Source: Clitopilus passeckerianus
Lineage: Eukaryota; Basidiomycota; Agaricomycetes; Agaricales; Entolomataceae
DNA length: 64,000 bases
Direction: 5' to 3'
Assembly (NCBI GenBank): GCA_944990035.1
Contig: CALYLX010000158.1
Coordinates: forward strand, 290,985-354,984
Shown here piece after piece: positions 1-64,000 of this stretch (position 1 is the stretch's first letter; each line of letters starts with the position of its first letter). Below the pieces are notes generated by a model. The model was not told the DNA's origin. It did not search any database and saw only the letters and a program-made list of their open reading frames with translations. The position numbers and the translations under genes were made by a program.

Positions 1-929
1 TTTGCATAGTTCATCTCGCCGAGAGCACTAACCCTCGGGATTTGCCCAGAGATCCATGGTTTACGAGGGGTTGGACGCTGCAAGAGCTCTTGGCTCCGAA
101 AAGAATCCTCTTTTTTGGGAAATCTTGGGATCGTATCACCACGAACACGAAGGAAAATGACAAGGTCTCTGACGCCGTCATGGCTCAAGGCATTCCTCTC
201 TGGAAGACGATCTCCGAAGTTACGGGGATTGACACCAAGCAGCTTCTCCACTTTGATGCTGGCATCGCTCACGCCAGGGATGCTCTCACATGGATATCGA
301 GAAGACAAACCAAAAGGACGGAGGACATGGCATATTGTCTCGCCGGTTTGTTAAAGATCCCCATGTCAGTTGCGTATGGCGAAGGGGATACTGCATTCCA
401 TCGGCTACAGGTGGAGATTCTGCAGCGCAGTGGCGATATGGGCTTGTTCGCTTGGACAGGACCCTCTTCCTCCCTCCACAGTATGCTCGCAGCCAACGCG
501 GGTTGCTTTTCCCCACTACCGTTTCAGCCCCTTGCCACCGAGCCAACAAAGGACCCGACCTTTTCCTGGAACCAACCCCGCCTTGTCGATCGAGCGCATG
601 TGCTCACGAATAAAGGGCTACGAATTTCTCTGGTGGTTTATAATGCAGAAATTCGGAGCCAGGAAAACGTCAAATCGTCCCTGGTGAAATACCGGTTGAG
701 ATTGACGGAGTTACACCAGAGAGTCACCATAGTGTCGTCTGACTCAGATTTGGGCCGTTATCATTACCTCGGGATCGCCGTTCTCCCCGAGTTGGCCGAC
801 AACTCAGGTACTTTGGCCATCTTGCTCGGTATGCATGGAAATCGCTGCACGCGGATCCCGACTCAAAAGCATATCGTGCTATCTCCCATCCCGACAGCTG
901 GGGAATCCTTCATCAGGTTCATCGAATGA
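1..929 (+). CDS. HET-domain protein, 5'-truncated by window edge
   Basis: This is the C-terminal part of a HET (heterokaryon incompatibility) domain protein, the class of fungal proteins linked to non-self recognition and programmed cell death. The frame is open from base 3, reading CIVHLAEST, and no start is visible because the gene runs off the left edge. Visible HET signatures are DPWFTRGWTLQELLAPKR (bases 51-104), then a TGIDTKQLLHF segment, SRRQTKRTEDMAYCLAGLL and VAYGEGDTAFHRLQ. The stop is TGA 927-929. It aligns along its whole visible length with the two complete paralogues at 7592-9219 and 13218-14788, and is closer to the latter. Whether it also has a microexon array upstream cannot be seen. 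The family assignment is firm; the biological role in this organism is inference. Confidence 0.88.
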   Translation, partial: CIVHLAESTNPRDLPRDPWFTRGWTLQELLAPKRILFFGKSWDRITTNTKENDKVSDAVMAQGIPLWKTISEVTGIDTKQLLHFDAGIAHARDALTWISRRQTKRTEDMAYCLAGLLKIPMSVAYGEGDTAFHRLQVEILQRSGDMGLFAWTGPSSSLHSMLAANAGCFSPLPFQPLATEPTKDPTFSWNQPRLVDRAHVLTNKGLRISLVVYNAEIRSQENVKSSLVKYRLRLTELHQRVTIVSSDSDLGRYHYLGIAVLPELADNSGTLAILLGMHGNRCTRIPTQKHIVLSPIPTAGESFIRFIE

Positions 930-953
930 GTTAGATGCGATGCTTTCAATTCG

Positions 954-1000
954 CCAGGTGAGCTACATAACCACTTTGACTATATGACAAGCCTGACGAG
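954..1000 (+). other. Putative 3'-UTR intron after the first HET gene
   Basis: The 15-bp motif CCAGGTGAGCTACAT (954-968) contains an AG|GTGAGC splice donor and starts 25 nt after the HET stop codon. A CTGAC branch-like sequence and an AG follow at 993-1000, which would make an intron of about 43 nt. The same motif occurs 27 and 28 nt after the stops of the other two HET genes. The conservation is seen directly; splicing is inferred. Confidence 0.45.
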
Positions 1001-1479
1001 TCTGCAAAGTCTTCAAAGATTTTCAAGTTACCCTCGTACTTTACGGCTTTCATTTTGTTCAATGGCCACTCTTCGTATATGTTTTTTTCTGCACGATGCT
1101 CTGTTGATGGATTGCCTTTTCTCTATGACATATGCACACCCTATATGCCTCCCTTCCGTCACTATGCCTTCTAGTTCTCTCGCTATGTATGTTTTGCTTA
1201 CAGTTACATCGACTTTTTTTGGCTGGTCTTTGAAATGGACATTTTTACAGTACCACTTTCTCGTACATATCGTCTCTAGCGCCTGCATCATCCTTGTTCG
1301 CGCTCAGCTCCGTACATATTTACCGAGCAAGTCCCCACTTCGTATCCTCACTGCACTCAATGAATCCAATGCTGTTCTATCTCGGGCCGAACCAACCGAT
1401 TAAGGACGAACCCCTCTAGAAATTTAAATAAGAGATGGAGTACAGCACGAGCACGGTACTCCACGAACTATCGACACCA
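1001..1479. other. HET 3' flank, duplicated sequence
   Basis: No convincing gene. This stretch is similar at the nucleotide level to the flank of the third HET gene (14862-15295). Matching translations can be drawn on both strands: plus-strand SMTYAHPICLP against SMTYAYATCLP, and minus-strand MQALETICTRK against MQALDAICTNR. The homologous flank of the second HET gene is broken in both readings, so I treat it as duplicated untranslated sequence rather than a gene. Confidence 0.4.
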
Positions 1480-2655
1480 CATCAAGGCTAATCGACGTCC
1501 CTCCCTTGATTCCATACAATCGTCTTCTTCATCCGTCGACTCGTGTAGTTCACCTGGCTTCCTCTCAATTGCTTCCCAAGGACGCTGCCTCGTCATTCCC
1601 TGCTCCCCATCTTAGAAATGGACAAACGAGTGTTGACGGGACTCAGGAGGTAGTCGACTGTCGAGCGTCGTTGGCAGTAAACGAGGAGGTCTGTTACCCC
1701 CACATTTTCCCTAGGGTAGATGGAGATTTGGCGTTGGAAGCGCTGGCGGGATATGATAGGGTAATCCGGGTTTGACGAGGAAGAAGCAATTCTCTCGGAG
1801 TCCTTCGCGTCAAGGTCGCTCCTTCTTCTGCCTTTTCCCCGTCACCACCATATATTCTTCTGGAAATGGCGCCGTTGTATATCCCTCGCCCTCGGGAGGT
1901 ACATCATGAGCCTCCTACGGGTTCCTGCCTGAACTGACAGAGGGGAGGACGGGTCGATGGCGGTAGGGAAGGAGGGCACGTCGTCAACAGAGAGAGGATT
2001 TGGACGACCGTCCGAAGAGCTTGCTATGATCTGGGGTTCAGAGTCGCCGTCGTTGTCGTTTGGGGTGTACATGTAAGCGACGAGGTGGTTCGTATTCCCC
2101 AAGTTCCCGTTTGCAAAACCTTAAAGGAAGACGTCTAGACATTGAACAGGAGAATCCTTCATAAATGAGACCTGCGTCGGTTGTGTTAACTCGGGGATCA
2201 AAGAACACAACGACAAGGTGCATACCTTCAGTGGCAGGGCAAGGTGATTCTCATTCGGGGAAGGGGTATTCCGCCTGTTTGGACTAGGCCCAATGTTGCA
2301 GGGGTCTACAAGAATCCTGACGAGCGACTATGGGAATCCGACTGGAGAGAGGATAATGGGAAGCTCAAGCGCTCACCCTTTGTAAATTGCTCATTGACCG
2401 AAGATCTTCTTCATTCTAGCCATAGCTGACGACAAATTTCCCTAAGCAGGTTCGTCTATTAGGACAACGCATGCCACTCACGATCTGGACATTCTTAACA
2501 CAGACTTGCCCAGCTTATTGCCTACAGGGTTGCATCAAGTTTGGCAATGTTTTCCAGAGCCTTCAGACCAGCGCATGGATGAGTTGAAGTACGTCATTGG
2601 GAGCTTCGTTTTTGAGGTGCTGGAGTCTGGTATATTCGAAGTAAAGAGAATGCCT
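1480..2655 (-). pseudogene. Family U relic, truncated copy
   Basis: Reading on the minus strand from the GTGACGCGTGAC box at 2656, this is a shortened copy of the decayed Ser/Pro-rich family U. Its 5' part (2230-2500) matches the 5' parts of the copies at 18600-18780 and 5040-5290, sharing CATTGACCGAAGATC and CCCTAAGCAGGTTCGTCTATTA on the plus strand. Its body at 1842-2102 carries YLPRAR, as does the larger copy at 4467-4727. Frames are broken by stops. I recognise no domain. Confidence 0.5.
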
Positions 2656-2667
2656 GTGACGCGTGAC
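2656..2667. promoter_or_regulatory. GTGACGCGTGAC box at the head of a family U copy
   Basis: A near-palindromic box with an ACGCGT core lies at the 5' end of the minus-strand family U copy. The same box, in the same relation to a copy, recurs at 5354, 18872 and 30213. ACGCGT is the MluI cell-cycle box core known from ascomycete yeasts; that it works this way here is inference. Confidence 0.35.
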
Positions 2668-2699
2668 ATCATCCTGCAAAAGTGGCCAACCACCATCAT

Positions 2700-5353
2700 C
2701 ACTATTTTCAAAATTCGACTCAACATCGCCTCGACCTCTCATTCTTCCATCAGGTCTTCATCACCTGCTTCGCCCTCGCTGACTTCTACAGGTGCCTAAG
2801 CTTGGCCATCGGCATGCTGTCCTCGTCCCGTCTGGTGAAACCAGTAAGCTTGGACTGGGACTGATCCCGCCTGCGGAGGGAGCGGAAGAACGACTCTGAG
2901 TCTCTAGGTTCAAGGGTTGGGATGGGGGACCGAGGAGGGTAGAGAGTGGAAGCCTTGCACTATCATCTTCATCGTCCATCTGCTTGAGTACTCCAGCTGC
3001 CATCTCTTCAACACCTGCCTAAGATCGTTTTCCTTGCTGCTGCATCTGTCCCGGCCTCACCACTCCCCACCCCATCGGCTCCTTTGGTGGCGCTGGCAGT
3101 ACAGCTGCTTTGTTTCCGTTTTCCGCGGGCATGGAAAGGAGGTAGGTCGATGATGTTCAAGTAATGTCTAGCACTGGTGTTGGGTCATCCTCCACTCATC
3201 CGAAAGCTCCAGTTTCAACATCTACAGACGCAGTGCGGTCTTCTGGATCATGGAGAATAGTAGCGTCACGATTCTTCCTTCGAGCTGCTTCTGCAGGTTG
3301 TGATGGTGGCGAGTACGGCGTGTTATCAGAGTCCGCCAGGACCTCTGGGTGGGGAGTCGTAGATCTGAGCGTGGGGAAGATGGGTCGTAGGCGGGGAGCA
3401 CACGCCATTTAAGGTGTTGGGAGGTTTCGACCTGAAGGTCTGTGTAGGAAGGTCCTGCAAAGCGCTTGCATCGCTACTGCTTCTGTCGTTATCTTGTGCA
3501 GCTGTGACAGCGTAATCCAGCATTTAGGAGGAAGACGGTGCTCCATATCCTTCGGGTTTGGGTTGACGAATCCTTAACGCTATGCCCCACGCGGAAACGC
3601 TTCCTCCTCCACCATGAACGACATGACATCTTCTGCTAGAGTAGCAAGTGTACACCAGTCGACTTGGCTGCTGGCCTCGTTTTGGAGGACCGAGGGGCCT
3701 CTTTTCCCTCTTGTTCCGCCGTATCTGCCCCCGCCTCGTCGTTCGGCCCCACCATCGGTTCCTCCTGTGATGCTGCGTTTTCAAATTGCTTCATCTTCAG
3801 CGAGCACAGAATGCGCCTCTGTGATGTTTGAGAGTGTCCGGAATCGGTCTGTACACATCGTTCTAGTCATCCATTTCCAACATATCGATTCCGAAGGAGC
3901 CGTGCGCTCTTCTGGACCATTGACGAATCGTGATTGATTCCCCTGATCTGCTGCTGCTAGGTGTGCTGGGGTGTAAGGACGACGTGTCCTCAGAGCGCCA
4001 ACAGTCTCCTCTCTTCAGGTAGTCGAAGGCCCTATAGCTGAGATGACGCGTTGACGACGATAGGCGAGAATGATATACCACTTGGCGTTAGGTTGTTGGG
4101 AGATTTGAAGCCGAACGTCTGCGTGGGTGGCAAGGTCCTTGCCGAATGTGCATCGTTCAGGCTGCTGCTGCTGCTGTCGCCGTCACGGGAGGAAAAGGCA
4201 AGATGCTTTGTGTCCCTGGGGTTGGGCACGCGAAAAGTCAACGGGAGAGCTAGACGGCGAGCCTGCTTTTTCCTCAGCATGAGCAGCTACCGGCGTGAAT
4301 GGGGTCTCTTCCGCCGGTGGTGAGGGTACCAGTCGACTGACTTCTTTGTGGAGCACCGTTGTAGAGGCTTGGTGACGAGGTTCGAAAGGAGGGTGGATGG
4401 AATTGGGGGAGGTTGACGTTGACATTGGTGAATCGTGTCATCTTCATCCAAGGTGCAACACCGTGGTTATCGTATCCACTCCTCCTTCTGCTTCTTCGCC
4501 TTTACCACCTCGTCCACTACCATCCGTTCGTCTGATGTCACCGCTATATCTGGCCTCGCTCTTGGGAGGTACAGAAGGCGCTGATTCCGCGACGTTTGGG
4601 CAGTGGGGCTGGGGTGATAGCGGAAGGGGAGTAAGGCACGTTCTTGGCGGTGTAAAAGAATTGGACGACAGCGTAGGAAGGTCCAAAGAGCTTGTCGTGC
4701 TTGAGCTTGACGGCCTGCAGTCGTCACCTTGGGTGGTCTACCAGCGGTAGTCGCGATTCCGGGAGCAAGAGACTAGGTGCGTCGTGTTCCTCGGGTATAA
4801 GGTAGTGGACGCGAGAGTCCTTCGTGAATGCGGCCTGTTCCAATTTCGTTAATACAAGTAGGAAAGAACATCAAAACACACGATACACACCTTTAACACC
4901 GAAATGTGGCTATTCTCACTCAGGAGAGGGCAGTCCGCAAGAAGGTTGTTAGGATCTTGAATCATCCGCCGCGGCCAGCTTGAAGATCTGTACAGGGTTC
5001 GTCAACTCAAGCATCAAGGAACACCAGGACGGAACGCATACCTTTAACGCCGAGATGGAGGTTATTCTCGTGCTCGAGAGGAGAATACTCCGCTGCTTGG
5101 CCTACGACTAACATCGTAGGCGTCTGCAAGACGGTGTTAGACTTCTGAAGGGCGACTATGAGAATCCGACTGAAGAGAGGATAAGAAGCCCACCTTAAGA
5201 AATCGAACATTGCTTGAAGATCCGCCGCATTTTAGCCAGAACTGACGACAATAGAAGTGTTAGCAAGCGCTATCCTATACCAAACATGGCACTCACGATG
5301 TGAACCTTCTCAATGCAGAGGATGCTGGAGGAGAGAAAGTCAAGGAAAAGCCT
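2700..5353 (-). pseudogene. Family U relic, long copy
   Basis: A minus-strand copy of family U. From 5' to 3' it has a short exon-like piece near 5100 reading LQTPTMLVVG, with a donor-like GGTATGC at its end. It continues with a Ser/Pro-rich body (4183-4727), a segment reading KAGSPSSSPVDFSRAQPQG, a segment reading HHRRNRWWGRTTR (3700-3780), and the acidic signature QMDDEDDSARLP near 2970. The pieces keep the same order as in the other copies but lie in different frames with stops between, so the copy is probably dead. The product looks disordered and low-complexity. No known domain is recognisable, and no function is proposed. Confidence 0.5.
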
Positions 5354-5365
5354 GTGACGCGTGAG
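5354..5365. promoter_or_regulatory. GTGACGCGTGAG box at the head of a family U copy
   Basis: Same ACGCGT-centred box as at 2656, here heading the longer minus-strand family U copy and lying about 150 bp upstream of the plus-strand HET gene start. It could therefore sit in a divergent intergenic region. Confidence 0.3.
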
Positions 5366-5512
5366 GCCTTGAGGGGTTGTTCTTCTCCTCGGGGATAACC
5401 TCACGTGTCCCAAACATGGTCCTATGACGTATCTCGATTCTCTCGCTCTCCTCTCTCCCTTTCGCTTCGTTTGACTTGCCCAAGAAGAAAGATTCTTCTA
5501 ACCTCTCTCATC

Positions 5513-8500
5513 ATGGTGAGTGTCTCTAACGCTTCCATGAACTATACCACCATGTGATATGATATCTATCCCAGGCAGATACGGAGCAACCTACCAGTCA
5601 TGTACGAGTTATTCGGTACATTCAAGTCGTTGCTTTAATCTAACACTCGTTTGCAGCGAATGGAAGTATGTCTCTAGTTTCACAATCTAAAAAAAAACAT
5701 AGACTGCATTACCTGACGACCCAACAGTTCGTGAGTGATGACCACCTCTGAACGGAAGATGTCTGCTCACCATTTCTATTGGTCATGTACGCCAGATTGT
5801 AAGTAACGCCTCGGACGCAATAAACATTGAAATAAAGAGGCTGATGTCGCGGCTCTTAGTGGGTGTGTGTAATCTTGGTTTAAAATCGCAATGGCGCTCA
5901 CCTGTAGCGGCAGAACGTGCGTACGGTCCTTAAGGAAACCGACTGACTTGACGAACCATTCGAACGCATTCAGAGAGTACGTACAGCGACCAACTTCAAT
6001 CCATATACGCATTCGCTAACTCCGACACCTTCAATAGGAAGTAAGTGAATCATTCAGTACCAAGCAACCCCTCGCCGATTCCGTCTTCAGAGAGTAAGTA
6101 ACCACCCAATTCAATCTATTCGCTCACTAAGTAACTTCATCTCAAGCCCGTAAGTAATTCTCCCAGTTTCGTCCACTCGCCTGATCTCGTCTCCAGAGCG
6201 TACGTTCAACATCTTATGATGCCTTTTCACTCGCTGGTCTCTGATCTATGTAATCCTCAGGGTGTAAGTGAACGTACTAATTTCACCTTTTTCGCTCGTT
6301 CATTCCACTTTCAGGACGTAATTGGCTCACCTGGGAAGGCATATTCACTCGCTCAGTTCTTTTTTCCCAGAGAGTAAGCCCGTCACTCAGCATTTTGCAA
6401 TCCCATCCTCTCCCCGATCTCACTGACATCTTCAGACTGTAAGTAAACCATCCTGCACCAGTAGTTCATCGCTGACCTCGCCTTCAGAAAGTAAATGCTC
6501 ATTTGATATCACCCGTTCACTTGCTAATCTTGGGTTTTCAGGACGTAAGTGCCCCCGTTAGGACCCCCTCATTCATTCCCTTGCTGATATAGCCTCAGAG
6601 AGTAAGTAGTCAAATCTCAAACCCCATCATCCCGGATCCAATTTCGCTTCATTTACCCACTGATTTTACTCTTAGAGAGTAAGCGACAATCCCGTAAAAC
6701 CCTTCCTAATCGATTCGCTGATCTTGATTTCAGGAAGTAAGCCATTCGGTCTCATTTAATTTCTGTTTTGCGCTGAGCTTGTCCTCAGAGAGTACGTGTC
6801 AAGCGGTTCTATCGACCCACTCTCACCCGCATTCACCTTGCTAATCTCATCCTCAGCTCGTAAGCAAAACATCCAACTCGAGTCCCGACCATCCCTTAGT
6901 TGATTCTGATCGCCTTTGCAGGACGTAAGTACCGAACCTCTCATCCGCATCTCTCCACTCGCTCGCTCGCTGATCTCGTCTCCAGAAAGTAAGCTTGCTG
7001 TCTAGTTTAATCTATTCGCTTGCTGATCCTGTCTTCTTCAGCTCGTAAGTGATCAATAACCTGCTAAGGCTCCTCCAACCCGCTTCTTTATCTCATATTC
7101 GTATTCAGCTCGTAAGTAGTTCATCCAGTTTCATTCATTCGCTCCTGATAATTTCGTCTCTAGAGAGTGAGTAAACACACTCCGTAAAACTCGTCGGCTG
7201 GCTGATGTTTGGTTTCAGGAAGTAAGTGACTCGTCGAGTTCGGTCTATATCCTCGCTGATTCCGGGTTCAGGAAGTAAGCAAATTACGCTCCTGTAATTT
7301 TGTTCATTCCTCGACCTGATTTCATCTGGTCTTTAGGGCGTAAGTTATTTATCCCAAGTTTCGTCCCGTTTGCTCATTGATTTTGTTGGTAGCTTGTAAG
7401 TGAAATATCTAGCGTCGTGTATAACCTCACGTTATCTCTCTTGACGCGTTTCCTTCTTCCTCCAGAGGGTACGTACCTCAATCATGCTTGTTTCAGACTG
7501 TGACCCGCTCCCAAGGCGCCCTACATCCAAAGTACGTCTCCTCACCCTCCAAAACCCAAACCAACCTCAGCTCAACCCCTCTAACCAAAAGTCATCCACA
7601 ACGTCATCGATGAACACATCCAAAACCGCCTCCCAATCTACCTTCTCAACCTCCAAAACATGCACCTCCTCCGCCGAAGTTCCATCAAATTACACCTCTC
7701 GAACTCCATCAATACCTTCATCGACCGCTTGTTACCTTTTGATCAAGATATGAAATGGATTAACCAAACTGAGGATGAGGTTCGAGCTGCGGCGGCGAGA
7801 TGGATCACGGAGGAGACGGGTTATGCGATTTTCTCGCATCGGTGGCTCGCGATGGGGGAATTGACGTTTCAAGATGTGTTGAAGATTGGAGAGATTCCTG
7901 TGGAGGGGTTTCGGGAATTGAGTGAGGAGATTATGAAGGAACGGTGCGAATGGAGTGGGAGAGAGATGGTGGAGTGGTTATGTGCGCGTGGTGGTGAACT
8001 TTCGAATGCTGGCTCCACCCCAAAGACCAGGGAGGAAGAGAATCCTGCGGGGCTCGGGCTACTGAGCGAGATAAAAACATTCTGTGACGGCCTCTCCTAC
8101 CCCCAACGACGCCACTGCCAGGACCTAGTCAAGCTAATCGAATTCTGTACTATCGCCTCCCAATGCGGGTGTAAACTCGCGTGGCTCGATACAGGGTGCA
8201 TCGACAAAAGTCGAAGTGCGGAGCTGGAGGAGTCGATTAGGTCGATGTTCAACTGGTATCGGGACGCTAAGATCTGCATCGTACACCTCGCGGAGACGAC
8301 CACCCCTAGGACTTTCGAGAGTGATCCGTGGTTCACTAGGGGATGGACGTTGCAGGAGCTTCTGGCTCCGAGGAGGATTCTTTTCTTTGGGAAGACTTGG
8401 GGTCGTATCACGCCCAACATGGATACGAACACGAACACGGAGGGAAACGATAAAGTCCCCGATGAAGTGCTGGGTATCCCGCTCTGGGAGACGATCTCTC

Positions 8501-9219
8501 AGGTTACGGGGATCGAGACGAGGGAGCTTCTGGATTTTGATGCTGGTATTGAGCATGCGAGGGATGCTCTTGGTTGGGTATCGAAGAGGTCAACCACTAG
8601 GGTTGAGGATATGGCGTATTGCTTGATTGGGTTGTTGCAGATACCGATGTCGGTTGCGTATGGGGAGGGGAGTATGGCATTTCATCGGTTGCAGGTGGAG
8701 ATTCTGCAGCGGAGTGGGGATATGGGGGTGTTCGCATGGACGGGCAGGGGTTCGTCCTTCAATAGTATGCTCGCGGCGAATGCGGGATGCTTTCGCCCTC
8801 TTCCCCTACAACCCCTTGTCACTGAACCACAGACGGAGAGCACTTTCTCCTGGGATCAAGCTCAGTCTACCGATCAGGCGTATGTGCTCAGGAACAAAGG
8901 GCTCCGGATTTCCTTGCCCGTGTATGGCGCGTACATTCGTAGCCAAGAAGTCATCAAAGAGGGACCCAACTCGGGTATGGTTCGAACTCATCTTGGGCTG
9001 GTGGACATGGATCAGGAAGTTATTGTGGTGTCGGGGGAGTTGGGAGGGTATCGACATCTTGGGATCGCTGTTTTGACTGGGGTGGCTGATGAAGAACGGA
9101 ATTTGGCTATTTTGCTTGGGATGAAGGGGGATTGTTGCGTAAGGATCCCGACGCGAGAGTATATCGTGCTGTCTCCTATCCAGAGAATGAAGCAGCCCGT
9201 TACTAGGTTTATCAATTAG
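5513..9219 (+). CDS. HET-domain protein with single-codon microexon array
   Basis: Predicted 592-residue HET-domain protein. Exon 1 ends in the start codon itself (ATG 5513-5515, then GTGAGT). Exon 2 is 5575-5601 (ADTEQPTSH) and exon 3 is 5657-5665 (RME). A run of about 30 tiny exons follows (5728-7468), then a 16-nt exon 7516-7531, then the main exon 7592-9219. Every junction up to the 16-nt exon is phase 0, and the frame closes exactly into IIHNVIDEHIQNRLPIYLL. The main exon cannot be extended upstream because no open frame reaches it without splicing. HET landmarks are YAIFSHRW (about residue 128), WLDTGCIDKS, DPWFTRGWTLQELLAP (about 295) and VEDMAYCLIGLLQIP (about 388). Stop TAG 9217-9219. 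The family is certain; the N-terminal splice model is inferred from sequence alone but is very regular. Exon 7 could be 9 nt (5908-5916) or 3 nt (5914-5916). Confidence 0.82.
5728..7468 (+). repeat. Array of single-codon microexons and short introns (HET gene at 5513)
   Basis: About 30 consecutive intron/microexon units. Each has a GTAAGT-like donor, usually a CTGAT or CTGAC branch site, a pyrimidine tract and CAG or TAG, then exactly 3 nt before the next donor. Exon starts and codons: 5728 TTC, 5796 ATT, 5860 TGG, 5908 (9 nt, ending AAC), 5974 AGA, 6038 GAA, 6091 AGA, 6147 CCC, 6197 AGC, 6261 GGT, 6315 GAC, 6371 AGA, 6436 ACT, 6488 AAA, 6542 GAC, 6599 AGA, 6676 AGA, 6734 GAA, 6789 AGA, 6857 CTC, 6922 GAC, 6986 AAA, 7042 CTC, 7109 CTC, 7164 AGA, 7219 GAA, 7272 GAA, 7337 GGC, 7393 CTT, 7466 AGG. 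Unit length varies from 50 to 77 nt, but the acceptor-to-donor gap stays at 3 nt. The encoded stretch is rich in Arg, Glu, Asp, Lys and Leu. Confidence 0.8.
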
Positions 9220-9696
9220 GCATGTGGTGGGCTGCAACTGGTTTGCCAGGTGAGCTACATCATTTCTTTGACTATATTGCCCGACTGACGGATCGTCGAA
9301 GAATCTGAAATTTATCCCAGTACTTCAATGCGTTCATTTTATTCAATTGGCCATTCTTCCTTTGTGTACGATACTTCATTGGCGGACTGCATTTCTCCCC
9401 ATGATACTAGTACACGCGCAACCTACTGTTACCTACATGCCTCCTCCCAGTTATGCCCTCCTATCCTCTGATCACGTACTTATGTCATGTTCATCCCAAA
9501 GCATCTAGATTAGGGTCTATATCGAGACTAGAGAAGCCACTCGCTACTAAAAGAGTAGTTTACTATTTGGTGGGGGGAAGAAAGAGTGGCGCTTATTGCT
9601 CCACAGCACTAATCTCGCGCTTCTGCCGGCCCTTAACCAGGCTTTCCCACCACATGCACTATCCCTCGCAACAAATTGCTTTCACGTTCATGACAG
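9220..9696. other. Intergenic, HET 3' flank and F-box 5' flank
   Basis: Contains the shared CCAGGTGAGCTACAT motif at 9246-9260 (27 nt after the stop, donor at 9250, possible acceptor near 9301). Further right, 9600-9690 is similar to the 5' flank of the F-box gene at 35813, sharing CGCGCTTCTGCCGGCCCT. No gene seen. Confidence 0.5.
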
Positions 9697-11354
9697 ATGC
9701 ATCCTTGCTTAGCTATTCCGGAAATACGTTTGGCACTCGCACGGTCGTTACAGGAAGGGTTGGAGTGGCGTCGCTATTATGGCGAGAACTCGCGCACTCT
9801 TGTAGCTTTGGCTCTGACCTGCCGATCTTTTCAAGGTCAGAAATTTTCAGACGCAGCCTTTGCCGAGAAAGCGAGCCCTGAACTTGTTCATAGAGCCGGC
9901 TCTCAATGCCCTTTGGGAATTGCAATCTAGCCTATCACCCCTTGTGCGAGTCATGCCCGGCGACCTCTGGAGCTTCGAAGATGGACAAACCAAGGATATA
10001 GTCGTGAGCCTTGCAACCTTGTCTCCCCGAATAACCGCTGATGACATAAATGCAGTGTTTTACGAGGCACCTCACGGAGAATGACTGGGATAGATTCGAT
10101 GCATATAGTGCCAAAATCCGAACTCTTCATCTCTGGACCGGTGATACTTTTGGCGTCGATGAGACACTACTTCGTCAATTATCGACCTTCCGCCCAACAA
10201 GGCACCTACTGCCACGACTGCGGACACTCATTCTAATTGTGGCAGGTGAAGATACATACTATCCTTGCATAGAATGCTTGCCAATTTTCCTGGGAAAATC
10301 TCTTACGGAGCTTCGAATCGAGGCTGAGGATTATCTCGGCCCCGACTCTATCAGCGACTTCGACGAACCTCTCTACAGTGTTGAGGATCTTTCATCCGCG
10401 AAAAGAATTTGCCCCAATCTGCACACTTTAATCATCCCTTACCTCATCCCAAGACCGGTGGACGATCCGAGGGAGGCATTCGCCTTGGAGTCTTTCCTCT
10501 GCGGTTTCAAGAATATCCGATACCTTGGCTTCAGCCTCCAGAACGCCACACCCAGTATAATGCGGAAAATAGGAAAACTCCCCAATCTATCGCGCCTTGA
10601 CATTGGCAATGTTCCTGATAGTAGCTGGGCATCACTACACTCAGATTCGGAGCACCCTGTTTCAAGTTTCACGGCGGCCTCCTTTTCCGACGCGTTCAGG
10701 GGGCTCATATCCTTGGAAGCATGTAACTTTGGGGCAAACGATCTCAAGACCACGCTTAACCACGCACCGATCACCCTCCAGTCCTTCCACGCCTACAGTT
10801 CGTATGGTTCTGTCCATTTGAAAGAACTGGTCGACCCTCTCCAGCGTTTCACCGACTTGACGTCTCTATTGCTCCGTTACGACGAATTCGATTTCCACTC
10901 AGTAAAACAAGGATCCGCCTTGCTCGCGCCCATCTTATCTCTCCGGAACCTTCGCAATGCTCGACTGATGGGTTTCCCAACGAAACTCTTGACAGATGTC
11001 TTTTTATGTCGTATTTCGGACGCCTGGCCGCGCTTGGAATCGCTCGAATTGAAACCTCGCGGTGAAAGGAAAACGCAGATGACCCTGAAGGGCTTGGTCC
11101 CAATCTCACAGAAGTGTATGGCGTTGACGGAGCTTGATATCATCGTCCTCGCCCGACCGTTTCGGACAGAGGAGATTGAGTTTGGTGGCAGAGTCAGCGT
11201 CCTCCAGCGGCTGGACCTTGATAGCTCACCGGTGGAGGAGCCTTTGGAAGTACTACGCTGTATTCAGATCCTTTTCCCTAGACTATGGGAGGCTCATGCT
11301 TGGGAGGCAGGACTCGGCGATGCATTACAAGAAGTGTATTCATGGCCATATTGA
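9697..11354 (+). CDS. F-box/leucine-rich protein
   Basis: Agaricomycete-type F-box protein, a likely substrate adaptor of SCF ubiquitin ligases. Exons are 9697-9835, 9894-10003 and 10056-11354. The first intron is phase 1 with an unusual GTCAGA donor; the second is phase 0. The start MHPCLAIPEIRLALAR is supported by the matching start of the paralogue at 35813. The degenerate F-box reads LVALALTCRSFQEPALNALWELQ across the first intron, followed by LVRVMPGDLWSF and the family's FTRHLTENDWDRF. The rest is leucine-rich repeats (for example HLLPRLRTLILIV, LRNARLMGF, LTELDIIVLARPF). Stop TGA 11352-11354. Target unknown. The gene lies between two HET genes. Confidence 0.8.
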
Positions 11355-12340
11355 CAGGATATTCTCGATAGTCAGCAGGGAATGAAGGCAGTAACATTTT
11401 GGATAAGGCTATTTGTTAGACGACATCTACGAGAGTTCAAACATTTATTGGCTTTGATGGACTTTAATGACTCGTGTATGTTTAGCCAATATCAAATCTA
11501 ACATTTCCAAATCGTGTTCCTTTGTCATATTACCATGCGCCTCCGTTCCAGCCGCCGGCAGCATTGAGATATCCAGTGAAACATCCTATGGTGTCTGGGC
11601 ATCCACACCGTAGGAACAAAAGTCAACCAAGTACATGTGGCCTGACAATGGGTGGCGCAAAATGTTGCATGGATGTATCCCTGAAGTTGAGCATACGAGA
11701 AGCCAACGGGAGAGCTAGATGGCGAACATGCTTTTGCCGGCATGACTAAGTAGCTACCACCGCCCCTAGTAATGTCGTCATTATACCCGCCGGGCCCTCG
11801 GGAGGTACAAAAGGAGCTTGTCCTTCCACATTCGACTCTTGAGCGGTACCCTAGCATGAGCGAGCTGGACACCGGGGTCATCTCCAATTCTCTGCTAGCC
11901 TTTATATCCACGTCTCCAGAAGCTTGCTGATCCCTCTGGGTCATTGAAACATGTTCGGCCTGTAGGTGCAGTGCCTTATGTGCATAGTAGCGGTCGCCTG
12001 ACCTTCGGATTCTCGAAGTAGCATCTAATCGATGGTCGAGTGCTACCACGTGTCAAGCGAGGCTCTGCGGCATTCTCACCGGTCAGACTGCATATGAACT
12101 GAGCACTAGGCCTTTTCGTATCGTCGCTACCATAGTATTTCGGTAATATAATGGGCCTTGTTATTCCAATTTCCAACCTTTAGAGGACATCGGCGACTTT
12201 CAGAAATGTGTTTCGTCCCTGATACAGTCTAAGATTGACGAGTATACGCCCTAAAACGCACCCAACACGCACCTGTCCAGCTCACTCGCACGGTGCATGT
12301 GTACATCGATCAATCGATGGGCTGCGATTGGGATGATTGA
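11355..12340 (-). pseudogene. Intergenic with a short family U fragment
   Basis: No intact gene. On the minus strand, about 11590-11830, a family U fragment can be read as KACSPSSSPVGFSYAQLQG. It parallels KAGSPSSSPVDFSRAQPQG of the copy at 2700-5353 and is preceded by a segment reading GPGGYNDDITRG. A 174-codon minus-strand open frame (11525-12049) spans this fragment but resembles nothing else and has low-complexity composition. Confidence 0.4.
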
Positions 12341-12485
12341 TATATAGGAGATCATTTTAAACCAACTAACCGAAAGGGTAGTTTCTGTCTCTTTGCGCTT
12401 GTTTCCATCCTTGTTTCGACCTCCGTTCTCTCCTACCTACCTTTTGGCTTGTTTGAAAACTAGCTTCGTTGTAATCTTTCTCGAT
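12341..12485 (+). promoter_or_regulatory. Promoter/leader of the HET gene at 12486
   Basis: A TATATA sequence at 12341-12346 lies about 145 nt upstream of the start codon. It is followed by a pyrimidine-rich leader (12386-12480) of the kind common at strong basidiomycete transcription starts. The start codon ATG 12486-12488 is the last codon of the first exon. Confidence 0.35.
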
Positions 12486-14788
12486 ATGGTGGGTATTATG
12501 AACAGCCCTCGTCCATTTGCTCTCTGATCTCGTCTTCAGCTCGTAAGTGAATTATACAGCCTCATCCATAAGTTCCCTGACCTCGACTTCAGGCAGTAAG
12601 TGAATTATCCACTCTCGTCCATTTGCTCGCTGATCTGGTCTTCAGCGGGTGAGTGAATCATTCAGTGTCGTCCATTAGTTCCCTGACCGGTACCTCGTCT
12701 TCAGGCGGTAAGTGAATCATCCAGTCTCGTCCATTTGCTCGCTGATCCGGTCTTCAGCGGGTAAGTGAACCGTCCAGCCTCATCCATTCGTTTCCTGACC
12801 TCGTCTTCAGGCAGTAAGTCAATCGTCCAGTCTCGTTCATTCGCTCGCTGATCTCGTCTTCAGGCAGTGAGTGAATCATCCAGTCTCATCCTTTCGCTCG
12901 CTGATCTTGTCTTCAGGAGGTAAGTACATCATCCAGCGTCGTCCATTTCCTCACTGATCTCGTCTTCAGAAAGTAAGTGAATCATCCAGGCTCGTCCACT
13001 CGCTCGTTCGCTGATCTTGTCTTCAGAAAGTAAGTCATATTACAGAATCCTTTAATCCATGTTGATGGCCTTTCTTTGTGCTGTAGCGGGTAGGCACTTT
13101 GATTATCCACTTGGCATGCTCATTCCCACACTTCTGCTTACCAGGCCTCCTACTCAGAAAGTACGTTTTTATCCTTTGGAACAGAAATGAACTACCATTG
13201 AACGTCCTTGACCGAAGTTATCCGCAATGTCATCGACGAGTACATTCAAAACCAACTTCCGATATATCTCCTTCAGCTGGATGGTATGAAACTGGTCCGG
13301 AGGGGCGCTGTCAAAGGCTACGTTCAAGAAGCCATTGCCGAGCTTTTACCTTCTAATAGCATCTCATGGGGGCGTCTAGCCGAGAAAGATATCAGGGCTA
13401 GTGCGGTCGAATGGATCACGAAGGAGACGGGATATGCAATTTTTTCTCATCGGTGGCTTGACACGGGCGAATTGACCTTTCAGGACATGTTGAAGCTCGG
13501 AGAGATTTCCGTTGAAGGATTGCAGCAGCTTGCGGAAGATTGGACCACAGAACGAACCGGTCGGGAGATCCTGGACTTCTTAGTTGATTCCACGTTTACA
13601 GCCAAGAAGGAGGAAGAGAAATCGGGGTTGCTGAGGGCGCTGACGACGTTCTGTGATGGGTTATCCTACAACCAACAAGCGCGTTGCCAGGGCCTTATCA
13701 AGCTCCTCAAATTCTGCAACATGGCATCGCAGTATGGCTGCAAATTTGCCTGGTTCGATACTGGCTGCATCGATAAGAGTAGCAGTGCCGAGCTCGAAGA
13801 GTCCATCCGATCAATGTTTAAGTGGTACTGTGAAGCTAAGATTTGCATAGTTCACCTCGCCGAGACCACCACGTGTTTTGATTCCGCTCGAACCGTCGTT
13901 TGGGAGAGCTTCGAACGAGATCCATGGTTCACGAGGGGTTGGACGCTGCAGGAGCTCTTGGCTCCTAAAAGAATCATCTTCTTTGGGAATGGCTGGGGTC
14001 GTCTCACCAGCAACACGGAGGGGAACGACAAGGTCTCTGATGACGTCTTGGGTATCCCTCTCTGGGAGACAATCTCCCTCGTTACAGGGATCGACACCGA
14101 TCAGCTCCTCAACTTTACTGCTGGCATCGATCACGCCAGAGACGCCCTCACATGGGTATCGAAAAGGCAAACCACCAGAATCGAGGACATGGCATATTGC
14201 CTTATCGGTTTGTTACAGATCCCCATGTCTATCGCATACGGCGAAGGGACTATGGCATTCCATCGGCTCCAGGCGGAGATCTTGCAGCGTAGTGGAGACA
14301 CGGGCTTATTCGCATGGACAGGACACCCTTCCCCCTTCAATAGTATGCTTGCAGCCAATCCAGGTTGCTTTTCCCCTCTTCCGCTCCAGCCAGTAACGAC
14401 CGAGCCAGAGAGAGACCCAGAATTCACCTGGGACAAAGCACCCTCTCGCGATCGGGCTGCTACTATGCTTACGAATGAGGGGTTGCAGATTCCCTTGGCG
14501 GTTTACAGCGCGACGATTATGAGTCAGAGCGAGGTCGACTTCGAATTAGGGACGGTGGAATCTCGGTTGGGGCTGTTGGACCAGGAAATTATCGTTGTGA
14601 CCAAGAATTTGGATGGTTATCATCATCTAGGGGTAGCCGTTCTCCCCAGGTTGGCTGACGACTCACGTACTTTGGCTATCTTGCTCGGTATCCGCGGAAA
14701 TCGGTGCACAAGGGTCCCGACTCAAGAGCACATCGTGCTATCTCCTATTCCGACCAAGAAGCAGCCCGTTACTTGGTTCATCGAGTGA
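12486..14788 (+). CDS. HET-domain protein with 11 single-codon microexons
   Basis: Predicted 540-residue HET-domain protein. ATG 12486-12488 abuts a GTGGGT donor. Eleven 3-nt exons follow (12540-13089), then a 16-nt exon 13145-13160 (ASYSE plus one base) and the main exon 13218-14788. The frame closes into IIRNVIDEYIQNQLPIYLL, homologous to the same place in the gene at 5513. A stop codon just upstream of 13202 in the main-exon frame shows that the preceding intron must be removed. HET landmarks are YAIFSHRWLDTGELTFQDM (about residue 89), WFDTGCIDKSSSAELEESI, DPWFTRGWTLQELLAPKR (about 252) and RIEDMAYCLIGLLQIPMSI. Stop TGA 14786-14788. Compared with the neighbour, the N-terminal arm is shorter because the array holds fewer units. 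Family certain; microexons inferred from sequence. Confidence 0.84.
12540..13089 (+). repeat. 53-bp periodic array of introns and single-codon exons (HET gene at 12486)
   Basis: Eleven 3-nt exons: 12540 CTC, 12593 GCA, 12646 CGG, 12705 GCG, 12758 CGG, 12811 GCA, 12864 GCA, 12917 GAG, 12970 AAA, 13027 AAA, 13087 CGG. Most units are 53 bp (50-nt intron plus 3-nt exon). The introns are near copies of one sequence, beginning GTAAGTGAATCATCCAG, with TCGTCCATTTGCTCG in the middle and CTGATCTCGTCTTCAG at the end. The three bases between CAG and GTAAGT are the most variable part of the unit. Since 50 is not a multiple of 3, retention of any intron shifts the frame. Confidence 0.85.
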
Positions 14789-15415
14789 ATTTTGTGTCGC
14801 GCTCTGACACGTTCCCCAGGTGAGCTACATAACTCCTTTGAAGAATGATGAGGCTGACGAGTTCATCCCTTCTTTTGTGTCAAGAAGGTCCTCCGAGTCA
14901 AGTTACGCGCTCAGTTTTACGCTTCTATTTCTTTCTATTTACACCATGGCCACTCTATGTACTCACTTTACATATGGTTCTTCTTATACGATAACTGCTT
15001 CTTTCTCTATGACATATGCGTACGCTACATGCCTCCCTTTTATTATCATGCTTCCTGGTTCCCTTACTACGTATGATTTCTTCGCTATGCTTACATTTAC
15101 GCCAAGCTCCTTTGCCTGGTCGTCGAAACGGACAATTTTACGGTACCCCCTGTTCGTACATATCGCGTCTAGAGCCTGCATCTCCTTCATTGGCGCTCAT
15201 TCCGTACTTACTTATCCGGGCAAGTCTCAATCTCGTCTCGTCATTGCACCCAATGTATACAAAGCGGTCCTATCTCGAATGCGAACGGACTAATCGGAGA
15301 GACTGCTCCAAAGTAACGAGAGGTTGCGTAATTCCCGACCATAATTTCCTATGAAAGAAACCGCCGGATTTCAGCGACCATGACCAAACTATTTTCTCCT
15401 TAACTATCAACGTTA
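14789..15415. other. HET 3' flank
   Basis: The shared CCAGGTGAGCTACAT motif is at 14816-14830, 28 nt after the stop (donor at 14820, CTGAC plus AG ending 14861). The rest resembles 1001-1403, the flank of the first HET gene, with a similar long open frame (14820-15293) that I do not believe codes. No independent gene seen. Confidence 0.4.
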
Positions 15416-18400
15416 TCATAAATTGGCCGAAAAGAGAAGAGAAAGATCAAAGATGACCGCGACGAAAGGACGAGCATGTAAAGTAGAAAGTGGACGAATA
15501 ACGCAGTAAAGAACAAAAGTCCGGGGGTAAAAACGATGAATGTAAGCCATGACAGACTGGCGCACGACGACAAATATAAGCGTCATGGGTATACTGTAAT
15601 GGGGTCGGCGCTGGCGTGTTAAACACAGTGTTGCAGACAGCCGACCAAAGCTGAACGAAAAAGGGCCCGGGAGAGGGCCGTAGATGAAAGCAGCACGGTG
15701 GAGGAGGATGAAGGCTTTTCGTGGTGATGATGGGCCAATGCAAGGACCAGCTTCTGAAGGATATGTTCCTTCCACCTCCGATTCCTTCACCAGGCCTTCA
15801 TCACCTGCTTCGCCCTCGCTGACTTCTATAGGTGTCCGTACCTGGCCGGGCGCACACTGTCCTCGTCCCGTCGGGTGAAAACAGTAAGCTTGGGACTGGG
15901 CCTGATCACGCTTGCGGAGAGAGCGGAAGAACGACTCTGAGTCTCAAGGCTGAAGCTTGAAGGGGTGGGATGGGATGGGATGGGATGGGATGGGGGAGCG
16001 AGGTGGCTGGCAATCGCAAGAATCATCTTCATCGTCATCCGCCAACTCGTGTACTGCAACAGCCTATTTCTTTGACTGCTTCCCGGATACACTTCCTTCC
16101 TCTTGCTCTGCTGCGTCTGCCCCTGCCTCGTCACTCCCACCCCCATCCGCTCCTCTGGTGACGTGGTGGTTCAGCTCCTTTGTCTGCAGCGAAAGTGCGC
16201 AGGCTCATCCCCTTCGCATCGGGAGGCCTCTGCTGACCTCCAAATCCAATACCTCCAGCAGCCGTCCTGTTCTGGATTATGAGGGTTGCTGCCGACTTTG
16301 CTGGGGTGTAAGGACGACATGTCCTCGGAGCGCCAAGAGTCTCCCTCTGCGGGTACTCGAAGGCCCTATAGCTAGGATGCCGCGTTGACGACGGTAGGCG
16401 AGGAGTATACACCACTGAGGGAAGATTTTGGACGAGCGCATGGCAAGGTCCAAGAAGCTTGAATCGCTGCTGCCAGTGTTCTTGTGGTCGTCTTGGATAG
16501 CTGTGCCAGCGTAACCCCGAGTTTTCAGAGGAAGAGGCAAGATGCTTCGTATCGCTGTGTTAGGGTTTGCGAGAGTTTGAAGGCAGACCTAGAGGGCGAG
16601 AATGCTTCCTCCAGCATGAACAGCTTCGGGAGTGGCAAAGGTATCTTCTGCTGGTGGTAAGGATGCCAGTCAACTGGCTTCGTTGTTGGGCGGCGTTGTA
16701 GAGGTTTGGTGGTAAGGTTCGGAAGGGTGATGGATAGGGTCGGGGGAGGCTGGAAAGGGGGTCGTTTTCTTCATCAAAGGTGCAACAGCCTTCCCGTTCG
16801 AATTCGCCCTAATATCGTCTCGAGAGTCTATTCCATTCTCCCGTGCGTCTGCCTGATTCACAATCATCGGTTCTTCTGGTAATGTTGTCGTTATATTTGC
16901 CTTAGTCTTTGGAGGTACGGAAGGACATGTAGTTCCTGGTCCTCCTCGTCGTAGTCGTAGGCCCGACAGCGAGAGTGTGGGTCGATGGTGGAAGGTGAGG
17001 AAGGTATATCCTTGGCGGTGAGAGAAGGTTTGGGTAACTGCGTAGGAAGGCCCAAAGCGCTTGTCGTGCTTGAGCTTGAGGGTCTACAGACGTCGTCTGG
17101 GGTAGTCCAACAGCGGTAGTTTTGGTCTTGGGGTTAGGAGACGAGGTGCGTTGTGTTCCTCGGGTTGGCGTAGAAGGTAGAGGTGGACGTCGAGGATCCA
17201 TAATCCTTCCTAAATACGACCTGTGCCGGTTTCGTTAATACACGCAGCAAAGAACACCAAAACACACGATACATACCTCTAATGTCGAAATGTGGTTATT
17301 CTCACTCTGGAAGAGCCGCTCGTTTGACTAGAAACGATGTCTTCATAGGCGTCTGCAAGACGATTGTAAGAATCTTGATTTATTCGCAGCGACCAGACAG
17401 AACTCACCGACGGTGGTACGAAACCGGTCTGATATGACAGACGAGTACCAGCTAGCAGATGGACCAGTCGACCAACTGCCTTACAGAGCGCTGTTGCCGG
17501 AAGTCGGTGTTGGGGTTTTACATGAGGTCGGTGACAGATGTGAGCGGGGGAGGTCGAACTTGGGGAACCATTTTCCTCATCCAAGGTGCAATTTGAACAG
17601 CCTTCCCATTCGATTGCTCCCTAGATCTCATCTCCACCGCTTCCTGTCGCGACAATCCATTATACAACCTCGTCCCCTGAAGCCACCGGTCCCTCTGGTA
17701 ATGTTGCCCTTTGAATTCGTCTCGGTCTCTGGAGGTACGGGAGGCCATGGATTGTTGGTCCTTCTAGCCGTAGACTTACAACGGAGGCGAGAGGTCGATG
17801 GGGGTAAGGGAGGAGGATAGATCATTTGGGGTCACAGTGTTGGGAGGTTTAGAGATTTGCGAAGGAAGGTCCAAGAAGCGAGCCTGTACAGCTGTATCAC
17901 TCTAGGGCTGCCGCCGTTTGTGATGGATGTGATATGACGGGGTAGTCTGTGTTTTGGAGTAGGCGGGGTTGAGTTTGGGGCACCATGTAGACAGCGAGAG
18001 CGCTTCCCACAATATGAGCGACACGTTCCCCTGGTGGCGGATGTAGCAGTCAACCAGCCTCTGTACGGCGCTCGGGGGCCGTGACTAGAGCTTGATGTTG
18101 GTGCTGTGGATGAAGACAGTGATGGATGATGGATGAGGGCGGGGGGAGGTCGAAGTTGGAGGATTGTCTTCTCCATCTAAAGGTACGACAGCGTTCCTGT
18201 TCGATTTCTTCCTAGATGTGGACCCTGTTTCGAGCTTGCCTCTACCTCTCTGACACATTGATGACAGGAAAGGAGGATTCGCCGTGGACGGTGTAGCAGG
18301 TTTTGGACGACCGTGTATGAAACTCTGCAGAGGTATGTCGTCGCGGTCTGGGGAGGAAGAGAGGGGTGGCTTTGGGTTCCTTGGGTTGAAGTAGAAGGTA

Positions 18401-18871
18401 GCCTGTGGGCCGCGAGGTTGCAAAATGCTTCCTGAAGTCGACCTGTACCAAGTTCATAATCATTAACTCGACTCGACCATCAAAGAATAGCGGGAGACAT
18501 GATGATTACCTTTAACCCAGAGATGCGGTTGAGGGTGTCGCAGGAGTGTACAAGCAGATGTCAGAATCCTGAAGAGCAAGCATGAGAATCCGTCCAGAGA
18601 TAGGCTGGGAGGAAGCTCACCTTCGGCAATTACTCATTGACCGAAGATCCTCCCCGTTCTACCCAGAGATGACGACAACGTTCCCTAAGCAGGTTCGTCT
18701 ATTAAAAGCTGAACCAGGGCAACGATTAGCAGACGCTATTGTATCCCAAGCATCGCACGCGGAGTTGTCCAGCTTGTTGACTTCAAGGCAGCATCAGGAT
18801 CGCCAATGGACCAGCATATGGTTGAGTTGAAGTACGTCATTGTGTTAGTCGAAGTGGGAGAGGAAAAGCCT
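15416..18871 (-). pseudogene. Family U relics, minus-strand block
   Basis: At least one long copy, possibly two partly duplicated copies, of family U read leftwards from the box at 18872. An exon-like piece at 18580-18640 is flanked by AG and GT. The long body has NRNAVVPLDGEDNPPTS (about 18190), NGKAVQIAPWMRKMVPQ (about 17610) and NGKAVAPLMKKTTPF (about 16800), three versions of one signature, which implies internal or tandem duplication. Further 3' come GQTQQSKRKEVYPGSSQ and an acidic DDDEDDSCD (about 16040). Stops and frame changes separate the pieces. No known domain. Confidence 0.5.
15963..15996. repeat. (GGGAT)n microsatellite
   Basis: Five to six tandem GGGAT units inside the family U block. 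The regularly spaced GGG runs could fold into a G-quadruplex. It probably arose by slippage in a Pro/Ser-rich coding relic. Confidence 0.8.
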
Positions 18872-18883
18872 GTGACGCGTGAC
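18872..18883. promoter_or_regulatory. GTGACGCGTGAC box between divergent family U blocks
   Basis: Same ACGCGT box as at 2656 and 5354. It marks the head of the minus-strand block, while the plus-strand block begins about 210 bp to the right, so the two blocks are divergent across it. Confidence 0.35.
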
Positions 18884-19084
18884 ATCATCCTGGCAGAAGT
18901 GGGCGACCATCATCATCGCTATTTTCAAAATTCGAGTCAAAATCACCTCTTGCTTGCCGCCTTCTTGACTAAATGGCACCTCTGCACATCTGGAGTCGCT
19001 GGCGGCAAGATCGTGATGTCACATAACCGGAAAACCCATCTTCTCGCCTTCAAGAGCTTCAACATTTCAAATCACAACCCCAAG

Positions 19085-21760
19085 GAAACCGTGTAGATCG
19101 ATATCCTAACTCTCCTCGTTGAGAGGGTTTTTGGGTGAGTTAGCGTCATCTGTAGCATGGCCATATTGCTAACCGTTCCCCGTCAAGTAGGTCTACATCA
19201 ACAAGCTCCAATTCGACCACACTCAAGCTCCTCTATCTCGACACGGCCGATGATTCTGGATTCTGACATCTTCTTATAGACGAAACTGTTACAACACGAA
19301 TCCAACGCACGCCAAGCACCTCGTCCCTGCTGCATAAACCGGCACCACCTCGTCAGACCCCAGATGGCGACCGGAGCCTCGAGTTTAAGCACGACAAGCT
19401 CATCGGCCTGCTTGCCTACTTGGCCGTCCAAAACCTCCTACACCTTTAACGACGTACTCTCGTCACCTACCGCCATGGACCCGTCTCCCCCGTCGTCAGC
19501 CTTATAACTATGGTGGACGAGGATGTAGGGGCAGAAGAAGCGCAAGAAGCTGTGGAGAGGACGTACAGGCTGCCGCACCTTGGATGAAGACCATTCCCCG
19601 ACCTTGACCTCCCTCTTTCTCATCCCTCACCGTCCTCGTTCAAACCTCAGCACCAAGCCTCTGGCGAGAGCGCAGGCAGGTTGACTGGTACTCCCGTTCC
19701 ACCAGCGGAAGACGCGTAATTCGCTCGCCATCAAGGCCTACCTTCCCCGTTTTGCAAGCTCAACCGCAGTTGACATCAAGCACCTTGGCTGCTCCTCCTA
19801 CAGGCCAGACTACCCTTCCAGGTCTACCCAAAGCGAGGACAGACCCAGTCGTGATGCAAGCCTCCAGGACCTTCCTACGTCAATCTCCAAATCTCTCAAC
19901 ACCCAAATGGTGTGTCCTCCTCCCCAGTTACCAGGCTTATGACCGCTCACCGATGATACTCCCCCGTCACCCCTAGATGAAACACCATTGTCACCTCCAG
20001 GTCATGCAGCTGCTGCGCATGAGAACTTCCGGAAATGTCGCTTTTGGCCCCATGGCGGAGATTTGAGAGGCGATGACGACAGTGTTCTTCCCATGCTTAT
20101 GGAAGATGAAGCTTTGAAGCACCGGAAACAGCAACATCTCGGGAGGAACTGATGGTGGTAAAGAATGTCGAAGAAGAAACCTGCGGCGGCGGTAGCAGCC
20201 CCCAGGGTCTAGGAGTGCGCTGCTGCTGGAGATGTCGATATGGAAATCAGAATGACGACAAGGGGCAGATGCGGCGGGATGGAGAAGAAACGGTCCTCGG
20301 GATGCAGTTGAGGGGGAAGGTGGCCGAAGTGCAGCAGCAAACGGATGATGGTGAAAACGATAGCCACGACTCCCCTCCTTCATTCCTCGCTCTCCTCATA
20401 CTTCATCTCGGTCCTTTGGACAACCTCCTTGTTGCCTTCAACGCCAACCACCGATCCCATCTCTGCTTGCGCTGCTTCTCCCTGTGTAACGCTGGTCGTG
20501 CTGGGGAAAAGCGTTCTCGCCCACCCAGACCCACCTTCCTGGTCTCGCAAACCCTAACCCTAACCCCAGGCATACCAGACACCTCGCCACTTTCCCCTAC
20601 AACCCAAATCGTACGGTTAGAGCTACGCAGATGGCGACAACGACAGACTCGGAGCACAACGAGGAATTCGCGCCTTCCTTCGTCGACCTCCAAATCTCCC
20701 AATTCCCCGACATGGTATCTCCTCCACACCTACCGCCATAAACCCGCTCCTCTCAACTATCAGGCGTACGGCCACCAACCCACCAACCAGGATGGTCAAG
20801 CAATGACCAACAAACAGACGGATGAGGACGGTATTTCGTAACGTCTACATCCCACTCCCTATCCCAGTCCTTCGGAACCCCTCCTCATCGCCTCCGACCT
20901 CAAGCATATATCCCTGCTTGCAGTATTTCTTTCTATGCAACGCCGGGCATGCTGGAGGGAACATTCCAGGCCGTCCAGGTCCACCTTCATGGTCTCGTAA
21001 ACCCTAACCCCAAGGGCAGCACCATTTCAAAGTGCTTTGCCTCTCCATCCTACAACGAGGAATACCCTGTCGGATCTACCCCAGATGACGACAGACTCAC
21101 GGGTGATGCAAGCTCTCCTTCCCAGACTTTCCTCATCGCCTGCAAATCCCCCCAACATTCCGGTGTTTCCTCCTCGCCCTGTCATCCAAGCTATAAGGTC
21201 TACGACTGCCCACCAGTAAGGCTCTTTGGCGCGCTCTGCTTGCGGCAGCATCAGCCGCGCCACGCTTTCTCGATGATTCAGAAAAGCGCACTTCTTCTGG
21301 AGATGTCGATCGGGAGGCCAGTAGAGATACCCCGGATGACGGGAGGAAGAGCCTACACCCACACCAGTGCTCGACGCCACTCAAATATCATGGACATCCG
21401 TCCTTTCCGTGTCCACCGAAAACGGAGCAGTTGGAACTGCAGCCTCACTGGAGGAACCGATGGTGGCGGGAATGACCAGGCTAGGGGAGGGTGGAAGATG
21501 CTGCAAAAGAAGAAAAAGAAAGGCTGTCTAGGAATTAGACGAAGAGGGAGCCCGTGGCCGTTCAAGCCCAGGTCAAGAGTGCATGAAATCCTCATCGTGG
21601 TCGAGTGATGATTCGCCAGAGACGGTGGTGGTTGGGAAACTATATTCGTCGGAAACCATCATCAAGCTCGATCATCCTGAAGTCAACAAAAGCGGGTGTC
21701 ATTCTCCAGCCTCGCTTATTTGAAAAGAGTCAGCAGTGGTGTTTTCGTGGTGTTGAGGGG
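19085..21760 (+). pseudogene. Family U relic, plus-strand copy 1
   Basis: The 5' end reads ILTLLVERVFG (about 19100-19130), then a GTGAGT donor, an intron-like stretch and a TAG acceptor before 19190. The copy at 24815 has the same arrangement. The body carries GLPKARTDPVVMQASRTFLR (about 19810), SPNLSTPKW, and later acidic and basic patches at 20160-20360. A second body-like duplicate at 20860-21600 contains MTTDSRVMQALLPRL. ACCCTAACCCT-type runs (20558, 20998) occur where other copies have similar sequence. Frames are broken. No known domain. Confidence 0.5.
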
Positions 21761-22364
21761 CGGGAGGAAGGGGACGAACGATAACTAGATGATGTGTTTT
21801 ATGGGCGAAGAGCGGAATTGTATATTTTGCTCGGTAGATCACTATCCCGATGCCAATGTAGTGGTCTGCAAACGAAGCTTTAGAATTAAATAATCGAAGG
21901 GGAATGCTTGTCTAACGCTTCTTGGTTTCTGCCGGAGTACAAGCACCTGCCCAGAAGAACGAGTTCCCCGGCTCTCCCGTGTTGCAAGGAGGAGCAGCAA
22001 GTCGTAAAGAAAACACATTTATTGCTACAGTACTGGGATGACAATTTAATACACGGCAGTTTTTCACACCACCAAAACCTGATTGCGACCAGGTCAACTA
22101 AAGGGGAGCAACAGAGAAACTGATCAAACTATACGTAGATATGATAATTTAATGGTATTAAGCTGGCGAAATATGAGGACTACGGGAAAACAAATTGAGA
22201 GATTATCCTCAGTTTGCAGACGAGTGTTCGAAGGAACGGTAAAGGAACAAAATGCTATAGAATAGGGTACAGTGAAAGAGTACGGAAGGACCGAGAGATT
22301 CGAAACAAACCACGTTAAGCACCAGTAAGCCTGAAGGCTTAAACCGTCTTTAGCCTCGTCGGCT
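21761..22364. other. Intergenic between convergent family U copy and secreted-protein gene
   Basis: AT-rich stretch holding the presumed 3' end of the minus-strand secreted-protein gene. No gene, RNA or repeat recognised. Confidence 0.4.
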
Positions 22365-23765
22365 TCACTTCTTCGACTGCGCATTCTTCAGACGTTGGCA
22401 CGTCAAATCCTTTTCGGCTTGAGGTGGGCAAGTATACACGTTGTCGGGCTTGTTCGACCACTGCGTATAGGAGAATTTACCGGTGGCCAGCTGATTGTAT
22501 AACTCAGGCACAATTCATCGGAACAGAGCATAAGACACCTACGTTGTACATGCATACGGTGTTCGCAGTCACCAGAACACCTGCAGCGTTCCTCTTATAG
22601 TACCTGTGGGTGGTATATTTGAGCAAGGTTGTGAGCATTCCAAAATGCAGCTTTACTTACTCGCAATAACTGTAATCTCTAGAGTGAGTCATCTCATCAA
22701 CAGCGTCTGTACCATCGATTGATGGGCAAGCCCAGCAGTCGTTGGATAGACTTCTGTACTTGCAGTAGTCGGCTTTGGAGGGGCACCTATTCCATCCCGA
22801 GAAGCTTCTATAGGCATCTTGCTTTGCTTCCTTGACGCAATCGTCATGCGTCGGTCCAGATGGGCATTTCGCGCCGGGCTGAGAGATTGACTTGGGTGCG
22901 CATCCTTCGCGGCGGGGAGCTGGCGTAGTGTTGGCCTCTGAGTCTTTCTTGTTAATCCACGAATCAAGCGGCGTTCCAGTCCTTGCCTAAATGGGAGATT
23001 TGTCGTCAGAGTCTTGACAATTCTACTGTCGCAAAAAAACCTACGTCAAACTTGAATCGGCCATCTGCTTTCAGGCCTCCTCCCCTGTATTTAACGCTGG
23101 AAATTCGAAGAGAGTCAGGCTCACGAGAAAAATCGCATCAAAAAAAGAAAGACTTACGTGCATGTCAAAATACTTTGGGTGGCAGTGACGTCGATATACT
23201 CAGCATTTGTATTTGGTGGGCAAGAATAGCACTGGTCGGTTTGAAGCTTGCAATTTGGGCCGCAGCAAATTTCCTTTTCGCCTGAATACGGCTTCGGGGT
23301 CGTGCAGTTCGGAACCGGAGTTGCCTTCGCCCCACAGTACGCGTCCTTTATGCGCAAGTTTCCGTTACCCTGAGAAAATAAAAATTCAGTCTCACGTCGA
23401 GCATCTTTTGGTAGAATACTCACATCGTAGTGGCAGAAAATCGTACTGCCTTTATATGGGTTGCCATCAGCGTCCTGGCCTTCGCCCCTCGTGTATCTAG
23501 ACGAATGCTTAGCATCGAGCAATTGTGCAGACTTTCATGCATCTTACTTGCAGTAAAACTTCGTCCAACTGTTGTCCCCGTTGTCGTCTTGATCTGGATA
23601 AGACCCCGTGGGCCTTCCGAACCCTTGATTAGCTGTCGGACACGTCCAGCACTTCTGTGGTTCAGCTGTAGTTTGGTCAGGCCGATCGCTGAGAGCTGGG
23701 GAGCAATCTGCGATTGCCAAAGGCAAGACGTGAGCAGTAGCCAGGAGTAAGAGCAGCTGGAGCAT
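22365..23765 (-). CDS. Secreted cysteine-rich protein, paralogue 1
   Basis: Predicted 355-residue secreted protein from seven exons on the minus strand: 23548-23765, 23424-23496, 23158-23369, 23045-23096, 22661-22986, 22543-22603, 22365-22490. Frames close at every junction. The N-terminus MLQLLLLLATAHVLPLAIAD is a clear signal peptide. The mature part is rich in paired cysteines (CWTCP, EICCGPNC, QCYSCPP, CWACPS, YTCPPQ), suggesting many disulphides and an extracellular role. I recognise no named family. The paralogue at 27965 has the same seven-exon layout and about the same length. It lies convergent to the plus-strand family U copy on its left. A secreted effector-like or wall-associated protein is possible, but that is a guess. 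Confidence 0.8.
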
Positions 23766-23852
23766 GACGACGCAGAGAAAGAGTTTGAGGAGAAGTAATC
23801 GGGGAGGAATGCGGCGGACTTCCCTGCTTGTAACTTCGATTAAAGCCAGAGT

Positions 23853-23859
23853 TTATATA
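23853..23859 (-). promoter_or_regulatory. TATA box of secreted-protein gene 1
   Basis: TATATAA on the minus strand about 90 nt upstream of the start codon at 23765. Its duplicate upstream of the second paralogue is weaker (TATAAAA-like, near 29415-29421). Confidence 0.5.
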
Positions 23860-24021
23860 GGCTCGCGACGAGATGCAGGCTAGCCCGAATATGACGAGAA
23901 GTGGAGCTCAACATTCCGAATGTCGAAGGATTCAGTCGAATAGGGTAAATTTTTGAATTGTTTCAGCAGCTACCAAAATCATTTGTTTTCCTCTAATAGT
24001 TTAGAGCACAAAAAAGACACA

Positions 24022-24045
24022 GGCAGCCGAACTAGAGTGTCATTT
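24022..24045 (-). promoter_or_regulatory. Conserved 24-bp upstream element
   Basis: A 24-bp block with core CCGAACTAGAGTG lies about 260 nt upstream of the start codon of secreted-protein gene 1. It is repeated without change at 29574-29597, about 250 nt upstream of gene 2. It stands out because surrounding sequence has diverged, so it may be a shared control site. Confidence 0.4.
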
Positions 24046-24800
24046 CCGGCTTCCAATTCCAGTTTCCGGCTTCCACTATTAATATTCCCGATATTAGAGC
24101 ATACAATATCTTTGATTCGTCGAAAGGTTGAAGGATGCGCCGTGCGCCAGAAACTGTTTAATGGTGTCGGAGGTGGTTCGAACGCATTGAACCTTGCTGA
24201 ACATACCATTCTTCACCTCCGGATGATTTCTATCATTTCCAAGATTTCTAGCGATTGGTAGCCGAAGAGAAGTACTTTCCGAATGAAATCTCGCTCTAAC
24301 GGCCGAAATCGTACCTTATAGACACTTCGTTTCCGCGAAGATAACCAGATCGCCCATAGATTTTGAACGCGTGCAAAGTAGGTAGATTACTAGTAGACTC
24401 CAAGTCCATTGAACTTTGAAGTCGAAGGAGGTTGTCGCAGAGTTGGTGGCTTGGCAGAAAATCAAAATCATTCAATAGCTTCGGGCCGATCACGCGGCAC
24501 ACGATATCCTCAATCCAATGGTTAAACCAAGCCATTCTTGATCTTTTCTTCCGTCCCCGCCAAAGGCGAAGCAGTTTTTTTCGCGACCTCCACCTCTCTC
24601 ACTCTAGGATCCTGCATTCTCGCCGTCCATGTCTACCGTACATCATGCATCATGTGCATGAGTGGCTAGACTAGGCACGATATTTCACGACTTCTATTGG
24701 CCCGCCTCCCCCGATCCCACCCATCACTGTCCTCAACCTCAGGCCTCAAATTTCAACGCTCGGGCCTCAACCACCCACATCATATCTCAGTCTTGAATTT

Positions 24801-27400
24801 CAACAACAAGGATGCGATGTAGATCGAGATTCTAACTCTCCTCGTTGAGAGGGTTTTTGGGTGAGTTAGCGTCATCTATAGGCTTTCATGACACACTACT
24901 AACCTTCCCCCGTCGAGTAGGTCTACATCAGCAATCTCCAATCCAACCATCCATCAACAGCCCCATGAGCAGAAGGAACATCTCACCGACTCGACACGGT
25001 ATATCATATATCAAGCTTCAAGATTTCCAACTTGGAAAACACCCATGTCGCCTTCGACCTCATGCACCTATCTCTCCGCCGGTCCATGGTTAGCTTCCTT
25101 TGGACTTCCATCTAACGGATTAGTGTTCTCATGCTTGCTCCCTTCGTAGATTTGGAAAACGACGCGTACGAGCCTCTTGATTCCACAAACTAGCCTCCAT
25201 ATTGGGCGGATTTTATACTGGCGACTCGTGAGTTCTGTGGTCTCAGCCGATAATTCAGGATTCTGACATATCCTTGCAGACGCCTACAACAGCCCAAACA
25301 AGCGGGCTTTCTCCCCCCGAATGAGAATAATCTCCATCTTGGCGGAGGGAGGTAAGCACGATGTCCTGTGGTTCTCTGATCTTTGCGTTAACGAGACCAA
25401 CACAGGTCCCCTTCATTCTACATTCGCCGTCGACATTCCGCGTTTGCAAATACAGACCCAAGGAAACACGATGCACCTCGCATCTTCCTCCCCACACCGT
25501 GACTACCGCTGTCAGACCATCCCGGACGACTACAGACCTGGAGCGCGACATACTCTCCGAACCCTCCTATGCGGTCGCAGAAGCAGGCTCCTTCTGTACC
25601 TCCTGAGAGGCGAATATAATTGCAACATCATCAGAGGAACCGACGGTGGCGGACGAGGAAGCGGCAGAGACAACAACCGGGGGGAAGTTGAATGGGAAGG
25701 CTGTTGCCCCACGGATGAAGAAAACCATGCCCCGAGTTCAGCCCCTCTCCCAATCCCAATCATCACGCCCTTTCTCAACTCCAAACTTAAGTCACACAAG
25801 GCGCCCTTCTCTCGTCTCGTCCTCGCAAAAACTGCGCTAGGCCTGTCAGAACTACCCCAGACGGCAACGACAGGACTCTCTGACGCAACCTCCAAATCTC
25901 TCAACACCCAACATGGTGTATTCTCCCCGCCTAACGCCCCCATCATCCCTGCTGTCAGGTCTACGACTATACACCAAGAGGACTCCGTTGGGAGGGTCTG
26001 ATATGTCGTCCTTGCGACCAACAAAGCCGGCAGCAGTAGCAGCTCCCAGGGAGCCACCGTTCTTCAGTGATCTAGGAGCGCGCGTTGCTGCTGGAGATGT
26101 TGGATATGGGGAGAATGAATCTGCATCGTTTCAGTGGCAAAGACGAAGCAGCTGGAACAGTAACATCATTGGAGGAAGCGATGCTGGGGGAGAACGACGA
26201 AGCTGAGGCGGCAGAAGGGAGGAAATGGTTTCTGGAAAACGGAGGGACGGCCAGCTGAAGTGTACGAGCAGATGGATGACGAAGATGATAGTCGCAACTT
26301 CGGCCCTCCGCTCTCCTCATACCCCCTCCTAGTCTTTTGGAATATCTCCTCGTCGCCTTCGACCTCAATCACCCACCTTTGCTTCGTGGTTTCGCAAACC
26401 CTAGCCCTAGGGACACAACACATTTTGCTTCTTCCTCCTTAAGCCGGGCACTACCATATCAGATCTACGACGGACGACGACAGACCCAGTGGTGATGGGA
26501 GCTCTTTCACGGACCTTCCCTGTCAACCCCAAATCCTACAACATCCTAGTGTTTCCTCGCCTACCGCCATGGACCTATCATCCTAGCTATCGGGCTCACG
26601 ACTACCGACCGACAACATTACGTCGACCATCTCTGGATGAAGCACCATCGTTACCTCCTGTCCATGCAATTGCTCCTGCTGCTGCGCATGAAAACAAGCT
26701 CTGCGTCGGAGATGTCAATTTGGTCGTTGGCGGAGATTTGGGAGGCGATGAGGACGACGGTGCCATGCACTCCTCAAACATCGTGGACCTGCGCTCTTTC
26801 CTCGCCGAGACGAAGATGCAAGAGTTGAAACGGCGGCATCACCATAGGCATTGATAGTGGGAGAGGGCAGATGCAGCCGAAGAAGCTATGGTCTCCGGGG
26901 AACAGTTGAAGAAAAACGCAGCCGGAGTGCACGAGTAGGCGGACGATGAATCGACGAAGCTCGGGGAAAATGATTGTCACGACTACCCCCCACCATCCTC
27001 GTTCCCCCATTACAATCCTAGAGGCGTGCTTGTACTCCCCCCGCCCCTCTAACTCGGCAACAACGCTGCTCCGGGAGGTCGTGTGCCTGCCAAAGCACCT
27101 AGAGAGCTCGACGAGGACGAGGCAGTATCCTCCTTGAACGAAGGGGACGATGAAGCCCATCGATGCTGTCAATGCTGTGACCACCCCGCCTGCAGGTCCC
27201 GAGGTTATACGTCTCATTTATGAAGGATATCGAGAACTACATCACATCTTCCTCAAAGACTGGAACACATCTGGGTGCAGAACGCAGGAGCGTTGGGCGT
27301 CACTTTCCGATCTGACCTGGCCAGGGTTAATACTGCATTGGGCGGTCTTTGGCGATCATATCGGGAGATGGCGCCGGCGGAGGAGGTGGAGGTAGCATTT
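24801..27400 (+). pseudogene. Family U relic, plus-strand copy 2 (best preserved)
   Basis: The best copy for reading the family. It begins IEILTLLVERVFG, with a GTGAGT donor at about 24859 and a TAG acceptor at about 24920. An exon-like piece at 25266-25352 reads LQTPTTAQTSGLSPPENE and NNLHLGG before GGTAAGC. The next, long exon starts after CAG at 25408 and runs in one frame to 25840, except for one TGA at 25604-25606. It contains EEPTVADEEAAETTTG and NGKAVAPRMKKTMPR. Downstream pieces include RKWFLENGGTAS and VYEQMDDEDDSRNFGPP (about 26260). The stop and later frame changes suggest a pseudogene. A readthrough or extra intron could rescue part of it. Confidence 0.5.
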
Positions 27401-27964
27401 ATACTTCATAGCTTCAATATATAGAATAATCCTTCTAGAGAACGCTCTTCTACGACACGTATATTCCTCAGCGGGTAGCGAGCGAGCGATTGCTGAACCT
27501 GATTGTCCCGATTTTGGTTTGGGTGCTTCGTCTTTTGATTTGGTATCTATACTTGTACAACCTGGATCATGTGTACAACCATGATACGACGCATGTTTCT
27601 TTCAAGCCTACAGTATTTATATACCGGTCTTTCTAGACGTGAATTAGCTTCGAATGAATGAAATTCGACTTCAAGGGTTTTGAGTTCTGTTCCAGCTTAG
27701 TTCTCACAAGTCTAAGTCTAATTGGCTAACTCGAGGATAGTAAACGTGACAGTCATCCGGGCAATACTGAATGCTATTCGCAGGTAGACAAAACATTAAG
27801 GCTATACAAATGCGTTAAGAAATAATAGGAAAGTAGTGAATCCAGGAGCAGGCTTAGTACCGGGAGAATCAGAAGAGCGTAATTACTAATTAGAGAATCG
27901 GTGAGAAGAAAAGAGTATAGTGGCTAAAGGATATCAAAAATAAGTAAACCTGCCCACGTCGAGT
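27401..27964. other. Intergenic
   Basis: AT-rich sequence between convergent units. It is presumably the 3' flank of the minus-strand gene ending at 27965. Nothing recognised. Confidence 0.4.
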
Positions 27965-29325
27965 TCACTTCTTCTGCGCATCCTTCAGGCGCTGGCAGGT
28001 CAAGTCCTTGCCGGCTTGAGGTGGGCAAGTAAGCTTGTTACCGGCTGAGGCGCTCTCCAATTTACCCGCATTAAACTGGATGTATAACTCAGAAATGATC
28101 CGCCGACAGAGCTTTGATATACTTACGTTGTAGTGGCACCTCGTATTTGCGCTCTCCAGGACACCCGAAGCGTTCCGCTTATAGTAACTTAGGGAGACGT
28201 ATTTGAGCCAGGTGGCGAGCACTCCGAACTGGAGTTTACTTACGTGCAATAACCATAGTCTCTGCCCAGAGTAGACTCGTCAACGGCGTCTGTGCCATCG
28301 AGCGTGGGGCAGGCCCAGCAGTTATCGGATATGGTTCTATACTTGCAGTAATCGGCCAGGGAGGGGCACCTATTCCATCCCACGAAGCTTCTATAGGCAT
28401 CTTGCTTTGCTTCGTTAACGCACTGGTCATGTGTCGCGCCAGATGGGCAATTTGCGCCGGGTTCAGAGATTGGCTTAGGTGTGCAGCCTTCACGGAGAGG
28501 TGCCGACTTTTTAGTATCCGATGACGGAGCAACCAGCGGTGCTCCAGTCCTTGCCTGAACGGCATGTATATCGTCAGAGCCTTGACAAACCCCAAATCAT
28601 AAAAGCGACTTACGTCAAACTTGTATTCGGCAGGCGCGTGGCCTCCCGACCACGAGTTGGCGCTGGAATTGCCATGATAAATTCAGGCTTCCTACGCAGA
28701 GAAAAAAGAGACGTACAGGCATGTCAAAATACTCGGGGTGGCAGTAACGTCGATAAACTTAGCACCTTCCACTGGTGGGCAAGAATAGCACTGGTCGGTT
28801 TGGAGCTGGCAATTTGGGCCGCAGCAAGTTTCATTTTTGCCTGAATACGGCCTCGACGGCGTGCAGTTCGGAACCGGAACCGCCTTGTCCCCACAGTATG
28901 CGTCTGCTACACGCAAGTTTCCGTTGACCTGAGAGTAGAAAATTCAGTTTCACATTGAGCTTCTTTCATTTGAATACTCACATCGTAGTGACAAAAAATT
29001 GTGCTCTTCTTGTATGGGTTGTTATTCTCGTCCCGGCCTTCGTCCCTCGTATACCTAACCAAAGGTTAACATCGAGCAGTTATGCGGACTTTCAGGCAGC
29101 TTACGTGCAGTAAAACCTCCACCAACTTTTGCCCCCATCGTCCTCAGTATCGGGAAGCGGCTTTAACCCTTCCCCTCCGAACCCTTGATTCGCTTTCGGA
29201 CACGTCCAGCACTTCTCAGGCTCAGGCCTAGTTTCCGCAGGTCCTTCCTTGAGGTACGGAGAGCAATCCGCGATTGCCAAAGGCAAGACGTGGGCAGTGG
29301 CGAGGAGTATGAGCAGCTTGAGCAT
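27965..29325 (-). CDS. Secreted cysteine-rich protein, paralogue 2
   Basis: Predicted 345-residue secreted protein, seven exons on the minus strand: 29105-29325, 28982-29054, 28717-28928, 28614-28662, 28244-28554, 28127-28187, 27965-28075. All exon phases match those of the paralogue at 22365. The signal peptide is MLKLLILLATAHVLPLAIAD. Cysteine motifs include CWTCPKANQGFGG, ETCCGPNC, QCYSCPP and LTCPPQAGKDLTCQR. Differences from paralogue 1 lie mostly in exons 4, 5 and 7. Two intact copies with full splice-site conservation argue that both are functional. Function unknown. Confidence 0.8.
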
Positions 29326-30205
29326 GACGACGGAGAGAAAGGGTTTGAGGAGATGTATCCGGGGAGGGAGGAATATGGTGGAATTCCTTGGTCATAACTT
29401 CGAATAGAGGCGGGTTTTATAGACTGGCAGTAGCGATGTGGACTAGCCCGAATAGAGTGCGGAATGGTACTTGAGACACCGGGTGGAGAAGTATATGGTT
29501 GGGTACAGTAGAGATTCGGAGAATCCTTTTGTTTTCCGTGGATTTGCAACCGAATGACAATGGAAAATATATGGGCAGCCGAACTAGAGTGTCATTTTCC
29601 CTGTCCAATTCGAGTTGCCGACCTCCCGATTTCCAAATGTTTGACCATGGTCCGAAAAGTTGAAGGATGCATTACCATGCACCAGACGCTCCCAAATACT
29701 AGCTTCTGGGCGGTCAGAGCTAATCGTTAAATATTTGACCACGCTGAACATACCAGAGTAGGTCACCTCTTCTACTACGTTTCCCCTTCACATCACGGAT
29801 GGTTTATATGATTTCCAACATAAATCTAACACCCGAACCAAATCGTTCCGAATAAGACTTCGCGCTAACGAAACGGCGGAAATCCCATATGTCTTGAACG
29901 CATGAGAGCAGACTCTAGGTCGACAGCGGCTATTATATGCTGATGCATTCAGCCGTATCCATTCGACGTCTTGGCGTCATGACAGGGAGCAGCTTGCCGT
30001 ACTAAGACTGTTGGGATTATTGGGGAAATCTTTCGAATGGAGCTGTGGCCGCTTCGCCCCACTACTGAGGAGTCCGTTGCCTCACTGCATCTAGAAAATA
30101 TTGCTTAGTAGTTATCTTTCTAGTTTCAACGTTGGAATCGATCTCAAGGGAAAGAAGTCCTTCGTTCAGGATCATGCAGAGGAACTGGTCGAAGTTGGGA
30201 TCTAC
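29326..30205. other. Upstream region of secreted-protein gene 2
   Basis: Duplicate of 23766-24540, with the 24-bp conserved block at 29574-29597 and a GTTGAAGGATGC block near 29657. No gene seen. The right end approaches the next family U copy. Confidence 0.45.
29574..29597 (-). promoter_or_regulatory. Conserved 24-bp upstream element, second copy
   Basis: Same block as 24022-24045 (core CCGAACTAGAGTG), at a similar distance upstream of the start codon at 29325. Confidence 0.4.
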
Positions 30206-32690
30206 CAGGATGGTCACGCGTGACACGCGAACCTTCCGACCACCATGACCTCAAGCCAAAACTTCAAGCTACAAAATCCGCCTTCATCAGCTCTTCATAG
30301 CTCTCCAGGCGTCTGCTAGCTCATTTACTCCAGAACTAGGACTTCTGTGATGAACCAAACTGCCAGGTAACGACCCTTTCCCTACTCCTGTGCTATTCCC
30401 CTCTCACATTTTCATAGCTAATCTACAGCTAGTTCTCCTTGAGATTGTAGCTTTCTGTGGAGCTTGAAGGACCTTGAGAATCCCCGCCTTGAAAAAGCGA
30501 GAGAGTGACCTACAGGGATAAATTTTGTGAGTTATTTCGTCTGTTCCCCACTGCGTCTTCTAACGATCCTTGTTTGCTACAGATGGGCATACCTCGCCGA
30601 CACATGTTACCATGATACATCTCGTCTCGAAGCCCTGCCCTTCAGAATTAGCTCTGATATGAAGGGGACCACGCTCGCCCGAGGCTAACTTCGACCACCT
30701 TCGACCATTCTCCGATCCAGACATAGGGATTCAAAGCGCGCTCTCCCAACCTCATGAAACCCCGACAACCTATGAGATTCACCTTCATCAGACCTTCCTG
30801 TGCGGCCGTCCGAAACCTCTTTCAGTCTGAACGACCTATCCTCCAGGCCTTACCGCCATCAACCTGTCGTTCTAGCTATGCGACTACCCACACAGAGGAC
30901 TCTGTTGGCGAGTTCTGACTCGGATGCCATGTTGCCCTTACCACCACCACGTCCTGCAGCTGCTGCTGCTCCGAGAAACCAAGCACTATATATTGATACC
31001 TCAGAGGAGCCGCTTCCGGAGATGTCGAGATGGAGGTCAGCGCGAACACCCATCAGTGCTAGGCTACCCTCAAGCATCACGACCCCTCGCCCTTCCCGTG
31101 CCTGCAAATGGTGAAGCAGTTAAACGATGACACCACCGGAGGAACAGATGATGACGGGGAATGGTGGTACAGGGGCAGACGCAGCAGAACAGGAGGAAGG
31201 AGGCTTTTCTGGAAAGTAGTCGAGAAGAAATGCAGCTGAAGTGTACGAGTAGGCGGATGAAGAAGATGGCGACTTCTACCCTCCTCGCTCCCACGTCCCG
31301 ATCCTTGGCCTTAGGCGCGTGTTTCTACCTCCTCCACCCATCCAATTGGACCACGCGTTAGGTGGAGATGCAGGTCGTTCGACAGGTGCTGCTGTCGCTA
31401 CCAGCAGAGCCTAGTCCACTCGGTTTCTTGGAGCATGCCAGTTCTACACCCGCGGGATCACATGCGCCTACCGCAAACCTGTCGATTTTGCACGACCACT
31501 GGGGTGTTGTACCTGTTCACAGGTCCAAAATACCTGGAGAAGTCAGCGAGGATGAGGCCGACGAAGAAGAAGAGATGGCGGAAGGCCCGGAGGTGGTGGT
31601 GGAATCATATCTTTTGGAAACTGCTGTCAAGCGGCAAACGGCCAGACGACCCAGACTCGATATGTCACGATGGAGTTCCATCTCCACCTATCCCTAGCCC
31701 ATTCTGAGCTGTCTCGAACACCACCACCAACTCTTCGTGAAGACACATTTTCCACCGGCAGAAACGACGACGACGACGACGAGGTGCAGCAGCTAGATCC
31801 AGCTTGGGCATCATGGACCCGCCCTCTAATCTTATCCTGTGTGCCGAAGACGAAGCAGTTAAAACGCTAACACCACCAGAGGGACCTGTGAAGGAAATCG
31901 GCGAGGCAGAGGCTGCAGAAAGGGAGGAAGAAACGATCTCTGACGAAGTCGAGGAACTCAGATGAATTGTGCAAGGAGGCGGATGATGAAGATGATGATC
32001 GTCGCGATTTCCACCTTCTTCCCTCTCGTGCTCCATCCCAGCTCCTTGGAAAACTCCTTGAACCATTCGACCTCATGCACATATCTCTGATTACGTCATT
32101 TCTCCCTACGCAATGCTGCTCGTCCTTCCGTGCTGGAGGAAGCATTCTCGCTGTCAAGGTCTACCATCGTGGTATCGCAGCCCCGAACCACAGGGACACA
32201 CCACACCTCGCCTCCCCGTAAAACCCCATTCACGCTGTCGGATCCACCATAGACCACGCCAGACCTAGCGATGATGCGAGCTCTTGGCCGGACCTTCTCC
32301 TGCCGAGCTTCAAATCTCCCATCATCCTACGTGGTGTATCCTCCTTGCCAAACGCCGTTGAACCAACCTTGCTGTCAGGCTTACGACTATCCACCCTCGT
32401 CGGCCACTCCAAGATGAAAAGATCATCGTTCATTGCATTGCTGCTGCTGCTGCTGCTGCGCGTGAGAATTCCACGCCTACCTGGCACGAATCAGTTGAAG
32501 TGGCAACATCACCAGACGAGCAGATGGTGGGGGAGAATGACGTGGCAGGGGCAGATGCAGATGCAGAAAAAGAGGAAGAAAGGGTATCTTTGGAAGCAGA
32601 AGCCTACACCGTAAAGCTCTTGACCGCCCGAGGAGGCAAAGGGGTTGTATCAGGGCAACCGTATCGTGCTTGCGAGAGCTGACGGAAGAT
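30206..32690 (+). pseudogene. Family U relic, plus-strand copy 3
   Basis: Starts at the perfect palindrome GTCACGCGTGAC (30213-30224). Body pieces include ADAAEQEEGGFSGK, NAAEVYE and ADEEDGDFYPP (31180-31280), and a second acidic piece near 31960-32020 reading EADDEDDDRRDFHLLP. Stops separate the pieces. A CTG/CTC-rich run at 32437-32460 and a GAC run at 31763-31783 are expansions of Leu/Ala or Asp codons. Body duplications suggest the copy itself grew by internal repeats. No known domain. Confidence 0.5.
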
Positions 32691-33126
32691 CTAGGGGTAT
32701 TCAATGGCAGGTTGGTATCTCAAACTTTCGTCCTTGACTGTTTGGTGACGTTTCCTGCAGGTTGTACAACTCAGAAATGACTACTTGCCTTGGAACTAAT
32801 TACAAGGAGGACTCTACGACACATGACCTTTGGTCTTCGCATTTCCAAACTATTAACAGGACTTGTCCTTTGATTCGGGCGGCCTTTGATAGTTTCGTCT
32901 TTTTCCTCGCTCCCTAGATCATGTCCTTTTATGCCCTTCATTCACATACATCCCATACGTGTGCTTGTGCGCCAATGTGAAGAGTACTATTTCGTCGGGT
33001 AGACCGGACCGTTCGTAACAACGGAAAGCTCCGACCTGTTTTCTGTTATTTATTTTACTTTTTTTTCCCAAAGTTCCCAATCACTCGACTCTGAGCTTGA
33101 TAGCGACAGATATAGACAATGCACCC
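32691..33126. other. Intergenic, F-box gene 5' flank
   Basis: Contains a T-rich tract (33050-33067) upstream of the F-box gene start. No gene seen. Confidence 0.4.
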
Positions 33127-34802
33127 ATGCTTACAGATGTACGAATACAGCTGGCCATTTTTAACGAGCTTCAACTATATGATAACGTTGGCGAAGTGGC
33201 GGGGAAAGACCTCGGGTCGCTAGCAAGTTTGGCGCGGACCTGTCGAAGTTTTCAAGGTAAATCCATCGAAGTCGCCCCTTAAGCCCTGTCCATAATAAAT
33301 TTCGTAAAGAACCCGCATTAAATGTGCTTTGGAGGGAACAAGAAGATCTGTCTCCGTTGATTCGAGTTATGCCAGTGCCGATCGGTCTGTGGGGAGTCAA
33401 ACCCAAAGACAGGCAACCGGTCATAGTGAGTTAATACGGCATCTCGTCTCTCTTCAGAACTATTTTTGAAAGTCCATGATAGGAGAGTTTTCTCAGGCCT
33501 TTTGTGGAAAGTGACTGGCACAGACTCGAATACTATTCTTCCAAGATACGCTCGCTAGAGATGACGGCTTATAAAGGAGATTTTGGAGTCGGCGAGCAAG
33601 TCCTTCAGCAATTATCCACCTATCGGCCCTTCAAACACCTACTTCCACGACTCGAGTTTCTCCGCCTAAATATCCGCCCAGAGGTCTGTTTCCCAGCTGT
33701 CAGATACATGGCCAGCCTTCTCGGCAACAGCCTCCACCACCTGCGTATACGCTGCAGATACGATCGGTCCGGACCTCATGACACCCAGCACATAGAACTT
33801 CTTCTTCGCTGTATAGCACAATGCTGCCCTAATTTATGCCTCATTGAAGCTTGCAGTGATACCAGCTGGCCTGGAGTCACCGTCAGGAATCCAATGGAGT
33901 CCTCCTTAGGATCATTCCTTCGCCCCTTCAAACACCTCCGATCGCTTTCGGTAGGTTGGGGGGATGTTACGCCAAACCTGATTTCGGAGATTGGACAACT
34001 TTCCCGCCTACGCACCCTCTGCTTCGGGGCCATAGCAGGTGACAGCAGCGGAAGGACAAACGACAATTCCGCGATATCGCCCACGCACCTGAGGAAGGCC
34101 AATTTTTTTGAATCCCTATCGGAAATCAACTCACTTAAGATGATATTCGCTACAACAAACGAATGCAACACCATTCTGAACAATGCGCCGATTAACCTCA
34201 CACATATTGACCTATACGGCACCAGTGGCCTCACTCGTCTGAACGAGTGGCTTGAGCCACTCGAGCGCTTCATCAACCTAACATGCCTTGAGCTTGAATG
34301 TGAACATCTCACCTTCCAGCCTGAGGTCAATGATACAACCTTATATTCGCCCATCTTATCCCTTCAGAACCTACACATCGTGTCTCTCTGGGGAATCCCC
34401 AAACACGGTCAAACAGCTCTTTTGAGTCAGATCCCCGCCGCTTGGCCGCAATTGGAATCGCTCGAAGTGCTCCCATATTCGGATACAGAGCCGTATACGG
34501 CGCTCGAAGGATTGATTCCAATCGCGCAGCACTGCAAGAAGCTAACCGAGCTTGCCGTCGCACTCATATGTCGTCCCTTTGACGTCAACAAACTTGACTT
34601 CACGCACGGAGCCAGCCGCCTCCAACGCTTAGAGCCCTGGCGCTCACCCTTGGAGCAACCGTGGGGCGTTCTCCGTTGCATTTCAATCCTTTTCCCGAGG
34701 TTGACATGGGCCGATGGGTACAAAGCTTTAGACAATGATGGTATTGACTTGGAGCCACTTTGGAAGGATCTCAACAAGGCTTTTAGACAAGCATTTGGTT
34801 AA
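33127..34802 (+). CDS. F-box/leucine-rich protein with shifted start
   Basis: Exons are 33127-33256, 33310-33425 and 33483-34802 (the last acceptor could also be at 33485). The degenerate F-box reads LASLARTCRSFQEPALNVLWREQ across a phase-1 intron, followed by LIRVMPVPIGLWG and FLRPFVESDWHRLEYYSSKIRSL, then leucine-rich repeats (LLPRLEFLRLNIRP, LRTLCFGAIAG, LTELAVALICRPF). An upstream ATG (33119) would give MHPCLQM as in the two paralogues, but an indel puts it out of frame. The next in-frame ATG (33127, MLTDVRIQLAIF) is therefore chosen. Otherwise intact. Stop TAA 34800-34802. Same family as the genes at 9697 and 35813, but the most diverged. Confidence 0.78.
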
Positions 34803-35812
34803 TGGCAGCAATTTATGAAATCACAAAGTATATTTGAGTGTAACAGTTCGTACTAGGCAAACGAGTGGCGCTGGGATATAACGTCTTCCATGGAGGTGAT
34901 AAGGCAAGGATGTAGAGACGAAATCTAATAGAATAGAATCTACCAGATAATAAGTAAATGATATATAGTATGAAAGCATGGGATACTCACCTCAATAACC
35001 GTTATAGGGAACTGAGGTGAGAGGATAAACTACGAGGAATATATATACGAGAGATAAACAATGGAAAGAGAACGCTTTGGCCACAGGCCAAAGCAGTGGG
35101 ATTGAGCACAATGATGACACCGACCACAGTGAGTGGCAGTGATGTCAAAGCGTAAGTACATGCTTACGATGCACGATTTGCCTCAACAAAGGAGGATGTG
35201 ATAACTAACGTTGTAGATTCCAGTCGGTCAGCAGTACAGCGTAAGGGTATCAAGGTTTTGCACGGAACTGAAAAAACAATTGTCCATTGGAATATTACCG
35301 TCCGATCACTAGATATGAGGCCTTGAGGTTCCCGTTCAGTCAGTCTCGAAATCCAAAATTCCAGGTTCAGCAGTGATATCCTGTCCATCAACCGCACTCG
35401 TCCCGCCGGTCGAAACCACTGCGTACAATCGGTAGAACCGGGTCGGCCTGTGCCGTGAACGCGGCCGTGCCACCAGAGAATATATACTTACGACGGAGGA
35501 GATTAGGGCGATCAAGTACCTACTGGTAGAGTGTGAACCCCACACTGACGAAGCGACGTGCCCAAGTCAGTCAGACCTCGATTTCTTGATCGACCGAGAT
35601 TGATGGAGGTCGAGACAACAAGTGACAATGGAGAAGATTGAATGCCATTATATGTCATGGAGTAATAATTATAATGCCACATTTATCGCACCTCGACAAT
35701 TCCTGATCTGGGCCAACCTCGCGCTTCTGCCGGCCCTCAACCAAGCTTTCCCATTACACTTGCATTATCCCTCACGGCATTGCGCCTCGCTTCATGGTCA
35801 CGTTCATGACAG
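34803..35812. other. Intergenic with palindromes
   Basis: No gene recognised. Two hairpins lie close together: arms CTCACCTCA (34986-34994) and TGAGGTGAG (35013-35021), and GCTTTGGCC/GGCCAAAGC (35074-35094) with a 3-nt loop. The right end (35700-35812) resembles the 5' flank of the F-box gene at 9697. Confidence 0.45.
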
Positions 35813-37468
35813 ATGCATCCCTGCTTGAACATTTTCGAAATACGGTTGGCTATTGCGAAGTCACTTCAGACCGATCTGAATGGAGATCTTGATAGCGAGG
35901 CCTGGCACTCCCTTGCAGCTCTGGCGCTGACCTGCCGACCTTTTCAAGGTCAGAAATTTTAAATGGAACATGACCGAGCAAGAGTTAAGCCTGAAGTTAT
36001 TCATAGAGCCGGCTCTCGACATCCTTTGGGAAGTCCAGTACAGCCTATCACCCCTCGTGCGAGTTATGCCACGCGACCTCTGGAGCTTCGACGACGCAGA
36101 AAGTCCCGAAATAGTGGTGAGCCTTTCGACCCTGCCTCCCCTGATAACTGCTTATGACATACTATGCAGTGTTTTACGAGGCACCTCACAGAGAATGACT
36201 GGGATAGATTCGGTGTCTATAGCCGCAGAATCCGAACCCTGGATCTCTCAACTCGTGATACCTTTGGTGTCGATGAGACACTTCTTCGTCGATTGTCGAC
36301 CTTCCGCCCTGTGAGGCAGCTACTGCCTCGGCTCCAGGCTCTCATCCTAATCGTGGCGGGCGATGAAACATTTCCTTGCATAGAATACGTGCCAATTTTC
36401 CTAGGGAAATCTCTCACGGAACTTCGCATAGAGGCCATTGAAGATCTAGGCCCCGATACCAGCCACTTCGACGAAGACCTCTACAGTGTCGAGGGTCTCC
36501 TTTCATCCGTTAAAATTCTTTGCCCAGATCTGCGCACTTTGATCGTTCCTTACCTTATCCCAAGACGAGCGGACAATCCGAGAAAGACATTCGACTTAGA
36601 ATCTTTCATCTCCAGCTTCAAGAATCTCGAATACCTTGGCTTCAGCGTCCAAAATGTCACACCCAGCATGATGCAGAAAATAGGAATACTTCCTAATCTG
36701 TTACATCTCGACGTTGGAAACACTCCGGACTGTAATTGGGCACCACTGCACTCAGCTTCGGAGCACCCTGTTTCAAATTTTACGACGACCTCCTTTTCTG
36801 GCGGGTTCAGGAACCTTGAATCCATGGAAGCATGCAACGTTGGAGCCAATGATCTCAAAACCATACTTAATCATGGTCCAATCACCCTCAAGTCGTTTCA
36901 CGCCTACAGCTCGTATGGTTCTGCCCATTTGAGCGAGCTGATTGACCCCCTCCAACGTTTTACCGGTTTAACATCCCTTTCCCTCCGTTACGGCGAATTT
37001 GATTTTCACCCAATCGACCAAGAAACTACCTCGCTTGCCCCCGCCCTATCGCTCCGGCAGCTTCGCGAAGCTTGCCTGTTGAGCTTTCCAAACGAAGCCT
37101 TGACAGATGACTTTCTAAGTCATATTCCGAAGGCTTGGCCGCACTTACGATCGCTTGAATTGATTCCTCGTGATGGTAGGGAAACGCGCATGACCCTAGC
37201 GGGCTTGACCCCAATTTCACAGAAGTGCCGGAGGTTGAAGGAACTTCACATCGTCATCATCTGCCGACCGTTTCACACCGAGAATATTGACTTTGGTGGC
37301 AGCGGCCTCCACCGGCTAAACCTCGACTGTTCCCCGGTGGAGGAGCCTTTGGAAGTACTACGCTGCATCGAAATCCTTTTCCCTAGACTAGTGGAGGCTA
37401 ATTCTTACGAAGGTTGGGAGGCCGGATTCAGCAAAGCATTACGAGAAGTGTATTCCTGGTCATTTTGA
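35813..37468 (+). CDS. F-box/leucine-rich protein
   Basis: Close paralogue of the gene at 9697. Exons are 35813-35948, 36007-36116 and 36170-37468, with the same intron phases and the same GTCAGA donor in intron 1. Start MHPCLNIFEIRLAIAK; F-box-like LAALALTCRPFQEPALDILWEVQ; then LVRVMPRDLWSFDD and CFTRHLTENDWDRF. Leucine-rich repeats follow (LLPRLQALILIVAG, LREACLLSFP, LKELHIVIICRPF). Stop TGA 37466-37468. Similarity to the 9697 gene includes the 5' flank, so the pair comes from a segmental duplication. Likely a ubiquitin-ligase adaptor with unknown target. Confidence 0.82.
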
Positions 37469-40127
37469 CAGGAAGCTTCCGGTGGGGATGGAGGGGGAGA
37501 AGGCAACGACCTCTTTGAAAGAACTTTGTGGGATGACTGTAACCTTTTGGCTACAATGTAGTTTAAACCTCGACAAGACTTTCGGCAGGTTTGTCTTATC
37601 GCAAAAAGTACTGTCATTGCACCGCGTCGAAAAATGTTTTTTCCAGTAGTTGGCCTTTCAGGTATAATGTTGACGTAGATTTCCAACGAATGAGGCCCTT
37701 CGAATTCAGGACCATACAGTTGTCGAAGTCAAGATGAACTGGAGGATCAACCAGTCACGCCACGCGTGACCCTCAAGCTTTCTGACCACCATGTCGTCAA
37801 TTCAGATGTCAGGCGCTCAAATTTCAAAGCTCAAAATTTAGCCTTCAACGACACCTTACAAGATCATCGCGGGTCGAGTGCCCATCCTTTCAACGCGAAC
37901 ATGGCCCAAATAACCTTGACACCGTATGTCTCCCTCACTTCGCTGCTTTACGCGTTCTCAGTCGCTTATATCCGTTTCAGAACTAACCGCTTGTAAATCC
38001 GGGAACGATACCGCTAAATGCGCGCCCTGGTGTGGAGAACGTCCGGCGTTACTTATCACTTGGTGAGCGACATCACTTCTTTGTCCTGGCACCAGCTAAC
38101 GTCTTACTTTCTCCAGGCAGATAAGGCTATTACCGAATGTATATTCATGAAGAGTTTCCGGCCTGGAATTACATGCCAGTGTCAATCTTGATGCCCCTAG
38201 GACCGATGTTGACCGCCAGTCAGCAATCTTCTTGAGGTGAGCTTCTTCGTATTCTTCCTCTCATCGTGTTCTTACGCCAGCTCTTACGCCAGAACGAATG
38301 ATACTCAATGAGGAGTACCCGTCATTAAACCCTATCCAGTCGCCATTCCACATTGACCAACGACATACAACCGAGTGAGTCCCAAAATGTCCCGCTGGTC
38401 ACATTCGGAAAGCTGATCTATTCCAGCAGACTCCTGTTACATACCCGCTCGCTCAGGAAGGGATCGTTTCTCTCATGGAGCTCGGACTTGTTGGGATCGA
38501 ATCCGTTGTTTTCCTTACCGAAGAGACAGACGACGCGGAATGTGGACCATGTGCATCGGGCGTTCGTTAAGGGTGGGAGGGGATTGGGAAGGCAGCGGAG
38601 GAGGAGAGGTTGAGGGATCGTATTCAGGTTACGGCGAGGATGGTTGGGTTGGGTGGGGCTTGGACGAATAATGATGCGGGTATCTCGTTGCCTATAGCTG
38701 ATGAGTGAGTTATTTTCCGCTCTCGTCGTTCTTCGACCTGAGGCTGATTATGGAACAGTGGAGAAGGGAACATTTTCGACCCGATATACAAAGCAGCGAT
38801 CATGCCGAACGACCTAGACCTCCACAAGGTCCTTACCTCGAAAAACCAAGAACTCATCCTCATGAGTATCGCATCGGTGTGCTCCGCCTCACTCAAGCCC
38901 CAGAGGTACACCTATTTCGATCCAGGGGATATTTGTTTGATATTGAAGTGCGTATATGTTCCTTGCCTCTCCACTCCTTTCTTTTCGCTTCATGGATGCG
39001 CAGTTCATCCGTTCCTGCGCATATGCGCACATTGCCCGCGGTTGGAGAATTGAACTCTAAATTCAATTCAATTGAGGTCCGAGGATGGGTGGCGGAACGC
39101 TTGGCTGGGGAGACCGCTTCCGACCTACCGGAACATGATGATGGTGATGACAAGACGCTCAAGGCGTCAGCGGGGACGAGACCAGGGATGTCAACGTACA
39201 TACCCCGCTACACCCAAGGTGATCGCCCTGCCTTAGCCTTTCTCCCGCTCTCTTGGTCATCTGCTCATCGGGAACCTAATCTTGCGGCCCACTAAACTTT
39301 CTTTGCCGCTTCCTGCCCTTCCCGCGAACTAAGATACTAACTTATCCTCACCCAGGAATGTCACGAAGCTTGGCAGGGTCCCCTGCTCGGAATCCGCATG
39401 AAAGGAGGGACAGGCAGGAAAGGGATAGGGATAGGAGGAGGCAGGTTGGGAGGGGTACGAGTATGGAGGCCGGTCGAGATCGAAGTCGAAATGGGAGGGA
39501 CCCTGGCGAAGATGGAAGAAGAGGTCGAAGCCAACCGCCCCCAAGACACTTTCAATCACCTGTGCTGCCAGGGCAGAACTACTCTCATGACCATCACACC
39601 TCCCCGACCCCTGCAACCGGAGCAACGGCAGAGCAGCCCCGCCCGCTCTGCGGCATAGCCATCCAAACCCACGACCTGCATTCACGCGGCCAAAGTGGCA
39701 CGGACGGGGGCAGGCAAGAGTCGGTTCCTCGAATCCACATCTGCAAACATGGCATAGTCAAGAACTTCTACCGCAGCATGCGCTAGGTTATGGACATTTC
39801 CAAGATTGGGGAGTTTCGGTACTGATGTTGATGCCATATGGGGGTACTTTGGTTGCTGCTGGTGGCCATGGCCTTCGGGTTCGGGTTCTGGGGAGGTGGA
39901 ACGTGGGAGGGCGAGGCCTGGTCCTGCTGATCCTGGCAGCCTGAGGGACAGCAGGAGGAAGTCTCGGAAGAGGCCCAGCACTGAGAGACAGGTAATATAC
40001 ATGGCTATACCCAGAGATGAACGAAAGTATAATAAGCTATGAAAGAAGGTTTTGATCAGTAGGCTAAAGGACGATCGGGCCGTGTCCAAAAGTCAAGGCA
40101 CTTACTCAACGAGAAAGAAGCCGAGAT
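37469..40127. other. Unassigned region with decayed exons
   Basis: A box like those heading family U copies lies at 37761-37770 (CACGCGTGAC). Exon-like pieces follow, such as MAQITLTP with a GTATGT donor at about 37927, a piece reading PGTIPLNARPGVENVRRYL (about 37999-38060), QTPVTYPLAQEGIVSLMELG (about 38428) and FDPIYKAAIMPNDLDLHKV (about 38778). In-frame stops interrupt them. I cannot name the original protein. An Arg-rich open frame at 39358-39786 is probably composition only. Confidence 0.3.
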
Positions 40128-40313
40128 TTATGCAATAATACAAGTTGAACGCTGGGAACGAGCACGCCGCCTTGCTGGCATTCGCGCCGCCCTGGCATAC
40201 GCTTCCTCAAAAACATTCTTCACGCCTTCTCCTGTCAAAGCAGAGCACTCTATGTACTTGACCGCCCCAATCTCCTTCGCCATTGCCTGCCCCTGCCCAT
40301 TTTTCAAATTCAG
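40128..40313 (-). pseudogene. Rho-family GTPase, 3' remnant
   Basis: Only the last exon of a Rho-type small GTPase gene is present on the minus strand. It follows a CAG acceptor at 40316-40314 and reads [19 protein letters not shown], then NVFEEA, a basic stretch, and the prenylation motif CIIA before the stop. No P-loop or switch exons can be found upstream (40314-40740). It matches the C-terminus of the intact gene at 40760 on the opposite strand, also ending CIIA, which suggests an inverted duplication with loss of the 5' part. Confidence 0.7.
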
Positions 40314-40759
40314 CTGGTATTTTCGCATTTCTTTGACCACACACACCCACCCACATACCATCCGGACATTTAGACGCCGGTAGGAGGTCCTAAGCGCTCA
40401 AAGCGCTCAAGTCTCATGGGTTCGAGGCGGTGTTAGGAACTGTGGTCGCAAGTACAGCCTCCCGCAAGAGACCTACTTAAAGTTCTAGTGCCCATCTTCT
40501 ATTGAACTCACATCGGCCGCCTCCTAAGACGATACTCTCCAAATATTCTCAGTGAGGGCTTCTATAACGCACACCATCGAAATAGTCCAAAACTTTCGTT
40601 TGACACTCAGTCAAGCGGGGCCAAGTCAGGAACACAGTCTCCTTACAGCCTCCACCCACTTCTTTCGATCTGGTAATAAAAGCGTCGGTTCTCCTCTTGG
40701 TTCACTTGCTTTTCTCCCGCCACCCAACCCCATTGAACCTCAGAGCATCTCCAGATAAA
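40314..40759. other. Intergenic between Rho remnant and Rho gene
   Basis: Presumed promoter and leader of the plus-strand Rho gene. No N-terminal Rho coding sequence was found on the minus strand here. Confidence 0.4.
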
Positions 40760-41338
40760 ATGGGCTACCGAGATTACCGGAGGAAGCTAACCATCGTGGG
40801 AGATGACACAGTCGGAAAAACATGTCTCGTCATGTCATACACCACCGGCACTTTTCCAAACTGGATCCCAGGCACCTACCACAATTGGGTGGAAGATTTC
40901 GAATTCGGTGGCAAACTCTACGAGGTAGCATTCTGGGACGTATATTGCTCGGATGAATACGCCCGGCTTCGACCGTTGAGTTACCCCGACACAGATGTAT
41001 TTCTCCTTTGTTTCTCGCTCGTTGATCTCTCGACGTATGAAAATATTCGGACTTTGTGGTATCCAGAGACCGCTATGTGGAGCCCAGGGTCTACTTATGT
41101 ACTAGTTGGGACAAAACTCGACCTTCGAGAGGCTACTACCATCGAGTCGGTGTCGGGAGCGGTTATATACGAGCAGGGAGAAGCGATGGCAAAGGAGATC
41201 GGAGCAGTGAAATACATGGAATGTTCAGCTGCGACTGGACAGAACCTGAAAACGGTATTCGAGGAGGCGCTTAAGATAGCTGTGCAGAGGCCACCGAGGA
41301 AACCTTCTCGTTCTTGGAGAAGCTGCATTATTGCTTAA
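40760..41338 (+). CDS. Atypical Rho-family small GTPase
   Basis: Single-exon 192-residue Rho-like protein with C-terminal CIIA for prenylation, so probably membrane-attached. It aligns with Rho/Rac/Cdc42 throughout: P-loop GDDTVGKTCLVMSYTT, YARLRPLSYPDTDVFLLCFS, nucleotide-base motif VGTKLDLRE, and ECSAATG. Key catalytic positions differ from the family norm. The P-loop glycine equivalent to Gly12 is Asp. Switch I reads IPGTYHNW where canonical Rho has PTVF, losing the usual Mg-binding threonine position. The DTAGQE motif of switch II is DVYCSDE, so the catalytic glutamine is gone. By analogy with Rnd and RhoH it may bind GTP without hydrolysing it. Start ATG 40760; stop TAA 41336-41338. Confidence 0.85.
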   Translation: MGYRDYRRKLTIVGDDTVGKTCLVMSYTTGTFPNWIPGTYHNWVEDFEFGGKLYEVAFWDVYCSDEYARLRPLSYPDTDVFLLCFSLVDLSTYENIRTLWYPETAMWSPGSTYVLVGTKLDLREATTIESVSGAVIYEQGEAMAKEIGAVKYMECSAATGQNLKTVFEEALKIAVQRPPRKPSRSWRSCIIA

Positions 41339-43117
41339 GCCTTGGGCCCAGCCTTTCTCGCTCATGGTATGCTTCCTTTTTATCACAGACTACCTCACGG
41401 TTCTTTCAGCGTGCTGATTCGCCTTGTTCACTCCCATAGTTCATGCACCTTTACGTCTAACTGCCCAAGCCTGCAACTGGTCAGACCGGGAATCTCAAAT
41501 AACGTCGCAAGGTCGTTCAGGGTTGGGCTGTATATCTATTGCGTTGTATATCGTTGCTGTGGAAGATGCCCATGTTCCACAGTCCAATGAAATGATGATC
41601 TCGGCTTCTTCGGGTCGGAGGAATGGAAAGTTCAGCGAATGTCATGAATACTTTCTACAGCCGCCTATGAGTCTTTGTGGTAGTTTTCTAAATACTAGAG
41701 GCTTAATCTACTGAGAACGGCTCCGGGAACTGTCATATGTTTTTGCTTCCGGGAAGGCTGCTGGTGTGCGGCTTCTTTCGCTCCCGATGTTATCTCCTTT
41801 TCCCCTCCGCCGCAACTTCGTCACCATCGGCTATCTAGTAAAGACTTAAGATTTGACCATATATATAGACCTGGATATGAGCCACCATTACTGGGACCAA
41901 AGTGACGACAGAATAAATTCAACGCACCCGTCAGTGGGAAATAAGAGCGATTGCTGTTACGAGGTTGAATTCGAGGTTGACCTTCAGCTTCTCATCGGAT
42001 TTTGGTGCACTTCACCGCCGCTCCGTCCCACTGTAATTCATAGATATCTCATCCTGAATCTTTCGCAAATCATTTCATTCCAACCGCCGTTCAAAACGTA
42101 TCTCTCCCTGGAACTGCCGCTAAGGAGAGACCAAGGTTGATGTCAAGCAAATCCATTTAGCTTATCGAGGCTGGCTAGAGCATGTGAGAGTAATAGTGGC
42201 AGGTTCTAAAGGGTGTGCTCTTGCTCTGCCCTGTTTCTTTGGATCCTGAAATACCGCCCAAAGCATTGCCAAGGCTAATTCCTGCTACGTGATGCGATGA
42301 TCTGCTGCGTGTCCGCGTCTTTTTTCAAATGCCATAGCCAAATAAGAGATAAACTTGATTTGGTTAAGGTCAATATAGTCGACCCTGCCACCATTTCTCA
42401 CTCCGTCGCCACAAGACACATGTTAGTTTGGACGTTCCCACCCAGGGTGGTGCCTCCACTTCCGACAGCTCGCCCAGCCTTTTGCGGATTCAAAAGGCTG
42501 TTTCTTATCTCTCCTGGGCAGAAGTTCTGAGGGATAGTGTATCTTGGCTTTCTAGTGGCACACGACCCATACTCTTTTTGAGAGCATGGCACGGCGTTCC
42601 TGACCCCATTCCCGCGCGTACACCTACAAAGAACTTCCGCTTCGAAGAAGCGCTGATCATCTCAGCATTGTCAAATTTCGTGCCTGTCTGCGCAATCACC
42701 ATTACACATTCCACGAGGAAACCGGTTTTCTCCATGCTACATTGCATGCGTCACTGGATCTCGACGATCACCAAGAGAGCCTGGAATGGCAGATCACCTC
42801 TCTTCCCGGCGTCTTCCAGGCAAAAAGCGATCAAATATTTCTCAGGATCGTCCTCAGGGACGCTGCGTCGCAACTCTAAGCCCACGTCCAGTCATTGCTG
42901 CCAGGCGCTGGCCCTGAATCGTTAGCCCGGTTGGCACGACACTCTGGCAGATTTAGAAATTAGTGGATATTTTGACAAAGGTATTATAAACGGTGGGTCA
43001 GGGCGCCCACGCTGTCTTTACTTTTCTCCTTTCTTGTTCATCCCTCCGCTGTATCCTCCAGATCCACTATTCGTTCGCTCGTGGATGACCTGCTAACGTC
43101 CTGCTCCTTGAAGAAAC
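41339..43117. other. Intergenic
   Basis: No gene, RNA or repeat recognised. Several open frames up to 165 codons exist (for example 42428-42925), but their composition is unremarkable and no motif is visible. Confidence 0.35.
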
Positions 43118-44930
43118 ATGTCGCATGAAGAAGGATCCTTTACAGTGACCGAGTCTGAGATCGAGTTTGCGTGAGTACTTCCTTCATCCTCAAGTTCTGT
43201 CCAACGAGCTGATTGGTTTCGTGCAGGAGCGTGTTTGCCTATGCCTCAACCATCCCAGGCACGGTGGTGTGCTCCCTGGTCCTTTGTGCTTATGGGCTGG
43301 TTGCTCTCCCCAGGCGGTCGAGGCAGGTGCTCGATCGAGTGAGCTTCCGGCTACTTTCTTATTCTCTCGTCGCAAAGTATGTGTGCTTCTCTCGGTGGAG
43401 CTTGGGCCCAACCACTGACGTTCGCTATTTGTTCAGTGTCGCTTTTGGCATTGCGTTTGCCACAACACCTGCCGCACCAGGAACGGGATGCAATGTTGGC
43501 GCCTTCTTCGTCAACGTAAGCTCAATGCTCCGTTGTAAGCAACTTTTACGTGGACTAATGACGACCCTCATGTAGTTAACACTATTTTTCGCCACGTTCT
43601 TTACAACTTGCATTGCAATTAATCTACAGTACGTTCTCCCATCTCCCACCCGCCTCTGCAACACTTCCCTTACACCCTTTCCAGCCTTGTCCTCGTTCAC
43701 AGCGTGAACGGCAAAAAGATGGAAAAGTACTACATCATAGGCACGACCTTCCTAAGCCTAATCCTAACAGTGCCAACATTCGCACTCGGCCAGTTTGGGT
43801 GGGTCTTCCCTTTAACCTCTAACCGCGATTTCACGTGTGCTGACGCGCTCCCACCCGTTGTGAAGCTGGAGTGACGTGAGCGCAACATGCTGGTATAGCC
43901 ATCCGGACCCGGCGCAACGCCTCAATTGGATTATAGGGACGCAGTCGTTCTGGGTTGCTCTCGCTGCTACGCTTGAGGCTGTTTCGTCGGTTGTGGTGCT
44001 GGTGTGGTTGTATCAGTCTCAGGTGAGTTTTCGGGGAGCTTTTTTCGTTAAGGCTGGAAGGTGTACTGACTCGGAGGACACATTAGCGAACTATCAAGCG
44101 TCTCCTTGTCGGTCGGTTTCCGAAGTCTATTCCGAGCGGAGCGGCTTCAGGAGATGGTTCACGACCGTCAGGAGAGAAGCGTATCACTATCAGTACCAAT
44201 GTTGCCGATATCCAGCATCAGGTGTCGGGTACACCATCATCGTTGACGGAAGATCCTAGGTTCAAGAGAGTCGTTCTGAGAATTGGTGAGTCGCAAAGGG
44301 AGTCCCACCACCGTATTCCGTTCTGATTTGAGGCCGGATAGTGATGTATCCCTTGATATCGTTCCTCGCGAACTACTCGACGGTTGCTCTGGATCTTCAT
44401 GGTGCTATAACTGGCCTGGAGACTCATTTGGTGAGTGTCTTTCTCTCCACATACCGGAATATTGTGCTTATAGTTCTCTACAGGATTTTCAACTTTTGGT
44501 TTTGAGTACGTGAAAGCATTCATTGGCTTGGCTTGTATCTAAACAGTAGCTGCTTCCTTAGACTTGACACTTTATGGCCTACGGCCCCTAGCTTACGGCT
44601 TGCTCGCAGCAGCCGATCCAGTGAGTTTATCCGTCCACATGAACTCTCACGAGCGCTGCTAATATCTGAATCCAGTCCTTCATCGGTGCCGTGAAAACGA
44701 TACTGACTACAGAAGGCGCAGATCCGCAATCATCGGACAGCGGAACAGTCGCAACCAAGCTCAACTTCTCTCCCATAGAAAGCGGGCACAGTTTCCTTTC
44801 TGGTCTGTTCAGCTCTGGTTCAAGAGGTGCCGTGGATATTGAGGATGGGAGAGTACGGAGTGCGTCTCCAACGAGAAATCAGCGGCATACTCGGCAGGAG
44901 AGCTGTCAGCAGTGGGAAAAGCACATATGA
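43118..44930 (+). CDS. Seven-transmembrane receptor-like protein, paralogue 1
   Basis: Predicted 409-residue 7TM protein, 11 exons: 43118-43170, 43227-43376, 43437-43515, 43576-43628, 43685-43798, 43866-44022, 44087-44285, 44342-44430, 44484-44505, 44562-44620, 44676-44930. Frames close throughout. Hydrophobic segments are seen around TIPGTVVCSLVLCAYGLVA, FRLLSYSLVANVAFGIAFA, LFFATFFTTCIAINLHLVLV, YYIIGTTFLSLILTVPTFAL, FWVALAATLEAVSSVVVLVW, MYPLISFLANYSTVVALDL-like sequence (exon 8) and LYGLRPLAYGLLAAADP. The pattern, with conserved ATCWY before TM5 and LRIxxYPLIS at TM6, resembles fungal Git3/cAMP-receptor-like GPCRs. A long hydrophilic loop lies between TM5 and TM6. The soluble tail is 85 residues. 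The receptor call is family-level inference; the ligand is unknown. Confidence 0.75.
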
Positions 44931-45465
44931 GATATGGCCTTTCGTCGGAAGGTGGAGTCGTTTGTTGACAACAGCTCGATGCTTGTATTGTATTTTAGTT
45001 TCTGTCTATTTATAGCAGTATATACCTCCATGTGTAGATAATAGTAGTTACATACCCTCGAATTGCTTTCGGAATGCTATCATGACTTTCGTTCTTCCCT
45101 GCTCTGGCTCATAAAGGAAGGAAAAGGACAAAGGACGCGACGCGTTTAGATCATGTGCACTGAGGCTCCCGATCACGTGCTCACTTTCCTTCTGAACAAC
45201 ACCAAAGGTCGTTCGCGAACACAACGCCAACCACGAGCTGCATTTGGCTTGACCGCCCCATTCCCGCGTCTACGTCTTCTGTAACTACCAGAGGGGTAAA
45301 CGTCCCTCTTTTTTTATGAATGACACGAAATTGACGCCAAACTTACTAGGAGAATTCTGCAAGTTGAACGACGCGAAGCTTGAGACCCACTGCAGGAAGA
45401 CAGGCAACTTGACCTCGTTCAGGCACACACAAAAAGAACAACCTCCCTTGAATATTTTAGAAGAA
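44931..45465. other. Intergenic
   Basis: Spacer between the receptor gene and the nucleoporin gene. An in-frame ATG at 45316 could extend the nucleoporin by 50 residues, but that stretch does not look like the family. Confidence 0.4.
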
Positions 45466-48400
45466 ATGGCGGAAGCACTATATGCGTCATGCGCAGAGGT
45501 TCTCTCCCTCTGCCAATCGATGAAAGAGGATCTGAACTCCCTGCTCGATCCGGAGACAGGATTCGCGCCTCGACTGCGTCAAATCTGTCAAGACCAGTAT
45601 GTTTCTCCCGTGACCACACTATATGCAGCTTTCTCACTATCAATGCCCACAGAATCTCGGAATATGAGGAGAATCCCACAATGAGGGTGCCGCAGGAGGA
45701 ACTTGAATTACTACAGCTCGAACAGAACACATGGGGTTTATTGCAGGCCGTCATGCCGTACGTTCTTTCTTGCCACCTTCTTTATTCACTTGTCTCATAT
45801 TCGTAGAGCGCGAAAAACGGAACCAGTGGGCCAACCGAAAGCGCAAGACCTTCTTTCCGAAAATCCCTACACGCCAACATCAACGCTTGCACAGGCAATC
45901 ATGAACGCGTCACCCCTCCTCTCGGAGCTCATTGTTGTTCGAGAATGGTTGCATGAGATAACGCCGTTGCCTTCTCATCCTGAAGCCACCACCGGATATT
46001 GGAAGTTCACCAAGCACAGCGTCATGCAATCTCTCCGAACTGGCGCTGCTCATAGGGATGGTGTGGTGAAGAGGATGGACCCGGATGCTGTCAGTCGAGA
46101 TGAGGGCCGTGGGCTTGCTTCTGATGACGCTGTAGGTGCTACCTCTTCCTTTCCGTAACCGTTACTGACCATTTTTAATAGAACTACGAGAAAAGCCTGC
46201 TGCAGTCACTCTACGGTTACCTACGCGCAGGTAGACTCGAGGAGGCTGTGGAACTCTGCAGGAGGGCCAAGCAGCCATGGAGAGCCGCAAGCATCCGAGG
46301 TTCGCGCCTATTCGACTGGAAGGCCATATGTGAGTTACCACCTATCCCCTGTCCACCTTTCCCATTCTGACGTATCATACAGCCGCGGAACAACAAGAAG
46401 ACGACGCCATGGACGCAGACGACTCAGACATCTGGGAAGGAAACCGCCAGCGAAAGCAGTGGAAAGCGACTTGCGTCCGGGCTGCCTTGAACGTACGTCC
46501 ATCTCCATCCTCAAATCCCGTCATTCCCTCACGTTGACGACCCTATGCAGCCTTCCCTCCCACCCTATGAACGAATCCTCTACGCCGCACTCGCGCCTAC
46601 ACCCCAAACCCGCGGTGTCCTGCTCAATGCGTGCAGAACTTGGGAAGACCACCTCTGGGCGCAAGTTAGTATCGCCTGTGAAGAAAAGGAGACGCAGGAG
46701 ATCTCCAGGTTGGGTGGTGGGTTCTGGGAAGGCGGAGTCGCTGCTGTCGAGCAGGGTGTGAACCTGCTCTCGGAAAAAGAAGCTGAAGCTGAGGAGGAAG
46801 AGTGGTCTAGGGAGGCTATTGGGGCGCTGGAGACGTTGAGGGATGTCGAGGTTGCTGATGGGTATTTCATTCCCCTATTTACTGGTGGTGATTTTGGAAC
46901 TGATTCTGGGACGTGTGTAGACCGGGGGCAGACCATGCTTTCCATTTTTCCCAGCTGCATATTATCCTCAACAGGACTGATGCCCTACTTGATGCGTTTG
47001 CTAGTGGGTTGAGGGATGGTTCGTTCCCCGATACATCTCCTGAGTGAGTAGCCTTCCTACAATCACCTTCCTCCCATTTCTGATGAAGTATTAGATACCC
47101 CACCATGTGCCGCTTCTTCGCCCATTTATGCCTCTACCTCCAAATGATCGACATCCCCGTCCCGCCAATGGCCACTCAGGTCATCCTGGAGTCATACCTA
47201 CAAGTCCTCGAGGTTCGTCTCCTCTATTTACCATTTCCCGTCCTTCACCAGCTGACTAGATTTGGGTTATCCTTCACAGGCTGCTGGCCAACGAGAGCTC
47301 ATCGCCATGTACGCCAGTGCATTAGGCGACAACGCTATTGAGCGTTACGCACTCTTCCTGGTGTCTTTGGAGTTGTCTGCAGATATTGATGAGAGAAGGT
47401 TGGCGCTCGTACGTGCGAGGGAGCATGGGCTGGATATGGACCGTGTTGCTACTTCTGCTGCTGAGAGGACCATTGAGAAGGCGTTTGGTGTACGTTCTGT
47501 TCCGTTCACTCCTTCCACTATGCGGTTGAGCTGACTTTTTGGTTGTGTTGATAGGTTTTGCCACCGTTGAAGGGTCCACTCCCGTCGATTATTGCTATGC
47601 AACCTCCACCTACGGATGCGGAGCTGTTCTTGCTCCGCTCGATTGAGTGGACGACGTTCAGTGAGGCGACGTATGCTACTGCGTTGGAGCAGGGGAATGT
47701 TATTTTGCGGTACTTTTTGGGTTCGTAGATTTTCCCTATCGTCCCAATCTTATTCTCTAACATGAAACACGAATGCAGGTTCAGGTCGTGTCCAACTAGC
47801 AGAAACGGTTTTGGGGATGTTACCGAATGACCTCAGTGGGATTGAAGAACCGGAGGAGGAAGCTACGGAGTATTTGCATTATCGGCAGTTCTTCTCCATA
47901 TGGGCGCTTTTGGGGAAGTTGGTTGATCATCAAGCTGCGGAGGTTACACTTCGTAGTAGGGAGGGGAAGGCGGGTTGGGTTAAGGAGTATAGGGTAAGTT
48001 TTTCACCTAGGTTTTGTGGTTGAGATGGAATAAGCTGACGTGAGGGATGGGGATAGGATGGTATCGATGAAGCTCATGAACAGATTTTGAAGTTGCTTAC
48101 GACAGAGTGGTTGGTTGGGGATGTGGAGATTCCTGGTGGTACGTCTCAGCCCAGATCTTTCATTCTTTAAAGAAGCAAGAGCTGACGAGGAGCTACCTAC
48201 AGGCGACCGTAGAAGACGCGAACTAATCCGCATCCGGCAAATATTCGTTCCGGAGCTGGTTATTAGGTTGCATTCATTGCTGTTCAATTCAAGACATCAT
48301 ATTAAAGAGTTCGTTCTCCCTCCTTCCCTTTATTCCTCCTTCCTTACTGACATCTATATATCTATGAAAGGAACCTCAAACGCGCCCTCAACCTCGCGAA

Positions 48401-48551
48401 CGTCGTTGCTGATGCGCGGTACAAGCTTTATGAAGATTTTGTCAATGAGGAAGGGAGGTCGCTTGGTGATTATTTGGATGCGGTTAGGCAGGCGGTATTG
48501 GGTGGTTTGGAGGGTGGGGGATCGGATCCGTTTAGGGTTGTTGAGGCGTAG
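45466..48551 (+). CDS. NUP84: Nucleoporin Nup84/Nup107
   Basis: Predicted 776-residue scaffold nucleoporin of the Y-shaped (Nup84/Nup107-160) complex, needed for nuclear pore assembly. Fourteen exons: 45466-45596, 45653-45757, 45807-46131, 46182-46329, 46383-46492, 46551-46861, 46921-47043, 47095-47212, 47280-47489, 47555-47720, 47779-47993, 48057-48138, 48203-48308, 48371-48551. All phases close. Family features: N-terminal MAEALYASCAEVLSLCQS, the alpha-solenoid motif YGYLRAGRLEEAVELCRRAKQPWRAAS, LFDWKAI, YAALAPTPQTRGVLLNACRTWEDHLWA, HFSQLHIILNRTDALLDAF, and C-terminal ENLKRALNLANVVADARYKLY. Length is close to yeast Nup84 (726). Start chosen at the ATG that fits the family; an in-frame upstream ATG exists at 45316. 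Confidence 0.9.
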
Positions 48552-49511
48552 GAGTAAGAGTAGGGAGTTGTTTATACGAATAAGAATGGAAAGCATTTAT
48601 CCCTGCGTGCAGTGACTGTCCGAGAGAAATCTGAGTGGTTGAGCGTTCTTGGCGTTCCCAGAATTGGACACGCGTTGTTTGTCCCCGCTTGGGTGGCTGG
48701 AAGTCTGAGGGTGCGTTTGCGTATCCGAGTAGGCAAACCGCCTACTTTGTTTCTTTGATATCTACCATGGTCATCCCTTTCTTTCCTTTCTCTCGAAATA
48801 TCTGCAGGCCCTATGGTGGTGCTCTTGGCGGTCGTCTGGAGCGAGGAATAGGAGAAGAATAAACTGTCGTTTGGCAACCGGACGTTAGAGCGTCCGCTTA
48901 ACGATTTGCACCTCGTTATGCGTGCTCTAACCGGTTTGTGGCCCTTGGTTCTATGGGTGCTATCTGCGTGAGTCCATCGTCTTTTGCGTGCAGCTCTATG
49001 AACTGATTCCTGGTACAGGTAGCCTCGCCTTCAAAGATGCACATGGAAGTGGACAGAGGATACCTCAACACCAGAACATTGGCCGGTGGTGCATATCCCG
49101 TATTTCGGCCGCCCTATCTCGAAGAGTGGAGCTCTATACACGCACTATCAATTTTGTGGAGCAACGTTAGTTCTTGAGGCTAGCCAGATACTAGGACCGG
49201 TTCGAACCCTGAGATCTCGCCGTCCAGGTGACTCTGCTCAGCGTCAGTGCTGTCCAGCCCGGTCCTTCTATGGTCATTGCGCCACGATTCAATGTTCATT
49301 GCGTTCGTGGGTGTCTACGGGCGCATTCCAAGCATGCACATCGACTTTTGGTCCCCAAGAATGGACGGGAAAACAGTCAGATGACGTCAAGTGACAAATC
49401 ATGGACTTTCGGTTTCCGTGCCGTCTGCATCCTCCGTCGGCCAGATTAGCGAACTGAAAATCTTACATGTTCATATAATCTCCCATTGCCGTCGACGTGT
49501 TGGACTCTTCC
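48552..49511. other. Intergenic with possible broken exons
   Basis: A plus-strand exon-like pair at about 48880-49170 reads RPLNDLHLVMRALTGLWPLV, then after an intron-like stretch VDRGYLNTRTLAGGAYPVF and RPPYLEEW, ending near a stop at 49170. I cannot assign it to a family. It may be a relic or a short unrecognised gene. Confidence 0.3.
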
Positions 49512-52500
49512 ATGGACGGCAAAGATATCGCCCAGCCCTCAAAAAAGGTGAGCAACCACGTTTATCCCTAGGTTAAAAGGAAAAAGCTCTTACCAGTTGC
49601 TTGCTTACTACAGGCTGCCATGTCATCCTCGTCCGGTTCCGATCCTCCTGAGCCAGAGCCCCCTGAGAGCAGCGAGGACGTGCCGCCTCACCGTGACGAA
49701 AATCATCATCACCAAAACCCATCTGTCCCACCGGGGGATCTTTTTCTAACTCCTGGCACTAAGACCCCTCGAAAGGTCCAGTGGCTGAGGACCACGGAGC
49801 AGCACGAACTAGACGAACAGGCCTTGGACGTAAGTTGCCCAGCTTTCTTTTCCTTCTTATGATCTAAATTTTATCTTCCTTAGCCATCAGCCTTCCAACG
49901 TCTCACCCAAGCTCTGGAGCGACACAAAGCAGGCGCTGCTGTCCGCGTTCATCATTACCCTCCTCACGGTCCTGCCCATGTTCACGATATGAATGCCGAA
50001 GGGAAGCGGGAAACTGTTTCTCGTTTCGACGTATCCGACCCCAGCACTTCCATCTACAATCGGCGAATGGCTTCTGATTCCTCGCCTCCGCAACTTCCCG
50101 GCTATTACATCGAGCCAACAGAACAAGTGGGGCTTCCTGGAGGTGATCCCGAAAAACAAGCAAGGAAGGAAGCTGAACAACTTGTTCGCTCCATCACCAA
50201 GCGCCGACCGTTCAGCGGGATGGGTAGATCGAGGTGGGAAATGAGGAGGTCGAAAGGGAAGTCGAAGGTCTCAAAGAGTAGAGGGACGTCACCCGCCGAG
50301 AGTGCTGCCAGTTCGGACGTTGAGAGGGATGCGGAAAGCGAGACGCCAGATCACTCAAGTCGTGGTGTCTTGTCGACGCTGTTGACACTCTACAGTGATC
50401 CCGATGGTCTCACCGACTCAGGCCCTCCTACTCCATTATATTCCCCATGGGAAACGACGAGTTACGACCGGACACGACCTTCTCACCGACGACAAGTATC
50501 CACCGAATCCATTGAAGAAGTTGAAGAACCACCACCTACCGCAGAACGCACAGGCCCCGATGTGCAAGATGAACAACCCGCCCCACCTTCACCGTACTCA
50601 CCGTACCCGAATACCAATAGGAAACCCCCTCCCTCTCCTAGGACACGGCGGAAAATCATGTCATACCTTTCTCCTTCGAATGCCTTGCATCATCACAGAA
50701 TGCCCATGACAAGAAATGGCGCTGGCGTTTTTGGCCCACTCATCGCTGCTACGGGAACCTTGACTGCTGTTGCAGCTCCTACGCAGAGTCAGCTGCAGCC
50801 TGATTTCAAGAGGCCCGGATATCGACTATCGAGGTTAGTCAATCACAGCTTCCTTATACCTATCTATATACATTTCCTGACCGGTTATGTCACCTAGATA
50901 TTCTCTCGATGACCAAAAACCGAAACCGCACTCGAAGAATCAGTCGAGACCTCGTTCAGTCGCAGATGGCATCCGCACTGCTCCTCCCAGCGAAGCATCC
51001 ACTCCTCCATCTCCCACTCTGTCGGAACCTGCACCACGTAGGGTGAGATGGACTGGTTCGCTGAGGGACATGCCGTCTCTGACGTCCTTACGGAGTGGAA
51101 CGAGCACACCGACTTGGACGTCACCCTCGACTCCTGTCGGTGACAGCTACTTTGAGCTGCAGTTCCCAGGAAAGAAGGACGGTTATGCACCGAACCAATA
51201 TCGAGAGGAGGAAAAGAAAAAGAGGAAGAGGAAGAAGGCTCAGGTCTTCGTAGGTATCCTCCGAACCTATGTTTGTTCACCGTACTGATGATGGAACTGG
51301 AATAGATTACGAGACATGTGGCCAGAATCATCGAGCGTCAAGAATTTATCATGAAGCTCTGTCGTGCCATGATGATGTTTGGTGGTCCCTCTCATCGTCT
51401 ACAATCCCAAATTATGTCCACCGCGAAGGTCCTCGACATTGATTGTAGCTGCATCTACCTACCCGACGTTCTTATCCTCAGCTTCGATGATAACTCAACG
51501 AGCACGAGTAGTGTCAAGTTCATTCGTCAAGGAAGTGCGCTGGACCTTCAGAAACTCGATGATGCGTATACTCTATACCGAAAAGTATGTATCGCCTCTG
51601 CTTTCTTTTTGAGCTCGTTGCTAATAAATCCTTGTCCAGGTTATATACGACAAACTCTCCGTGTCAGATGCCTCCACCGAACTCGACCAGCTTATGCGCA
51701 GACCCCAATTTTATCCATGGTGGCAGATAATCATAATTGGGGGCCTCTGCTCGTCAGCAATATGTACCGTCAGTTTTGGCGGGAGTTTCTTGGATGCTGT
51801 CATAGTGTTCCCCCTTGGAGCCTTGCTCGTTGGTATTCAGATTCTGAGCACCCGGAATGAGCTTTATTCTAATGTTTTCGAGTACGTTCCGACGTTTTCG
51901 ACTGGAATGATCAAGCACTGAATTTGGCACGAATAGAGTTACGGTCACGACGCTTTTTAGTTTCATCGCTGCTGCGCTGGCAGCTACTCGCAAGTTCTGT
52001 TATTCAGCTGTCGCATCGAGTTCTATTGTTCTCATTCTTCCCGTACGTCTTATCCCATTCCATCGTGTTCTGGCCTCATCTCACGATTCGTGCGTTTTCA
52101 GGGATTCCTGGTTCTCTGTGGTTCACTCGAGATAATGTCCAGAAATATCGTTGCTGGTTCCGTTCGGCTATGCTATGCCGTCGTCTACGCCCTTTTTCTG
52201 GGATTTGGGCTTGCTATCGGTGCCGAAATCTTCCAGGAAATAACAGGCACGAGGGTGGTTGGTTCGGAGGATTACATGTGTGTTATCAGCCATCCTGTTG
52301 ATGGGCCTTGGTATAGACAGACGCCTTCTCATTATTGGGGTGAGTCCTTTTGGTTGAATCACGTTTGTTGCTTTGTTGATGAACTGAATAGCCTTCCTGA
52401 CGGTTCCTATGTTCTCGCTATTCCTGAGCATGAAAAATCAAGCACCGTATAATAGGAAGGAGCTGGTGAGGGTATTAATATGCTCTATTTTAGAGTGTGT

Positions 52501-53039
52501 CTGACTAATTCCCTATATAGCCCATACTCGTATTCATTGCCTGCGCTGGGTGGACGACCAACCACTTCGTTGGGCTGAAGTTTGTCGGTCAAAGCGACAT
52601 CATCGCGGCAGTTGGGTAAGAAATGATCTAAGTTCTGCTGCTACTGCCGATCTCAACTCATCACTTCTCCTGTAGCGCCTTTGCTGTCGGCTTGATTGCC
52701 AACCTGTACGCACGCTTCTTCCGTGGCAATGCTTTCGTAATTATGGTACGTTGAACCCCATGTCACCTAGTTTCCTTCGCAGCCCGCTGAATGCCATTCT
52801 TTCTTTGCCAGATAACGGGCATCTTATTCCAAGTACCGTCGGGACTGGGCGTTGGCGGCCTGCTCAGCTACGCATCTCAGCAAACTGGAGGTTCTTCGTC
52901 GTCGTATCTCTACGGATTTCAAACTGCCCTCAAACTCATCTCGGTGGCCATTGGGCTTACGGTCGGGCTGGGTATATCACTCGTTATTATGCATCCCATT
53001 CAGAGTAAACGCCGCGCTGGTGGGATTTTCAGCCTATAA
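49512..53039 (+). CDS. ThrE/DUF1212 (Prm10-like) membrane protein
   Basis: Predicted 961-residue protein, 12 exons: 49512-49547, 49614-49829, 49884-50833, 50898-51249, 51306-51584, 51640-51881, 51937-52042, 52102-52339, 52392-52465, 52521-52615, 52676-52745, 52812-53039. The first ~510 residues are Ser/Pro/charged and look disordered, with a KKKRKRKK basic patch at the end. From exon 5 comes the threonine/serine exporter-like domain: RQEFIMKLCRAMMMFGGPSHRL, YLPDVLILSFDD, FIRQGSALDLQKL. A multi-spanning region follows (IIIIGGLCSSAICTVSFGG, FIAAALAATRKFCYSAVASS, VYALFLGFGLAIGAEIF, VPSGLGVGGLLSYAS, LKLISVAIGLTVGLGISLVI). This architecture matches fungal Prm10-type proteins. Substrate unknown in fungi. 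Confidence 0.87.
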
Positions 53040-54257
53040 ATATCTCTTCTCGTTTTCGTTCTCTTTTCTGTTAGTCACGTTTCTTCCAACATCATTCACA
53101 TTTACACCAATCGCTCTCATTTGGACTCTTGATTCCACCTCATACAATAGACGGACTTTCATCGCAACAATCTTTCCTTTCATTGCATGCTTGGACGATA
53201 TAGTACATCATATCTCCTTTATATTGCATTATACACTCTTTAATCGATCTGTGCTTTATCCAACCTTCCACGATTCATGTTATTACCTGCCCGGGCGTTC
53301 CCTATCACCTATCTTTTCTCTCAGGCAACACCGGTTCTGACTAGGGCTCACCCCAAAGACGGTGGAATATTCTGCGTTCTTGAAGCCAGAATCCGTTCCG
53401 GGGGAAGATCCCGGTCCATCATGGAGTTTGGCGTATGAGACTCGACGTAGCTGTCAACCCGTTCCGGGTCCTATGATGATCTCCAGCGAGAACGGAGCCC
53501 TGGGTCAGCCAAGTCCCATTCATCTCTCGAGTCCTCCGATGGCGGGTGAGAAGAAATGCTAATTCAATTGAATGTCGCTAGACTTCTCTTGGACCAGTCA
53601 TAGTTCTGCCGGCTGCCTACAATAAGTGCTGATTGGTCGGGCATTGCTTACTTTCTATGGCATATGCACAGTTCCGTATACACTGCTATTTGTGTGCCTT
53701 ACCTGCCGGAAGCTAACTTTAGGATTTCGACAGGGGGACCTGACAAGTCTGCAAGTTCACCCTTGGCTTCGTCATGCTGCAGCGTCCTGATTGGGGAAGC
53801 TTTCACGTAACTGGAGCACAAGGCAGCGCGGAAGCTGGACCCGGCTGTTATTCTCTCGAAAAGAGAAAGAGACCATGCCTCTATAAAACCACGTTTCAAA
53901 AGCGAGCACCCTTAGGCTAGGCTAGCGATACGCCTACTGATAAGATACGGCTTCCGACTGAACGGCCAGGTTAGAATTGCAACGCTTCAGAGCTCGGAAT
54001 ATGATGATTGGCGCTTGGAGATATCAATCAAGTTGCTGATTGAAGTGGGATCATGTGCGCATCTATCACTCTGACCCTCACTCTGCTTTGACGCTCTGTT
54101 TGCAACCGCCGGTAAGCTTTCAATCCGTAAACGTACAGCTCCTTCTGCTATAATTGCTGCAGCGTTATAACTCCTATGAAGAGGTACTTCACCCCAGAGT
54201 TACCTTCCCCCTTCTCTCCCAGATACCCCAACCATCTCTGCACCGTGATACCCTTTG
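53040..54257. other. Intergenic
   Basis: Presumed 3' UTR of the ThrE-like gene, then the promoter region of the next receptor gene. Nothing else recognised. Confidence 0.4.
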
Positions 54258-56048
54258 ATGTCTGACGAGCCTCAAACGACAGTAACAGACGCCCAGTTTC
54301 TTTTCGCGTATGGTCATTATCATGCCTGGTTAATCTCAGCCACTGACGACATATCTTCTTCCAGCAATGATTTCGGATCCTATGTCACTATTCCAGGGAC
54401 CGTCGTCTGTGGCCTTGTCCTCCTCGCATACGGCTTGATTGCGGTGGGATCGAAGGCTGCCCGTACGCACCTCGATAGGGTGAGCTTTAGGCTCCTAACA
54501 TACTCGCTGTTCTTCAAGTGAGTTCAATTTCTTCAGGCACGAGATATTTAGTTATCTAACTGATTACCGTCTCCCCAGTGTCCTTTTTGGTATAGATTAC
54601 GCCCTGACGCCGACAGCACCGGGTAATGGTTGCAGTCTCGCAGCCTTCTTTAACAACGTAAATGCCAGATTACTCCAGTCTGTCTGCAGGTGGAGCTCAA
54701 GTTTTCGCCTAGCTCACCCTCTGTCTATCGTCCTTCTTCACGACCTGCATCGCTATCAATCTCCAGTCAGTCTACCTATTTTTGAAAACTCGTTGTGAAC
54801 TAATAAAACTCTGTAGGCTTGTCCTAGTGCATCGGAGAAATGGCAAAAACCTCGAGAAATACTATGTGCTTGGCACTGTCCTACTCACTCTGGTACTGAA
54901 CATACCTACCGTGGCCTTGGATCAGTTTGGGTGCGTTCATCGGACACTTTCCGTTCGGTCTGGAAATTTAGACTGATGAATGTGTCAGATGGAACGAGGA
55001 TACGGCCACATGCTGGTACTCCAACAGCGACTCCAGAACTCGACTCTCATGGATTGTTGGGACGTCGTCAGTGTGGATCGCCCTCGCGGCCACAGTTGAA
55101 ACTATCTGCTCGGCTATCGTGCTGTTCTGGTTATATTTTCACGTGGTTGGTCTTCCTTGCAATGGTTCGTTAGACCCTCGACTCATACCTGTGTCCAGAA
55201 ATCTATTAGGACCTTATCGTGCACCGACTATACTGGAACAATCCCTACAAGTACTGCTGTAGCTTCGGATACGGCTTCTGCGCGAACATCGTCGCACGGA
55301 TCTCCGAATCCCCAGTACTTAGCAGACAAATGCGGACATAAAGGGGAGGCTGATAGGCAGCCCCTCATGTTCCTCGATCCCCGTTTTCGCAACATCATCG
55401 TCCGAATAGGTATTTCTCAGTGTTCTCTGGCGAACACTGATTTGCTGACGCTTTTTCCAGCTCTTTACCCGATTATATCACTGATCATGAACTATACAAC
55501 CGTCGTTCTGGACCTATACGTGGCGATATTCGATGTCATGAATGAAAAGGTGAGTAAAAGGCCTGGCCATGTTTGCTACTCTGTCTCACGTAGATCGTCG
55601 ACAGGATTTCCGGCTCCTGGTGCTAGGTATGTGTTGGTTTCTATATTTAACTGTACATCGCTGACTTACTCTTGTCAAGACCTCACGTTCTACGGATTAC
55701 GAGGATTCGTGTATGGTGCACTTGCAGCAAGTGACCCTGTGAGTATCGGGTGGCAAGGGACTCAGATCAATGGCTGACAACTTTCTTCAGTCTTTTATTA
55801 AAGCCTTGAAAGTTATCCTCCAATCATCTACCCTGCTAAATGGAGGGAATGCTGCCCCTCCGGCTCCGAAGGAGAAAACGGGCCTCACCTCTCTTCACTT
55901 TGCCGCCAATCCGAGAGGAGATGTATGGGCGGTGAACATCTCACATAGTGGCACAGCAGTCAGCGGCCTTAACAATCGTTCATTTGACGTTGAGAAGCAA
56001 GATACACATGAACTAGATGACCAAAGGCACATGGAACGACAATTATAA
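54258..56048 (+). CDS. Seven-transmembrane receptor-like protein, paralogue 2
   Basis: Predicted 413-residue 7TM protein with the same 11-exon layout as the gene at 43118: 54258-54307, 54365-54517, 54579-54657, 54713-54765, 54817-54930, 54989-55142, 55199-55409, 55461-55549, 55605-55626, 55680-55738, 55791-56048. Exon 9 is again 22 nt. Conserved blocks: IPGTVVCGLVLLAYGLIAV, RVSFRLLTYSLFFNVLFGI, FFTTCIAINLQLVLVH, EKYYVLGTVLLTLVL, ATCWYSNSDSR, WIALAATVETICSAIV, VRIALYPIISLIMNYTTVV, LTFYGLRGFVYGALAASDP. Intron 1 is 57 nt without a stop, so retention would stay in frame. The TM5-TM6 loop and the tail are the divergent parts. Likely a G-protein-coupled receptor; ligand unknown. Confidence 0.75.
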
Positions 56049-58230
56049 CCCTGGCCCCGTGTTTTCTGAATCTTCTTGCAATTGGTCTTCGGTCGCCTGG
56101 GTTGCGTCTCAAACTATATATCAGGGCTAGGTTATCTTGTAATAATACAAGACTTGCGGCTTCGCCGTCGCCAGTCTCTTACTTAGAGGATGATACACCT
56201 ATTAGTTTTTTTTGTCCCAGCAGGGTGCCCGGTAGAGTATTACGCTGAGTATCTCAAAGGCAGCAAATATAGTTCGTCAGCCAAAGGCTGGTTTCGGTGC
56301 AAAATACCTCCTATCGTTCGTACTCTGCACCAAGTTCTGATCAAAGAACCTGGTTGGTTTGTGCCAGCGCTCGCTATTGCTCACGACTTCGAACTCCTGG
56401 ATGTGTTCATTGGTCTACATTCTGAGAATCTGAAGATGTATGTTTCATTATATTTGGGGTATCATAGGGCGTAAGGAAGCTACAGTAGATATGTACATTC
56501 AGATCCATGCGCCACCCTTCACCATCCTTTCAGCTCCAGGTTTAGCAATTATCAAATAAATCATGTCATTGTTCATGACTCCTTCCCTCTCACTCGCCCG
56601 CCTACATCATCACCAAAGCCATTGCTCCCATCATTGCCGTCATTGGTGGGTAACAGAATAGTGCGCATGCCTGAATGCGGGTAGTGAATATGGAGGAGGA
56701 TGACATGCTCCTGTTCAGAATTGACATCATTGGTGATTGACAGGATTCTGTTGGCGCTCGTGAATGATGCTGGGTGAACTGAAGATAGAGGAGTACAGGG
56801 TCACGGTGGAGGAGCATCGGAATGCGCGGGGAATGGCACCGTTTCAAGCTTTCAATGGAATCTGAAATTGGCCCATTCAATTGGAAACATGGTGGATGTC
56901 AAGTATATAGTGCTACTACTGCTCCTGTCTAAAGTGTAAGCAAGGTGGAGGAAGGCAATTCAGAATGATGTGCATACCATTTAAGCGGCGTCAAGTCCAC
57001 ATCGAATCAAGGCTAACTCAGCCATGCTCTTGAAACTCCTATATATATCCTAAGCTTCTGTGAGATAGTGTCATTTCTGCCAGGTTTTTAGTATGTGTCG
57101 GCACGCAAAAGTTTATCGACTGACCAATGCACGCACGACTAACTTGAAGGGTGACTATAGCTATCGTGATATGTGAGGTCCATGTCGTAGTATCCAGATT
57201 TGGAGCGAGTGTATTCAGAAGACTCGACTATAGGTTGTTCTTGAGTATACAGACAGCAAATTGGCGTTTGCAGCCATGGTGGTTCGGCGAGAGGTTGCCC
57301 AAGCATCATCCGAGGATGTTGGGGCTGATGCCCCACAATAGATACCATATAAAGGAAGTGGTTCACATCACATGGGTGGACGGACTTGATGGAAGTAATT
57401 GAGGTCGGGTGTATGCTTATATTATTCAGATGTATTTTACAAAGGAAATTGAAATGCGTCTCGCTGATATATGTGCTTCCAGTTCGAGGGAGCGCCGATC
57501 GCAGTTCATTGTGGGCTCCGAAGAAATCGAGCAAGAGTTACTAAATATTTGAAATGGGCAATCCTTTAGCTGATGTCTATTTGGCTGGAAAGACGATCCT
57601 GGAGGTGGCTGTACCCCAACCGCAACCTTGCCCGCAACTTGTCTGGAGCGACTGGAGTCTTTGTCACAACCTACCCAAATCTACCGCCCTGCATGGATAC
57701 GCGAACATTCAAAGTCAAAATGTGAAACGGAAACACTCTCAGAAGATCTGGGTACGTTCTCCTTTAATTTTACGCCCTGCCAATCGGACCACCTCCGATT
57801 TGCCTCCGATCATTTTTCGAGCCTCAAGTTCAGTCATCGGACAATTTACCGAGTTCAGGATTTGCTTCGCTGCGTCTCGGGAAACTGGGCCTCGTTGGAG
57901 CAGAAAAGTCGACTAGGCCCCGTCCCTTCTGGGCCTCCTGAACGAGGACATGACACCCTTGGGCAACCTTGAGGTTGCCGACAACGAATTCCTGCCCCAC
58001 GTTGCTCCATTTCAGTGAGATTTCATATCACACATGCCTGAGCGCGACTGTTAACCATATTATTAGGACCCCGACCTTTTACTGATTGCACAATTGCCAT
58101 TTTGGTACGGAGCAAAGAGTGGAGATCCTGATATCTGTCAGGGTGTGTAAGGCACCTGGATTCGATGACTACTCTTACTTAAGTCAAAGGATTTTCAGCG
58201 ACACAACCATGGCAAATTTTTGTCTACGCC
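56049..58230. other. Intergenic
   Basis: About 2.2 kb without a gene I can support. Open frames at 56190-56474, 57139-57534 (minus) and 57554-57972 show no motif and no repeat relation to the rest of the window. Confidence 0.35.
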
Positions 58231-59997
58231 ATGTTCTCAGAAGACTTTGACCAGGGCGCTACGCTATCGAAAAGCCAAGTTGCATTCGCGTGAGTAACCT
58301 ATTCCTTCACGTCTTTCAATCGATCTGACATTGGGTTGCTACAGTGACAAGTTTGCAAAGAGCTCAACTATCCCAGGGACCACTGTCTGTGGCCTCGTAC
58401 TTGTTGCCTATGGTCTGGTGGCTCTTCGAAAAAGAGCCAGGAAGTGCTTCAACCGGGTCAGCTTCCGATTACTCTCATACTCCCTGCTCTTCAAGTACGT
58501 AATTTCCATGCAGCTCACAGCCAGCTGATTGATGTCGTTCTCTAGCGTCCTGTTTGGGATAGCATTCTCCCTCACTCCTGGCCGGTCTGGAAGGGCCTGC
58601 GATATCAGAGCCTTTCTCGTCAACGTGGGCACCTGTTTCGCCTTGCGGTAATACATCCCTCCTAAATCCCTGAATAGTTCACTCTCTGTCTCGCCACTTT
58701 CTTCACGACTTGTATTGCCATCAACCTTCAGTGAGCCCTTCGTTGAGATCACATGGAACCTCCTCCTTACTTTTATAGATTAGTACTTGTCCACGAAGTC
58801 GACGGAAGAAAGGCCGAGAAGTACTACATCGCGGGAGCAATAGCTCTTGCTTTAGCCTTAAACGTGCCAACATATGGTTTCGGTCAGTTTGGGTATGTTT
58901 CCAAACTTCTGGCCGAGGATAAACCTTAATTGCCATCCAGGTGGAACGTCGAGACCGCCACCTGCTGGTATAGCAATGCGGACCATAAACGCAGATTACT
59001 CTGGATCGTTTCTACACAGTCCCTGTGGATAGCCCTCGCAGCTATTATCGAAACATTCTGCTCGGCAATTACGCTCTACCGGCTGTATAGGTTTCAGGTG
59101 ACTCAACCACGATGCTAATCATCTTCATTCCTCTGACGGCGTCCTTTTCAGCAAGCCACCGTCATTCTGATGAATGATCACAACATTATACCTGTCGGAG
59201 AGAAACAACTGCCTCCTATTGCTACACCTAGAGAAAGACCGAGTCTACTTGCCGTTATGGCGAGAGATCCTGCGTTTCGGAAGGTTGTCTTACGAATTGG
59301 TAGGTATCTTTCATATTCTCCAAGCAAATCCCCAATGTACTGATGTCGACTTCTTCAAGCGCTCTATCCGATAGTATCTCTCCTCATGAACTTCTCCACC
59401 GTGATCCTCGACGTTCGATTAGGCGTCGTGGGCCTTAACACGGAATTGGTCAGTTCCTTCTATGCTTCATGCCCTGTACCGGAGATAAGGTTAGGCTTAC
59501 ACATGTTGTAGGATTTTCGGATACTTGTTTTAGGTAAAGCCACGCTTATTTCCCGCCGGCTACGACGAAAGCTCATCCTGTCCTACCTAGATCTCACCTT
59601 CTATGGCTTGCGAACGTTCGCATATGGTGTCCTCGCTGCGTTGGACCCTGTAAGGTTCCTTCCCTCATTCACCTTCCACGCCGTCCCTGATACAAATTCC
59701 AAACAGTCTTTCATCAATGCACTGGAGGTCGTCTACAACTCGCTCAAAAGCTCAAGTGACTCTGAAGACGACTGTAACCTCAGTACGATTCAGTTCGCTT
59801 CCCGAGATGACCAAGCGGATCCAACGGGCCAGATGTCGCCTCGTCCGATCAATATAGACGGGGCACTCAATAGGACTACCTCCCAGGACTCTGACAAGAC
59901 GCTCGTCACCGTTACGAGCGCCACCCTGGGGTCCACGCAATCGTTTGATCTTTCCTCGGATGAACGAAGTCGGCAAAGGATAGGAGAGCACTTGTAA
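58231..59997 (+). CDS. Seven-transmembrane receptor-like protein, paralogue 3
   Basis: Predicted 406-residue 7TM protein, 11 exons: 58231-58289, 58345-58494, 58546-58624, 58678-58730, 58779-58892, 58941-59097, 59152-59299, 59360-59448, 59512-59533, 59591-59649, 59707-59997. Six exon lengths (79, 53, 114, 89, 22, 59 nt) are identical in all three paralogues. Conserved blocks: STIPGTTVCGLVLVAYGLVAL, RVSFRLLSYSLLFNVLFGIAF, FFTTCIAINLQLVLVH, AEKYYIAGAIALALALNVP, ATCWYSNADHKRR, FRKVVLRI, MNFSTVILDV, LTFYGLRTFAYGVLAALDP. The TM5-TM6 loop is shorter than in its paralogues. Start chosen at 58231; an ATG at 58209 is out of frame. Likely receptor; ligand unknown. Confidence 0.75.
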
Positions 59998-60338
59998 GGT
60001 GAATTGGGTATTCATCGTTTGTATCATAAATCGGAAAGACTGTATCAACAGTATAATTGTATCATAATATATCACGAGCTTGCATAAATCTGCAACCACA
60101 CGTCCATGTCCTTTGGCATCGCGGACTTACTAATTCTGTGCAAGCACAAGCTGTTATGATTTTGCTTACATGTTTCTCCTTACATACCCCGGCCCGCTTA
60201 CCTATGCACGATTACTCACATATGCTGCGCATCACTGCGCATTTTTCATCTTTTTCCATGCTTACTCCGCATCTCTCACGATCGTGAGAGACTTATACCT
60301 TATCTGACTCTTTCTGACTCATGTACTTACTCATCATG
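59998..60338. other. Intergenic, possibly start of LTR
   Basis: AT-rich sequence with repeated CATGCTGCGCATGACTCA-like stretches near its right end. The left LTR may begin in here, but its partner is cut by the window edge so the boundary cannot be set. Confidence 0.4.
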
Positions 60339-60616
60339 CTGCGCATGACTCATTACTTACTCAGCATGCTGCGCATGTGCTATATTTAGAACTACTAGAT
60401 AGGTATATAAACCTGTACCATTTGGTCAAGGCTCCTCAGCTTGACCTAGGCAATCTACCTAACTGCTTAGTTCTCTATTTCGCCTTTAAGTCCCTTGCTT
60501 CGTCAATCTCACCAGGTCGTCAGTACAGCCGCAGCTGCTGACAAATCTCTGTCTTTGTTTATCAAAGACATCGAGCGTAAACAGTATTACCTAAGTTGTT
60601 AGGCTCTGCCTTAACA
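60339..60616 (+). repeat. LTR, left copy
   Basis: These 278 bases match, as reverse complement, 63722-64000 almost perfectly. TATATAA at 60404-60410 is in plus orientation and the copy ends in TTAACA, as expected for U3-R-U5 of a plus-strand element. The terminal TGTTAGGCTCTGCCTTAACA is itself nearly palindromic. The true left boundary is probably further left. Confidence 0.75.
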
Positions 60617-61197
60617 AAAGGTCAAGCTGTTCGAAGGCCCGCTCATTGTTAGCGCAGGCCCACCCCACGACAACACAGCAGAAGCACGCAACAGGCCGAT
60701 TGCCGTTGCGGCTACCACTCAGTCACCACGGTCGTACACAGGGCAGACCACCCGCCACGAAATACCACTCTAGTAGAAGGAACCAACAACGTCTACAAGT
60801 TCACCAACAAGCTACTGCGGTTTTAATCACAAAATAACCGCTGGTGCTACGCCTCTCTCCCTTGGCAAATTCACATTCACCACCGTTGCCGTTGAAAACA
60901 GACACTTCCACGCTCTAGACTTCCCTACCCCTGAACGACCTCATAAGACCCCTGCTATTGTCCGAGCTCAACGAACACGACATTGAAGTAGACGAGAGGA
61001 ACAGCGACGCTTCGCACCATTACCCACAGCAATATCCAGGAACCCATCACTAGTCCCGTCTACCAGCGCTTCTGTCTTGCCCGAAGAGGAAGAACACCAA
61101 GTACAACAACAGCTAGAGAGAGCCCCACAGCTGAGCGCAGGAGCGCCCCAGTGCAGAAACAATTGAACCAGAGACCGACTTCGATTTCGACTACGAA

Positions 61198-61965
61198 ATG
61201 TCACAAGACAACAACAACAAGGACATTGGAGCCAAACCCCAAACGTTCTCCGGAGACCGATCCAAGACCAGAAAGTTCATTCAGGAACTTGAAGACTACC
61301 TCATCCTAAACAACCTCAACCAACTCGAAGATGACAAGAAGATTCGCATCGCCCTATCCTTCCTCAAAGAAGGAACTGCAGCAGCATGGGGATTAGAATT
61401 TCACGATAAATATTCAGCAGCTGAAAGGAAAGCCACCTACGCCGAATTTATCAACCAATTCAGAAGCTTTTCCCTACCGACGACAAAGCTGCCGCACTCC
61501 TCCAACTCAAAGCCTTACGACAGGATGGGACAGCTGACGAATTTGTCACCGTCTTCAAGAATATTCTTGCACGAACTGATCTCAGCGGTGACACTGCAAA
61601 GATTGAGATCTTCATAAGGACTTACCCCCAAACTCCGAGAGAAAATTCTCTTTCCGATTCCTCCTACCACATTCGACGATTGGGTCAAGAAGGCGTCCAG
61701 TTTGACAACAACTGGCGACGTGCCAAGACAATCATGGGACATACCCGTATCATCAAGACATCTGATATGGTCAAAGGTGCTTACAAACACCTACTGGAGC
61801 CCGAGACCCAATGGCGGATGTTGATCGTCACCACTGATCCACCCAAACGCCGCCCACCCAGGAGGAAAGAGTCACAAGAAGAACAACTTGTGCTACTATT
61901 GCTCCAAGAAGGTCACACGATCCAACAATGTCTTCAGCTGGTTAATTTTAAGAACCTACCCTAGC
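61198..61965 (+). pseudogene. gag, frameshifted
   Basis: Starts MSQDNNNKDIGAKPQTFSGD, followed by RKFIQELEDYLILNNLN and GTAAAWGLEFHDKY, typical of retrotransposon gag. A frameshift near 61475 moves the reading to DDKAAALLQLKALRQDG and DEFVTVFKNILAR. The zinc knuckle near 61890 is split over two frames: CYYCSK in one and EGHTIQQC in the next, so at least one base has been lost or gained within it. Confidence 0.75.
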
Positions 61966-62159
61966 AACAACGACAGCCGATTCCACAAGAAACCTGAGAA
62001 GGAGCCGAGTTGATCAAATATGTCAGAGCAGTCCTAGCTGACATGCCCCAAGAAGAAGCCGCTGAATTCTACACTGAAGCAGAGGCTGAGGGTTTTAAAG
62101 AGGAAGACTGCAAAGCCGACGTCAGTACTTCCGCCCGATTGATATTTCCAGTGTACTTG

Positions 62160-62530
62160 TAGCTACTGATTTTTATGCTGAATCTATGCGTATCCCAATC
62201 TCTACAAGACCCCTAGATGGAAATACAACAATCGCCGGCACAAAAGCTCTCATTGACTCGAGCGCAAGGGTCATTTATCGACTCCGTCTTCGCCAAGACA
62301 CATCACCTCCCACTACTCCCACTCCGACAACCGATTACAGCACGAAACGTTGATGGCACCCTGAACAAACAACTATTACCCACTTTACCTGGGTTATTGC
62401 CAAGATAGGGACAGCCATCATCAAAAGATGTTTTGTCACTGGACTCGGGAAAGACCACCTGATTTTTGGATTACCCTGGCTAACGGGTAGATCCAATCAT
62501 ATCGTGGAGCGACGGCACACTCGAAATCGA
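62160..62530 (+). pseudogene. Retropepsin-like protease relic
   Basis: ALIDSS in one frame is followed in the next by AQGSFIDSVFAK, together resembling the aspartic protease active-site region; the site glycine is changed. Further on, VIAKIGTAIIKRCFVTGLGK and HLIFGLPWL match the C-terminal part of Ty3-type proteases. Frames are broken. Confidence 0.6.
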
Positions 62531-62989
62531 CGAATCACGCATTACCCAACGACTGTCGCAACATTGATGCGAGCAGTAGACATCAAGCGGATGAGAGCCA
62601 TCCGAGAACAACTACTAGAGAAAACACGCCACCTACCCCAGCACCTGATTGTTCCGAAGAGAACCCGGAAAATCAGAAGGACTTAGCGACTATTTCCGAA
62701 TAGTCGAAGACGGGAAGAGATCAATGAAGATTTTCTCATCGCATACTGCCAGAACGAACCGGCAGTCGGAATATTCACCAAGGAGAACCCCCACTTACGC
62801 AGGAACACACAAAGGACATTTTGTGTACGGGCCAATCAGGCCAACTACCACAATACGACAGACGGTGGTAACACACCATCCAGCAACCAGACACCACACA
62901 CAGCAGGTGTGGATACGTGCGAAACATCAATTTCGCAAGCCTGGAACATAAACGAAGATAGGAACCAAAGAAATCCCTTGACGAAATCA

Positions 62990-63727
62990 TCCCCGACTAT
63001 CTTCAAGCACTACAGAAAAGTCTTTGAGAAAGCAGCATCTGAACGATTCCCACCAAGCCGACCCTGGGATCACGCCATAGATCTGAAGACAGATTTCGTG
63101 CCAAAAGACTGCAAGGTCTATCCGCTCAGCCCTTAGAGCAAGAAAACTCGACGAGTTTCTCAAGGAAAATCTAGCCAAAGGATACATCCGAATCCAACTC
63201 CCCACAAGCATCTCCGTTCTTTGTTGCAAAGAAAGACTCGGAAGCCCTGAGACCATGTCAGGATTACCGACGACTCAACGAAGGAACAATACCTAACGCT
63301 ACCCCTTACCGCTAGCGAACTCATCGATAAACTCAAAGGAGCAACTGTCTTCACCAAACTCGACATTCGATGGGGATATCACAACATCCGCATCAAAGAT
63401 GGTGACCAATGGAAAGCAGCGTTCAAGACCAACCGAGGGTTATTTGAACCAATGGTGATGTTCTTTGGACTAATGAACTCACCCGGTACCTTCCAAGCAA
63501 TGATGAACCACCTTTTCCGAGACATGATAGACGAAGGATGGGTCATCATCTACATGGACGACATCCTCATCTTCTCCAACGATCCAGAAAAACACCGAGA
63601 ACGCACACGCAGAGTCTTACAAAGACTACAAAACAACGATCTCTACCTCAAAGCAGAGAAATGCCAATTTGACACCACAAGAGTGGAATACCTTGGGTTC
63701 ATCATTGAACCAAACAAGATCTGTTAA
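62990..63727 (+). pseudogene. Reverse transcriptase, N-terminal part, broken and truncated
   Basis: DHAIDLKTDFVPKDCKVYPLSP (63069-63134) begins the RT region, then stops and frameshifts intervene. From 63310 the frame holds ELIDKLKGATVFTKLDIRWGYHNIRI and from 63452 MVMFFGLMNSPGTFQ, IIYMDDILIFS (catalytic YMDD) and VEYLGFIIEPNKI. The LDLRSGY-type motif reads LDIRWGY. The frame runs a few bases into the LTR and ends there; connection, RNase H and integrase are absent. Confidence 0.82.
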
Positions 63728-64000
63728 GGCAGAGCCTAACAACTTAGGTAATACTGTTTACGCTCGATGTCTTTTGATAAACAAAGACAGAGATTTGTCA
63801 GCAGCTGCGGCTGTACTGACGACCTGGTGAGATTGACGAAGCAAGGGACTTAAAGGCGAAGTAAAGAACTAAGCAGTTAGGTAGATTGCCTAGGTCAAGC
63901 TGAGGAGCCTTGACCAAATGGTACAGGTTTATATACCTATCTAGTAGTTCTAAATATAGCACATGCGCAGCATGCTGAGTAAGTAATGAGTCATGCGCAG
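63722..64000 (-). repeat. LTR, right copy, inverted orientation
   Basis: Begins TGTTAAGGCAGAGCC directly inside the pol frame and is the reverse complement of 60339-60616. Differences seen are one extra T near 63774 and two substitutions near 63860. It continues beyond the window. Its orientation is opposite to the left copy, so it belongs to another insertion or to a rearranged element. Confidence 0.8.

Follow-up and report, generated by a model that had tools for sequence, protein, structure and literature searches.

Arrays of putative single-codon exons upstream of the HET domain in a gene family of a mushroom-like fungus

Described systems with codon-sized exons

The closest described counterparts of the genes analysed here are the nank (NACHT-ANK) genes of the truffle Tuber melanosporum, which are reported to contain tens or dozens of 3-bp microexons (Iotti et al. 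2012, doi 10.1016/j.funbio.2011.11.009, as cited in PMC4986451, PMC10197012, PMC3689799 and PMC9815663). Two of these citing accounts describe the microexons as alternatively spliced and as diversifying the recognition domain (PMC9815663, PMC10197012). The present genes resemble them, as far as the sequence tells, in being fungal genes of an immune type with tens of codon-sized exons. However, the truffle genes are presented in these accounts as NACHT-ankyrin receptors with a C-terminal recognition domain, whereas here the genes encode HET proteins and the segment is N-terminal. The arrays also differ in reaching 95 codons, in having two intron unit lengths besides an array with dissimilar introns, in the evidence of selection on codons between gene copies, and in that the nearest named HET relatives are mushrooms. 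A preliminary description of this DNA had known of no gene with such a long run of one-codon exons. In that general form the statement does not hold, given the published truffle arrays as the citing accounts present them, but for mushrooms and for HET genes no report of arrays of one-codon exons was found in the open-licence literature, among the matches listed and at the level of titles and the first parts of abstracts. The HET arrays are apparently a new case, independent of that of the truffle, in another gene family and with evidence of selection.

Other systems are more distant. The micro-exon genes of Schistosoma are described as containing successive short exons whose lengths are mostly divisible by three, with sizes of 3-81 or 6-81 bp, mostly 15 bp, and introns of up to about 5 kb, and as encoding secreted parasite proteins (PMC10526429); here the exons are of 3 nt and 826 of 838 introns are no longer than 95 nt. 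In Podospora anserina the NWD genes HET-E, HET-D and HET-R combine a HET domain with hypervariable repeats under concerted evolution (PMC4986451), but the repeats described there are WD repeats located after the NACHT domain, while the repeated unit here is an intron plus one codon, located before the HET domain. Stwintrons (PMC9024468) are similar in being multiplied, mutually similar introns, but they are nested, and no row of codon exons appears in the available part of that account. The one-nucleotide exon of Fusarium CYP621A (PMC12940212) is comparable in its extreme shortness, but is presented in that source as a single tiny exon. The HET domain itself is described as related to TIR and as mediating cell death in non-self recognition (PMC4986451, PMC9815663), and basidiomycete HET domains are reported to occur outside NLR architectures (PMC9815663).

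Anatomy of the arrays and their occurrence in the genome

The window, a stretch of 64,000 nucleotides, is located on the contig labelled C155 of a 64.8-Mb assembly. The first of its two complete array genes (Table 1) comprises an isolated start codon, two small exons, 30 consecutive single-codon exons, a 16-nt exon and the HET exon. Direct reading and a script both recovered the run of 3-nt exons, each preceded by AG and followed by GT, that had been noted in the preliminary description, and the intron lengths given there were reproduced by measurement. The frame closes through the 16-nt exon, as had been proposed: the complete model is open throughout and encodes 590 amino acids, M-ADTEQPTSH-RME-FIWNRERPSGDRTKDRRERLDKLLREEGLR-APYIQ followed by the HET protein. 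The product matches PF06985 with 33.1 bits, above the cut-off of 22.5, and HET was the sole domain found in the 590-aa model, with no NACHT and no ANK. The acceptor preceding the CCC unit (6147) is AAG. Of the introns of this array, 79% contain the branch-site motif YTRAY, against 35% in shuffled sequence.

Table 1. Predicted features of the two complete array genes in the window
Feature	Position	Strand	Remarks
Gene 1, exon 1	5513..5515	+	start codon ATG, donor GTGAGT; from sequence
Gene 1, exon 2	5575..5601	+	27 nt, ADTEQPTSH; same length in C155_1, C106_1, C106_3, C157a and C157c
Gene 1, exon 3	5657..5665	+	9 nt, RME; 9-nt exon also in C155_1, C106_1, C106_3, C97a and C36b
Gene 1, array	5728..7468	+	30 single-codon exons, 29 introns of 47-74 nt; encodes FIWNRERPSGDRTKDRRERLDKLLREEGLR; from sequence and script
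Unit starts (AG/NNN/GT) 1-10	5728, 5796, 5860, 5914, 5974, 6038, 6091, 6147, 6197, 6261		
Unit starts (AG/NNN/GT) 11-20	6315, 6371, 6436, 6488, 6542, 6599, 6676, 6734, 6789, 6857		
Unit starts (AG/NNN/GT) 21-30	6922, 6986, 7042, 7109, 7164, 7219, 7272, 7337, 7393, 7466		
Gene 1, 16-nt exon	7516..7531	+	APYIQ + 1 nt, sets frame for HET exon; found by script
Gene 1, HET exon	7592..9219	+	PF06985 HET domain; stop TAG at 9217-9219
Gene 2, start codon	12486..12488	+	from sequence
Gene 2, array	12540..13089	+	11 single-codon exons (LARARAAEKKR), period about 53 nt; from sequence and script
Gene 2, 16-nt exon	13145..13160	+	ASYSE + 1 nt; script
Gene 2, HET exon	13218..14788	+	homology and script

The window also contains, at positions 1-923, the 3' part of another HET gene (C155_3), the array of which comprises 19 codons and lies just beyond the window edge, at about C155:289245-290213. 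Two short tandem repeats, with periods of 30 and 5, were observed at 60315-60377 and 15962-15994, respectively.

The preliminary description had placed the run in one HET gene; instead, the arrays belong to a family. Used as a protein query, the HET exon of the window gene gave at least 27 matches in at least 24 loci; PF06985 itself had 18 matches above the cut-off in the genome. One-codon exon arrays were found in 21 of the 24 HET loci examined: five on C155, five on C106, nine on C34, C36, C97 and C157, and the pair C98/C101. In the remaining HET relatives (C13, C113 and C26) the same search of the sense strands found no array; these are also the loci in which HET homology starts late, from query residues 67-71 rather than from residues 1-3 as in the other 21. 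The best named relative of the HET exon is from Flammula alnicola (49%), with Psilocybe cyanescens lower in the list. The arrays contain 11-95 one-codon exons in 19 loci, and 54 and 53 in C98 and C101, respectively, as read from the sequence. The longest one, C155_1, includes the KFVEKPAEELMK region, and its ATG followed by 27-nt and 9-nt exons was likewise recovered by the free-length search outlined below. The repeat unit measures about 53 nt on C155 and C106 and about 69 nt on C34, C36, C97 and C157. Colinearity between C155 and C106 extends for about 80 kb, with roughly 76-93% identity in colinear blocks and 91-92% near the two genes of the window, and the two contigs most likely represent two haplotypes; the other locus pairs are presumed to be haplotype pairs as well.

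Exon length was examined by a search in which the matrices for scoring splice sites were trained with the searched locus left out and the exon length was left free, from 0 to 60 nt over 19 loci and from 0 to 40 nt for the comparison with shuffles. Exons of 3 nt were by far the commonest outcome in the 19 loci (817), followed by 24 exons of 7 nt; those 7-nt exons listed inside arrays consist of a 3-nt exon plus a GC or weaker GT donor (GTCA, GTCG, GTCC or GTTA). Chance, which had been dismissed in the preliminary description, does not produce such a run: 29 exons of 3 nt were recovered from the window array, compared with none or a single one from each of its 10 mononucleotide shuffles, and the 10 shuffles each of C101, C98 and C13 likewise gave 0 or 1. 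Two units of the window array came out longer: the TGG unit (5860) was extended to the 5 nt TGGGT, and one of two runs gave the AAC unit (5914) a length of 9 nt.

Few units appear to be missing, since the gap to the neighbouring unit is at most 95 nt in 826 of 838 cases. By eye, eight of the 12 longer gaps contain another small exon below the thresholds, two (in C106_5 and C97b) resemble units with the acceptor lost, and the remaining two are in C34b. The C34b, C106_5 and C97b arrays precede HET frames interrupted by stops or breaks, which would fit a release of the array from constraint once the HET frame decays. The disrupted frames are located at C106:161210-162712, C97:348132-349699 and C34:99444-100920, with irregular gaps in the preceding arrays.

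Among the unit donors, 841 are GT and 16 are GC, these being the only two types that the search admitted; in the uncorrected set GCAAGT accounts for 13 of 19 GC donors. Column conservation in six homogenised arrays is high at donor positions +3 to +6 (0.73-1.00) and averages 0.80-0.95 over intron interiors, while the codon columns, at 0.35-0.78, are among the most variable of the unit; the invariance of the AG and of the donor G in this comparison is set by the choice of units and is no evidence alone. In all 16 loci, of 19, in which the HET start was located, a 16-nt exon leads in frame to the HET exon; this figure comes from a search aimed at an exon of that length, without a random control. 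All nine loci of the 69-nt class (C34a, C34b, C36a, C36b, C97a, C97b, C157a, C157b and C157c) have a GC donor at the 16-nt exon (GCATGT, GCACGT or GCAAGT) with an AAG acceptor, and the seven located in the 53-nt class have GT donors.

The C98/C101 pair has a different organisation. Besides the 54 and 53 exons of 3 nt, most other exons are of 6, 9, 12, 15 or 18 nt, and the introns compared within one array resemble each other no more than shuffled sequences do (0.436 versus 0.429 and 0.423 versus 0.426). YTRAY occurs in 44% of 18 C98 introns and in 41% in shuffles. Here the spacing is kept although the introns are mutually unlike, which indicates that the C98/C101 array is not a satellite, and the earlier statement that the 3-nt spacing persists despite intron divergence is borne out in this pair.

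Coding constraint and comparison of gene copies

The 857 array codons of 19 loci include no stop codon, against 53.2 expected from the base composition of each array with the three codon positions taken as independent (P = 7e-25); for TAA and TGA alone the numbers are 0 and 41.6. The unit search scored the flanks and not the codons. Across the arrays 60 of the 61 sense codons are in use. Codons resembling an acceptor are scarce, CAG occurring once against 31 CAA and AAG twice against 71 AAA, while GAG is not (41 against 137), with P = 1e-6; in two HET exons all three of these codons are frequent. Part of this scarcity is unspecific, since array codons generally prefer A in the third position. 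The main set is corrected by dropping the last node of six loci, which corresponds to the end of the 16-nt exon; intron lengths, shuffles, column conservation, periodicity, unit pairs and the copy comparisons, except for the codons of C97a/C157b and the exons of C98/C101, are based on uncorrected counts. For C97b the counts cover the array without its 5' part of 11 units, located beyond a long interruption.

In three pairs of gene copies the meaning of the codons is fixed. The window gene and its C106 counterpart share 30 codons, of which 28 are identical, two differ synonymously and none non-synonymously, while their introns differ at 110 of 1608 positions (6.8%) plus 53 gap nt. C97a and C157b have 46 identical, three synonymous and no non-synonymous codons of 49, with 305 mismatches in 3227 intron positions (9.5%). 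Pooled, the two pairs show five differences in 79 codons, all synonymous (P = 0.0002-0.001). In C98/C101 both of the two differences in 348 nt of length-matched exons, exons of unequal length being left out, are synonymous, against 61 in 1053 nt (5.8%) in the 18 introns compared.

In other pairs the codons differ more than the introns. According to gapped peptide alignments of the uncorrected units, exons and introns differ by 25% and 9% of nucleotides in C34a/C36a, by 33% and 10% in C155_5/C106_4, and by 49% and 23% in C155_3/C106_2; in the corrected set C155_5/C106_4 has five identical, two synonymous and four non-synonymous codons of 11. C97b, the HET frame of which is broken, has six non-synonymous and three synonymous differences from C157a in 51 codons, with 7.8% difference in exons and 9.2% in introns, as would be expected under weak constraint. 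Within arrays, 83 pairs of units with introns only 1.2% different carry codons that differ at 45% of their sites; this set excludes introns of unequal length, C98 and members of close pairs. Either selection drives the codons of the variable arrays apart, or introns have been homogenised while codons were kept. Some genes thus keep the predicted segment, while in others it varies.

The arrays are very probably real coding regions in which nearly each codon forms its own exon, and which we infer to be spliced and fused to the HET domain. The absence of stops, the synonymous-only copy differences and the closure of the frame through the 16-nt exon suggest selected in-frame codons rather than a satellite, in agreement with the preliminary description. 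It is improbable that the array is an intronic tandem repeat which is spliced out in one piece as a long intron, or passed over entirely, to give a HET protein without the segment. The units are partly homogenised in tandem, as seen from the period of 53 in the second array, and skipping of any number of 3-nt exons preserves the frame, so that the protein would still be made. A spliced-out repeat, however, needs no codon meaning, and therefore the lack of stops, the purely synonymous differences in two pairs and the scarcity of CAG and AAG speak against such removal, as does the spacing maintained between the mutually dissimilar introns of C98/C101.

Still more remote is a transcription start downstream of the array, which would then be non-coding upstream DNA. 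Such a start would accord with the relatives compared, 11 of 12 of which begin inside the HET exon or at most about 15 residues before it (for example Flammula alnicola, MIMCCLCVLMINNVINEH), the twelfth, a partial Psilocybe model, having about 45 further residues. It is at odds with the HET homology, which in 21 of 24 loci extends back to query residues 1-3, with the preservation of the upstream 16-nt exon in length and frame, and with the constraint on the array codons. A satellite, a downstream start and one long intron were accordingly each rejected as the main interpretation.

Possible origin, splicing and role of the array segment

The arrays may have originated by insertion of introns between the codons of an older continuous exon, in an introner-like manner, instead of by tandem duplication of a codon together with its intron; such an origin is quite conceivable, if somewhat short of probable. 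Intron similarity is nearly independent of separation in seven arrays (C155_1, C155_2, C34a, C36a, C36b, C157a and C157c, members of close pairs being left out), a star-like pattern unlike that of stepwise duplication, although array-wide gene conversion could equally yield it. Insertion would also be consistent with the nearly identical introns that carry different codons in the 83 unit pairs, and with the undivided pieces of 6, 9, 12, 15 and 18 nt among the one-codon exons of C98/C101. On the other hand, adjacent codons are identical slightly more often than in shuffles (86 of 732 at lag 1 against 65, z 3.0), and lags 5 and 6 are raised as well (z 3.0 and 2.7), as local duplication would do. 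Moreover, three exact 12-base words of the unit appear to cluster only at HET loci, which would be unlike a dispersed introner: matches outside HET arrays numbered 10 of 70, 6 of 25 and 2 of 10, compared with 13, 9 and 7 for the reversed controls, for these three words only.

If the arrays are spliced as modelled, the ordinary spliceosome would remove the short introns, recognising introns rather than exons. Splice-site recognition is subject to general size limits, and a 3-nt exon leaves too little room for both of its splice sites to be bound simultaneously; removal would therefore most likely be stepwise, each codon being joined to a lengthening upstream exon. The product would be an N-terminal segment of up to about 95 codons, often highly charged, attached to the TIR-like HET cell-death domain.

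The outcome of splicing may be many proteins rather than one. Combinatorial inclusion of the 3-nt exons would give many N-terminal variants from one gene, differing from the main interpretation in the number of proteins, and is possible but somewhat doubtful. The near-identical introns of several arrays, with interiors of up to 0.84 mean pairwise identity, provide no obvious cue for order, any skip leaves the frame intact, and alternative splicing of the truffle NACHT-ANK microexons, as summarised in PMC9815663 and PMC10197012, offers a precedent; however, the fixed codon meaning in three pairs suggests that a definite sequence matters there.

Residues 1-80 of the C97a product and residues 1-115 of a C101-based model had no match at E <= 10 among annotated proteins (15 and 53 word-sharing candidates), and a Pfam scan of four predicted N-terminal segments yielded no family above its cut-off. 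The order of the codons gave no evidence of helical folding: hydrophobic autocorrelation and power, compared with order shuffles, had no peak at 100 degrees in the arrays of at least 25 codons, members of close pairs being left out. In viral contigs searched for relatives, two stretches fitted a pattern and neither encoded a relative.

The segment may act as the recognition or partner-binding part, for sensing or docking, of a HET protein of self/non-self recognition, defence or allorecognition. As each exon is a single codon, gain, loss, replacement or skipping of a unit is frame-safe, and the segment could vary one residue at a time. We tentatively suggest that the specificity of these HET proteins could be written in one-codon cassettes open to exchange, addition or skipping one at a time, with codons outpacing the introns in some genes and frozen in others. 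At the RNA level, splicing of single residues might contribute a further repertoire.

Should splicing follow the model, the protein segments would be extremely fragmented, with up to 95 consecutive codons as separate exons, which raises the question of how the spliceosome handles dozens of consecutive 3-nt exons in order. Ordinary aligners and gene finders are expected to miss such arrays, and since most of the relatives compared start at or near the HET exon, similar segments may be overlooked in other fungi. The occurrence of such arrays in a truffle and in a mushroom-like fungus suggests that codon-sized exons arose in separate immune-type families, and separate arrays would point to a common advantage, namely frame-safe variation one residue at a time.
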